NCBI GenBank assembly: GCA_950295325.1
Contig: OX485804.1
Span: 19,282,001 to 19,346,000, forward strand
DNA: 64,000 bases
Origin: Polytrichum commune
Lineage: Eukaryota > Streptophyta > Polytrichopsida > Polytrichales > Polytrichaceae
Direction of reading: 5' to 3'
The notes below the pieces were generated by a model. That model saw nothing but the letters and a program-made list of their open reading frames with translations, ran no database searches and had not been told where the DNA came from. The number at the start of each line of letters is the position of its first letter. The first letter of the stretch is position 1. Made by a program: the position numbers and the translations under genes. Shown here one piece after another: positions 1-64,000 of the stretch.

Positions 1-1316
1 TTTATCTTGGAGCTTCCACTAAGCTTCATTGAACTTTACCAAACCTTATTCATTAAGTTATGACATGCATTACCTTAGCCCTATTACCACCCAAAAATAG
101 TCTCCACAATACCTCTGTCCCATGATATGGGATAGAATTAACAAACCTTAAGTTACAAAGTTTCAACTCTTTGCACATGCAATTCATTGTAAGTTACACA
201 AGTTTCAACCCTGCCCACATGCAATTCACCATAAGTTACACATTTTTGTGACAATTCATCCACGGCAAAGTGTTCCTTATGGGCGGAGCTCTTAAACCCT
301 AACCCTAAACCTGAACCTGAACCCACGTACCTTCATGTGATCAGAGGATTCAAATTTCAATACCTGATTGGACGTGCCAATGCATCAGCTTTCTGTTGTA
401 ACTCGTTGTGTACTATCCAATAACGACGGTCCCAGATCAGCTTCACTTGAAGATTTGGAACGATCTGAGTAGGATTCGAGGAGAGATGAGATAGTAAAAA
501 TGAAGCGGCGTTTAATGGGCAGTGAATGATAGCCGTATCTGCTTACACATCTCATCAAGACCGGATGCTTGAAAGCCTGCAGCACCACTGATTATGTAGG
601 CACACTGATTGCAACCACCTTAAAAACACACAGCGTGACAAGCCGGGGTCACCGCACAAATGGGCGTAATCAATAAAGACGAAGGCAGCAGGCGGGCCGG
701 AGTCAGGTACTGTCGCGGTGTAAGTAATTAAGGTTGGATTGTACAGACTTTTATTGCATGGAAGAATCCAAGTCGGTGTCACATGTATAAGTATATCCTG
801 ATGCAAGGACTAACATCACATGAGTTAATTTGGCCAACGCCTGGTCGTCGTTCGCCGGCCACGGATGTGCATTCATTACCGCACGCAGAGCTAATTTTAT
901 TGATTCAAGGGCACTATCATCTATTTTATCTCTTACCTTCCAATAAGGGTTTACCTCCTTCATGGATTCGAGTTTATAAGAAACCCTAACTGGAAGTTTG
1001 GTTTCTCGATCGCGGCATCCATCGAAATGGGTTTCACCTCGGTGATTGAGTGGGGAAGAACGCCGACGTGATCCCTTCAACTTGGTATTTTTACACTTGA
1101 AGGAATCGAACCCCAAGGTGTTACTGAAACCTAAACTCTAAACCCTAGCTCTGATCATTCTGCCAAACCCTAGTATATTCGTAGCTGCTGCTGCTGATGC
1201 CGCTGGTGATAATGTTGATGATGCGGATGTCAACCAGGAAAAAATGAATCGTATGTTGTTGAGAAAAGTGGATCCCTATGTCTACGCCAAGAATGTGGAT
1301 GTGTGCATGGTTATTC
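1..1316. other. Intergenic DNA downstream of the P450 gene; no supported gene
   Basis: I see a short telomere-like run (CCCTAAA-type, about three units) near 294-312 and no other recognisable element. Two open stretches look faintly protein-like but match nothing I know: a minus-strand frame at 751-1116, and a plus-strand frame at about 1140-1319 that begins with an alanine run. Neither has a convincing start or splice context, so I do not call them genes. Confidence 0.4.
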
Positions 1317-4300
1317 CTATTTAGTGCTAAGATCGCGATGTTGGACGGTAACGCGCGGATGGAGGGTAACTCGCAGGCCGTGCTTCATAATGAGCGTGAG
1401 TGAAAGCTTGTATTCGACTTTGTGGCCGGGGACGAGCTTCACATGGTAATTTCGGAGGATGGCACTCGCAACGGACTTCATTTGCAAGTAAGCGAGCTCT
1501 TTGCCCAGGCACAGCCTTGGCCCTGCGTTGAAGACGGTGTACTTGAAAGGGGACTCCGGCGCGAAGACACCATTGCGTAGCCACCTCTCCGGCCTGTATT
1601 GTAAGCAATCCTTGCCCCAAATGGACTCCATGCGACCCATGGAGTAGATGGAGTACATGAGGCGGGTGCCTTTTCTGACGAATGTGCCATCCGGGAGGAC
1701 ATCATTGGCTGTCACATCTTTGTTGTCAATGGGAACAGAGGGGTAGAGACGCATCGACTCCGAAAGGGCCGCATGCAAGTAGTTCAGCTGCTTGAGCTCC
1801 TCGAAGTTGAAGGCTGATGAGTCATCCTCTTTCACCCTAGACTGAAGAGTGGTTCGAATTTCTTGCAAAATCTTTTCCTCCACTGCGGGGTGCTGCGTGA
1901 TGAGCCAGAAGAACCATGACAAGGCCACTGCCGTTGTGTCCCGCCCAGCCAGGACGAAATTGGTGGTCACATCCCGCAGGAATTTGTCTGTGTATGCGTT
2001 GCCATTCTGGTCATCCATCTGCATGAAGCGAGAGAGAAGATCGCACGGGTAGTCTGAGGAGGAGGAGCCTTGTTGGGATTTGAGAAGGGTTAATTCCTTC
2101 CTCCGCTCTGAGATCACATTCATTGCAAACTTATCCAGGACTTGAATTGCCTTGGCCATCTTGGCCTCCATGCCCCAACCCAGAGCGCGTGTTGTCCGCC
2201 AGAAAATCTCCGGGACCACCATGCGTGTGAGGGTGCCCTCCGTGGCGATGTCGAAGGCTTGCGCGAACGGTACAACAGGTAGTCCTGGGGCCAGACAGCC
2301 CGGATCGACTCCGAACCCCACCATGCATATGTTGTCAAAAGTGTACCGTAGGAACAGGTCTTGGAAATCAATGGGAGTCCTACCACATCCACATGCCATC
2401 ATCGCCAATTGCACACAATTAGCCCCGAAACCATGAACTGCGAAACGCATATTCAAAAATCACCTGCAACATCTATCTATCCTGCATCTCTAATTATGCC
2501 CTGCTAAGCATTCCTTGCTTTTCGCTCCCGAACGCTTTAAATAAACCCCAAGGCACATCACAGAATCTCAAAAACTTCTTTCAGACTGCAAGATCTCCAT
2601 CCTCTTGATAGTAAAGAATGCTACAAACACTTTGCCTTCCGATTACAGTAACTGGAGGTTGTGATTAAGCTCTTGCTGAACTGCCCACCTCATTGGAGTT
2701 CTTTAATCTTTTGAATCAGATTACAGAGATCTGTCGACACGAATTTTATGTTTGCTATTTCAGGGAGACATGTCGGAGGAATCAGAGGAAAGAAGTTGAC
2801 AACAGAGACCTGGAGGATCGAGTCGATAGGTGCTTGTGATATGATGCAGAGTAGTTCTGGAACTGTGATGAACTTACCGGTTCTTGGCTATTTCGGCAAG
2901 CACAGGGAGCATGCGTTGCTGCACCGAGGTTCGGTTGGACTTAACCATCAAATCCCTCAGAGTGCGCGTGCTGAATTCCAAACTGGCAGTCTTCCTCTGC
3001 ATCTTCCATAGCTCGTGATCGCTGTTGAATATGCCTTGGCCTAACAGATCATGAGAGGGGTATGTGAAGCTCCTTCCCTTTGGATAGTTTGCAAAATTGG
3101 TCTTCAGCACGTACTCCAAGTTTTCAGGCCTGCGCGTGACATCACCCCATGGCCAAATGAGAATGTAGTCCTCCAATTATCACGGTCAAAATGACACCAT
3201 CCTGTCAAACACTTCTGCCTCCATGTCTAGACTCTTAACAACGATTCATCAAACGAAGCCCGAGCGCTGGAAATAAAAACTCGGTCTTTGCAAGAGTGGA
3301 CCAGAACCCTTCTCATCAAATACAGCCATGTGAGAATTCCTAGGTTCCTGGCTCGAGTATTAAATTAAACTAACTACTTGTTAAATTCGCCTACTCAAGC
3401 ATCCTCAAGCAAATGTATCAACCAAAGCTCCTATGACCTTTATCAGGGTACGAATTCAAACAAAAGTACAAAAGGTAACCAGTTAATAGAGGCTAAAAAT
3501 AGCTAGAATACATAGATGTCAAATGATTTGAGGAAGGCTTTCTTCAGGCCGAAATCCTCGGGATCATTGCAATTCAGCAGTTCCAGGATACCAGAAGTCC
3601 ACCGCGTATCGAGTTAGTTGAACAGGTAAACATCATCATTGAACCCATTCAAGCTCCCATACACTCTCCTTTAACCGAATTCCACGAATTGCACTCCTGT
3701 GCTTGCACTTGAAAAGAGATTGCACTGCACTGATTTGTTAGCCTAAGTTCTTCACTACCCCGATGAAATCAGTCGACTTCTTCGCTAAGTAATGCCAAAC
3801 TCAATTTGAACTATGCACAAGTATTGGCCGCATGACACCTCTTCCAACTACCATGCCACGTCCCAGCACATTTGAAGTATTCAGGTGTAACTCTGCCTAT
3901 ATCTCCCTCGCCATTCCTCGGAATAACCCCATGGAGCATGCAAGTATCTGGATGAAGAGGGGAGAAGAGTACAGTAGAGTCGATATTGAGATGGAAAGTC
4001 TAGGAGTGATGAGTAGGAGAAACCTGCAAGTGGCGACGGCAGTCAAACAAGTGCACTTGGGAGCAATGGAGGTATAGGTGCCGTCATATTTCTTCAACAT
4101 GTCGGTCGTCCAGTCGTGCATGCGGGGCAGGTTCCACAAGAACTGCGGGGTGGTGCCCAGCACAGGCCACACGGTGGGTCCTTTGATCCGACTATACTTG
4201 AGGATATGGTACACCAAGAAGGCGAGCAGGGCGCTCACGGCCAGCTGTGTGATCACCCATGCATCTATTAATAAACTGCTGTGCAGGCTGATCCCCAGAG

Positions 4301-4364
4301 TTGCCTCCGCCTGGTCCTGGTTGTGGAAGATAGGTTGGGAGAAATTCTCCACGCCCCCCGACAT
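1317..4364 (-). CDS. CYP86-family cytochrome P450 (fatty-acid omega-hydroxylase, CYP86B-like), three exons
   Basis: This is a microsomal haem monooxygenase that in this family hydroxylates the omega carbon of long-chain fatty acids for cutin or suberin. Proposed exons on the minus strand are about 4038-4364 (start ATG at 4364; hydrophobic N-terminal anchor, then a proline-rich hinge), 2878-3170 (ends at a strong GTAAGT donor) and 1317-2379 (starts after TAG; the phase joins KN-R-TPIDFQD). Exon 3 holds the I-helix AGRDTT (about 1929-1949), the ExxR helix ESMRLYP (about 1741-1760), a PERW motif, and the haem loop FNAGPRLCLGKE (about 1494-1532) with its cysteine. The C-terminal wording (PGHKVEYKLSLTL) resembles CYP86B more than CYP86A. 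Length, about 560 residues, is normal. The exon-1 donor is weak and uncertain. No break is visible in exons 2 and 3. Confidence 0.85.
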
Positions 4365-6537
4365 GCTGCTTCTTCTGTAACGCTCGCTGCAACAGCTTTA
4401 ATTTGCTTCCCAAGCGGGGGGACGGTGGTCACAGCCAAAACTTAGGTTGCTTTGGACCATCCACCCTTCCTTACTATTATACGTGTGACTTCATCAACTC
4501 TGTATATGTGTGTGTGTGTGTCTCTCTCTCTATCCCTCTCCGCTAGTTGCAGCAATGTGACAAGCCTGGAGTTGGGATGGCCCCCCTACAATGCCAGGAG
4601 CCAGATTGAGCTCCCAGCTGCACTAACTTCATTACTCAGCTCTCTCATCCTGTACACGACGAGCTTGGACATGCAATCTGGTGTTTCTCCTCTTATGTGT
4701 GCAGATGGAGATAGGGTTAGGCCAGCTTAAGAAAGAGTTCAATCAATCGGCACTTAGAGTTGGTTTATCCAAGTAAGTAAGTCTACTCCCCTCAAGACAA
4801 TAGGCACAATCGGCTACAATGCAGCTACATGTCCATGAGCTCACTACCACCAATCGGCGCTAGCTGCTAGCCTACCCTCTGAGAGACCCCCCTTTGGCTC
4901 TCCAACCATACCCCCGACGTGGACATGCACGGCAAACTTGATCTTTCCCGAGTCGACCATCACCAATATTATTCAGTCAATGTTGCTGTAACTACAAAAA
5001 AACGGGTCATCAACATGTAGCTCTAGTTAGACTACTCATGTAGCTTCAGACTCGGATTCTGGGGGATTGTGTAACTAACTCGTCAGCTACTGATGAACTG
5101 TGATTCTTGTTTTGATATACCCAAAGCCGGCACCCTCTCAGTGATCTCGAATAAGCTTAGTCTAACAAAAAGCAATCTGTGCTGAAGCTTGTTACAATGG
5201 AAGTGGCAAAACTCCACCAAAACCGGTTTCACTTGGAGCAGAGAAGATCTTGAGGCTGGCAGACTCCACTAGGTGAGCAGCTGCTGTCGGTTAACTTCTG
5301 CTTTTGTGGTCCACCCGCCCCACCTCACCAGTAGTAGCAGAAGAAGCCACACCCACACGCAGTACCCATTAATGAGGAGGCTGCGAGCTTGCATAAAGTT
5401 CCTTACCAGTTACCAACCAAGTCACTCCACATTAATTGAACTCAGACTGCTGGATACATGCCTTCCGCATTCATCCCGCCCCGCGACATTCGGCCAGTTC
5501 GCTCACTCACTGGCTGGATCGATCGATTCGTCCGTCCTCCCCTCTCTTTAGTTTGCTCTTGGCCACCAGCTAACTTATCTGCGGGACCACATTCTCCAGG
5601 GCCAACTCTCTATCTGCGTGAACTTTTTGTGATAGTAGGCCCGGGCCGGGCCGGGGAGTAAGTCCACCGAGTAGTTGGGACAACCACTCCGATGCACTTT
5701 GGGAAGCAGTAGGTAGATACACTGACTTGACCACTTACTGATCAAGTCTGACTGCAGCAGCTGCGACGGATTGAACGGAATGGAACTTGTATAAGATTCT
5801 GCTATTACGGCAGGTGGGTAGTACCCGGCACTCATCAAATATTCCCAAACGCGCACACTACTACTGTAACTACTACTACTGTAGTCTACTGCTGCCCATC
5901 GACTTCAAAGCAGCTCAGCTCCGCTCCTCCTCCTGACGAGTCCTCACTGTTAATGATATTGATGTTGATGTTGATGATGTTGCAAGGAAGAAGTGTGTAC
6001 TGCCGCACCATGAATCCCCGCGTTAGGCATGCAGACCCCACGACTCAGCTACCGCATTCTCTGTCGTCCCCGAACTGAACCAACAAAGATTAGTAAGTCC
6101 CCTGAATCTGCACATGATGAATGTAAGCGATCACATACATAACTTACATAGAGTACCATCCATCACTCCAGACTTCCCATCACATGAAGTGCGATGAGCT
6201 CAAACCTTGATGCATGGCTAAGTTGGAAGTTGGGTGGAGGCGGGAGGGATTGATCATTGGACCCACTACCAGGAAGGTGGTAGGCTGCTTGCTTGCTGGC
6301 TGGCTTGCCTGGCTAGTTACTGAGGCCGGTGCTGCTGTGGCTGCATGAGAGGCACCATAATTATCATGGGAGTGATTCAGGCCGGATGGTAAAGGATGAC
6401 AAAAGGTGTGCCTACGGATGGGGTTTAGTAAATGCTAAGAGGACAGGTGGTAGTTGTGACCTGCTGGGCGAAGGGTTTAATGAGGCCAAGGGGTCCCCCC
6501 CCCTTCCCTTTGCGGGGGTGCCAGTCAAGCAATGGCG
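4365..6537. other. Upstream flank of the P450 gene and intergenic DNA
   Basis: The first few hundred bases upstream of the P450 start must hold its promoter, but I cannot fix a TATA box. A (TG)n(TC)n microsatellite lies at about 4507-4531. The rest, to 6537, is unique-looking sequence with no supported gene. Confidence 0.4.
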
Positions 6538-7117
6538 AGTACTTACTAATAAGGTGTGTTGCGGGTGTTACTTGGTTCATTTTTCCCATGTTCTCCCAAC
6601 TTCTATGAATTGGATCTACACAGTGAAACTTGTGTTGCAACGCCAGTGAACCTATGATGATGCATTGGCAAAAATCGGATTGGAAGTTGGACCTCCGGCC
6701 TTGATTTGGTTACGGTTATCGTAAGTGCGTGTTTGTTGATTCTTTAACTCAATGCATAGGTGGTCCTCCTAGTTGTGTGCATTGTTGGTGTGTGGAGTAC
6801 TTAATAAATAATTGTATACGTAATACGAGTACTTACTAATAAGGTATATTGCAGGTGTTACTTGGTTCATTTTTCCCATGTTCTCCCAACTTCTACGAAT
6901 TGGATCTACACAACAAAACTTGTGTTGCAGCGTCAATGAACCTATGATGATGCATCGGCAAAAGTCAAATTGGAAGTTGGACCTCCGGACTAGATTTGGT
7001 TACGGTTATTGGAAGTGTGTGTTTGTTGACTCCTTAACTCAATGCATAAGTTGTCCTCTTAGTAGTGTGCATTGTTGGATGTGAAGTACCTAATAAATAA
7101 TTGTATGTGTAATCCGA
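6538..7117 (+). repeat. Two-unit tandem duplication, 290-bp period
   Basis: Units start at 6538 and 6828, both with AGTACTTACTAATAAGGT, and run side by side with scattered substitutions (roughly 88 percent identical by eye). Neither unit encodes anything recognisable. The amount of divergence says the duplication is not recent. Confidence 0.85.
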
Positions 7118-8295
7118 TCTCGTTTACGCATGTATCTTTGTTCTTTGATCCTTGGCTATTCACACACCAATCAAGTATATTAAAGTGTCCGATTGAGGAA
7201 AGTAATCAAATAACAACCCGCATACCTTCATGCACACAACAACACGCCGTGGCATGGCATTGCAAGGGGGAGAGAGAGAATTATTGTGTACAAGCTTACC
7301 TCTTGATACCATCTAACATAAAAACTTGATCCCATTAGAGGACTGAGGAGCCTGGTCATCAAAGGGTTGCGGATTCCCTACGACATTCCATGGGTTACCA
7401 CCTTGGATCATGGTGTGTTAGATTATGATTCTACTTCTTTTCTTGACAACCTCTTATGCCAATGAAGGTGATTTAAAGTCTTACAATTGCAATTTGAAGA
7501 ACACATTCTGAAAGTAAACAATAAATTCAACCCAATGATATCTTACTTATCAAATATGAAAGAAAGTAATATTTTCAGAAATTATGATTCATAAGTGGAT
7601 AAGAATAATTATAATCATAAAGTGGTCTATGCATAATTGGGACTAGGAGAATTTCAGCCATAATTCATAACCCTGCATCAACATATAACATAATATTATA
7701 TAGTTTGTATGAAAATGGAAACGGAGTAACTTAGAAAGGTTGAGGGAGGGCATGTGAAACGATCATGACTGGGATAGAATGTAGAAAATTTTCAAATCCG
7801 AACTAGTAATACAATGCACCAATTTGACCTCTTATTAATAATGTGTCCAGAACCCATTATCATAAAGTATGCATTATCAGGTCCAAACCTTAATTATTAT
7901 ATGTACACCCCTTATTGTGTAGGAGTTGGGCACCCGGGCCTTGGATACATTGAGTTCCTAATATGACGAGATCAGGAAACGGAGTCTACCCACCAACCCC
8001 TGGCCAATGGTAGGGATCCAAGCATTTGAGCTAAAGGGCGCAATGCAACGATATAACCTAGGACCCGTGTGCCTGTCGATTCATTTTGAGGTTTTTGAAG
8101 CTAATTTTGATGTCACATCTAATCTTAAAATAGCTTCTGGGATGCATACTATTTTAGATGTTTTCTGTAGATGAATGCAAGGTACGCTCATATGCAGTAA
8201 TTCCCTCTCATCCATTCCATGGAGAGGACTCATCACCATCGACGAGTGAGGGTGAGTTTGAGCTGAGTCTTTCGACAATGAACAGGGACAACCAA
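7118..8295. other. Intergenic DNA, nothing recognised
   Basis: AT-rich sequence without a supported reading frame, TIR pair or tandem repeat. Confidence 0.4.
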
Positions 8296-9296
8296 CCGCT
8301 AGTTACATATGAACCAGTTGAGGTTGAGAAATAACCAGTTGAAGTTTAAGACTTCAAGAAAATTACCAATCATTTTAGAGGAATCTATAGAGTATACCTC
8401 AACTAACACGATATTCAATATTTTGAGAGAGTGGGATCCTCTCAAAATAATATTGGCCATTTGGACACCTAAAAGTCATGTTAGGTTGATAAATACTAGA
8501 TTATACTTCAGACGTGTAGTTTCCATTAAAATGAGAGTATGTTAAGTTGGAAAATCGACTCATTTAGGTTGAGTTGACCTAAATGAGGACAATATTTTGT
8601 CAATTTAGGTTGAGTCGACCTTAATGAGGACAATATTTTGTCAATTTAGGTTGAGTCGACCTAAATGAGTCGATTTCCCAGCTTAACATACTCTCATTTT
8701 AATGGAAAGTACGGCGCAATTTACGGTGGAAAATCAAATGTTATTTTTTTACTTGTACTCTACGACTTTCCAATGGTTTTCATTTCATTCTTGGATTAAT
8801 AGTTTTCTTTATGTACTCTCAATTCACTGGAAAACTCTCATTTTAATGAATATTGTGTTAACTAAACAAAACCCAAAAGATGTCAACATGTAACCGGTTG
8901 GACTTGGAAACATTAGGATGTTGGCCCAAACACGGCATTCAACTTCCCCATGAAGCCCAGCCCAGCCCCACCAAGCCTTGTGTTCATAAATGCAAAGTTG
9001 GGTGGGACATGGACCTGGCGGCAACTAACCGCTAGTTACATATGAACTGGTTGAGGTTGAGAAATAACCTTGAAGTTCAAGACTTTAGGAAAATTATCAA
9101 TCATTTTAAAGGAATCTACATAGTATACCTCAACTAAACAAAGCCCAAAAGATGTCAACATGTAACCGGTTGGACTTGGAAACATTAGGATGTTGGCCCA
9201 AACACGGCATTCAACTTCCCCATGAAGCCCAGCCCAGCCCCACCAAGCCTTGTGTTCATAAATGCAAAGCTGGGTGGGACATGGACCTGGCGGCAA
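8296..9296. repeat. Tandem pair of AACCGGTT-type MITE-containing units
   Basis: Two direct copies of one unit lie head to tail. Copy 1 covers 8296-8406 and resumes at 8860-9024; copy 2 covers about 9025-9296 without interruption. The shared 165-bp right parts (8860-9024 and 9132-9296) differ at only a few bases. The left parts share the ACCGCTAGTTACATATGAAC segment found in the dispersed MITE family described elsewhere in this window. Copy 1 is split by a separate insertion at 8407-8857. Confidence 0.85.
8407..8857. mobile_element. Foldback-type insertion nested in a MITE copy
   Basis: The ends are CACGATATTC and GAATATTGTG (imperfect inverted repeat), and AACTAA occurs on both sides (8401-8406 and 8860-8865). 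The uninterrupted neighbour copy at about 9131-9137 has a single AACTAA, so it serves as the empty site. Inside, about 50-bp arms at 8519-8570 and 8656-8707 are inverted repeats, and between them a 43-bp unit with GTTGAGTCGACC is repeated. No coding capacity is visible. The family is unknown to me. Confidence 0.75.
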
Positions 9297-9512
9297 ACGT
9301 GTGAAAGTTGTTGGAGGCTTCATCAGACATGAGTTGCTGATGCATGGAGTCAATCAATCTCCTTGCCTCCCAATAGCTTACTTGAATCACCTGAATTCAA
9401 ATGGGAGGGAGGGAATTGTCGCACGGAAGCGTACCCCTCTCTCATTCCTCCAACATAAAAGCGCGGAAATAGAGTAGAGTAGAGGCGTCCGTAACCGATC
9501 GCTTAGTTAGTA
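9297..9512. other. Intergenic spacer, nothing recognised
   Basis: Short stretch between the MITE tandem pair and the next candidate element. I see no gene or repeat in it. Confidence 0.4.
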
Positions 9513-10105
9513 GGGATTGTTACACCATGGACCATGGAGTCGTCCCGAGGCCCTATATAATGTGTGATTCGTTGTTGAACTCGTCCTGGATCACTTCGGT
9601 TTACACCAAAGGAAAACAATGTCGGAGTGAACATGGAGTTCAAGGTCCCGGAAAAACATGTTTTAAGACCTACATTATCTGATGACATTGTCCGACAGGT
9701 TATGTGGAGGGAGAGGCAAAAGAGGCACTCTAGTAGAAAAAGACCGGGGCCCATGGTAGAGAAACATTGTTATAATAAATTATTAATGAATTTTTTTTAA
9801 AACAATTTGCGGGGGGGGGGGGGGAGAGAGAAGATGAAGACAAGAGAATGGTCAAACTTGATTTTATTTTTCTCAAAATTGCCCTTTTTTGGACATGTGT
9901 TTAGGGTTAAATCGTTACATTCACTTTTTGGTGCATGGTCATTCCTCTTGGTCCACATTCGGTTTATACCTAGTGAAGGGCCCAAAGGCTTTGTAAATTA
10001 ATTTTTTAGGAAATGGGACTATGAATGTTGGACCGTGAAGTTGGACCATGAAAAAAAAACCATCTTTTGTGGTCCGACTTCATGGTTCATGATGTAAACC
10101 GGCCC
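9513..10105. mobile_element. Possible Harbinger-like MITE (weak)
   Basis: The left end (GGGATTGTTACACCATG) and the inverted right end (GGGCCGGTTTACATCATG) are similar over about 35 bp. The flanking trinucleotides are GTA and TTA, so a TTA/TAA-type duplication would need one mutation. The pattern resembles the two better TAA-flanked elements at 21617 and 30065. A G11-12 homopolymer lies at about 9811-9822. No coding capacity. Confidence 0.4.
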
Positions 10106-11729
10106 TTAGGGTAAAGTTTCCATGTAGCCCGCTCGCCTACTAGTTTCTAGGAAATAGTGGGTTGGAGGTGTTTGCATGTAGTTAAGCACAAACTACCATC
10201 CATACAGATTTTGGCGGTCCGCTAGAATGTGGAGAGCCATGGACACAAATTGCTAGACTTCCATGAGTCCATTAAAAAAATCTTTGGCCTACAAGTGCAT
10301 GTCACCAAAGGATTGAAGACCGGTATTAGAAGGAAGAGGAGGTTTTAACTTGGCAGAGGAGGTTAGTAAGTGTTCCTGGATATGAGAAGATGGGAGTTAG
10401 CTAGTTGGCACATACGAACCCTACCCCATTAGATTCCCTCTACATTTTGGCAAGCTTGTCCTTATTCACACTAGAATCTGGTGGGTGAACGGCCTACATG
10501 GAAGCTCACCCTTAACCCTAAATACTCATGCTTTCACATTCCATTTTCTAGCACCTCCAGCACCAATGCTGAAATTTTATGTTTTGTAGCAAAATAAGCT
10601 CTATTTTCTTCAAATCCAACCATACAGATGTAAACTAGACCACCGTATATTCCCTTCTTAGACATTTAAAGTCAATTGGACCACATTTTCTAGATCAGTT
10701 TGACATATGAACCTGTCCTTCATTTGAGGGGCAACTAAAGAAAACTTTGGTTTTTTTGTTTCATGACCATTTTGGTCATACCCCAAATTGTGGATGACAA
10801 ATGAGCTACTCCCAAGAATTTGGGTTTATTGAGCAAATGTAGATAAAGCCCATCACCCTCAAACTTGGAGGGGCCACATGAGGTCATTTTTGAGATTTCC
10901 TTTTTTTCATGGAGCAAGCAACATGTGTACTAAGTTTGTTTTTCAAATCTATCTAGTCAAGTTGCGCACAACCATCACCTTGTCCTAAGGAGGGGGATAA
11001 TAATAATAATAATAATAATAATAACGAACAAAAAAACTAGTAGATACCTTTCCATCCACGTAGATTGCCACCTAGTGGGTCGCAAACCCCAGTAGAATAT
11101 TAGGTAAATCCCATTTCGGGTTGCTCGAGCATTTAAGGGTTAAGAGATTAATCGCCAGGTCAGGAGAAGTATAAGTCGGTGTAAAAATTTCTCATGTAGG
11201 AAGATAGAAATCAAGAGGATTGCAGTTTTTTTTTGGAAATTTTATTCCTTAAATTGAAATTAGTGTGGATTTTGAAAACCAAAAGTTGGACCAAACATAC
11301 TACCATTGTCTAGAGTCTACCATAACCGCTCATTCCTCCCCACTTTAACATTCAAAACCAAGAGATATGTCATGGCATTATTGGTTCTAGCATGATCGAA
11401 ATCCGATCCCAACCTTATCGAAATTAAGTCCCAGCCTGATTGAAATTACAGTACCCTATAGATTGCCAACAGAACCTTAATCAAGAATAGACCTTTGCTA
11501 TAGAATGTGAGTTAGAAATTTCTCTTATTAGTGAATTTGACACCGAAACTAGCTTTGAGAATCTTGAATTAATCTTTTCCAACTTAGTCATTTGTGATGC
11601 ATCAGCCAATCCTATAGGGGATCAAGTTTCTATGTTTGATGGATGAGAGGTATGCTCATTTACAATAATTATATCTTCACTCTTGTTCAAATTGCCATGC
11701 TAGCTCAGTTAAGTGGTGATCAATTAACC
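10106..11729. other. Intergenic DNA with an (AAT)n microsatellite
   Basis: The only clear structure is an (AAT)n tract at about 10997-11024. No gene or TIR pair was seen. Confidence 0.45.
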
Positions 11730-11737
11730 CTAAAAGG

Positions 11738-12489
11738 CAGGGTTGTCTATCGCGACGTCCTGCCACCGTCATGACGTCATGACGTGTCATGTCGGGGCGG
11801 ACCCCTCCGTCACGACATAATAGGGTCCACGTAGGGTCATACTAGGGGGAAGCTAGTAGGGTGGGTAAAATACTTACCTTCTTGCCAAGGTGGCATCCAA
11901 TGTGGCAGAAAAATCCGACGTGGATGTGCATATTTCCCTTGCCAGGTAAATCATTTTGCCTTTGTGTTTATCATTCTGTTAAAATCAAAGTAGTAAAATA
12001 TGACAAATGAGGGTGTGGGGGGGAGGGGAACGGAGCGGACGGGGGGAACGCCGGATGGAGGGCCAGATGGGGGCCAGATGGGGTACGAATGGGGGCCGGA
12101 TTGGGGTTCGGATTGGGGGGGGAGGGGGTTCGGATTAGGGGGGGACCGGGTTCGGATGGGGGGGAGGGGGTTCGGATTAGGGGGGGCCGGGTTCGGATGG
12201 GGGGGGGGGGGACGGGTCGGATGGGGGGGGGGGGGGGCGAACGTAGGGGAGCGGGCGCTAGTAATTTTTTTCCCACTTTACCTCTACTTTGCTGACATGG
12301 CACCATACGTGGACATCGTAAATCCTACGTGTCCTGATTGGGGTAATGTAATTACACAAAAAAATACGGTAAAATTCAAGTTCGTCAGGATAAAGACAGC
12401 ATCCGGCATAATGTCGTGACAGATACGTGTCATGACGCCACGACATTATGTCGGGATTAGCCTCCGTCACGACACAATAGACAACCCTG
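11738..12489. mobile_element. Non-autonomous hAT-like transposon, 752 bp
   Basis: The termini are a perfect 13-bp inverted repeat (CAGGGTTGTCTAT), and an exact 8-bp target duplication CTAAAAGG flanks it (11730-11737 and 12490-12497). An 8-bp TSD with a CAGGG end is typical of hAT elements. The subterminal regions share TGTCGTGACGGAGG-like and ATGACGTCATGACGT-like motifs in both orientations, the kind of sites transposases bind. The centre (about 12010-12240) is a very G-rich minisatellite. There is no transposase, so it would need a partner in trans. The perfect TSD suggests a fairly recent insertion. Confidence 0.9.
12005..12242 (+). repeat. G-rich minisatellite inside the hAT-like element
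   Basis: Degenerate units of about 18-25 bp built on GGTTCGGATT plus a run of 6-12 G. Many G-tracts of four or more lie in a row on the plus strand, so G-quadruplex formation is likely. Frames opened through this repeat are artefacts of base composition. Confidence 0.85.
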
Positions 12490-12497
12490 CTAAAAGG

Positions 12498-13460
12498 TCA
12501 AACTTGAGGTGCCTTCAGACGGTGGGAACCCAAGGTTAGCTTGGCCCAACATTGCTAGAAAGCCCAACCCAAAGGTCCTTCTTACTTGAAAAGTGAGGGA
12601 GATTTGGAGCCGAAATACCTTAATCCTGTGTTATGTCCTACTGCAAATGTGTAATGCCATGCCCCAATTGTGGTGGAAAAGCCAACAACAAAAACCTTGT
12701 CAACTAATAAATAAATAAATAAAATGAGAGAATGTTTTTTAAGATCTCTACATTGAGACAAACAAGTTAGGGTCCTGGTTCAAGAAATTTGGGGTCCAAA
12801 ACAATAGTTGATTTTGAAATTGCTAACGATCTCTATTCATGTACTACAATAAGGTAGGTGGGTAGATGTGAACGCTTCCCTTGTGGTCGGGGGTTAGGAA
12901 GATCTCGACCGTCGATTGTGATCTGACATATCTAAAGGATCCCATGCTGCCCCAACTTCTAGCTTCTCTTCCCCTCAGGTAAAGCTTGAAAAACTTCACG
13001 TTGGACAAAATCTCCGCCTCCATCCACTCACATATCTTGGATGAAAATTTTTAAACTAAGCTCTTCATGAAAAGAACTTGCGGAGGAGATGATGCCAATG
13101 GGGGGACGGGGGGGGGGAGGGGTTCGAACTCCTACCTCTTCCTTTTGAATGGTAGAACCAAGATAGAACTCCATTCACAACGCCTCAAGGACATGGAGGT
13201 GGGCCTTTGGTGACCCAGAGTGGTAAACCTAGTGTTACTTTTGAATTGTGTATTTGTTTTGGTTATTTCTATCTTACAATAATAATGATCATAAAAACAT
13301 GCGACCAACACGAACCACAACATTGTGACACAGTGAAATCTCTCGACCCTTAGAAATGGCCTAAACACCTTGAGATGGATGTTGCTTATTGTCAAGTGAT
13401 CAGATTTCTCTCAAAACATCTAGATTTTTAGCAATGAAGGTACAAAAATTATCGGATACA
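12498..13460. other. Intergenic DNA, nothing firm
   Basis: No supported gene. A G-rich patch at about 13100-13122 is followed by GGTTCGAACTCC, which matches a Pol III B box, but I found no A box at a suitable distance. Confidence 0.35.
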
Positions 13461-13461
13461 A

Positions 13462-13680
13462 CGAACGAGGCCAACCGACCGTTAGTTACAGATGAACCCG
13501 GTTGAGTTTGAGAACTAACCGGTTCAAATTCCAGACTTCGGGAAAGTTGTCGATCGTTTCAGAGCAATCTATGGAAACTACGTCAAAATATTAAAGAAAA
13601 ACCCAAAGATCACAACATGCGACCAGGTGGACTTCCGGAACACTCAGATCGATGCCCGACATTCGATACAACATAAGTCA
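13462..13680 (-). mobile_element. AACCGGTT-type MITE copy
   Basis: Degenerate member of the family whose best copies lie at 21371-21590 and 27621-27840. Its plus strand reads as the reverse complement of those: a GTTAGTTACAGATGAACC segment, GAACTAACCGGTTCAAAT, then a distal block with ACAACATGCGACCAGG. Termini are eroded, so the ends are approximate. Confidence 0.7.
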
Positions 13681-14052
13681 TGTATTCAAAATAGCACATG
13701 AAGATGCTTGCTTCCATCTCCAAATTCTTTCAATCCACCAAGTGGCCTCAAGATTCTAATCATTTATGACACCAACATTCTTAATTCATAGTTTTTGGTG
13801 GGTTTGGTACGCCTACAATCCGTGCTCGTTGGAGGAATCTATGGTTTGCATGAACAAATAAAGTAACCGTAACCGGTTGGCCGCTTTGTTTCGCCGAGGT
13901 GGCACTACACGATTGGCTCTGAGCACACAGGTTTGCAGACGATAACCTCGACATCCCAACCGGTTATGATCATCTAAATCGGTTATGGTGACAGGTGACC
14001 CACTGTTTAGGTCACCTGCGCGGCTCAACAAAGCAGCCAACCGGTTACGTCC

Positions 14053-14178
14053 GGTAATCGTTTTATTGGAACCGGTTATCGGTGCAGAACCGGTTCTATC
14101 AAGCTGGCTCGCCCGTGGGCTCGCCACCTTGACAGATTCGGTTCTGCACCGATAACCGGTTCCAATAAAACGATTACC
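14053..14178. repeat. Perfect 40-bp inverted repeat with a 46-bp loop
   Basis: Arms 14053-14092 and 14139-14178 are exact reverse complements over 40 bases, each containing GGAACCGGTTATCGG. The loop contains GGCTCGCC twice in direct orientation. Several other CCGGTT motifs surround it (13860-14095), so it sits in a CCGGTT-rich element related in style to the local MITE family. If transcribed it would form a long perfect hairpin. There is no evidence here of transcription. Confidence 0.9.
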
Positions 14179-15515
14179 TAATACATAACAATTTTGCAGC
14201 CACCAGCCACCTACCACCAAATTATGACAGAGGGAAGTCTCAAGTTAACCCTCTAAATTCTAATAATGGCCTAAGCATCCCAATATCATTGGGAACTCAC
14301 AATTCAAACATTCGGATCATTCTTCAGGAGATTTTTGAGCTCAACCAGCTAAAATCCGCCCCTTCTCAGATGCTACCGGTTTTTTCAAGATTTGGCTGAT
14401 TGCAAACTTGTAGCCATTAATTTGGACTCGCCAATATCATGTATTGTTTTTTTCCAAGTGCCGGCTAATTTCCTCTTCATTGTTATGACAACCGATCAAA
14501 AACTTGGGCATTGATAAGTAAGCCGGTTTTCAAATGTAGCAAAATTCTATCTACAAACAACATACACCATTCAACAACAACGTCCAAAGAACATATCAAC
14601 ATACAACAATAATATGTAATGATATCAACATCCAACAACAATGATCAACAATTCATTACATACAAGAAACAACAACAATGATCAACAATTTATTCATAGC
14701 AGGATTTGAACGTAAATAAACACATCAACCGGTTGATGGCCGTGGATTTACTCTTCTATCATACCTAGGTCTTAAAACCTCATATTAGATTTGAGGCCAC
14801 AACATGATAAAATAGTAACCTAACATACCACACTGTATACAAAATGAAATTCAGCAACTGTTAGAGTCAAAATCAACAGTATCATCTTCACCTTCAAGAG
14901 GATAACGCCTTGAGAGGTATCTCTGTGGATGTGAAAACAACCATTTAAACTTTGTAGAGTTCCTTCATAAAGCTATGGCTTTCATTAGTACATTATCAAG
15001 ATCACCATGAAGATCTTCCATAGACACACTCATAATACATTCTAAACGCTATCCATCAACAATGAAATGCAATAATGACGCAAAAGCTTCGCCTATCGAC
15101 CATTCATCAAATCACTACAAGCCTACAATGAACACAAAACCTAAACCCTAGAACCAGATGAAATCTAGCCCTAGATGAATCAAATCAAATGAAATATGCA
15201 TATTTCACAATTCATCCGGGTAAAAATCCTCCTCCTTAGAATGGTTGCCGGTTGAAATCCGTGTTTTTTTATAAAAAAAAAAAGCACCAGTTTCACATCC
15301 TCCAATTTCCCAATTCAACCGGACTTTTCACAAAACCAACCGGCCGCCATTACACTAAATAGCAGTTCTCCCCAAACATTGATTCGGATCTTGTACAAAA
15401 CTAACGTAGGCAATATGATGACGATTACTTTCATGAGTTTTGACTTGTGCTATGTGTGACAAATCTAAGGAGAAAGGGGGGGTCCATTCAATTAGCAAAT
15501 CTTTTAGAATAGTAT
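14179..15515. other. Intergenic AT-rich DNA
   Basis: CAACA-rich simple sequence at about 14560-14700. No gene or terminal repeats recognised. Confidence 0.4.
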
Positions 15516-16309
15516 GCTATTAGCCCGGGGAGATCACTCCCTCTTATATTTTGCATACACGTGCATTCGGGACCTATTTTTTGGGGGGCTATTTACCTTG
15601 CAAAAAAGATTATAAGGTATGGTATTTTTCAAAATAAAGGTAAATGCTTGTATTTTAGTACACCCTATCAGTACTTATAATTTTTTGAGGAATCATTAAA
15701 AAACACCCTAATTTACTTATACTAAATTTTCTTTCTTATACTCCAAGTATCCAATTCTTTTGACTATACTCCAATACACTTCATTTTTTTGGGTTCTATA
15801 CACAACATTCTTTTTCATAAAGGACATTTCTCTTCTTACAACCATAATTGTGAAGCTCAACTACAATGCTAAACTTACATGAAATGAATCAAAACAATAA
15901 ACCTAAGGCAAAGGTATGGAATTTAAACATTGTTGTAAACTCTGAAATGAAATTCAAGTATGATATAGAAGTCAGTTTGTGTTTCTCAACACAATGTAGT
16001 TTATGTTTGCAGAATTTACAATTTCACAAGGTCTATAAGTCCTATACTTCCGGAAAGTGTATAATCTCAAATATATACATGCAGCTTGCTGACATCCCAA
16101 AAAATTGAGAATGCAATTTACAAGGGTAACCACAAAAACTGAAGCTAATCACAGAAAAATAGTGTTAATGTGCAAATATCATACAAAACTCTACAACAAC
16201 TACATGCCATGTCCACAGATCTTGTAGCCAAACTTCAGTCTTGAAATCTGCAGCCAATGCAAAATTGAAACTAGGATGAGAACTTAAACTAGGATGGAAC
16301 CTGACTCTG

Positions 16310-17286
16310 CGGGCATACAATCACGAGCAGCAACTTTCACCAATTTTCCAGCCTCCTCATAATTTTCAAAAGATGAACCATCTGCTGAAGCTGCCATTGA
16401 GAAGAGAGCCCACAATTCAGAACTCAGGAAATCCCAGATCTGCAAGGATCAACGATCAAAAAACAGGCTATCAAGGAGTTCAAGATTTTAAATTGTTTCT
16501 ACAATAATCATACATCCAGTTTTGGGTTCAAGAGATAGAATTTATCCAGTGAGTCGAATAGAGCTGCCTACATTGGAGTATGGGTGGTTTGGTGCACATC
16601 TAGGAACGGACACCAAAAAAACTTGTGTTTTTTAAGAGATTGGACTATGTGTTTGTTAACCATTCTAGGCTCAATAGCCAACAAAACTCGGAGGAGGGGA
16701 CCTATGTGGCTTTCTTATGGCTAACATAGTTCATAATTCTATGTCAATGGACTTTGATAATTCATAACAATTTGAGATTAGCTCCAAAAAATTTTGGGAT
16801 TGATCCAGGCTTCTTCACATACATTTGCAGACGCACAGAAACTTCAACCTCGCAAATCCAAGTAGTAAGGCATACAACAAATTGTAACCGAACAAGGCTC
16901 ATCTACCTTACCTACCAAAACATCCACCAAAATTACCCGAGGCAAACATTTGTTCTGTGCTTGACATGAACACATAGGTTTTCCCAGAAGCACCCTGGCT
17001 TCTGACAACTGGAACAATGTATGGATGGAAAGACACCTTAAACCCTAACCACTACCAAATCTATTGATATGTTATTTTACCATTCTACAATAAGCTCAAA
17101 TATAACACATGCAGTAATCCATCCCACCTCATAGCATTTTAGAGGTCCAGATAGGCAATACTTACAAAGAAGGAGCACAGCTGAATTGAGGTGGTTGCGT
17201 GAGGCTTCAATGGGATTTAAGAGAAACTGGACTGTTTTCCGCTTCTGCGCCTTCAACCAGTCCTTTGGACCCGCTGTTTCGGCCAT
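16310..17286 (-). pseudogene. Unrecognised gene-like exons inside the TIR element
   Basis: Exon-like block 1 starts at an ATG at 17286, encodes a basic, helix-prone segment beginning MAETAGPKDWLKAQKRKTVQ, and ends at 17166 before a good GTAAGT donor. Block 2 (about 16310-16435) follows a TTGCAG acceptor and is open, with WDFLSSELWALFSMAASADG. The simple junction between them is out of phase, so either an exon is missing from my model or the copy is broken. A further open minus-strand block at 17437-17661 contains CPGC and an EVEVEV run. I do not recognise the protein. Position inside a transposon favours a captured, decaying host gene fragment. Confidence 0.35.
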
Positions 17287-18160
17287 CACAATTTACACAA
17301 ACTTACATCAGAGACTAGTTTCCATGCAACAAGGTCTCATATAAAACCCAAAGCTTATTTGACATAGTGAACTCCAGTGTAACATTCCTTTCCTTTATCA
17401 TGGCTTGTTAAAATTCGGGTGTAAACATGAAATCCTCTACTTCATGCTCTCCACCAGGAGAAGATCTAGGAATAAAATGCCATTTCTTTTTAAGATGGAG
17501 CAGTCTATGTCATCAATAGAAGGAATCACCTCAACCTCAACCTCAATGTCTTTGTAACTGGAACAACCAGGGCATTTACCCTCAAAGTACGAGGAGGGTA
17601 ATGCGCATTCTAAGATGTGTCTAAAAGCATGTTTCCAAGCGTCATTTGAGAATTGTAACAAGATAGAAGTTATTCCTTCTGAAGAATTTCATACCTCAAA
17701 ATGTCCATTCACCAACCGGGTACATAAACTCCCTGGATCATCTGCCTCCCTTGAACATCGCTCACTACCTCTCCTTTTATCGGCAGTTGCTTCGAAACCT
17801 AAACCTTAGATTCGATCTGCACAAGCCCAGGAAAGTCCACATGTGTAAGTAGTGTATGGATGTCGAAGATTACTGCTACAAATATTCCTGAGTCTCGTGT
17901 ATTTCTGAAACTCTAATATCGAGATGCATGTGTGTCACCAATGCAGATGTTCATAATCAAACCCTTGCTCATTTAGGAGCAAAAAAATTCTTCTAGGAAC
18001 TACATTTGAAAATGCAAACCTTTTCCTAATGTAGACACGAATGGTATGAATAGACTCCACCTCTCAGTGCCCTCTTTCCAAGCACAGTGCTCTAATTCTC
18101 CGTCAAATAACAAAACATCCATTCATTACAAACATTAGAAGCGATACAGAAAACCCTGGA

Positions 18161-18256
18161 AACCGGCCGCTGGTTACAGATGAAGTGGTTGAGTTTCAGA
18201 AATAATCAGTTGAGATTCAAGACTTAGGAGATTTACCCATCATTTTAGGGGAATCT
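18161..18256 (-). mobile_element. Partial AACCGGTT-type MITE
   Basis: About 96 bp matching the CTGGTTACAGATGAA and GTTGAGTTTCAGAAATAA part of the family. The other half is absent. It is nested within the 3.3-kb TIR element. Confidence 0.6.
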
Positions 18257-18382
18257 TGACCTCCAGACCTCATTCATGGCAGCGTAAACTCATTCCAACA
18301 GCGTAAACGTACCTCCTCAACACCCAGAGACCATCGGCAACAAAGAAGGAACTTCACAAAAACGCTAAACCCTAAGAAATCC

Positions 18383-18470
18383 TAACGTCCATCACCCAAC
18401 GTGTTCAAATTTTCCCTCCCAGCTTTGGAACGTCCACTACCCAACGTGTTCAGATTTTCCCTCCTTGTTT
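18383..18470. repeat. Short tandem duplication, about 50-bp unit
   Basis: The phrase ACGTCCA(T/C)(C/A)ACCCAACGTGTT with a following TTTTCCCTCC block occurs twice in direct orientation. No function is apparent. Confidence 0.6.
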
Positions 18471-18811
18471 TGGATACCTTGGTTCAGTAATGGTGAAGCC
18501 AATTAGCATGCGAAGTCATCCACCCAAGCTTTTCCAACGAAAATTACCTCTTTTCATCCACTAGCACATACCCTATCCTAAACCCGCTACCCCTAATAAT
18601 TGTTTCCATGCTATTTTACATGTACTGACTAGATAAAAGACGCCATTATATGTGATGGTATTTTACATGTAATCCTTTTTCATTATTTTCAAACCCCCTA
18701 TATTATATGTAAGTTTTTTACAAAATTTACCTACAATGAATATATTGGACCCTATTTTTTATCGCACGTGGTTCTATGATTTTCGCCCAGTGATCTCCCC
18801 GGGGCTATTAG

Positions 18812-20276
18812 CTGAGATCAATCTATAAAGGTCAAAGTTCAAATCTTTCTAAAAACGTTGCAAACATCATTTTAGATCAGCAAATCAATAAAGTATACAT
18901 GTGCATTCGGATGGTGGATTCGACCGTACAGATGTTGATTTTGTAAACTTAACAATGTTCAAACAAATTTTTAGCCGTCCATGTATTCTAGTTCAGAAGA
19001 TTATACCATGAATGTGCATGGACGGGCAGAAACAAAGTTTCTTCTTGGCCTTCGGGGGTTAAGGTGACGCAACCTTTGTTTATTACCCAAAAAAAATTGA
19101 AATCAAAATGCACAATATTGGAAGTGGTTATAGAAGTGTTTTCTGAAGTGGTTAGTTTGGAGTGGGAGTTGGAGTATTGACTTTCTGGGTAGCCAGCAGC
19201 CAATGAGTTGTTCTACTAAACTAACACTAAAAATGTTTGATTTTAAGAGAATTCAAACAATTTTACATCCAAAATTAGGTTTTTGAATGGAATTTGTACT
19301 TGACCAAGAAATATTTATCTTATATAATTTTTTTGCATTTTATTGTTATGTGTACATAGTTACTAAGATCGTCTATCACCTTCCTCCAGACATGGTTTGA
19401 TCTTAAAAAAATTTAGAATGCTTCTATTCTATATTTCTTGAAACCTGCTTGATGCATCTCAATCAACAAGAGTGCCCACAAAAAGTTGATTGGCCTTTTA
19501 AGAAGAATGAGAGCAGTTGGTCACCCCATGATCATATTGTGCTTTGAACTTCCCACCAATCTATAGTAATGTAATCCTAGTAATTTTTATCAAGTTTCTT
19601 ATGAAATCAATACAAATTTTCATGATTATGACAACTTCTCAAAGTTTTGATGTTCGAACTCATTTTAGTACAATAGTATACCAAAATTTCGGTTAAGTTT
19701 GTAATTCTAACCATATGGATGTGATCCTCCAAATGATGGTGTCTTGCGCCTTATCTTTATAAATTTTTTAAAAGGACGTTTAGAGATGACATTCTAGAAA
19801 CGCCTTAGAAAAGGCTTCACCCCTCATGCCTTGAAGCGCTATTCGAATCAATGTTGTTCTTTGGCGAGATAAATCCCATTGGAAAAATGGTTGTTGTCCA
19901 CATCTCTACAAAAATCACTTTCTGGATTTAGTCACTTTCTGGACTCCTATATTTGAATGACGTAATGTTTAGCTGTGTTTTCAAGCCAGACAACATAAAG
20001 AGATGTGTCCAGAACAAGAAAATGGTTGAACCGTGAAGCTCTGTCCTTTGCTATGAAAGACTATAATTGTAGCTGATTACTTTGCTCATGCCAATCCATG
20101 GCTATTCAATATACCAAACCTTTCTTGGATTTTGTTCACCTTCTTCTCAAATACGGGTCAAGGATTGAAGTTACTCATTTATCACCCAATTTTTTTTAAA
20201 ATAAATAATCAAGAACTGCCAAAATAACTATAGTTAACTAGATTTCTTTCAATGCATTTTAGGGAGCACTTGTATG

Positions 20277-20321
<45 letters not shown>

Positions 20322-21370
20322 CTATAGATAACATCCACATTAAATATAGTGGACTAAAAATAACAAGAACAAGTAATGTCCAAGTGTGAACACAAAGTGG
20401 TTAGGAAATTTGCTCTTGAAATGAAGAAGTTGATGCATAGTCTCTGTCCTACAGACATAGCCAATAAATTGGCCCACCTCCTCCAAAAAAAAATTAACTA
20501 CTCTAGACTCAACAGTGAAGAGGATCTATGTGATTCCGATGTTCAAAACTAAACTTCAAAGGGAGGTAAACTGATTTTCAATCTGAATAGTGATGATGCT
20601 GAAGGTAGAGATATGGAAAACGGTGAAAATAAGCTGAAATTCGGCCAGAAAGAGTGGCTTGAAATTTGTGCAAAATTGTTCACAGATGGAGTAGAGGAAA
20701 TGATGAGGAATGCAAGTTGTTTCGTAATTTTATTCCGTGTGAATAATTAGTCATATTTTCCCCCAAAAGGTGAGTAAGTAAAATCTCTATTTATATATTA
20801 GAGTCTCCTTAGTTTGTGCATCAAAATATCCTAGGTTGCATACGAATGCACAAAAAAATAGTTAACTCAATGGCACCCAAAAGTGATCGCAAGTGGTGTG
20901 AAACAACACCTACTTGGCAATCACTGCATCCCACCTATCACCACGTACTTTTTGGACCACCACTTTTTCAAATAGCCATTTTGGGTCCACACAAGAATCA
21001 TTATGCCCCAAGTTTAATGCACCAATAGTGATCATTCGCCGTTTTAGGTTCTCCTACCTTATGCATCGATTTTGCTAATTATGCAACAAAATGAGTTTCC
21101 ATATGTAAATATGATCGGTAGAAGGTGCATAGCAACTTCGAAGGTCTAATGGAATACCTAATACCCACACACGTGAAGTGAGGTCCATCGTTTTAAAACA
21201 CACTCTCCGTGTGCAACAATTGACCCACATGCAACTACCAACTACTTTTACTCACACAACATGCACTCTCCGCCAGAAGAGTCTGCCATTTAGATATGCA
21301 ATGCTGTTTTGGATTATGTAATTGGGAGGCTTTGACTCAGCTAGAAGGATTAGGAAGATTAGTGATTCAG
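18812..21370. other. Intergenic AT-rich DNA with a (TA)n microsatellite
   Basis: A (TA)n tract at about 20280-20316 is the only distinct structure. No gene found. Confidence 0.45.
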
Positions 21371-21590
21371 TGATCGGGGAAATTTTTGGGCATAATCGGT
21401 TGAGATCCTAGTGTTTGCTAGTCTAACCGGTTACTTGTTGACATCCTCCGGTTTTCCTTTATTAAATTGGGGTATATTCTATAAATTCCTCTAAAATGAT
21501 CGGTAATTTTTTTGCAGTCTTGAACTTCAACCGGTTATTTCTCAAACTCAACCGGTTCATTTGTAACTAACTGCCGGTTCTCCCCGATCA
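21371..21590 (+). mobile_element. AACCGGTT-type MITE, best-preserved copy (220 bp)
   Basis: It begins TGATCGGGGA and ends TCCCCGATCA, an exact 10-bp inverted repeat. Inside are several (A)ACCGGTT palindromes at intervals. It has no coding capacity. A copy of the same length is at 27621-27840, with further degenerate ones at 8296, 9025, 13462, 18161, 25671 and 26735. I could not find a target duplication, so the superfamily is undecided. Confidence 0.8.
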
Positions 21591-21616
21591 TTGTAGTGAT
21601 TACATTAGATTACTAA

Positions 21617-21994
21617 GGGCATGTTTACACAAAAGCCACTAGGCCATGGCTCTTGAGAATCCTTGAAATCTCATTGGTTGAGAGTGTCACAGCCCCCTGC
21701 TTAAGTTTGGACCACAACCCATAACATCTTTGGTGGATGAAAAATCTACATGGCATCTCATATGCCAATTATGGATAATGTTGGGCCAGGATTGTAGGAA
21801 GTTTTTTCGGGACGGCTCTTGAGGGTAGGCCTAACGGAATTTGCGGGGGGAATTTAGGTTTACACTAGGCGCTTGTGCCCTCCAAACAACAATGGCCTAT
21901 AGTCCATAGACTTCTGTCTATGGTCTCGTATGATAAGCAGGGTGCCATGGTCATTTAAGAGCCGTGGCCTAATGCCTTTGATGTGAACATGCCC
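21617..21994. mobile_element. Harbinger/Tourist-like MITE, 378 bp
   Basis: Imperfect TIRs start GGGCATGTTTACAC on the left and, inverted, GGGCATGTTCACAT on the right, with similarity for about 40 bp. TAA lies on both sides (21614-21616 and 21995-21997), the three-base duplication expected of PIF/Harbinger elements. No coding capacity. Confidence 0.7.
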
Positions 21995-21997
21995 TAA

Positions 21998-22340
21998 GTA
22001 GCTAGATGATGGTGTCTTTCCAAAGAAAGAGGTTGCGATCAAAAAAACTCCAATAAATTATTTTTTCTTGTTGAAAACTCTACATTACACAACCCGAGTG
22101 TTCTAGATGAATGAGGGATTCTAGAATTGAAGGAGAATTATGCTCACTTGATACTCGGTCCCATGGAACATAGCCAAGGAGTTGAGTAACATTATCTAAG
22201 GTGGATGATCATTAATTGGTTACTTTTTTTTTCAAATTTGCCACCAATGTGATGTTTTTGTGCATATGCAAATGTAAGGTCGAGGTGTCTAGATCAAATT
22301 CAACGATAGTGTGGAGGGCTTCATTTTAGTGGTATTGTAG
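21998..22340. other. Intergenic spacer, nothing recognised
   Basis: About 340 bp between the Harbinger-like MITE and the next dispersed repeat. No supported gene. Confidence 0.4.
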
Positions 22341-23340
22341 TGTGGATCTAAGAATTGACACAAAAAGACACGGGTTTTAAAGAGATTGGACTACGTCTCG
22401 GGGGGTGCACCTTTCATTAAAACCTAGAATCACGTGCGTTCACTGCATACTCTAAAAACCCCCTATATACAAGTTATTTTTTGTGAAATGAAGTAATACA
22501 CATACAATTGCAACAATAAATATACAAGTGACAATATGTATACACAAAAAAAACATCCATTCATATATAGTCATTAACATAAGTATACAAATATACTTTT
22601 GAACAATAATCAACCCCTATAATATGTATAACAAAGTATCCTAGCTTTCATCAGCAAAGTCGTTGAAAACTTTTTCATCTCCCGGATGTAACTCAGAAAC
22701 ATTTGATTCACCAATATATGTCATTGTAGCCAATGCAATTATTGTCTCTAAGTCTACCATCAAATGATCAGTAAGATCATATGTCCACTTGTTGTTAGCC
22801 CTTTTTTGATACCAACATAAACCAATCTCCACGTTTGATGGACGGTCCATCAAGTCAATTGGACCCCTATACTCCACCCAACGATTACCAAACGATTTCA
22901 TCCAATATAAAAACTTATGATATGTAGTATAGTAACAGTACCATACAAGTACAATTATTGTATACTTTTTAAAAGCCTTCCATATATGTATGTAACTATA
23001 AATTATAACATGTATACCATATGTATATGTAATACGGCAAGGTCCATATCAATACCCCTCTTGTGCACTCACGTATACTCGTACATGTTTAGTACAGTGC
23101 ACCCCCCGAGGACTACGTGCTCAATATGTGCTAATCATTCTAGCTTTGATAGTCAATATAGTTGGGGGGAGGGGGACCTAGATGACTATTTAATGAGCTT
23201 GGGAATCTTCCCTTTGAAAATGAATAAAGAAATTCATATGAGCTCCAAAAATTATGAGGCAAATGGGTATGGGTATGATTTAGTATTGCTAATCAACTCG
23301 CAATTTTTGCATGTCTCATGACCTATGAGAAGTGTGTGTA
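22341..23340 (+). repeat. Dispersed-repeat copy split by a transposon
   Basis: The flanks 22341-22396 and 23111-23340 join into one copy of a family that includes AAGAGATTGGACTAC, a TAGNCTCAATAGT-like segment, GACCTATATGACCACTTAAT and GAGCTCCAAAAATTATGA. Other copies are at about 16560-16800, 30830-31075 and 31190-31430 (plus), and 23390-23540 (minus). Function and class are unknown. Confidence 0.7.
22397..23110. mobile_element. TIR transposon with 8-bp TSD, 714 bp
   Basis: The ends are a perfect 14-bp inverted repeat CTCGGGGGGTGCAC. GACTACGT is duplicated exactly on each side (22389-22396 and 23111-23118). An 8-bp duplication suggests hAT or a relative, though the terminal bases are not the usual CAGGG. 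One minus-strand frame at 22641-22901 (86 residues) is open and looks protein-like, with GLCWYQKRANNKWTYDLTDH, but I do not recognise it as a transposase. Confidence 0.8.
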
Positions 23341-23389
23341 GAGAGAAAAGTATTCATCTAAGGCATGTCCATGTTGATCAGTCCTGTAA

Positions 23390-23540
23390 AGTTTTGGAAC
23401 TAATCTCAAATTGTTATGAATTTTCAAAGTCCACCAATTATGTTGGCTAGATTGAAGTTAAAAGTGTTACCAGCTCTTTGAGCATTCAATCCAATCTCCT
23501 TCAAACACGTGTTTTTCTATGTCTATTCTTCGATCCACAC
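23390..23540 (-). repeat. Inverted copy of the dispersed repeat
   Basis: Reverse-complement match to the 16560-16800 copy (TTGGAACTAATCTCAAATTG and the CAATCTCC-containing end). It faces the 22341-23340 copy at short distance. Confidence 0.55.
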
Positions 23541-24129
23541 ACCACCCAAATATAGTCTTGCAACTAATACAAGTTGGCCAAATTAGGCTTGTTTACCTCA
23601 CAATACTACCTCCCTTCACAATTCTGGTTTTATTCTTTATGTTTTAAAAGTTTTCAATCGACAAGGGAAGCCTGCAAACCAGTGTGTATGTTTGACAAAG
23701 TTTTTGCAAATTTCTCACTTTTGACACGCAAAATTTGGAAGTTGACACGTACTGTGACTTGTGAAGGAAAAAAAACACATGTCAATTGACACGCTAGAAA
23801 TTGAAATGACATGTATTACTAGGCAACTTAACTACTATAAACTACGGCTCAAGTATTTGGAAAACATAAACCATAACAGTAGGAGAACTTCCTACACTCA
23901 CTCACATACTTTAGTTAAGCCTTGTTATTGTAATTTGTTTTGTAACTGGGAAGGCTCTACAACTGAGATGATGATCAGAGAGGTGGTGGAGGCTCAGTAC
24001 AAGGCTGACAAGACCATTGTTCCTGGTCTCTTGCGGATGTAATTCCATGATTGTTTTATGCATGTATGTGAATGAACAATTTTCCCCAACTGATCTTGAA
24101 GAGTGATGCTTTGGATGGTTAAGTATTGG
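23541..24129. other. Intergenic DNA, nothing recognised
   Basis: Open frames here lack any family motif or codon pattern that I can support. Confidence 0.35.
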
Positions 24130-25170
24130 GTTAATTATGAGGCGTCTCAACATGACACTTGGATGATTTGAGGTAGACTTTGCATAGTGCAAATATCCCC
24201 TTCGAATTGAGTTTAATGTACAATGTGCAATTCACAATGCTTGAATTGAAGCTAGTTGGAAGCAATGTTGTTCTTGGGTCTATGATTTGAATGCCATTAG
24301 CGTTCACAAGTCCCTAAAGTTGGTCACGTACTCTAGGCTAGTGGTAGATAGCCCACACTCACCAGTGGCACCACCTACAACTGTGATAGATACTTTTGTG
24401 TGGTCAATTTCTAGGTCACTTGATTTGAAGTTTTAAAAATGGGAGGAGATCTAGAGTGTTTTGTTTGATTAATAATGGGGGAAAGTAGCCATCTCAACCC
24501 AAAATGATTTGAATTTTGAGGTTTTGCATAGGGCAGAGATTCCCTTCAAATGAGTTTAATATACAATGTGAAATTCTCATTGATTCAATGCAATGCTTGA
24601 GTTGACGTTAGATTGGAATCAATAGTGTTGTTGAGTTTGCAATGCTATCACTATACACAAGGACCTGAAGTTCATCCCCTAAGTCTATCCCAATATCTAG
24701 GATAATGGTAGATATTCCACTCTCACCAGTGGTACCATCTACACTCCTGCTAGATACTAAGTTTTGGTTAGTTCACACCTAGTCCAATCTTTGGTCATTT
24801 AGGTTGATTAGCCGTCTCAACTTGACATGATAATTTGAGGTGGTAGACTTGCATAGTGCAGGATTCCTTTCAATTGAGTTCAATGTACGATGTGAAAATC
24901 ATAATGCTTCAATACAATGCTTGAATTGAATTCTAAGGATATGAAGAAAGAGGAGTTGTATGATTCTACTAGAGGGGGAAGAACAACAATTTTGCACTTG
25001 GGTGTGATATTGGACTGTTATCAATGTTCACATGGCCCTGAAGTTCATCACCTGGTCCGTCCCAATATCTACGATGTTGGGAGATATTCCACTCTCACCA
25101 ATTTTACCCTCTACACATGTGGTAGATATTTTGTTTGGTCAATGCCCAACTACATTGATTATCCCATGTA
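24130..25170 (+). repeat. Three degenerate tandem units of about 330-345 bp
   Basis: The anchor phrase GCATAG(T/G)GCA followed by TTCAA(A)TTGAGTTTAATGTAC recurs at about 24182, 24525 and 24852, and a later CACTCTCACCA(G/A)T phrase recurs in step. Units are clearly related but heavily diverged. No coding signal survives. Confidence 0.8.
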
Positions 25171-25679
25171 GTGTGTGTCATATTAATTCCTGAAACATGC
25201 ATTATTTTGCCAAATCTGAGAATTAGTCATGGGTGAATTTTCAACTAGAGTGATGATGATGTATTCATGAATACATGCCCATCTTCAACATTTGGAGAAA
25301 CATGCGAGACTGAAGGATACTTACGCTCGATTGATAGTTTTTTTTTTGGTTACAAATCAAAATTCTATTTTTTTCTAAAATATTGTTGTAACCCAACATT
25401 GAGGCGACATTTTAGAATAAAATGACACCCATTTTTGTTTTTAAAAATGTCACGTGACACTTTGGATTTGAAGTTGAACATCAAATGAAATTTGTCAAAC
25501 ATACACACTACTGCTGCAGACAGAATCAAATATAGTTTTACTTCAAACTTTCAAATAAATTATACCATCATAACTCTCGGACAGCTCCAAGTATTTCTAA
25601 ATTTATTGCCACACCTTAGTTTCGTGCCACAGTCCAAAGCATTCTTTAAATGTGGATGGAATGTCAGGGGAAATTTTTG

Positions 25680-26990
25680 GACATAATCAGTCAAAATGCT
25701 AGTGTCTCCAAGTCCGACTGCTACATGGTGTGATGTTTCGGTGTTTTCTTTATTGATTTGAATTACTGTATATATCTCCTGAAGTCTTGAACTTCGGAAC
25801 CAGTTATCTGTATCTCATGGAGGTCGGCTCATCTCCATGCTCATTGATGTGGAAACGATACATCAAGATAAATAATGCATTATCTGGAGAAACAAAGTCT
25901 TAAGAAATCATGGAGAAATGACAAAGACTCATAAAGTGTATGGGAAGCAGGTGTGGCCAATTATTCTTCAACATTTAGAAGGGCTGCATGTTTGGAGGAG
26001 TGTCTCCAAGTCCAACTGCTAACTTACATGGTGTGATTATTCAGTGTTTTCTTTATTGATGTCACCTATTGTATACCGTAGCACCATAGCTGGTTCGGGC
26101 AAAAATAATTCTCAAATAAAAAACCCAAAAAAATCAGAAATTATGAACTCAATCAAATGAATAAGTGAAAAAATATATTGGGAAAAAACTAATAAATGGA
26201 AATTGTGGACTCTTCTAAGCTCCAACCACATCAACGTGTCATAAGAGGTTGCATGCTAACGCGTTAATGGCTTGGTGACCTGCTCACTCAAAGTGACAAA
26301 CTCTCTTTCTTATATCCATCTCCTCTCCTTCTTGTTGATAAGGATAAAAGCAAAATCAACCCGTCGTTGTTTTGGTGTCATTTCTAACACTCTTCTCACA
26401 CATATCAAAGTGCAAATACATACAAAAGACCTAACGCATACACTGTGCAAAGACAAACAAGAGTCACACTTCGTATGGTTAAGGTGGATACTTAGGTTTA
26501 AGGCCAAGAAACCGCCACGAATGAATGAAAAAAACAACAACCTACTTCCAATATTGTTGGACCTTACCAAAAAATGAATCAAATATTTTTAAATCATAGG
26601 AGTGATGAAATTTCATAAAAATTTGTATTTTTAATTGACGAACCTTATTTTTCAATAAATAAATAAATGTTCGTTTTGAGATGCACGAACCAGCTATGGT
26701 GCTACGGTATTCCTTAGATTATTCAAAGATGATGCGTAATCCTCCTGAAGTCTTGAACTTCGGAACCAATTAGTTCTCAAACTCAACTGGTTCATCTGGA
26801 ACTCTTAGCGGTCGGTTCATCTCCATGCTCATTGATGTGGAAACGATACGCCAAGATAAATAATGCATTATCTGGAGAAACAAAGTCTTAAGAAATCATG
26901 GAGAAATGACAAAGACTCATAAAGTGTATGGGAAGCAGTTATGGCGAATTGTTCAACATTTAGAGGGCTGCATGTTTGGGAGCCCCTAGC
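25680..26990 (+). repeat. Tandem duplication, second unit interrupted by a TA-flanked element
   Basis: Unit 1 (about 25700-25995) and unit 2 (about 25998-26975 minus the insertion) share long stretches such as ATGCTCATTGATGTGGAAAC and GGGCTGCATGTTTGG. Both units include degenerate pieces of the AACCGGTT MITE (about 25671-25815 and 26735-26825). Unit 2 carries the 632-bp insertion at 26076-26707. Confidence 0.8.
26076..26707. mobile_element. TA-flanked TIR element, 632 bp
   Basis: A 22-bp perfect inverted repeat begins CCGTAGCACCATAGCTGG at the left and ends with its complement at 26707. TA lies on both sides (26074-26075 and 26708-26709), which fits a mariner/Stowaway-type duplication. The sister tandem unit lacks the insertion. 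A 101-residue frame inside (26272-26577) has no recognisable motif and is probably chance. Confidence 0.75.
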
Positions 26991-27620
26991 CTGCAGTGAC
27001 AACCACCACTCTCGTTTTCAAGGCTCCAAAATCTATACATGTTTGACCACAATCGTTTTGTGTGCCCGTTGAGTTCCCAATGGAACAAGGTCCAAAACAT
27101 ATTAGGCAAGTAGGTAACATATTCACCGACAAACATACCGACTTGTTTAAAAGACACAAAGTTGTTGTTTAGCTCAGTGATTTCTAGTCTGGAGACTTGT
27201 TGGTAATTTGCAATTCAAAAGATTAAAGAATGGGTTCGTCTATGACTATCTTCATGTTTTTCCCTTGGATGAAACCACCATGATGAATCCTAAAATTTTA
27301 TAGAAGGTGGATGTAATCGCCAACCTTGGGACAAACATGTACAAGTTTAAGTGAAAATTTGTATGCTCGTCCATATGTGGTTTCATCACTCCAAGGATTG
27401 TAGTCAGTCACAACATTACCAAGCAGCTACATGATGATTTTTTTTTTCCAAAGAGAGAGGCTACGATTAAAACGCTTTGATGATTTATAACTGCTTGTCA
27501 AATAGTCCACAATGCACATCCCGAGTTCTCCTCATAAATGGGGAATCCTGCAATTAAAAGATACGTATGCTCATGTGATACTTGGTCTCCTGGAACACAA
27601 CCAAAGAGTTGCGTAATCAA
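26991..27620. other. Intergenic DNA, nothing recognised
   Basis: No supported gene, terminal repeats or tandem structure. Confidence 0.4.
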
Positions 27621-27840
27621 TGTCCGGGGAGGATTTTGGACATAATTGGTCGAGATCGCAATGTTTCCAAGGCCAACCGGTTACATGCCAACATCTTTTA
27701 GTTTCTCTTTTGTTAGTGTGAAGTATATTATGTAAATTCCTCATAAATAATGGGTAATTTTCTTGAAGTCTTGAACTCCATCCGGTTATTCTCAAATTCA
27801 ACCGGTTCATCTGCAACTAGCAATCAGTTCTCCCCATTCA
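27621..27840 (+). mobile_element. AACCGGTT-type MITE, 220 bp
   Basis: Same length and order of motifs as 21371-21590, with eroded ends (TGTCCGGGGA and TCTCCCCATTCA). It contains AACCGGTTACATG and TCAACCGGTTCATCTG. Confidence 0.75.
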
Positions 27841-27889
27841 TTATGTGTAATGCTTATTTTGGGGGCAGGGAGGGGGGGGGGGACACAAA

Positions 27890-28010
27890 AAATGCTTGAC
27901 CACTTGAATAAAGAGACGATTTCCCAACTGGGAATCGAACCACCAACCACTTCATACAGTTTGGATACCTTTCCACTATCATCCAGTAGTTTAGGGTCAT
28001 CTCAAACCAC
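27890..28010 (-). mobile_element. Possible tRNA-derived SINE fragment
   Basis: The minus strand carries an exact Pol III B box, GGTTCGATTCC (about 27933-27943), in a tRNA-like setting. A plausible but poor A box lies about 40-50 bp upstream of it. No tail or target duplication was identified, so this is tentative. Confidence 0.3.
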
Positions 28011-28308
28011 ATTGTGTGTGATGTTAGTTATGATGCTCCACTCTTGAAAATTGGCAAAAATCATTCTCTGGGTTTTCTAAGTTACTGTGGCCCTGCATGG
28101 CGTCCGTCAAGAAGGCCTCTATATTGGAGTGGCCATTAATAAAGACTCTTCCTTCGAGTTCAAAGATGGTAACATCATCATGAGCCAGAACTTGAATGTG
28201 AAATTCAATTGTAACTCACCCACCAACTTAAGACATCAATTTGGACAGACTCAGGTGGCGGCACCTCAAGTTCCTCAACATCCTTGACCCTTATTACACT
28301 GATGATCC
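28011..28308. other. Intergenic DNA with a weak unrecognised frame
   Basis: A 66-residue open frame on the plus strand at 28087-28287 has no recognisable motif. I do not call it a gene. Confidence 0.3.
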
Positions 28309-28411
28309 CAATTAGTGTGTGTTACTATTCAGAGATGCAGAGTGCTATGACTATTCATCGAGTAATAACGTCTTACACTGCGTAACTTTGAATAGTAACA
28401 CACATTACTTA
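28309..28411. mobile_element. Small hairpin MITE-like repeat, about 100 bp
   Basis: Inverted ends share TGTGTGTTACTATTCA (left at about 28314, right arm ending about 28405). The centre contains another CTATTCA. No target duplication is certain. Confidence 0.55.
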
Positions 28412-29690
28412 GAATACTCGGAATAGCAAGTACAATAATCTACTGCTTAAGAACGCACCCGTTTAAGTATGTGTCCCGGTTAAGTGCGCAATTTTCTTAA
28501 CAAAATAAAGGGTTCATCTTTTATTGTTTGAACATGTCATGTAGAATCATTTGTCGCGAATGCATGCATTTTTTTCGCATGACATTCGATGTTAGTTTGT
28601 TTGACATTTCGCTGAAACGTCTCAAACGATCGTCACAGTTTATCATACATTTGTCCGGTTTCCGTTTGAACATCGCAGCAAAGCAATTGGTCGTCGATGT
28701 GAAGGACATTGTTGTGTAGAGCTTCAAAGCCTTTGAAGTCGGTAGCATTTTCAAATTTAGCCAATGTCTCGATAGGTTGGATTTCGGTCAAGCGGGTTGC
28801 CTCATGTTTATCCGTTTCCCGTGGCGATTCACCGTATCAGAGGGTCTAGCAATAGTAAAGTAGGCACCTACCTGGAACTAAGTGCGCACCAACGGCTCCA
28901 ATTCAAGTGCGTACTTATGCGGGAGAACACTGTAAATGTTTGTGGTTGGGACATTAAAGAAGAGAGAGACTTATTGTATAGGAGAAGTGTACCTCTCAAC
29001 CATCCAACATTATAAACTTGATTCCTATGGGTTTGTGGCCGATCCATCTGTGAAGACCTCGAGTTAGTTCCAGTGCCAAATCAACTAAAATAAACATCAA
29101 GGTTGCATGCTATTTCAAGGCTTTTATGTGGGATGAATGAGAGATATGTTCGTATACAATAATCCCTCTCATGGCATTGAAGGGTTAGGCACACGGTGTG
29201 AATTTGATCCAAATTTGTTGGAATATATGGAGGCGTACACAAAGAGTTGGTAGCCCATTTACTGACCAACCAATCCGCATGTAATCCCTTAAATGTAGAG
29301 AGAGAGAGAGAGAATTATTGCATAAGAGCATACATCTCATCCATCCAACATAAAAATATAGGTGACCCCCTATAGGGTTGTGATCAATGCATATGAAATG
29401 ACTTGAAGTAGAGTAATCAGCTGGTATCATAAAAACTAAGTATGGTCTTAAATCAATCAGAAATAATAACCCCTAGATTATTAACAATTGTAGGGCTTTT
29501 CTTTTGGAGAATTGATAGGTATGCTCATATCCAATATCTCCCTCTCTCCCTTGAAGGCAATTAGGAACTTAGGGTGTCTACGCACACCCAATTAATGCAA
29601 AGGTAAAAACGCATTGAATTATGCTACAGCATGCAAATAAGTAAGTTTAGACGACTTGACTCACAAATTGACATCAAAAACCTTGTATTA
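28412..29690. other. Intergenic DNA with a (GA)n tract
   Basis: A (GA)n run lies at about 29298-29311. No supported gene. Confidence 0.4.
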
Positions 29691-29696
29691 ACCTAG

Positions 29697-29830
29697 TTGG
29701 GTTATAGTTTGCCCTCTATACTTGTTACCTCTATAAATTTTAACATTTCCTATGGGGGGTTTGGATTTGCCCCCAATCAAAAATGTTAAATCTTTAAGGG
29801 ATAACAAATGTAGAGGAAAAACCAACCATA
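29697..29830. repeat. Imperfect long hairpin
   Basis: Left arm with CCTCTATACTTGTTACCTC and TTTTAACATTT pairs with a right arm containing AAATGTTAAATC and AACAAATGTAGAGG, so roughly 40 imperfectly paired bases flank a short loop near 29752-29780. This is a MITE or hairpin-RNA-like shape; no transcription evidence. Confidence 0.5.
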
Positions 29831-30064
29831 TGTTGACCCCTAAGTGTTGGCAAGTCCATCGAGAGGCAGGGCCAATGGCAATAGATTTTATATTAAAAAT
29901 AGAATACCCTTTATTATGGAGCTCTACCAACCATTCTTCCAACCCGTGTTGACGCGGGGGCACCATTCCCTAAGAAGGGGCTTCCCAAGCTTCAAAACTA
30001 AACTCGACATATCCTAGTATATCATAACAAATCTAAAGCCCTTCCTCCTTTGGACCCTAGCTAA

Positions 30065-30563
30065 GGGCCACTTCACACACGAGACCGAGAGCCCGTGACC
30101 ATTACTCTTCAAGCACTCTCATTGGTGGAAAAGGAGGAGCCGGTCCAAGTTCGCTTCACACTACACTTGAGGGACCAACGGAGTATGTGAATGCAAGATG
30201 GATGTAAAGTCTACATGGATTCTTACATGGCATCGAATGGATCATGTTTCATGGTCACTTGGACTATTTTCAAAACCCACCACTTGGAGGTAGGCATAAC
30301 ACAAAACCAGGAGACCAGAACACTCTGAATGCTCAAAACCATTGATTTATTATATTTTATCATGTGTGAGGACCCGCACGAATAGAAATTCATTGAAATA
30401 GCATCCGGTGGAGGGCCTGGTCACATATGACTTCACACTACACTTGAGGGCCCGTGACTACACTACATGATTTTGGAGGTGTGTTGGGACGGCCTTGGGA
30501 CACTTTCTTTTGGGCTCTCACAATTTCATGGTCACGGCTCTTGGCTTGTGTGTGAAGTGGCCC
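30065..30563. mobile_element. Harbinger/Tourist-like MITE, 499 bp
   Basis: The left end GGGCCACTTCACACACGAG and the inverted right end GGGCCACTTCACACACAAG stay similar for about 40 bp. TAA is present on both sides (30062-30064 and 30564-30566). No coding capacity. Its structure matches the element at 21617-21994, but the terminal sequence differs, so they are separate families or subfamilies. Confidence 0.75.
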
Positions 30564-30829
30564 TAAAACTCATCACATTTGCTAAGAAGTTTGAGACATT
30601 TTTCCACAGTGCAATGAACCGGTTCCCAGGCCTTGGAAATTTCAAATTTTTAATGGCTCTTCCCACATGTCAAGGGTTTCAATCCCAAGAAGCTGCCGTG
30701 TCACCAAAACACCATTGCAAAGTTTGCACACATTCTCACATGCTTATCTTTAAACCTCCATCCCTTCATGTAAACATGCCTATAGTATGACTACTTATAT
30801 TGAATCTAGCATCCTTATTTGAGTGGGAT

Positions 30830-31430
30830 AAGATTGGATCAAAATACGAAAAAGACATGTGTCTAAAAAAAATTGGACTACATGTTCAAAATATAGAACG
30901 ATTTTTAAGTTCAAAGGGTAACATAATTTGGGGGACCTATATGACCACTTAATGAGCATGAGAATCTTCACTTTGAACATAAATAAGATATTCATATGAG
31001 CTCCATAAATCATGAGGAAAGCGGCTACGACCTCAATTCGGATTTGCTAATCATCTCATACAAATTGCTTGTACATATATGTAGACAAGTTGGTTAAGGT
31101 AGACATGCCTAATTTGGTTACTTACCTAAATTGGACACCTAAATTTGGTTGGCATATGGTTAGCTTTGGCTCCAAGGACAAATGTCAAATGGACACGTGC
31201 TTATAAGAGATTGGACTACATGCTTTAAATATGATAACCATTTTAGACTCAATAGTGAACATAATCTGAGGTCCCCCTATATGACCACTTAATGAGCACG
31301 TGAATCTTCACTTTGATAATGAATGATAGATATTCACATGAGCTCCAAAAATTATGAAGAAAGTGGCTATGGCCTTCGTATGAATTTTCTAAAAAAATCT
31401 CATACTCTTTGTGTGTTTCCTATATGGTAC
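30830..31430 (+). repeat. Two direct copies of the dispersed repeat
   Basis: Copies at about 30830-31075 and 31190-31430 both contain the ATTGGACTACATG, CCTATATGACCACTTAAT and GAGCTCC segments found at 22341-23340. They are related but not identical. Confidence 0.7.
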
Positions 31431-32061
31431 GAGAAGTGGGCTAGTTGTCAGAAGTAATCGTTTAAGATACATCTACCTTACTAATAAAAAGGTGCCATTA
31501 AAGACCCAAGAAGCTTTGTCAGTAGACTGCCACTATGTTTTCTCTTATTCCTTGTTGATGGTTTTACATGGACAACCTTCGCTAAAACCCTAAGTGGAAG
31601 TACTTGGGCCAATCATGACAGACTTCTCCACTTAATGAATAGCTACGAAACGCTAGGAGGTTATCATATCGAACCTCAAGTGGTTCGATAAATTCGGACT
31701 TAATATTTGCATTATTAAGGGAACCACATCATACGTCGTGCATGCTTGGAGGTACAAATTTGAAAGGCTGCTAGCTAAAAGTCAAAGAAGCACTAAAACC
31801 CGGAGTCAAGAGTGGCCATAAGTGTCACAAAAAGAAAAAAAGAAAAAGCCCCCCCCTCCCCCCAAATATTCTAGTAGGCCATGAGAATGTGGTTCGTTGG
31901 CGGCTTGTGGTTTGTGGATGAAGAGTGATTCTTCAGTTCATTGTCTTCTTATGATTTTGTGTATGATTGAGAACTGTAATTTGAAGTAAGCTTGTTGAGT
32001 TTATGTGATAGCACATGTGTGCCAATCCATAGTCTTTGAATCATCTTAAGAACTTAATTCA
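31431..32061. other. Intergenic DNA, nothing recognised
   Basis: No supported gene or repeat structure up to the solo LTR. Confidence 0.4.
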
Positions 32062-32066
32062 TTTAT

Positions 32067-33040
32067 TGTCGCAACCCTTGCTAGCCCCCCTTGACAATCT
32101 TGCCAATTTTCAATTCTAGCAAAGGTTACGAGCGCTAACCATTCGCATTCCGCCATGCTAATGGTTAGCTCCTCCTACCCCGGACCTTATAGTTCATAGG
32201 AGGGAACCAACCCTCCTACTTTGCTTTCGGGACTCACCCCTTAATCGGTAACCCATTTCTTGGATGTGGACTTTCATCCATGGAAGTCCAATCCTATGTT
32301 GATCATCGCGTTGCCGGAGCAACACTACAACAACCCGAACCATACTAGGCAACTATGGCCTCACATTGGGCCAATGCCCATGGAGGCCGTGCCGTTTGGC
32401 CTCGGGTGGGTGAGGCCACACCACCTCACCCATATAAGCCTCTAGGACTTCACGCGGGGCCCCTACCCCACCGTCAACCAACCTCTTGTCTCTCTACCAA
32501 GAGTTGGGGCCAAGTGGACATTTTCCTTTAGCTGCTGGGCCTAGAACCCCCCACCAGCTTCAGACCATCATAACTTCCTTGTATGATGTCTGATCATAAC
32601 AACCAACCACTTCATCTTCATCTACGCTTCACGTAGATGCCGATGGACTCCTCACTTGCCCCATTCGGGCAAGTATTGAGGAAGTTATGCCTGTTTGAAC
32701 CTTCGCAGTCCCGGGAATCACTCCCAGGCACTGCTGCACCAGGGCGCTGTCCCGGGACAGTGCCCCACTAAAATGGCCATAACTCCTAGCTCACACCTCC
32801 CATTGAGGTGTTCTTGAGCATTCTAGAATCACCACGCCATGAGCTACGCATAGCTCATGGCCTTACCCTTGTGCCTCCTAGTTTTCGTGGGTGGGAGGCG
32901 TTCCCAACGCCCGGGGCCCTAACCCACACTAGGATCACTTGGGCCCTCTCACCAACGGCGCCACAAGTCCCGGGTGTCACTCTAGGGTCCCCCTTGTGCC
33001 CATGGTGTTTCGGGCACTCCTCATGGAGAGGTGTGCGACA
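32067..33040 (+). mobile_element. Solo LTR of an LTR retrotransposon, 974 bp
   Basis: It begins TGTCGCAACC and ends GTGTGCGACA, giving a perfect 7-bp inverted terminus (TGTCGCA). TTTAT is exactly duplicated at 32062-32066 and 33041-33045. A TATA-like CATATAAG at 32431-32438 sits where an LTR promoter would be expected on the plus strand. The block is far more GC-rich than its surroundings. No internal domain or second LTR is present, so the rest was most likely lost by LTR-LTR recombination. It is unrelated in sequence to the LTR at 41.9 and 51.6 kb. The frame at 32808-33134 is not a gene. Confidence 0.9.
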
Positions 33041-33045
33041 TTTAT

Positions 33046-35496
33046 GTCGGGAGAGGCTGAGACAAAGTAGGATTTTGATTGATTATAGGGAGATTGTTTG
33101 TGTGTGGTTTATGAGACTAATTATTGATTATTAAAGGTGTTGTTGCAAACAATTGAAGTGATAGAGTCAATTGACTGTTGAGTGATTACAAAGGTGACAA
33201 CAAGAGATGTTGTGTTGGTTAGTCAATCGCCGTGCCTATGTGCACAAGGTGTTGTGTATCTCCTATGTGAGATTTAATATGTCTTTGTTGAACCAGGGAT
33301 TGAACGAAGATAAGTTGGTGAAGTAAGTTATCAATCGCCAAGTCTTGATTTGCTAGGCAATAATCTGGTAGGAATTAGCACCATGGAGTGTGCACTGAAT
33401 GTAAGATAGTTTAATGTCTATGTAAGAAAGGATTTCTTAGAGTTTATTGACCTTTGAAGCCACAATAGTCTAAAAACTAAGAGACGATCGTATGCAGATT
33501 GAAATAGTTCTACACTATGTTATGAGAGACACCATGAGAAGGATTAGAGAAACTACCACTTCATTATAAGAATCCTTTGATGATTGTCATGGGTGATGAG
33601 GATCTTATTGAACTCAATTTTATGCAAGACCAGATCTTGAGTGCTATCTTAAGTGGTGCATTATTGTATTGAGTTTGTTGAATGATTGAGTGTAAATTTC
33701 TAGAAAAGACTAGTATCGTCTTACCGTAATCGCAAGTTACATGATCTCATATGAGAAGAATGTCGTTGTAGTGTTTGAGTGATTTATACTGAATGCAAAA
33801 ATTAAGGGAATCTTGAGAAGATGAGTACCTTGGAAGTCAAGAGGTCGTAGTCATGTGTCAGTTGGATACCTTGTATGTTCTTGGTGTATGTTGGCAGGAC
33901 TTGAGTTTTGAAAGGACAATTGGCCAAGTCCATTGACTATCCAGAGGAGTTGTAGCCGAAAGGGTAATGGTGGGGGTAGACAATAGATTTGCATCAGGCT
34001 AAGTAGCCAAAAAATCTACTTGTAAAATCAAAGAAATAAATTTTGAATTGTTTCTTTGCCAACCATTAATTTTAATTTAGAATACTGTGATGGGATAATT
34101 AAATGACACAAACAATAAACTTGGAATCCTAATAAATGAGATGAATGCATGAGATACAATGGATTAATATATTGAATTCCTAAATTGTGTCTGAAATTAA
34201 AGAGAGATGAAGTAAAGAACTAGTCCATGGTCTTTTAACCAAGTTGGTACATTCGTTCTAGTGATTCTTGGAATACAAATTGGATGCCTTGACAAAAGAC
34301 CATCGTTTGATAGTACCTCACAATTAAAGGATTAATCAAAGAATACAAGAACTTCAAATTGAATGATTGTAAAAACCTTTCAAGTTAAATTAAAAGGATT
34401 CAATTAACATGAGACAATTGACCATACCAAAGTGCCATTGGTTTTGGTAAAAAAAAAAAAGCCTCAAATAGGGTACTAAATGCAAGACTATTAACTTTGG
34501 TTGTGCCTATGCTTGCGCACCACACTTGGTCCGATTAAAATGAACTCACTACCAAACTATTGCATGAGTAAATAATGTGAGATTGAATGAGTGACTGTCA
34601 CAAGTACATGAACTGACTCTAAGAAATTTCAAAGTTTTTAATTCATGAAACATCACCGAATTGTCAGTCCAAACTTGAAATAAATAAAATAACCATTTGT
34701 TTTCCCTAAATGAACTTATTTGAGACACCTAGACATAACTAAAGTCACATTCTAAGTTTTCCATATGTGTTTCTCTGGGTGCTTTTCAATACCAAAATCT
34801 AAACCACAAGCACTATCACTAAAATTATCGACACTATTTACAATATTCTTACTATTCATTATTCATATTAGCATCAATTTCTTCTTATTTTCTAAGTTTG
34901 TGACTATGAATGTAAGATAGTGGAGGCCCATGTGAGGTGCTAAATGTATACTGGAACACAACCATGCAGTTGAATAAGGTTATATTTATAGTGTTGTAGA
35001 AGACTCTTTGAAGGGATTTTAAAACCTAAATTGCCTAGAGCATATTGTGGTTTCATTCAAGGTTTTTTTTTGCAACCGAAGCCCCCCCCCCCCCCAAAAA
35101 AAGGCATACAAATTCTAAAACGAATTTTTCCTATCAAAAGAAAAACGAAATTGAAAAAGTGTTGTCACATGCATAGGGAAATAAGAAATCAGTCCGTCAA
35201 AAGAATGGTCTCCTCAATCATTTCCCTTCAACCATATCGCATAACTATGGGTAGACAATGTTGTATATCGTAATCTATAAGTCACGGTTCAATTTCACAT
35301 TGACTTAGGAGATACAAATAAACATATGCACATGTTAGTATTTTGCACCTTGTATTCAATCAACTTTTCCTTGCAATCTCCTAACCTACCGCTTGCCAAT
35401 CAAATCTATATCTAAGATTTTCAAATGCACTACATTCAATGGTATGACTACGTACAACTTGGAGCAATGTATGCACCCAAGTATTAGAAGAAAAAT
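33046..35496. other. Intergenic AT-rich DNA
   Basis: No gene, tandem repeat or TIR pair recognised. A C14-16 homopolymer followed by A is at about 35082-35101. Confidence 0.4.
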
Positions 35497-36217
35497 ATTC
35501 ACTACAACAGAATACGTCTTTTACGACTGGGTTTTTTTACTTCTACAAGTGAGAAAAAAAACGGACTTCACTGCCGTTGAAAACGACCAGTCGCTTCAAA
35601 CAAGTAGTGCAGTATAGTCATAGTTATGTCGGACAAGATGTTCCCAATGAACACGTTCCCAATGGCATTAAAGTTTAGGGTGCTACACGTACTTTATTTC
35701 ATGTGGCGCTTTTAGGCCACCCCCTTCCGAGGGAGCCTAAAAGTATCACACAAGCTATTCGGTGAAGGTTTTGGTTAGAACTAGATATGAAATTGATTAC
35801 TGAAGTTTAAAGCCATAATAATAAAAAAACTAAGATCCAACCTCCAATGTCGCAACCTCCTTTCTTGCTCCATTTTCTGGATGTTGACCTTTACTTCTTC
35901 TTTGTAGTTAGTTTGATTATAAAATTTACATTAGTCAACGATTAAAACATCATTTTTAAACACTTTAATTTAGATTTAAGTATAATAAATTTACTTAATG
36001 CACGTAATTATCTTTCTAAAGATCCAAAAATCACTTTGATCGGATAAAAAATGCAAAAGTTATGAGGGTTGGAAGTGCGAGGTCAATTCAACCGATCCTT
36101 CCAACCCACTTATCTAACTTCCAACTTCAACAATTCATAGTAAATTCATTACTACTTCGATCTAGATTTTCTATACACCATTGGAAAACTATTAACAAGG
36201 TCTAATTGAGAACAAAT

Positions 36218-36960
36218 TATATGAGCAAGTTAATCCAAGATGAATCCAGCAGACTCTTTGTAATACAACAGTCAACCATGAACTTTTAAATTACGTATTC
36301 CATCTTTAGAAATTTGTATCTAATTCATTTCTTATTCAAATCAAACGTTCTAAAAAACCTTGAAATAATATAAAAAATATTCATTTGAATTTTTTTTTAT
36401 TAGCAAGCTAAGCCAAGATGAATTTAGCAGATTCCTTATAATACAACAGTCAACTAGGAATCTTAAACTATGAATCTTAAACTACGTATTCCGTCTTTAG
36501 AAATTTATATCTAATTCATTTTTATTTAAATCAAACGTTATAAATAACCTTGAAAAGATAATAAAAACATTTATTTAAGAAAAAATATATTAATAGTAAT
36601 TCAAGCCAAGATAAATCCAGCAGACTTCATGTAATGCAGCAGTCAACTAGGAAGTCTCAAACTACGTATTCCGCCTTCAAAAATTCATATCTAATTTATG
36701 TCTTATTCAAATCAAATGTTCTAAACAACCTTGCAAAACTAAACAAAACACTTACATGGGAAAATAATAACTTTTCAAAAATGTAAATTTTCATTGGGCT
36801 AGCGTGTTTGATCCAGCAGCCGTTACCGAAAGAAACACCCTGTTTTTCTATTTCATCTTTGGAAATTTATAACTAATTGCTACCTTAACCAAATTACAAA
36901 TGGAAAACGGCTACAAATATCTATAAAAAAAATTTATAAGAGGAAAATGATAATTATTTT
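36218..36960. repeat. Tandem repeat near the left end of the CACTA element
   Basis: A phrase like GAATCCAGCAGACT, followed by ACAACAGTCAAC and then ACGTATTCC(A/G)TCTTTAGAAA, recurs with starts near 36240, 36419 and 36611, with a poorer fourth unit near 36806. The period is about 180-192 bp. Subterminal repeats are common in CACTA elements. Confidence 0.75.
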
Positions 36961-38796
36961 ATTCTAGATAATATATTAAGTGTTCAGGCCATCGGCAGCT
37001 GAAGTACATAATGCCTTCATTTGTAATCATATCATCTAACCTACACCTACAAAAAAAAGATTTTTTTGTGTGTTAACAAACACACATTCTAACTAGGAGA
37101 GATAGTAGAGGATTTTCTGAAGCCTTGCTATTAGGCCATTGAAAAGCCAAAATAAAAATGTTTTCTTAACTACATAGAAACATGGTTTCGCCCAAGCATT
37201 TAAAAGAAGAGAGAGGAAGGCTAAGGGGGTTTTTAAATCCTCTCTAAAAATGGTTGGACCCCTCCGCCACCGACTTCATTTTTTGAATCCTTCCCTAAAA
37301 TTTAGGCTCGGAGGTTTTCTCGGTTGAGGTATTCATCCTCTCGCCAAGGTGGCTCCGATGGGAGACCTTAAAAATATTTCTAAATTTTCGCCATCGAATT
37401 GGCAAGGGAGCAAGAAGGCAAGTAGTTTTTATTTTTATTTTTATTTTTAAAAATCTTCATGCCGATTTTGCCTTCTTATGCCAAACACCTTCAATTGTCT
37501 TGTGTGACCCATATTAATTCATAAACAATTTTTTTTTAGCTAGCATTTACTATCTTAAATTTTAGCTAGTTGTTTTTACTAGCTAACATGTTTTCTATTT
37601 TTTTTCTAGCACTACTTAGTTTTTATTTTGGCCAATCTTATTCTTTACTACATTTTAGTTCTTTCCGGTTGAAAGCCCGAAGTCCTCGGTAATTAATGTT
37701 TATTCTTTTAGGCTAAATGCTAAATGAACTAATTTTCACTAAATTCCCTATCAATTCTAAATTTTAATATTAACATCCTAACTAAAAGTGATTTTTCGGA
37801 ATAATGGACCAATCTAGGGGTTCATACTTCATAAAGTCATATCTTAATTCCCTACGTCTCATCAATATAAGCCTAATGATATCATGACACTAACACCAGT
37901 CATGTATGCTGTCTACTAACATTTGCACTTCACTATACAAAGTCATATCATGTGTAATGCACATACATACATTCCAAATTACTAATCAACGTTAACAATA
38001 TGGTTGATACAAAGATGATTCAAGCTAACTAACATTCGTTGAATAAAATTTTCCACATTATTGCCTCTAGTAAACTCGGACAACAATGAAGGAGGTCAAT
38101 AACTCTATGTAGTAAGCGTGTGTGGCTGGATATAATAAACAAATACGACAATGACATATATTTCTCACTTTATGGCATGATATATACTTTACTATGTGGA
38201 GTAAGTTCACATAAACCATTAGTGCTTGGCCTACTTTATGAAATCATGTGATTGTCATATGTCTTTATTCTGTATTACTAGTAGTGAAGTTTATATATCT
38301 TTGTTAAATGCCATTTTTTGGATGCAAATGATTTTGTTTATACTACCGAGTAACATGAGGTTGATTCAACATAGTCATATGTTAATGACATGCACAATAT
38401 ATTCCCACTGGTCATACAAACATTTGTATATGGAGTTGTTTAATTTCAATTCACTTCACTTTCAAAAGTATAGTGACTCTATAAATTTTCCGAGATACAG
38501 TGAAGTTCAGAATACAATCATCTATCAAGTGCAGTCACATAAACATGGTTGCAAGGTTAAAAAACCAAGTCATATTTATATAATAATATGTCATTCATGT
38601 TTCAAAATTCACTACTATCAGTGATAATTACAAAACTTCATAGATGTATATGTCTCAAAATCAATATTGCTCTACAAGTCCACTCCACACTCATGCAACC
38701 TCATATAACATTAGACAATCAGTTGGCCAAACAATAAAATGGCCTTGTGCATTGCGAATTGTAATGATTGGAGGGTCGTCTTCATTAAGAAGATCA

Positions 38797-39859
38797 CACT
38801 ACAAGAAATCGCAGTCCGAATCAACATAAAATCAACTAATTTTTGTTGATTTCAACAGATTTGGGAAAAACAATGTTGAAATGGATCCATTGTGCGACAC
38901 AAATCAACAGAGGGAACATTTATCTGTTGATTTCAACAGAGGAAGATCATTTATCTGTTGATTTCAGCAGAGGAATTTTAATTATTGTTTTTTAATTTTT
39001 AAATAACACTAATTATGTTGAAGTAATCAATTACTATGATTCCTATAATTTACAATAATTAAATAGTTTGATTAATTTGCAATATTTAATTATTTTAATT
39101 ACTTAAATTTACAATTATAGTAAATTGTGAATGATTGTAATTTTGTTCTATTTATAGTAGCTTTAATTACTAATTAGCAATTACTCTAATTATTGTACTT
39201 GCTCATTAAAGTAATTACAATAATTACTAATTACAGCAAATATTAATTAAAGTAATTACAGAAATTGCTAATTAAAGTAATTACAGATATTAACAATTAA
39301 AATATTTACAGGAATGACTAATTATAGTAATAAAACAATTACAGTAATTACAGTAATTAATAATTTCTGTAATTACTATAATTAATAATTTCTGTAATTA
39401 CTATAATTATGTAATTACTGTAATTATATAATTATGTAATTATGTAATCTATGTAATTATAAATTTTACGGCCTCTTTATACAAATGTCTTACATACTCA
39501 TTCCACATCATGTGATGAGTGGTGGCTTGGTGGCTAAGGCCTCCTCGTGATAGCCAAGAGGTTCAAGGATCGATACCCTTGGACTTCACCCTTGGGCCTA
39601 GCCTAGGTTAGGTATGTGGCTAAGTTCATTTCTAGGCTAGGCAAGGTGGTCCTAGGTAGTTTTTGTGTAGGCCTGGGATGTGAGGAGCGGAATTACTAAT
39701 TTACTTTTTTTTTACTAGTATAACTTGGACATTTAACGAATGCCTAAATCAAGAGATATGTGTTAAAATTGTTCCGAATCAAGAGTTCCAAATCAACAGG
39801 TAGAATCAACAGAATTCTGTTGGAACTCTGTTGGAACGGAACCATTTTTTCTTGTAGTG
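38797..39859. mobile_element. Non-autonomous CACTA MITE, 1063 bp
   Basis: The ends are CACTACAAGAAA and TTTCTTGTAGTG. TCA is duplicated outside (38794-38796 and 39860-39862). Near the ends are several copies of a CTGTTGATTTCAACAGA-like palindrome, which probably act as transposase sites. The centre (about 38990-39460) is a low-complexity field of TAATTAC variants. It has no coding capacity. It belongs to a different CACTA family from its 22-kb host and lies within an exon of that host's TnpA-like gene. Confidence 0.9.
39521..39715 (+). mobile_element. Possible tRNA-derived SINE inside the CACTA MITE
   Basis: The sequence has an A-box-like GTGGCTTGGTGGCTAAGGC and, about 40 bp on, a B-box-like GGTTCAAGGATCGATACCC, and the unit ends in a run of T. 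This order (tRNA-like head, body, oligo-T tail) fits plant SINEs. Both boxes are imperfect and I found no target duplication. Confidence 0.4.
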
Positions 39860-41905
39860 TCAAATAGGGGATAGCCGTTTTTATACGACTCCATGACTGT
39901 AAAAGAAACGTAGCCCTTACTTATCATCCTTGAGTGCAACATCCCACCTGCTATATTCTTAATAACATCTTTTCCAATGAATACCATTTTGGAGTCTTCT
40001 TCCTCATAACCACACATTTGTACCACATCTCCCACATTCTGCACATTGTAACAACCATATGTTAGTCACAAGAATATATTATTTTAAGATTGCGTGTTTT
40101 ACAATTATATCATACTCCATGTTACATAAAAAAAACCTCACCAAATCTTGAAGGGGTTGAATCTTCTTTAAAGCATTAGTAGCAAGGGGAGGTTTATCAG
40201 CCCGACGTTTATCCACCATCTGTTTGTCTTTTTTTTTTTCCATTTTGTTTCGCCCTTCTTTGATGGCTACACCTCAATTTCTTTACAATGTTTTTTTTAT
40301 TTTTTATTTGTTTACCTTCATTACATTAGATGTACACATTTGTTAGTAGGCTTTGGATGATACAATAACTGCCAATAATAATGGGTATATAATATGTCTA
40401 TTCAACAATTTTAGCATGAGATTGATTAATCCATTGTCCACAATCCTAGTATATTACATAGACTGTCCCTGGTCAACTTCCATCAATATAAATCCACAAC
40501 AATTTGACCTCAAAACATAAGCAATATAACTTAGCATAAATATTACTCATAGTGCAACCCCATTGGTTTAGACGTCACATTTTTGCAATATTTACAACGC
40601 CTCCAAAGTCAATTTATCGCCTTCACTCAATCGTATCCGCTTAGGTTTAGGTCCCTTCTCTATTTTTGCATTCTCATCATGTTTCTGGACACCTTGATTT
40701 GACGATGGCTTTCCAGATGTGTAAATAGCATCGTTAGAAATCTCTTGTACTTATTCATAATAATTTCCACTGAGTGCATTAAACACCACTACATATGTTA
40801 ACATATATTTAAATACATATATTAACTTTGATAAATCAAACTCCAAACAATTATACTCTTAAAATACAAAAAATGAATACATTTATAAATAAATAAGTCA
40901 CAAAACTTCATACTTTCACATGAATCATACATGTATTCCTCGTTATCTGATGAGGCTTTTTGGGACCCGGAAGGGTTTGTACATCCACCACAATTGGTTT
41001 TTCAATTACACCTCATAATTCCAAAACCTTGTTTATAGGTTTTTTTGACCTTGAGCGTGCAAGGGGAGACACACTTCTACGAGAGTTTGATATTAATTTC
41101 TCAACATTAGAAGGGTGTTCGCCACGTGAGGGTATGATAGCCACTCTTTCACTGAGATACCAAACTTAGCCATCACCGCATCTAGCGAGCTTTGAATTGT
41201 GTTGAATTTTTCATCTAATTGTCTTGCCTCCGGCCTTACGTCCTCAAATCCTACACTATTCGTACGAATTACATGAGGAAATAACTCGAAACCACTTTGA
41301 ACATCACTTTACCCCCCTTGATACAGTGGAAAATATTGTACAACCACCTTTTGGCCGTGTTGTGCTTTTATCCCTAAGAAGCTCCACCTCTATCTCATCT
41401 TGGCGGGGTCTCTATTTAATTGTGATGCCTGGACTAATATATATCGTAAGCAAAAATCTCCGGCAAATGCTCATCATTGTGTACTACACCAATATATTAT
41501 AGAATTCTTGCTCAATTTAGTTGGGATCGCGAGTGTGCTCCACCATATTCAACGAATTCCATACGGATAGACTTGGTTTTCCTAGTTCTTTCAATATACA
41601 CATCTTCGTTTGACATCTTTTGTTCTTCAACTATTGGCCTAGGTTACTTTTCAAGACCTCGCACCTTAATACCCTAGGTTCCCTTTTGAATTTACAATAT
41701 TCCCAATTCTCCTTCATACGCGAGTAGATATTGTCAAATGCCCTCTCATTCTGGTCATTAATAGTGTCCACACTCAAATCCAAATTGCTGGAGTAACTAT
41801 ACAAAGCATTGCGGCCTATACACCCCACTAGAAAATCCTGGAAAATAATCCACATCAGCCACAACTCATGTTAGATAACAACCATATTAGCTTGAAACAT
41901 CATAA

Positions 41906-42161
41906 TGTCACGGTATGCGGCATCGAAGGCCGCACCGTATCCGTTGGGTTTCATCCATCTAGATTTGGATGGATGAATCTAGATGTGGAGAGGAAGGCTC
42001 CTAAGTGAGGAACCTCCTCATTGGCTTGGCATTCTTGCCAAGTCAAGTCTTGTGAGTTAGTGTGTGGAGAGAGCTTGTGTGAGGTGTAGATTGCATGATT
42101 TTGCAATAAATCTTGAGTTCTTCTTTAGAGCTATTGTGAGTGTTCTACTCTCTTCCTTCTC
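41906..42161 (+). repeat. 5' LTR part (lacks 106-bp U3 start and 77 bp internally)
   Basis: It starts TGTCACGGTATGCGG, corresponding to position 51675 of the 3' LTR, and ends at CTTCCTTCTC where internal sequence begins. Compared with the 3' copy it lacks the first 106 bp plus GC, and 77 bp equivalent to 51896-51972, a deletion bounded by TTT on both sides. AATAAA at 42105-42110 is a candidate polyadenylation signal. A primer-binding site should follow; TGGCAAAAATTGC at about 42165 starts with the required TGG, but I cannot assign it to a tRNA. Confidence 0.85.
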
Positions 42162-44053
42162 ACTTGGCAAAAATTGCTTCATTTTTGTTGTTTTCTTCTA
42201 CATTTTTTATATATAACACACAAGAAAAGGCGTGAGGACAAGGAGTGATGAAGTTGCGAAGTTCTGGAGAGAGAACACCGCGGATTTGCGGCGCAACAAG
42301 ATGAAGAATGCTTGTTTTTGAAGGCCACATCAAGGTGAATTGTGGTGATGAATTATTGAATTTATTACGGAATTCCTTGTTATTTTTCCGTTTGCAAGCT
42401 TGAATTCGTATCATTAAGCTTGTGTAGAGCATTCTTCATTCCAATTTGAGTTCAAGTTCATTTAAAAACAAAATCAAAAAAAAAAGAAAAAAAAAGAAGG
42501 AGAGGAGCCGACTCTTGGAGCCGGAGCTCCTGGTCGGTCCCGGAGTGCAGAGCTGCGGCGGCGGCCGGCGGCCCGGGCCCGCGGCTCCCCCCCTCCTCTT
42601 TCTCCTCCCCCCCCCTCGGTAACCCCCTCCCCCGGTACTTCCCTCCCGTACCTTCCTCTCTTCCCCCCCGTACCTCCCCTCTCACCTTCCTCCCTCCTTC
42701 CTCTCACCCTTCCCCCCCTACACCTAAGCCCCCCCCCAAGCCTACACCTAACCTCCCCCCCCCCCAGCCTACCTGCGCCAAGCCCAGCTCCCTCCCCTCC
42801 TCTGCTGCGGCAGCAGCAGCAGCAGCAGAACTGCTGCAGGGGGGCAGGGGGTCGATTTTTATTTTTATTTTTATATTTAAAAAAAAATCATTGTGTAGGT
42901 AGAGAGAGAGATATATATATACATGTTTATTTGTATTTTTTTAATACAAATATATATGTATATGTATATATAGACAATCAACTAAGATACCAATTCTTTG
43001 GATCTAAGAGAGGTGTATCTTGACGGAGACATTCTCCATGGGTGTTGGGGGCATTCAAAATTTCAAGAGCGTGCAATTCTTGGGTTTATGAATAACAAAC
43101 TTTAAGGATGGATTGAGAGCACCTTCTTGAGTTTCTTGGGGATTGTCGGAGGTTTGGTACGGAATCATTTTGTTGGGAAAGGTGGAGCATTGCGGGAGAG
43201 GTTCGCAGGGGCGTCCGGCAACACGCGGAGGGCGTGGGATTGCGGCGAATTTGCGGCTAGCTTCATTTTCTCTTGCAACAACTTGATAGAGGTACTTGGC
43301 ATAAGCGGGGGTTTGCCATTTTCTTTTGTATAAAAGAAAATTAAGGGCATTGTTATTTATTTGGGGAATAGGTGTAGGATTTATTGGGGATAGGTGTAGA
43401 ATTTATTTGGGGATCAATTTATTAGATTGTTGGGGATAGGTGTAGGATTTGTTGGGGATAGGTGTAGAATTATTTGGGGATAGGTTTATATATTGTTGAG
43501 AAATTGCTTAAGGGTAGAACAAATTGTGTTGAGAAATACAAATTCTGGGGACTACAAGGAGGAGAGAATTTTATGATGTAGTACTAGATGAGGGATGTGC
43601 TTATGCTATTTATTTACTTAAGCAACAGGGGCTCTATATTTTGACCACCAACCGCAGGCGGGTGCCGGTTGGTCACAATCGCTTTGAATTTTTGCTTAAG
43701 TGTTGTGTTGGAGAAGAGGATCCAGTGCTGTTCTTGCATTGTTCCTTGTATTTTGTTGTGGTACCTTCCCCCTGTGGTGGGCTTGTTGTGTTGGAGTCTT
43801 CCAACATTGCCCCAATTTGTTTGTCCTAGATTGTGATAGGGTATTGTGGGGGTGAGGTCGGATTAATGACCGACGAGACCCTTGTGTGTGCACCAAGTGG
43901 GCGGTGCTTGTTTTCCTTATGGTGAGGCTGGGTTGATGACCAGCAGACCATAAGTTTGGTGGTGTTTGCAGGTGCAGGTTGCCTTTTACCCTTCACCTTT
44001 ACACCACATTAGTTTAGATTGTTGGCTCCAGTGACCGAACCCATTGCGGGTTT
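42162..44053 (+). other. Retrotransposon leader (untranslated region)
   Basis: 1.9 kb without a convincing gene. It contains an A-rich tract (42466-42500), a very GC-rich, pyrimidine-rich block (about 42530-42840) with a CAG/CTG run at 42801-42838 able to form a hairpin, an AT microsatellite (42905-42975), tandem copies of a GGGGATAGGTGTAGAATTTA-like unit (43360-43490), and several inverted repeats just before gag, including GACCACCAACCGC...GGTTGGTC (43640-43672) and GGTCGG/CCGAC at 43857-43873. Structured leaders of this kind can serve packaging or translation control; that role is inference. Confidence 0.6.
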
Positions 44054-45622
44054 ATGGTTACAACGAGGAGCCAACATTATCGTTCGCCGTCTCCAACATC
44101 ATCACAAGGTCGATCCTCAGACCTTTTGGACAGTGAACCAGTGGTAGCACCCGACGAGGCTTTTAAGCCTACTTCGGCGTGGGGGACTACCACTCGTTCT
44201 TACGTCCATTGGGTGGGATCCTTCGACGAGATGGAGGAGGAGTCAAGAGGCGGCATTCGAGACCGATTTTCTGGTCGAGCAGGGACCATTTCCTTGCAAG
44301 ATTGGAAAATCCGGTTCAGGACATGGATGAGGGAGAAACGTCAACGCAATACCAACTTCAACGATTGGTATGCGTTCGAGCTTCTACCACAACATTTAGA
44401 GCACGAAGCTCTCCAGACCTATGAGCAATGGACGGATGCTCATTGGATGGAGCTGCGCCAAGTGGAGCGGTACTGGGAGACTCGGGTTGAGTTGGTATCC
44501 GCATTGAAGGAAGGCGCAGCTTCCAGTTTGATGGCCGTTCCGGAGGTTAAGACGGAGGTACAGGAGGGAGTATACGAGGTGGATGTGGAGGGAGCTTTTC
44601 CCATCAATCCCACGGCTCAGGGCCAAGCTCCCGCAGCGGCGAGTACCTCGAGCCCCATTCTTCCACTGTCACGTTATGCCCAGGCTACCCAGGCGGCATT
44701 AGCTTCTTTAGGAGCTCCGCCGGGTTTTGATCCTCTACAGGAATTCCAACTCCATTTGGAGGCGGAATATGGAGGCTTCCGCCGCGATCAAATGCAGCGT
44801 ATCCAGGACTTTCGACGGGAGAAAGATGACACACCTCGTACCATGTACACGAGGTTGGCGAGGTTTGCCAGGGAATCTGGAGGTGTTTTCGCCGAGAGCC
44901 AGTTGGTAAAGGTGTTTTTGTCAAAGCTTGACAAACGCCTCATTGACTTAGCTTTACCCAGGATCATCATGGATCATGGTGGCCGAGCGACACTTGCGGA
45001 AGCTTTCGCCATTGTTGAGCAGTGTGATCGTGCCTTGTGTCAGCACGACGCCACTGACTTGGTGTCCATGCTAGTGGATTCTAGCAAATCCCGGAAGGTT
45101 CCGGTTGCGGCTGCGGGGTTGGCGGAGGCAGAGGTGGACAAGATCTTGCATTGTTGGTCTTGTGGACAGGCGGGCCATGCTAAGAAGGATTGTCCTTCGA
45201 AGCATAGGCAAGCCCAGACCGCCACTACTCCGAAGCGGAAACCATTTGTTCCCGCTAAGGGCTCGACGAAGGGGACGGATAATCAGTTACCCAAACAATT
45301 GAAGTGTTCTCATTGTGGGCGAAACAATCACGCGGTGGAGAACTGCTTCGCTCTCCATCCTGAGAAACGTCCTTCTTCCGACCGGGAGAAGACGTTGGAG
45401 GCGAAGATTGGAGCCATGGAGGAGAGGTTCAAAAGCTTGGCTTCATCCGGCCAAATTTTGGCCTCACCGTCTTCCTCCGCAGCTCAGGCTAGTTCTTCCA
45501 TTCCGGATTACTATATGTTCGGAGCCTCGGGCGAGGTGGTGAGTTCTGCAGCTGTGACACGTGCTCAAACCGTGTCACGAGCCACGCCTTCGACCACAGG
45601 AGAGTCTGTGGACAGCTTATGA
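44054..45622 (+). CDS. Gag polyprotein with two CCHC zinc knuckles
   Basis: 522 residues from an ATG (44054) to TGA (45620-45622). The middle (about residues 230-340) has the helical capsid-type retrotrans-gag layout, with LARFARESGG and VKVFLSKLDKRL. Two zinc knuckles follow at residues 367-380 (CWSCGQAGHAKKDC) and 418-431 (CSHCGRNNHAVENC), which bind nucleic acid. Gag assembles the virus-like particle in the cytoplasm. The reading frame stays open after the TGA for 1.3 kb and runs into the protease, so the stop may be read through at some frequency to make Gag-Pro; it could also be a new nonsense mutation. Codon use and GC content differ sharply from the surrounding DNA. Confidence 0.92.
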   Translation: MVTTRSQHYRSPSPTSSQGRSSDLLDSEPVVAPDEAFKPTSAWGTTTRSYVHWVGSFDEMEEESRGGIRDRFSGRAGTISLQDWKIRFRTWMREKRQRNTNFNDWYAFELLPQHLEHEALQTYEQWTDAHWMELRQVERYWETRVELVSALKEGAASSLMAVPEVKTEVQEGVYEVDVEGAFPINPTAQGQAPAAASTSSPILPLSRYAQATQAALASLGAPPGFDPLQEFQLHLEAEYGGFRRDQMQRIQDFRREKDDTPRTMYTRLARFARESGGVFAESQLVKVFLSKLDKRLIDLALPRIIMDHGGRATLAEAFAIVEQCDRALCQHDATDLVSMLVDSSKSRKVPVAAAGLAEAEVDKILHCWSCGQAGHAKKDCPSKHRQAQTATTPKRKPFVPAKGSTKGTDNQLPKQLKCSHCGRNNHAVENCFALHPEKRPSSDREKTLEAKIGAMEERFKSLASSGQILASPSSSAAQASSSIPDYYMFGASGEVVSSAAVTRAQTVSRATPSTTGESVDSL

Positions 45623-46921
45623 GCTCGGCACAATGGTCCCGCGGATCAGATTGGTCAGGCACGCCTTCCATTGTCTTTTGGATTGGCTGATGCTGCCCAA
45701 TCTGTCAGTGGTCGCAATTCGAGCTTGGAGGCTTCGAGTCCGTCGACCGACGTGCTGCACACTTTGGCATCCAAAGTGTTGCACACGCCTTTGTTCACAG
45801 CAATGGATTGGTCGTCATCCGATATCCAACCAGCTAAGGTTTTTTACCTAGCAGGTAGGATATTGGAGGGGAAGGCAACCCCGTCTTCTCTTACTGTGGC
45901 TCAAGCAACCGCAGACCTTCCTACCACGGAGGATCCTGAGGAAGCCGCCAAACGGCGAGCGAGGCTTGCGGAGGAGGCCATTGCGTCTTTTGACGCACAC
46001 ACCTTGGATGGCCAGGAGCCAACCACATCTTATCATTCACTAGCCTCTGCAGGCGCAGCTTATCTATCCGATGTAGCTGCTCGACCTGCTCGCGAGCGTC
46101 GAGGCATTCGACCTGGCGTTGTACGGATGGTGAATGATACCGGCATTTTGGTGGTCAGTCGTACTGGGAGCAATGCTACCCGGGTTGCTCCCCGTTGTGT
46201 GATGATGGATTCAGGGGCACAACCGGTTATGCTCGGCAAGAGGCTTGCCCAAGAGTTGGGGTTGAAGGCCGAGGATTTGGCTCCCTGTCCATTCACCATT
46301 GTCACATCCATTGGTCACGTGGAGCGGGCCATGGGTTATACTCGGGAGCCATTAGATCTTAGCTTCCGAGTGAAGCCTGGAGATTCACCCGCACCTCTTC
46401 TTCTTAGGTGTGCGGTGACGGATGCGACCAACTATGACATTTTAGTTGGTCAGCAAGCACTTTACCCTCTTGGTTTTGGTTTGGACAACTGGACTGAGGA
46501 GGCGTGGATCCGACCAGGTTGGTCGGCTGGGGATGGCCGCAGAGAACTTATTCCCGTGGCTTTTGCGGCGGCCGCGACCATAGCACCATTATCTATGGTT
46601 TTTGGATGTGGTGCTATGGTGGACACATTGCCTTATGGTTCTGCATTGTTGGAGGAGTCATTGGCATTCATGGGAGTACAAACGATAAACGGGATATGGC
46701 ACCTAAGGGTGCACTGGTGCGCCATCCCAAGGATCCCCTTCCTCCTTGGCGTGATTCCGCCGAGCTATTTCGGAGGTGCGAGGATATTGTTCACTCTCTC
46801 ACTCCTAGGACACCGGTCATACCCGGTGTCCTCTCGGCATTGGCACATCCCATTTTATGGCAGCCGCCAGACACGGGAATTACTTTGGTGGAACTGTTTG
46901 GGGGCATCGGCACAGGCTTAG
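45623..46921 (+). CDS. Retroviral-type aspartic protease region, in frame with Gag across a TGA
   Basis: Open in the same frame as Gag with no good ATG near its beginning, so expression by stop-codon readthrough is the simplest reading. The active-site motif MDSGAQPVMLG is at about 46205-46237 (DSGA at 46208-46219), followed by LGLKAEDL and a C-terminal DILVGQQALYPLGF block typical of Ty3 proteases. The enzyme would cleave the polyprotein inside particles. Roughly 170 residues before the motif (from 45623) form a linker rich in Ala and Ser. The useful part ends before about 46650; the remainder of the frame overlaps the methyltransferase frame. Confidence 0.85.
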   Translation, partial: ARHNGPADQIGQARLPLSFGLADAAQSVSGRNSSLEASSPSTDVLHTLASKVLHTPLFTAMDWSSSDIQPAKVFYLAGRILEGKATPSSLTVAQATADLPTTEDPEEAAKRRARLAEEAIASFDAHTLDGQEPTTSYHSLASAGAAYLSDVAARPARERRGIRPGVVRMVNDTGILVVSRTGSNATRVAPRCVMMDSGAQPVMLGKRLAQELGLKAEDLAPCPFTIVTSIGHVERAMGYTREPLDLSFRVKPGDSPAPLLLRCAVTDATNYDILVGQQALYPLGFGLDNWTEEAWIRPGWSAGDGRRELIPVAFAAAATIAPLSMVFGCGAMVDTLPYGSALLEESLAFMGVQTINGIWHLRVHWCAIPRIPFLLGVIPPSYFGGARILFTLSLLGHRSYPVSSRHWHIPFYGSRQTRELLWWNCLGASAQA

Positions 46922-48135
46922 CGGCCGTATTGGAGGCTGGCCTCACGGTTAGACGGTATGTCTATGTGGACAACTCTCAAGTGTCCACCCGTGTGGCTCG
47001 TCACCATCTTCACCAATTGATGGTATTGTACCCCCAACAGTTACCTCCAACTGCCATTCGTGGGTGTTTTTCACGTCTCCCTCGTGATGTCACACTCATC
47101 AGTGAGGCCGATTTACGACATTTAGGTCCGGTGGATATGGTGATTGCGGGATGGCCATGCCAGGGCCATTCACGTGCTGGAGCCGGCCGAGGTCTAGAGG
47201 ATCCCAGGTCTAATTTGTTTTGGGACCTCATCCGCCTCATGCAGTGGTGGTTTTCCCACCAACATACTCCTCCAGGGTATATATTCGAGAATGTACCATT
47301 GTTGGGCGACTCCCGGGATAAGGTGTTGGAAGGTGATCATTATGTTCGTCAACACCTTGGAGATCCCATTTTTGTGGATGCCGCGAGCATTGGTTCTTAT
47401 GCCCACCAGCCTCGGTGGATTTGGACCAACCTCGCACCGTCATCTACTTTAGCTGCAGCATTTTCTGCAGTACCTCTACCTTTGGATCAGAAGGTGGATG
47501 ACATCTTGGATGCAAACCGGACCTCTTTGCCGGTTGTTCGAGATGATTTACCCCCGTTGGCATTGGTCAACAAAGTGGGGACACCACGGAAAGCATTTCC
47601 TACCTTTATGACGTTTCCACAGTCATTCGCCTTCCGCGATCGGGGGCCGGGTATGGTGTGGGATGTTCACACCAAAACCCACACCGAACCATTGGCTGAC
47701 GAACGGGAACGTGCCATGGGATTCCGCACTGGCACCACCGCAGCTCCCGGCCTTTCTGAGGGCCAGCGACGCTTCGTGTTGGGCCAAGCTATGGATCTTC
47801 ATACTATGGTGTGGACTGTTGCTTTATGCCTTTCATTGCAAAGGCATCGTGGTGACCAGTGCTTGTTTCTGGGGGCAGAGGACTCTGGTCAGGGGGCACA
47901 GCGGTCCACACCCATGGAGGAGGGAATTCACGCCATGGTTGGAGAAGCCGAACGAATTTTTCAATTCGAGCAGTATGTGATGGAGGAGCTTCGAGCTCAA
48001 CATTTTTACACTGCTTCGGTTTCTTCGCCTCCGGTGGTGGCTTCATCATCACATATTGGTGGTGATGAAGAAATGTCAGACTCTAGTACTAGCACCGAGA
48101 CTGGGGGCATGGTTAATGCCCCCTCCTCTCATTAG
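46504..48135 (+). CDS. C5 cytosine DNA methyltransferase domain in the retrotransposon
   Basis: Reads in the -1 frame relative to Gag-Pro. It opens at 46504; the first good ATG is at 46606 or 46696. Motifs in order: I, LVELFGGIGTGL (SAM binding, from 46885); IV, GWPCQGHSRAG with the catalytic Cys codon at 47158-47160; VI, FENVPLL (Glu at 47287); VIII-like QPRWIWTN (about 47407-47430); late ERERAMGF and GQRRFVLGQAMD (motif X). All residues needed for base flipping and methyl transfer that I can check are present. The late block reads like DNMT3/DRM-type enzymes, but I cannot assign the clade. About 70 acidic, Ser-rich residues close the frame before a TAG at 48133-48135, after which Pol continues in the same frame. 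Confidence 0.93.
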   Translation: MDPTRLVGWGWPQRTYSRGFCGGRDHSTIIYGFWMWCYGGHIALWFCIVGGVIGIHGSTNDKRDMAPKGALVRHPKDPLPPWRDSAELFRRCEDIVHSLTPRTPVIPGVLSALAHPILWQPPDTGITLVELFGGIGTGLAAVLEAGLTVRRYVYVDNSQVSTRVARHHLHQLMVLYPQQLPPTAIRGCFSRLPRDVTLISEADLRHLGPVDMVIAGWPCQGHSRAGAGRGLEDPRSNLFWDLIRLMQWWFSHQHTPPGYIFENVPLLGDSRDKVLEGDHYVRQHLGDPIFVDAASIGSYAHQPRWIWTNLAPSSTLAAAFSAVPLPLDQKVDDILDANRTSLPVVRDDLPPLALVNKVGTPRKAFPTFMTFPQSFAFRDRGPGMVWDVHTKTHTEPLADERERAMGFRTGTTAAPGLSEGQRRFVLGQAMDLHTMVWTVALCLSLQRHRGDQCLFLGAEDSGQGAQRSTPMEEGIHAMVGEAERIFQFEQYVMEELRAQHFYTASVSSPPVVASSSHIGGDEEMSDSSTSTETGGMVNAPSSH

Positions 48136-48144
48136 CAATTAGAG
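48130..48144 (+). promoter_or_regulatory. Leaky-stop context UAG-CAA-UUA between methyltransferase and Pol
   Basis: The stop (48133-48135) is followed by CAA TTA, which fits the UAG-CAR-YYA consensus shown for tobamovirus replicase readthrough. Pol has no start codon of its own nearby and stays in frame, so readthrough would yield a low amount of methyltransferase-Pol fusion. Confidence 0.8.
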
Positions 48145-51100
48145 TCTGTGCCAGCATCAGGTGGTTCTCCTTTGGTGGAGAGGGAGACTACAGAGTTTGA
48201 TGATTGGCCACTTGAATTAGGCCCTCGTCTCACTGGTGCTGAGGCACGGAAGGTACGAGCATTTATTCGCTCGTACCGTAGATGTTTTGCTTTTAGCCTT
48301 CAAGATCTTGAAGGTTATAAAGGAAAACCCATCCACATACAGTTGGAGGACGACCATCCCATTTTTCGGAGACCTTACATGCTCAGTGTTTCCGAGCGGA
48401 TTGGCGTTCAGGCTCGTTGCCGAGAGCTCTTGGCAGCAGGGCTAATCGAACTTTCCAACGGGGAGTATGCTTGTGCTACGGTTATGCCATCGAAGAAGGA
48501 TATCTTTGGCAATTGGACGGAGAAGCGGATGTGTGGGGATTACCGTCCAGTTAATCGGAAGACCAAGTCGGATCGGTATCCCATGCCGATCCCGGAGGAG
48601 TTGTTCGATGCCATCGGATTTTCTCGGGTCTTTAGCACCTTGGACTTGAGATCCGGATATCACCAACTTCCATTACTTACGGGAGATCGGGTGAAGACCG
48701 CATTTTGGGGAGTTGATCAAGATGGGAAAGATCAACTTTATCATTGGAAGTTTCTTCCATTTGGCCTGAAGAATGCACCCGCTGAGTTTCAACGGGTGAT
48801 GGATCAAGTTCTCTCTGGCTTGCCCTTTGCTCGGTGTTACATAGACGATGTGATCATCTTCAGCACAACACCACAGGAGCATGTGAGGCATCTGCAATCC
48901 GTTTTTGAATGGTTGCAGCGGTGGGGATTGCGCTTGCACCACGGAAAATGCAAGTTTTTCCATGACCGGTTGGCATATTTGGGGCATATGATTGTTCCAG
49001 GAGGTCTTGGGGTACAACAAGCTAAGGTGGACGCATTGCAGAAGATTCCGGCACCGGTAAATGTGCCGAGACTTCGTGCTTTCTTAGGCTTGGCGAATTA
49101 CTATCGGCGATTCGTCAAGAACTTTAGCTTGATTGCCAAGCCGCTCACCATTCTCACGAGCAAGGACCAACCTTGGACTTGGGGTCGTGAGCAACAACAG
49201 GCATTTGAGACATTGAAGCAGAAACTGGGTACGGCTCCAGTGCTTCGACGTCCAGATGTCTCCAAATCTTTCCAGTTGCATACAGACTGGAGCTCATTGG
49301 GTTTGGGAGCAGTTCTTACTCAGAAAGATGACGTTGGCCGGGAGTATGTTGTTGCTTACGCGTCGCGAAGCAACAACACGGCGGAGGCCAATTATTCGTC
49401 CTATGAGGGAGAAGCATTGGCGGCGGTATGGGCTATTGCCCATTTTCGGCCGTATCTTTATGGTCAGCACTTTACTTTGGTGACTGACCATCAGCCGTTA
49501 CGGTGGCTCATGAAGTCGGATAAGCTTACTGGCAAGCTTGCCAGGTGGGCTTTGTTGCTCCATGAGTATGATTTTGAGGTGGTACACCGTGCTGGGATTA
49601 CCAACATGGATGCAGATGGACTCTCACGCAATCCAAGTCCTTCGGATGAGGACTTGACCGGGGCCAGGTGGCATGGAGATTGTGATCGAGAGGCGGTTCC
49701 AGGTTGGCACGCGGCTGCCTACCTCACTTTATTTGCTGGTGCATCTGTTGAGATTCCGATACAGGGCTCGGATGATGAGACTGATCGGCCTCAAGCTATT
49801 GCGGATATATGGGAGGATCTTCCCGTATTGCATAAGCTTCAACAGGGTACCTTTCCTTTGTCTATTTCGGCAATGGAAAGGGATAGGATTGGACATCGAA
49901 TAACAAGGTTCCGTTGGGAAAACGGTTTGTTATTCCGATTGTGGCCGGATGGGACAAGGCGTATTGTTCCTAGGCCGGATCAGAGGGCCTCCTTGGTGCG
50001 ACAAGTGCACGAGGAACTTGGCCATTTTGGCATACGCAGGACACATTCGATGTTGCGTGGCCAATATTGGTGGACTGGCATGTATCAGCAGGTGGCTGCA
50101 TATGTCGGGAGGTGTGAAGTTTGTGACCGGGTCAGGTCTAGCTTTAACACCTTATCACCTCAGTTACAGCCCTTACCTATCATGGGATTAGGCTACCGTT
50201 GGTCGCTGGACTTTGCAGGGCCGTTGGTGGTTACACCACGTGGAGCAAAGTACGTTTTGGTGATGGTCGAGCATTTTAGCAAATGGATTGAGCTTGTTGT
50301 TCTACCCCAGAACTCTGCAGAGTTGGCCGCGGCCGCCTTTTTGGATCGTGTGTTAGCACGTTTTGGAGCACCAGCTGAGGTGTTGACGGACCAAGGGAGG
50401 GAGTTCCTTGGTGTTTTTGAGGAGTTGTGCACTAAGGCTCTCATAGATCACCGCACCACCTCTCGGGATCATCTGGAGGCAGATGGCTTGGCTGAACGGG
50501 TTGTTCAGACCACCAAGCGTGGCTTGAGGAAGTATGGATTACTTCGGGGAAGCCACCGAGATTGGGACCTTATGTTGCCATGGATTGCTATGGGCTATCG
50601 ATTTAGTAGGCAGGCCTCTTTGGCATCCTACAGCCCGTATCAATTATTGTATGGACGTGAGCCTATACTCCCGAGTTCTATTCGGGAAAAACTAGCTCCT
50701 GTTGTGAACTTGGATGACCCAGACCTTTGGGCAGAGTGTTTGCAAGAGCGGGCTCAATTCTTCCAGAGGGCCATGCCTATGGCCATGGAGAATTTGTCCA
50801 TTGCTCAGCACCGTGACACATTGCGTTATGCACGCATTCGTAGTGGTGCTTACCGGCCTCAGTTGCGGAGATTTCGGCAAGGGGATTATGTTTATCTTCA
50901 ACGTGAGGCGCCTACGACATTGGATGTCAGGGCGGGGCGCACTATCCTTCGGGTGAAGAAGGTGTTGCCAAGTGGTTTGTTGTTGTTGAAAGGCAAGGAT
51001 GGCAGGGAATGTCGCGAGCATTTCAAAAACGGTGCCCCATGTCATCTACCTATTGAGGGTACAGTTCATCCTGAACTGGCCGTCGTACCAGAGGGTCTTC

Positions 51101-51282
51101 CATGTTTTATGTGTGGAGACAAGAAGGGAGCGGCTACTATGCTCTTGTGTGATCAGTGTCAACGCGGTTGGCACATGGCATGCTTGCGGCCACCCTTGAC
51201 TTCTCTACCATCTGGACAGTGGAGTTGTCCTCGCTGTCGAGGATCTTCGGTACTTGGTGCTTCCACCAATCGTACTCAATGA
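48136..51282 (+). CDS. Pol: reverse transcriptase, RNase H, integrase and C-terminal PHD finger
   Basis: Continues in the methyltransferase frame right after TAG; there is no ATG near its beginning. Reverse transcriptase lies at about 48330-48960, with LDLRSGYHQ, LPFGLKNAP and catalytic YIDD (48838-48849). RNase H follows (about 49260-49640: HTDWSS, YEGEALAAVW, TDHQPLRWL), with TDWS in place of the usual TDAS. Integrase has the zinc-binding HHCC (His at 50008-50010; CEVC) and the catalytic triad Asp 50209, Asp 50389 and Glu 50494, 34 residues apart in the last pair. There is no chromodomain; instead a C4HC3 PHD finger (51103-51237) ends the protein. The frame is intact. It would act in particles and at nuclear integration. 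Confidence 0.95.
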   Translation, partial: QLESVPASGGSPLVERETTEFDDWPLELGPRLTGAEARKVRAFIRSYRRCFAFSLQDLEGYKGKPIHIQLEDDHPIFRRPYMLSVSERIGVQARCRELLAAGLIELSNGEYACATVMPSKKDIFGNWTEKRMCGDYRPVNRKTKSDRYPMPIPEELFDAIGFSRVFSTLDLRSGYHQLPLLTGDRVKTAFWGVDQDGKDQLYHWKFLPFGLKNAPAEFQRVMDQVLSGLPFARCYIDDVIIFSTTPQEHVRHLQSVFEWLQRWGLRLHHGKCKFFHDRLAYLGHMIVPGGLGVQQAKVDALQKIPAPVNVPRLRAFLGLANYYRRFVKNFSLIAKPLTILTSKDQPWTWGREQQQAFETLKQKLGTAPVLRRPDVSKSFQLHTDWSSLGLGAVLTQKDDVGREYVVAYASRSNNTAEANYSSYEGEALAAVWAIAHFRPYLYGQHFTLVTDHQPLRWLMKSDKLTGKLARWALLLHEYDFEVVHRAGITNMDADGLSRNPSPSDEDLTGARWHGDCDREAVPGWHAAAYLTLFAGASVEIPIQGSDDETDRPQAIADIWEDLPVLHKLQQGTFPLSISAMERDRIGHRITRFRWENGLLFRLWPDGTRRIVPRPDQRASLVRQVHEELGHFGIRRTHSMLRGQYWWTGMYQQVAAYVGRCEVCDRVRSSFNTLSPQLQPLPIMGLGYRWSLDFAGPLVVTPRGAKYVLVMVEHFSKWIELVVLPQNSAELAAAAFLDRVLARFGAPAEVLTDQGREFLGVFEELCTKALIDHRTTSRDHLEADGLAERVVQTTKRGLRKYGLLRGSHRDWDLMLPWIAMGYRFSRQASLASYSPYQLLYGREPILPSSIREKLAPVVNLDDPDLWAECLQERAQFFQRAMPMAMENLSIAQHRDTLRYARIRSGAYRPQLRRFRQGDYVYLQREAPTTLDVRAGRTILRVKKVLPSGLLLLKGKDGRECREHFKNGAPCHLPIEGTVHPELAVVPEGLPCFMCGDKKGAATMLLCDQCQRGWHMACLRPPLTSLPSGQWSCPRCRGSSVLGASTNRTQ
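51103..51237 (+). other. PHD finger domain at the integrase C-terminus
   Basis: Spacing C-x2-C-x11-C-x2-C-x4-H-x2-C-x14-C-x2-C, with the conserved Trp two residues before the penultimate Cys. This is the canonical Cys4-His-Cys3 zinc-binding pattern. PHD fingers in other proteins read the histone H3 tail, often by lysine-4 state. Here it takes the place of the chromodomain that guides many Ty3 integrases, so a targeting role is a reasonable inference. Ligand specificity cannot be read from the sequence with confidence. Confidence 0.88.
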
Positions 51283-51566
51283 TCCTGTGTGGTTTTCATC
51301 ATCTTGTGCTTGTCCAAATGGAAAATGAAAAGTTATGGCTTAGAGACGCAACCAACATGAGGCGGTGGATTTAATTCTTTGGGATCTGATGGCCAAACAT
51401 CAGAGGCGATTAAGGATGGGGCTCACCTTGCACCCAGCCTACAGTTCCTTGGAATAACGTTTACCACACTAGTTAGTTGCGGAGCAATCTTTCATGATCC
51501 ATGCCCTTTAGATTGGCATTGGTCCTAGCTGCTTGGCGGGACTCCATAGTCAGCTGAGGGGGGGCA
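51283..51566 (+). other. Pol 3' untranslated region with polypurine tract
   Basis: A GAGGGGGGG tract at 51556-51564 followed by CA and then TGTCGAGG looks like the polypurine primer for plus-strand synthesis placed directly before U3. No other feature is seen. Confidence 0.8.
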
Positions 51567-52007
51567 TGTCGAGGTGTGTTGTTTATGTGTGACTTTGCTA
51601 TGTTTTAGTTTTGTTTGTTAGTGGTGGTTGGTACTCGAGCTGCAGTGACACACGATCGTTATTTACATGACAGCTGTCACGGTATGCGGCATCGAAGGCC
51701 GCACCGTATCCGTTGGGTTTCATCCATCTAGATTTGGATGGATGAATCTAGATGTGGAGAGGAAGGCTCCTAAGTGAGGAGCCTCCTCCTTGGCTTGGCA
51801 TTCTTGCCAAGTCAAGTCTTGTGAGTTAGTGTGTGGAGAGAGCTTGTGTGAGGTGTAGATTGCATGATTTTGCAATAAATCTTGAGTTCTTCTTTCCCTA
51901 CTTACACTCTTGGATTCTCCCTTGGTGGAGTGAGAGATAGCTTGACTAATTGGTGTGCATTTGAAGAGATTTAGAGCTATTGTGAGTGTTCTACTCTCTT
52001 CCTTCTC
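51567..52007 (+). repeat. 3' LTR (441 bp)
   Basis: Starts TGTCGAGGTG straight after the polypurine tract and ends CTTCCTTCTC, the same point where the 5' LTR part ends. It contains the internal near-palindrome ATGACAGCTGTCAC (51668-51680), and AATAAA at 51874-51879. From 51675 onward it matches the 5' LTR part. Confidence 0.8.
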
Positions 52008-52113
52008 TGTCGAGGTGTGTTGTTTATGTGTGACTTTGCTATGTTTTAGTTTTGTTTGTTAGTGGTGGTTGGTACTCGAGCTGCAGTGACACACGATCGT
52101 TATTTACACGACA
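52008..52113 (+). repeat. Extra copy of the first 106 bp of the LTR, at the element's right edge
   Basis: Identical to 51567-51672 except for one T-to-C change near the end. It begins TGTCGAGG directly after the LTR end and stops at GACA, followed by the flanking ATAA. Together with the missing first 106 bp of the 5' LTR it gives the element permuted ends. Confidence 0.9.
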
Positions 52114-52117
52114 ATAA

Positions 52118-52200
52118 ATATTTATATGCTATTCCATATTATCACAAGTTTAACAAACATTTAAGGGATATTACAAGTCCATCAATTGACTATTATATAC
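52118..52200. other. Host intron remainder flanking the retrotransposon
   Basis: Short AT-rich piece between the retrotransposon edge and the proposed TnpA-like exon ending about 52201. Joined to the piece at 41838-41901 it makes a native intron of about 150 bp. Confidence 0.5.
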
Positions 52201-55129
52201 CATTAACTTCAAGATCCACAACAAACTTTTGTTTTCCCTCCCTTACTCTCTTTTCAAATTGCTCCCGACATGCTTTGTTGGCAACCCTCATCTTAGCCTT
52301 CATTTGCGAGTTATGTGTTGATTTCCTTCGTATTGCAATCATATTTTTGCCAAGCCTGTTTTCTTCTTTATTACTATTATGTGACCTCACCGAGTGAAAA
52401 CGTGATGTCAATGTCAACTCATTTTTCACGATTTCCAACTCTTTCTTTTCAAATTTTGAGGCCAGCTTGGCTGCAACAACATCATCTCTTTGTAGTTGCT
52501 TCCTCCGCACTCGTACATAATTTTTCTCCTCTTCTATATGGATTGGCTTACTCCAATCAAAATTTTCACCTTCCTCTTCACCATCTTCTTCATTGTCACC
52601 ATCTTTCTCCCAATCCTCGAGATCGTCAACGGGTAGGTTGCTCTTGTCCCTAGGGGCTGAAGCCATCATTTTTTTCCCTTCTGAGTAGATTCTTGGATTT
52701 TTGGGTGGCTGCAAAAAAAATGTTAAAATAATTTAAGTCATGTAAATTCATAACTTACTTTCTATATAGAGAGTGATGTTCAACTTTACATAGTAATGTT
52801 GAATTGTACATAGTAGTGTTCAACTGTACATAGTAACATTCAACTGTACATAATAATATTCAATTGTATATGACTTGAATTATAGTCCTACCAGATTGGA
52901 TGTATTTATAATGAAAAATTATGATTGACTATTAGGATTATATATAGTACATACAAAGACAGTTACAATACTTATTCCTTTGTGTTTGAGTTCAATGCAT
53001 GAAAATGAATAGCTTAAAGAATGCAAAGCCTGAAATGACATATGTAGCCAAAGATTCGTTTAACTTACCAGTTTCTTCTGAATTGTGAGGGGTATTCTGG
53101 GCTCCTCTTCTTCCTCTTTTGTTTGTGATTCTAAGGCATAGTCTACATTATTATCTTTTTTTCTATTCGTTCAATGGACATACCATCTTCCTTGCTACTC
53201 TCTTCTGCCTTTATTGGCGTTGATATTGATGGTAAGGTTGACAACCTTGAACTCCTCCTAGGTGGCTTGAGGGAATCGGAGATTGTCTTGGAATCCTCAA
53301 ATGTGTTAGCCAGTAACTCTTGCATTTTTCCTAGCTTACAAGCATTGATGCAGGGAATTGGGAAACCTCTACAAACAATGTCTTTACGTCTTCTTTGCAC
53401 AATGTAGCTATTACACTAAGTAAGGTGGGTAGTTTATACTCCATAATAATTTGATGTGAGTTGGGGGCTCTAGACAGAAGGATAGAATTTCAATAAATTG
53501 TTGTTCTAAAAGGAGGAGAACTCAATCAGGTTCCAGGGTTTAGGTCACAACAGGGGTTTGGATCATTAGTTTCCTTCAAACTCACATTATTTGTTTAGGG
53601 TTTAGGAGTCCAAATCAAATTTCTGTGTGGGCTGAATTAACATAGCATGTTTGACATAGGGTGAGCTAAGTTGACATAAGCTTTGATTATATGATGGTTT
53701 AAGGATTTCAAACTGACATTCGTTGTTTAAGTTTTGGGAGTCGAGATCAACTTTCAAAGTGAGATACACTAACATTAGTTGTGTGACATAGGGTAAGCTA
53801 AGTTGACAAAAGCTAACCTCATATAAGTTTAGGGTACTCAAACAGACATTAGTTTGTTGATGTCTGAATAGTTCATATCTAAATAAATACAATGACACAA
53901 TGAGAGACAATGGAGAAACTAACAAGGCTAAATGTATGCATAATATGGAGCTCATATGAGGCGGCCAAGACCAAACCCTAAGAGATCAAGATCCACAATC
54001 ATGAGGGGGAAGGATGTGCTTGTGTAGTTGCAAGCAAAGTCATATTCGGGCACTTGGGTAGCTTCAACAAAGGAACTGTGGTAAGGGAGACAAATTGCGG
54101 TGATAAGTTTCAAGCCACAACAATCCCTGATGTAGACTAAAACCACAAAGACACCATCAACTTTGATTAGGGATGCATGTTTACCTCTTCAAGTTAGTTG
54201 CCGGTAGGACCGCTACCGCTAATGCTGGAAGCCCCAAGGATTCCAATTTTTTGGTGTTGGCTTCAATTTTTTGCCGCCTAAGTTGCTCGTATTTGAGCAC
54301 CTCTTCAATCACACGTTTGACCTTGCAAGTCATTGTGAACACCATAAGATCTCCATTGTGTGTAGAGAGTTGCAAATATTGAAGAGTTTGAGGTGTGCAA
54401 GTAGGGTTTCTAAGTTGTGAAGTGAACCAATTAGGGCTTGAGAAACTATGTATAAATAGGGTTTCCTAAAGTGAAGCCTGCAAAAGTAGGCTTTCTAGAA
54501 AGTGGGATGTGCAAAGTAGGGTTTGAGAAGTTGTGAAGCTTGCAAGTAGAAAACGGGTCAGAGCCCCCACTGGTAGATTGCCTCACTTTCGGTATTTTGC
54601 CCTTCAAGTGATTCTAAGTTGGAATCATAACAATTTCATTTTGTGTGTAGAAAGTTGAACAAATTGAAGGGTTTGAAGTGTAAACTAGGGTTTCAGAAGT
54701 TGTGAAGTGTGGAACTATGGTTTCTAAGTTGTGAAGCGTGCAAGTAAGGTTTGAAGAGGTTGAAGTGTGCAAAGTAAGGTTTCTAAGGTGTGAAGTATGC
54801 ATGAAGAGAAATCGCCAAGGCCCCCGACTTGTAGCTCTTATACCTTTCAGTAATTGAATAATCATTTTGTTGGCGTCATGGGTATTTAGGTGGGAAAAAT
54901 AGTTCACTGCCTTCAGTTGTTCACTATGTCAAGTAATGTCATTCACTACATTAAGTAAAGATGTGAACTTTAAGTTAAAGCAACCCACATTTTAAGTTCT
55001 CTAGGCTAATTACAACATATGTGGGGCAAATGATGTTGGGATTTTATTTTGCAATTGTGCCCACATTTTTTATCAAATAATTTAAGTTAACATTTGGAGT
55101 AACCAAATTTCATTGTTGGACTTGGAGCT

Positions 55130-55347
55130 ATGGACTCGGAGGAAAAAAAACAGACAAAAGAGGATTGGTAAAGTATCGATACCCTTGCAATATGTGTGTA
55201 GGGGGAAAGGTTTTGTCAAGAGCAACCATACAAAAATATTTCTGTCGATATAAACGAGATTCAGTGTTTACAAAATTCATATTAAAATGTGATATATTTG
55301 CGTTCATCATATTATATTATTTTGTAAATGAGTCGATTGAATTTTGA
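55130..55347 (+). pseudogene. TNP2 (TnpD) transposase N-terminal fragment
   Basis: An ATG at 55130 opens MDSEEKK, then, in another frame, YPCNMCVGGKVLSRATIQKY and a following basic, aromatic stretch. The paired cysteines and following basic helix resemble the N-terminal zinc region of plant CACTA TNP2 transposases. The two frames are separated by an 8-base A tract (55143-55150); one extra A would join them. The transposase would cut and join the CACTA ends. Only a fragment is left here. Confidence 0.5.
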
Positions 55348-55372
55348 TGTAATATTTATTGCATTTGTTTAG

Positions 55373-55978
55373 GCACAAAGATGGCATTTTGTTGAGGAAG
55401 CAGCTAAGGTGGCCATACAATTGTTTTTTAAAGAGATGAGAATCCCAACACTTGTCCCCAAAAAGAGAAACTACACTAATGAGGAGCTAACATTAATAAA
55501 TTGGAGGTTTATTAAAGCCTTTGATGGGCAGTGGTGCGATGGTCCCATACCAAAGTTCACCACTTTCAACTTTCTCCAAAGAAATTGGGAAGTGAAAATT
55601 TGAAAATTTTCATTCGTGGGATGGGGTTTATTTGCTATGGATTCCGCAAAATCAAGTGATATTCTTTTACCATTTGTGGGTCCCCAATACACCAAGTTAG
55701 ATAAATGATACCGAAAAATGATAAATCTTATACCCCGCTTCAAAAGTTACGTCCTTAAAGCTGAGGATGATATTTACATAGACGGGAGTGTGGAGAGGGG
55801 CAATGTTGCAGGTTTTATTAATAGCTCCATAGGACGAGAAGAAATTGCCAATGTAGTGTGGGAGTATAGCATGCTTTCAAAACCTTGGAAGATGACTAAA
55901 TGGGATTTTGTTATGACAATTGCATCAAGAGATGTAGAAGTAGGAGAAGAGTTGTATTCGCATTACTCCGTGAATTGA
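55373..55978 (+). pseudogene. SET-domain (histone lysine methyltransferase-like) fragment with two in-frame stops
   Basis: One frame runs from a TTTAG acceptor-like site to TGA at 55976-55978, with internal stops at 55601-55603 and 55706-55708. Segments fit SET-domain order: GWGLFA, then DILLPFVG, later GNVAGFINSS and IANVVWE (equivalent of the RFxNH.xxPN region), and finally IASRDVEVGEELYSHYSVN (equivalent of the GEEL.xxY motif). The catalytic histidine position is not conserved in the form I would expect (INSS instead of xNHS), so even a repaired copy may be inactive. It lies between two pieces of the TNP2 transposase on the same strand, so it looks captured by the CACTA element. Confidence 0.6.
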
Positions 55979-56751
55979 ACTCCTGTTGTTTTTAAAGCTA
56001 TTTTCATATTTAATTTATTATTAATTTTAAAACTATGTAATGTACTAGGATATTAGGGTCCTCTTAATATAGTCACATGTAAGCAAGTTTAAATAATTAG
56101 TGGACATATACTAATACTTGGAGTAGCAGAGTGTTATCGTGGGGTGTCATAGAATTATTATGGTACTTAGATTATCACACGTCATCATGTAGCAAAGAAA
56201 GGGCACCGTGAAGTCATATGTATACCTAGGGTGCCATAGTGGGTCATAACTTGTAGTAAGATGATGTTACATGTCACTATATCATTGTACAACTAAAGTT
56301 GTATAAGTATCTATTGGTTTCATTTAACATATGCTCCTCATGTGTAAGATTTAAAAAGTAGGGTTCGCTTAATATCATTATATGTGTGATTCTCATCTCC
56401 AATATTAAGTGAAATCCGGGTAAAAATAATTTTCTTTGTACAATACACATACAACTTCCAATAGTCATGCAATAAAAAAATAACAATCTAAATTTGTCCT
56501 ATTGTATTGGACTTTTGGTTGGCCATTATAGAATATTAAACCTTCAATTATACATTAGGTTATTGGTTCTAGGGTTTAAGTTTTGATCCCTAATGTACAT
56601 AGTAGAGGGATATGGTTTATCTTGTATGGTATATATGGAAATTGGGTGTATGAAAAATATTTTTACTAAGAGCAATTGTATTGTTTTCTTATTTCTGGTG
56701 TACATATAGGAGGTGAATAATAACATTTATATTGCACAAAAACACATATAT
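55979..56751. other. Non-coding interval inside the CACTA element
   Basis: AT-rich, no supported gene. Probably intron or spacer between the SET fragment and the remaining TNP2 pieces. Confidence 0.4.
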
Positions 56752-57522
56752 ATGGCGACACAAGAAGAGAACTACATGACGGTACAAGGAAATAATGATA
56801 TAGAAACAAAAGTAGATGGAGACACGGCACTGGAAAAAAAATGCAGAAATGGTGCAGGATAAAAATGAAGAAGTGGAGGTAATTCAGATGGTCAATGAAT
56901 GTTTCAGGAGGTATGATGGTTTGCCTGGATGTACAAATACCACTCCAAACAAAGAGGAAACGGAAGAAGAACTTCATGAAATTCATGCAGACTTGGACGA
57001 ATTGGCCAATGTAGAACCATATGTGAATGATGAAGATAATGATGACAATGCTGAGAACATGGAAGAATTATTGAAAGAAGCTAGAACTCCACTATTTAAG
57101 GACAACCCTACCAACCGGTTGCAAGCAATTCTCATGCTCCTTAATAATGACTAGTGTCATTATCAACCAAATCTTTTGCATTTCCACTCCATGTTGAACA
57201 AGTTTTCTTTGTGGATGATTTGAACAATCATGGATGGAAGGTGGTTTTACGGAAAGAGCCAAGGGGAGCAAGAGTTATTTCTAGAAAAGATTCTATGCCG
57301 GACATAGGATGCTTGTCTTTAGGCAATGTTGAAGAGCATTGTGGATTGGTACCAACATCATTAGACAATGATGCTACACCAACAAAACTAATATTAGATG
57401 AGGTTGTGATTTTAAACACTGATCAAGTGGTTGTATCTTTGAACACAAATGAGGATGAACCATCTTACAAAGATGAGAATGAATTTGGAATTGAAGAAGA
57501 TGGAAATGCTTTGATAGATTAA
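56752..57522 (+). pseudogene. TNP2 (TnpD) transposase, internally deleted
   Basis: Starts MATQEENYM at 56752. The frame shifts at an 8-base A tract (56834-56841; one A fewer restores it) and continues through an acidic part to LLKEARTPLFKDNPTNRLQA and LMLLN, a segment well known from the start of the TNP2 core. After TAG at 57152-57154 a different frame gives HVEQVFFVDDLNNHGWKVVL and RKEPRG, which matches the far C-terminal TNP2 block. The several hundred residues of catalytic core between them are missing, so this copy is a deletion derivative and cannot be active. Confidence 0.7.
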
Positions 57523-57898
57523 ATTACAATATGCTTAGTGTGTAGAAATGCCATATTGTGTATAAATATGTACAATTCATTATTAATCCAAAAAGAGATG
57601 GGTCATTTTTTGTGAGTATTCAATGCAAAATTCAAAAATAGATGACATTTTGAATTGACAAACCCAAATCAACCACTTCATTTTCCACAGTCATGCACGT
57701 TCTCTTAGGCATTCCCACACATGTTCTCAAGTGCGTTCCCAAGTGTCCCACTTCACTACCATGTCACCCCAAAGTTAACTCGGACATAAAATGAGTAAAG
57801 ATGGAATTCAATCATTTCACCAGTTCACTGTTAATAATAGTAAAAGATATGTAGTGAAGTGGGTGTTGGAATAAAAGACGTGTTTTGTTGTAGTGATT

Positions 57899-58789
57899 TG
57901 TCCATGACCATGTTTGCAAAGTGTTTGCAAGCATTTTCTTCCTTGAACAAAATGATTGCAAAATGTTTTTTGTAGTGGAATCCATTGATTTCTATAGAAC
58001 TTTTAATCTTTGTTAGGCAAGGTGGTTTCATCATTACATATTTGTCTAGTTAGTAAATAATTACTTGACATTCTGTTGCATTAGATGTGGGTGTATGGAT
58101 GTCTCTCTACACATAGAAAAACATTTGATGTGTTTAGTAGCTTTATCGCTTGTTGTGACAAAAGTATAACGCTCGGTATAATGTTGTGGTTAAAGGTAGT
58201 TAGTCAATATAGTTGTGAGTAATCATGTATGGGGGTTCTAGTATTATTATTATTATTATTATTATTATTTTAACAAAAAACTTTGCAAAAGATGAACAAA
58301 GAAATGCACATGTGTTTGTATGATTTTGGCGTTGTGTTGTCAGAGACACCTGATTGGCATATAAGTTCATGCTATGTCCAAAAGTAGAGGTCCACATTAG
58401 TGCGTCTTAATTATATGTTTTTATTAAACTAGATTACCAAATCAACCTCAAGATAGCATCGGGAAGTAATTCAAGGTTGGGTAGATCAAGTAGGCCGTAA
58501 CATATTTAGTTGGTTATCAAAGTTCATAGAGACATGAACCTTGTCAAGATGCACATATTTTAAATAGTTTCATCTCGGCTATGTAAGTTTTGAAGTTGTT
58601 GACTATGTCTAATTTTATATATGGATGATTTGTGAATAATATGCAATTTTTTTTTGTAATTTGTATAATCTTACATAGAAATAATATCCTGCAAATTCTT
58701 ATTTTCTTGAAGTGTTCTATCACTTTGTGTTATTTTTCATAAAAAAAATTCAATTTCTTTTTCTTACACTTTAATTAATCTAGGATGGG
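57899..58789. other. Intergenic DNA with an (ATT)n microsatellite
   Basis: An (ATT)n run lies at about 58242-58269. No gene recognised. Confidence 0.45.
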
Positions 58790-60396
58790 TTTGCACAAAT
58801 TGCATCACAAACTCAAGTGAATGAGCCACTTTTATTTTCACATTCACTATTTGATGATGATTTATTAAACTCCCAAGAAGTTCAACAACCTACACCCACA
58901 AAAGCTCGGGCACAAATGTATAAAAGGAAGTTTAGATTGTCTTGAAAAATTGGCAAGAAATGGCACATGCATATGTGACCACATGGTGGCCTACACATGG
59001 TTATATGAAATGCTTTGCGTGTGAAGAATCTCGTGTTAACTCACCAAAGGGTTTGGGAGCAGGTTGCAAAAATATGCAAAAAAATTCCATACGTGACCAC
59101 GAGAAAAACAATGCCTTGGTTGATATTCTAGCAATTGGATCCACTTTGGATTCATTAATATCTATTTTGAAGAGATATTTTTTTATGTGGTCACGGATCT
59201 AACTTTGGACGATCAACCAAGAACTTGGGTCTATTTTTGACTTGAGCTTGGATAGATGGTGTGTTAAGATGGAGGTAAATGATGATGTTGAAGGCACATA
59301 TCATCCTAAACACTATGTCCCAGGGAGTGCACTGTTCAAGTACTGTATTTATACACGTGGGTGCACAAAAGGGGTATTATTTAAAACAAGCATGTACAAA
59401 ATGTACGTACAAGAGACATATTGCTATTAAGCAAGAAGTAGATATACATGAGGCTATAGAAAAATATATGTAAAGTACGCATTTACGCGTTTACGCGTTC
59501 AAGTCAGACCTGGACCAAGAATCATGTGTTTTTTCATCCACTAAGTAACGACTTTATAACTAAAAATCCATGATTTGATATTATACATATAATAGGGCCA
59601 TATTTTAGCATTTCCAAACATTTGTACACATGTTATATACAATTTCTGTATTTGTTTTTGGACCCTTGTGTACGTATGGAAATGCATTTTGAAGCAATGA
59701 GATTTGTAAGTATATTGCTTGATTTTAGCAAAAATAAAATGTATACAGGGGTATTTTAATAAGGGGCATGCACGCACGTGATGCTTGGTTTTAATGAATA
59801 GTGCACTCCCTGAGCACTATGTTCAATAATTCTAGATTATATCAACTCTCAGTTTAGATTACACTATTGATCACACCATAATATTGGGCAGACATCATGA
59901 AAGGATATTTATATGTAAATTATTAAAGCATTGGTGAGCTAGTTATTTAATTTGACAAACAAAATTCAAATTGGTTTCAATTTAATTATTAGTAAAATTG
60001 GGAGGACACACTAGAATGCAAGATGATGGGAGCTATGTATGTGCAAGCAGTTGTGGATAACTTGATTGAAAGGTTTCTTGATTTACTTGTTTTCAATGCA
60101 TCAAAAGTTTTTAGTCCAAAGCATCGTCCAAGTGATGAAGAAGTTTGTAAAACTATGTTAGAGCAATGGTTGGAGAGGTTGACCATAAAATTTGGATTGA
60201 TGCGGGTGAAAGCGATGCAAGTAGAATGGAGTTGCTTGAGTTTGTAGAAACTTTGAGGCATGAATGTGAAACCAAATCATTGTATGAGGCATGGCGATTG
60301 GCCACATCTCATGAAACTTTGGCAAAAGAATACTTGTCATTCCCTCGAGAGTTGCAATATGTCAAAGGGGATTTTCGAAACAAAACGCTATCATGA
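58790..60396 (+). pseudogene. hAT-like / zinc-finger transposase relic
   Basis: A first block (about 58790-59163) reads through a TGA near 58943 into a zinc-finger-like stretch with GYMKCFACEESRVNSPKGL and a following basic NSIRDHE. The C-x2-C and later His suggest a BED/TTF-type finger as found at the N-terminus of many hAT-related proteins. A second block (60023-60396) in two frames includes VDNLIERFLDLLVFNASKVF, EQWLERLTIKFG and YEAWRLATSHETLAKEY, reminiscent of the C-terminal part of such proteins. The large middle is lost and at least one frameshift (about 60166-60200) is present. Assignment is by style of motif, not by a decisive catalytic residue. Confidence 0.4.
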
Positions 60397-63300
60397 GCCA
60401 CTTGTGAGCTTCATTGAAGGTGGGCACTAATGGATGCTTTGATACAAGTATCATTATGCGGCATAAAGTTGGAGAACATGGATTGGAGGGCAATATTTGA
60501 GTTATGGCCCAACATGAGGAATTGGAGGATCCTTAGCCTGGATGAAATATTGTAAGAAGCTCAAACTTCTCTACATTTATTTTTGAGAGAATATGATTTG
60601 ATCTTCAATTTTGTGTGAGAGATTCAAATTTCCTCAACCTGTCATTTGAAAGGTATTTTTTTTAATGTTGTCTGTCACATTGAAAGGCAAAAGAAATTTG
60701 TAACCCACTACATGAAATGAAGGTGAACTTGCCATAAAGGAGCGTTGATGTCATTAGATCATCTAAAAAGTAAGCTTCTAGAACTCAAATTTTATTGTTT
60801 ATAAGGGAATAGTTGTTACTAACAATTTTAAGATCACACCAATACAGTAGTAATATTTAGTAACTCTGCTTACTTAATAGTAATTGATTTAGAATCATCA
60901 AACTTCAAAAATTATGATAAATATATGCAATAAAACTATAGTCCAAGTTTTTATGATTATATTAAGAATCAATATATACTTTGAGGCAAGAAAATAGTCC
61001 ATAGAGCATTGACAATTTCAATACAATCAATTTTAAAAGTTACTATATATATATATATCACCAAACATAAAAGTTGGTTCATTTTTTATGATTAAAATTC
61101 CTGTGAACAATCAACTTTTCATATTGAAATGGACCATTGCCATTGACAAGAAGATTTCACGAGGAACACAATGATGCTCTTTGTGGCTTTTCTAACACCT
61201 TCCTTTTGGATGAATTTTGCCTTCAAGTGTCATCCATAAGCCCCAAATGGGCCTCTCAAGAAGGCAGGGGTTAAGCCATTGGAGTCCACTTTTACATATA
61301 AATTGCAGGTCGAGGGTGGTATTTAAATTGAGTGGCTGCACTTTGAGAGCTCCAAAAGGGAGAGGCTTTTCACCCTCTCACAACTCGTGGCCTTCGTCAT
61401 CATGCTCATCATATTTGTTTTCCATTTTCACCAGTACTTCATAATAGAATACGACGAATCAATAACATTTCTTTGTAGTATATGTAGTATAACATGATAT
61501 GTGCATGAAACTAGATATATCTAAATGTATCTAATTGTACTAATTTAGGGTTCATGATGCCATTTTGGAGTCGAATTAGCCAAAACTAATAAAATAGTTC
61601 TTGGTGCATTCTTGGCGCATATTAAGTTGCAACCTTTGAGAATTTTATTCAATTTGATGAGACCAAAGTTTAGGAGCTTGAAGAGAGACTAATCTTCTAA
61701 TTGGTGCATAAAATCTTCACTATGTTTGCATACAAAGTTCAAGCAATGTAATATTTGTTTGAGGCCCCTTTGACTTTTTCTTTTTAAAATGAAGAGTTTT
61801 GTGGGGGATACTAGGAATGGTTGTGATAAATGCAATATTGTCAGAGATTACAAATTATTGGGGATATGCTTTGCTTGTAGCATGCCCATAGCATGCAATG
61901 GCAAATAATCTCACAATTAAGTTCATTTCTCAACTCATAATCATCATGTAAGTCTTCGGAAACTATAATCACCACCATCTTCAAGTACTTCTAGCAAATC
62001 AACTCAAGAATCACGCACATGGGTCAATACAAAAGTAATGCATACACAAGTTTGGGTAAACTAGCCTTTATAATTACATGCTTTAATGTTTTAAATAGTG
62101 AGACCACTTGCATTGGTTATAGACTTACCCCAGTCTAGTAATATCTTTTTCCTTCCTAGGCAATGTCCTTGGCAACCTATAGCTTGTACAAAGTGTTACT
62201 AAGTCTTGTCATCCCTGCATGTAGCCTCTTTGTCTTTCATTAGCAAGATGCAATAGACCTATCTAGGCTATGTTATGGTACTTACCATATGATAACGTCT
62301 CTCCTTCTCTTGAGTAACTCTTGACCCTTGTGATGACTATGCCTATCAAATTATCTAATGAAAACTCTGCCCATCTCAAAACTATGCCCATAGTCTCTTC
62401 TTTGTCTTTTAGGTTGATTGCCTTTTATCCTCATAGGTGATTAAGTTATCTCTTGACATAATGTCGGTCATCTGCATACTTAATCTTCCCAAGGTTATCG
62501 CTCTCACATTAAGTGTGATCAACTCATGCTTATTGACATGAACTTTTTGTCACAATATGCATGACCTCTTAGGGCTTGCACTCACTCATACTCACTCTAC
62601 TTCAGTTGTTGTAACCTTGTATCAAATGCTCTCTCTCTCTCTCTCTCTCTCTCTCTACATGCCTATCCCAAAAACGTATTTACATGTATTCAACTTTAGC
62701 TTCTACAACCTTCAAATAATTCACTTCTTTTATTCCAATAGTCTACTCGCTCAAAACTATGCTCATCACCACTACTCTTACACATGCAAGTTCTCTCATT
62801 TACTTCAAAATACAAACACAACAATCAGAATCATACTCCAAATTCATCAAGATAATTGTCCATGGAAATCAATCTTAAGCTTTTGATTTTTGGCTGCTGG
62901 TGACCGTGTTAAGTTGGTCAGCATCAGATGAGCTTCTTCAAATTTGGGGTGACCTATTTGAGATAGGCACCCCTAACCAAAAATAAGGGGAAAAAAAAAC
63001 ATTGAAATTCCATTGGTCATCATTTCAACTTGGCAAGTGCTCATGTGTAAGTCATTTATCAAGGTCATTTACACTTGTATACACAACCACAACCAACGTG
63101 GTTGTGTGTTGTAGGTTACTACATTAATTGGTGTATTTAGTGTCACCAATTCTATTTGTTTTGCTCAATACTAATTGTAATCCGTCCATGTAGTGTTACC
63201 AACACTAGCAGATGTAAATCTAACATTACTTGCCATTTCTTGTAGAAAAAAAAGTGGGCATTAGAAATTTACAATGTTGCAATTAGTGTCACTTAGTAAG

Positions 63301-64000
63301 TGATTTTTCAATCAAATTTCAATCATCCATGACAATATTTCAATTACATAGATGCTAAAATGTAGAATACCAAAAATGGATGAATAATAAGGAAATTGGG
63401 ATGACAATATTTTAAAACTCGTTCAGTAGAAGTGTCATTAGAAAACTTACCACAGTGACATAAAATACCATATGACAATAAATGCTTAATTTAGTGTAGT
63501 ATGGTCCTCTACCATCTTGACCCTTTGCACATGTGTCCATGGCACGTATGATCCCCCCACCTTTCTAGAACCATGAGGAATGGATGGTCACATGGGCTGA
63601 CACATAGTGAAATTTATGAAACTTATGGGCGAGGGTATATTTGTTTGGGGGGTATCATCTTGCTCACAAGCATTTGCATGACCCATTCACTTAGACAATT
63701 TTCTAATTGTGCATATTTTGCAGTAGCTTTCAATTACTTTGAAAGGTTGGGGTCAATCATTTTCATGTACCATATGTTTATTATAAATCAAGAAGTGGTT
63801 AGTCAAAAGAGTGCTATGCCCTATGATTATCTGTGACACATGGCCAATTCTAATTACTTGTTTGACCGAGGCCAAACTTTGGCTCATTTCAAAAGCCATC
63901 TCAAAAGGCGTTTTCTTTTAACCTTGGATGGACGCTTTAGTCTCTTTCCCAACAACAATAGTTCACAATCTCAAAGTAGATTGATATATAGCTATTGAAG
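60397..64000. other. AT-rich intergenic DNA with microsatellites
   Basis: (TA)n at about 61043-61059 and (CT)n at about 62627-62656. No gene, TIR pair or tandem array that I can support. Confidence 0.45.

Follow-up and report, generated by a model that had tools for sequence, protein, structure and literature searches.

DNMT3-carrying retrotransposons are known in a charophyte and in dinoflagellates (de Mendoza et al. 2018, PMC5890265), a precedent that the first-pass annotation of the DNA studied here had rightly named. A second paper (PMC12344493) places DNMT3 members in retrotransposons "in streptophytes and dinoflagellates", and its supplement may hold bryophyte cases. In the charophyte element, KnitGypsy-Dnmt3 of Klebsormidium nitens, a Ty3/gypsy domain set is combined with a DNMT3-type domain in the coding region, the DNMT is under purifying selection, and the repeats are arranged as A-coding-B-A-B, "the same as that of a DIRS retrotransposon" in the words of the Figure 4 legend; no mechanism for this layout was found in the text of PMC5890265. 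Tested in yeast, the Klebsormidium enzyme yielded no detectable methylation, which its authors themselves judged inconclusive, human DNMT3B being likewise inactive in that test, whereas de novo CG activity was demonstrated in yeast for SymbioDIRS-Dnmt3 of dinoflagellates (PMC5890265).

We have analysed a stretch of 64,000 nucleotides from the moss Polytrichum commune (hereafter the window, to which all coordinates refer). It contains an element of 10,208 nt, at 41906-52113, that shares with KnitGypsy-Dnmt3 the Ty3/gypsy domain set, the DNMT3-type domain in the coding region, purifying selection on this domain and the A-coding-B-A-B repeats. Its coding order is gag, a TGA at 45620, protease, the methyltransferase frame, a TAG at 48133, then RT-RNaseH-integrase-PHD up to 51282. 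Elsewhere in the window, a P450 exon (1317-2459, minus strand) matches Ceratodon purpureus at 80% identity with 93% coverage, and a metagenome protein at 98%; the remaining named plants are below 60% among the best 120 of 6254 matches.

Coding region and methyltransferase domain

The coding features are listed below; the methyltransferase motif names (I, IV, VI, VIII, IX/X) are those that we take to apply at these positions.

44054..45619, +, gag, first ATG at 44054, with two CCHC zinc knuckles (45152-45193, 45305-45346)
45620..45622, +, lesion of this copy: in-frame TGA in the linker that joins gag and protease
46199..46534, +, aspartic protease (DSGAQPV...), in the frame of gag, weak Pfam match below cut-off
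46498..48135, +, open frame with DNMT3-type C5-DNA methyltransferase, catalytic core about 46867-47847
46891-46917, +, motif I
47149..47172, +, motif IV, GWPCQGHS, with the catalytic cysteine (PCQ); C and Q in 32/32 aligned relatives
47281-47298, +, ENV
47398..47418, +, motif VIII, YAHQPRW; Q here, R in 30/32 relatives, H in 2/32
47701-47799, +, IX/X region
48133..48141, +, TAG CAA TTA, the stop that separates RT from the methyltransferase, in a TMV-type UAG-CAR-YYA context
48136..51282, +, Pol ORF, one open frame with RT, RNase H, integrase and PHD
48517-48993 (about), +, RT
49255-49569 (about), +, RNase H
49975-50139 (about), +, integrase zinc-binding domain
50194-50463 (about), +, integrase core
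51103..51237, +, C-terminal PHD finger of the integrase polyprotein (PF00628 at E 3.6e-10, over the cut-off)

The annotation had described a C5 DNA methyltransferase built into a Ty3/gypsy retrotransposon. Judged by its sequence, the domain is a DNMT3-type C5 DNA methyltransferase, and it does sit within such an element, between the protease and RT-RNaseH-integrase. The ORF 46498-48135 matches Pfam PF00145 over the cut-off (E 1.8e-12) and DNMT3A with phmmer (1.3e-10). An alignment profile gave an E value of about 3e-23 against DNMT3C/3A, and weaker values against 4onj (3.4e-11; the record is named "DNA methyltransferase" and we take it to be a plant DRM), DRM2 (1.5e-8), HhaI (1.6e-8) and DNMT2 (2.4e-6). 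By these values DNMT3 is its nearest match, ahead of DRM, DNMT2 and bacterial enzymes. Structural alignment to animal DNMT3 yielded about 24-25% identity, with a fold matching DNA-bound DNMT3. The motif order I-IV-VI-VIII-IX/X is unpermuted, PCQ and ENV included, and motif I, PCQ, ENV and the motif X region were all found, as announced. The "QxRW" motif of the annotation does exist as a site, but is really an altered AHRxRW, the arginine of most relatives being a glutamine here. The catalytic C, Q and E are intact in 32 of the 32 relatives examined, which are 32-89% identical to the window. The domain evolves faster than its neighbours (pN 0.224, versus 0.073 for RT and 0.060 for INT). A Pfam scan of the methyltransferase ORF found only DNA_methylase, with neither PWWP nor ADD.

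In the ORFs of the element, DNA_methylase, RVT_1, RT_RNaseH, Integrase_H2C2, rve and PHD are all above Pfam cut-offs. The zf-CCHC match in gag falls just under (E 0.0013); this knuckle and the protease, both below cut-off in the window, are conserved in relatives. Assignment to Ty3/gypsy is based on gag followed by the PR-RT-RH-INT order, on the rve integrase, on a polypurine tract and on a 4-bp target duplication, where 4 or 5 bp are expected; the termini are A1 and B2, i.e. split repeats rather than the same LTR at both ends. At E 0.01, a Pfam scan of the four ORFs found rve and no phage integrase, hence no tyrosine recombinase, and no chromodomain after the integrase, where a PHD finger stands in its place. 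The integrase catalytic spacing is D-59-D-34-E, both here and in L001, a related contig described below. The PHD finger is constrained (dN/dS 0.037 over 48 codons, with dS saturated). Among the best 60 of 96 matches, the nearest solved PHD fingers include those of CHD4, PHF12, DPF3, ATXR5, KDM5, UHRF1 and PHF21A. Many of these bind unmodified H3K4, and by analogy chromatin of this kind is probably where the finger directs the integration complex.

Relatives and the stop before reverse transcriptase

A search with the domain against proteins found relatives in mosses, liverworts and green algae (97 in a first search and 44 in a second, partly the same), the named hosts being Marchantia polymorpha, Calypogeia fissa, Sphagnum spp., Klebsormidium nitens and Closterium. 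Domains in these relatives were located by BLAST. Among genome contigs, 64 loci were obtained, the whole domain being matched in L001 only and the other 63 matching in parts at 24-60%. L001 (CADCWO010000201.1, 9,285 bp, 127-nt identical ends, circular topology) is filed under a Synechococcales MAG, the isolate name of which points to soil crust, and its circularity may be an assembly loop; based on its relatives, it is a plant-type element despite this filing. It is 78% identical to the window in Pol DNA and 65% in PR-DNMT, and contains gag-PR-DNMT as one ORF of 1,346 aa plus an open RT-INT-PHD ORF. This means that family members with intact frames exist, the present copy being broken. Viral contigs gave no match with a single methyltransferase protein or with Pol, and 68 loci with partial matches when the methyltransferase alignment was used. 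Plasmids gave 26 records below 60% identity, and all of the 5 listed are annotated bacterial methyltransferases.

In 15 of the 15 long relatives P0218-P0232, a gag-PR-DNMT ORF of 1228-1451 aa ends ahead of RT, and several shorter fragments end at matching places. Since gag and protease share one ORF in these 15 proteins and in L001, the TGA at 45620 is a lesion. The methyltransferase frame of this copy also differs from that of the protease, the switch lying between about 46675 and 46715. A programmed frameshift is disfavoured, because the close relatives P0017 and P0033, as well as P0218-P0232, keep both domains in one frame. The related fragment P0019, in which the upstream frame is the one found here, points the other way and leaves a small probability to a shared or programmed frame change. 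The annotation had placed all motifs "in one open frame", which holds for the methyltransferase alone: the protease is in another frame, and a stop (48133-48135) precedes RT. Such a stop is not universal among the relatives. DNMT and RT are joined in one protein in Closterium (P0085, P0248, P0252), in P0045 and P0254, and in Sphagnum (P0250), and of the 11 Marchantia rows, which are annotated gene models that may join exons, 5 end after the DNMT tail, 4 continue into RT, RNase H or integrase, and 2 stop within the DNMT or shortly behind it.

A second architecture, RT-RH-DNMT-INT-PHD, is found in P0246, and parts of this order in P0251, P0069, P0070, P0073 and P0077. A quick, unrooted methyltransferase tree was built from 89 rows (the window, L001 and those proteins, 87 of 134, in which 250 or more residues of the domain are present). 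Five of the 6 second-architecture rows form one group (SH-aLRT 99; P0251 was too short to enter), apart from the groups holding the window, Sphagnum and the liverworts, and the window clusters with P0001, P0002 and P0008 (SH-aLRT 99). In P0059 (83% identity to the window), a short piece of DNMT stands right in front of the integrase, probably as the result of a deletion.

How RT would be reached past the TAG was examined at the two boundaries readable in DNA. In PMC2754532, UAG-CAR-YYA is described as the context that tobacco mosaic virus requires for readthrough. The stop in L001, TAG CAA TCA, also fits it. Across the window, 3 of the 893 TAG on one strand and 2 of the 946 on the other are followed by this context, the site itself counted. 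Ahead of residue 82 (window) or 117 (L001) the Pol frame lacks a Met, and yet its codons 21-79 are constrained (pN/pS 0.11, compared to 0.77 in the DNMT tail ahead of the stop). AUG re-initiation is therefore disfavoured, the conserved RT sequence lying ahead of any Met, and the likeliest route to RT is a predicted UAG readthrough. With a stop of leaky type at both boundaries, the enzyme should be made together with Gag, at Gag levels. Leaky stops as such have a precedent among Gypsy elements, since readthrough candidates from rice gypsy-type retrotransposons are cited in PMC2754532.

Repeats, priming site and state of this copy

The non-coding features are as follows.

41902..41905, no strand, left target-site duplication ATAA, directly outside A1; the flank is AT-rich and the match weak on its own
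41906..42161, +, A1, 5' terminal repeat (TGTCACGG...CTTCTC), 77 nt shorter than A2
42035..42043, +, TTGCCAAGT inside A1, candidate self-primer, complementary to the priming site without mismatch
42162..42170, +, candidate primer-binding site ACTTGGCAA, immediately following A1
51556..51566, +, polypurine tract GAGGGGGGGCA, immediately preceding B1
51567..51672, +, B1 (TGTCGAGG...CATGACA)
51669..51678, no strand, GACA-GC-TGTC palindrome at the B1/A2 joint, repeating the two integrated ends internally with a GC added
51675..52007, +, A2 (TGTCACGG...CTTCTC)
52008..52113, +, B2, 3' terminal repeat, abutting A2 with no gap or overlap
52114..52117, no strand, right target-site duplication ATAA, directly outside B2

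The complement of the priming site inside A is 9 nt long in the window, a length reached by 26 of 3121 background windows. In L001, where the end of A was set by comparison with the window, it is 13 nt long, different in sequence, and reached by 0 of 2925; the TGG needed by a CCA-3' tRNA primer is absent there. The complement suggests that reverse transcription is self-primed from within A. L001 also has a G-run, GGGGGGGCA, before B, and an identical GACA-GC-TGTC palindrome at 7051-7060. The A2/B2 contact falls exactly where A ends (priming site) and B begins (polypurine tract); ligating the two ends of a reverse-transcribed LTR of the form B+A would be expected to give this joint. The halves of the palindrome are the two integrated ends without the GC. 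A cut after CA on both strands of such a palindrome would free both ends at once with two-base overhangs, resembling retroviral 3' processing. Taken together, the split repeats, the 4-bp duplication, the self-complementary priming site and the palindromic joint suggest that a two-LTR circle is opened at the palindrome by the DDE integrase. The layout is drawn from this copy, the one integrated copy that could be read with both flanks, from the joint of L001 and from the 2018 figure legend.

Between A1 and A2 there are 2 differences in ~255 aligned positions and a single 77-nt gap; between B1 and B2 there is 1 in 106. Being nearly identical, these repeats indicate a fairly young insertion, in agreement with the annotation. 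That the copy "may be active" has to be given up, given the TGA at 45620, the methyltransferase out of the protease frame and the arginine to glutamine change in motif VIII. CpG depletion, as a scar of self-methylation, was not seen: the observed/expected ratio is 0.71 in the element, above the 0.57 and 0.34 of its flanks, and a mark of prolonged CG methylation is therefore absent.

Proposed replication route and comparison with known systems

We consider it fairly probable that the element belongs to a streptophyte Ty3/gypsy lineage with a DNMT3-type methyltransferase, of which it is a defective moss copy inserted fairly recently, and that this lineage would replicate as follows. The first product, seen as ORFs in the long relatives, would be a Gag-protease-DNMT polyprotein, to which leaky UAG readthrough would append RT-RNaseH-integrase-PHD, as the shared motif and the constraint indicate. 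The enzyme would be packaged at Gag stoichiometry; we infer that its substrate is the element's own cDNA, the CG sites of which may be methylated inside the particle or on leaving it. Reverse transcription would be self-primed and would produce an LTR of the form B+A. The integrated A-coding-B-A-B would then be a two-LTR circle cut at GACA-GC-TGTC by the DDE integrase, with CA-3' ends and a 4-bp duplication, and the PHD finger, judging from its nearest solved counterparts, may steer the complex to H3K4-unmodified chromatin. The methyltransferase would probably benefit the element by giving the new copy the CG mark of the host, so that it is accepted as self or protected; PMC5890265 also raises this possibility. 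Several observations weigh against the route: the inactivity of the Klebsormidium enzyme in yeast, the lack of CpG depletion in the element, the relatives that read DNMT and RT in one protein, the single copy readable with both flanks, the possible assembly loop in L001 with the end of its A placed by comparison, and the frame of P0019. The wider proposal, that bryophyte DNMT-gypsies form a distinct replication type (self-primed, with DNMT stoichiometric with Gag, cDNA methylated in the particle, circularised, cut once by the DDE integrase at an LTR-internal palindrome, PHD-guided, and arriving pre-marked), is tentative, and the odds are against it.

The methyltransferase might instead target host DNA or RNA, leaked Gag-PR-DNMT methylating the genome, the insertion site or the element RNA, and so damping or hiding the element. 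DNMT3-type domains act de novo on chromatin, and the PHD finger on the integrase polyprotein would fit such a role. The authors of PMC5890265 also raise RNA and host-epigenome effects in their text. We find this unlikely, as the domain is part of a Gag polyprotein that should be packaged and its fold matches DNA-bound DNMT3; as for RNA, the profile score is far better for DNMT3 (about 3e-23) than for the tRNA enzyme DNMT2 (2e-6). Quite improbable is a domain retained for structure or nucleic-acid binding, like DNMT3L, with catalysis incidental or lost: the higher pN of the DNMT and the loss of the motif VIII arginine in this copy go in this direction, but a pseudo-enzyme would not be expected to keep C, Q and E in 32 of 32 relatives as distant as 32% identity.

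The repeat arrangement could be an accident of this copy, a rearranged or partly duplicated LTR and no replication strategy. A1 is 77 nt shorter than A2, one flanked copy serves as basis, and ATAA is short in an AT-rich flank. We give this little credence, because A2 and B2 meet exactly at the priming-site and polypurine boundaries, ATAA lies outside both A1 and B2, the B-GC-A joint is kept in L001 at 78% Pol identity in DNA, and the same layout is stated for KnitGypsy-Dnmt3 in PMC5890265. Finally, a misassembled or chance join of methyltransferase and gypsy, which the frame change and the stop at its borders might evoke, has a negligible probability and can be taken as refuted: many relatives have the methyltransferase fused to gag, protease or RT, in many separate contigs, in named genomes (Marchantia, Sphagnum, Calypogeia, Closterium) and in L001, which excludes both. 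The join to the retroelement postulated in the annotation is thus real.

Returning to the Gag-PR-DNMT, readthrough and circle route, DNMT-bearing retrotransposons now extend, relative to the range given in the texts of the papers cited, to mosses and liverworts. Marchantia, which is genetically tractable, is included, so that the question of why a transposon would methylate DNA becomes testable. The placement on the Gag side, before a stop of the plant-virus leaky type, predicts a high enzyme dose in the particle, and split repeats with a DDE integrase suggest integration from a circle, which to our knowledge is not known for Gypsy elements with such an integrase. From this family it could be learned what leads a mobile element to write the very mark by which hosts silence it.

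In a search of open-access papers, we found no DNMT-gypsies of mosses or liverworts, no DNMT in a Gag polyprotein, no leaky stop after a methyltransferase and no PHD finger in a Gypsy integrase. Apparently unprinted are the Gag-PR-DNMT polyprotein ending before RT at a TMV-type leaky stop, the integrase polyprotein ending in a PHD finger, the second architecture RT-RH-DNMT-INT-PHD, and split repeats combined with a 4-bp duplication, a self-complementary priming site and a palindromic joint, the layout itself being known from KnitGypsy.

DIRS/PAT-type retrotransposons have A-coding-B-A-B repeats and a circular intermediate; the element shares the repeats and, by our reading, the circle, but has a DDE integrase and a 4-bp target duplication. 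In KnitGypsy-Dnmt3, the DNMT lies within the Pol polyprotein ORF and the host is an alga (PMC5890265), whereas in the window it ends Gag-PR, in a moss; the DNMT is outside the Pol ORF in L001 and in 15 of 15 P0218-P0232 as well, while other relatives have DNMT and RT joined. The PHD finger on the integrase polyprotein is a further difference, PHD not being mentioned in the main text of PMC5890265. SymbioDIRS-Dnmt3 shares the DNMT3 domain in a retrotransposon and the split repeats, but is not Gypsy, having a tyrosine recombinase and no DDE integrase (PMC5890265). With animal DNMT3A/3B the catalytic fold and motif order are shared, without PWWP or ADD in the ORF of the element. The Ty3/gypsy elements Tf1/sushi and Tcn1 have a primer site complementary to their own 5' repeat, like the candidate site in the window, self-priming being predicted for Tcn1 elements; these are chromoviruses (PMC6317226), whereas the present element has a PHD finger and a DNMT. 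Finally, in leaky-stop retroelements and plant viruses (PMC2754532; Tca2, PMC2194720), a bypassed stop likewise yields a longer product, but in the present element the product made before the stop includes a DNA methyltransferase.

Repeats of the element and the stretch before gag

The two B repeats of the element differ solely at CATGACA (B1, 51666-51672) versus CACGACA (B2, 52107-52113), a substitution of the CpG-to-TpG type, and the B2 form is also found in L001 (CADCWO010000201.1), a contig carrying a related element. Between the A1 repeat and gag, positions 42450-42830 are of low complexity and strongly C-rich, and include a CAG run; different short direct repeats occupy the matching region of L001 (7595-7744).

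Other genes in the window

1317-4397 (-): cytochrome P450 gene with at least 2 exons, CYP86-like judging from the names of its matches; the larger exon served to assign the host to the mosses
56816-57522 (+): ORF pieces, putatively similar to plant DNA-transposon proteins

Relatives and their architecture

L001 is a cyanobacterial MAG entry, yet the contig is a plant-type retrotransposon, and the public bin holding it is evidently contaminated with a plant-type element. The filing of the related protein P0007 under an Obscuribacterales MAG parallels this case.

In six related proteins (P0246, P0251, P0069, P0070, P0073 and P0077), the methyltransferase is placed between RNase H and integrase, which is a second architecture of DNMT-gypsy elements; among these, P0246 and P0251 have the PHD finger.
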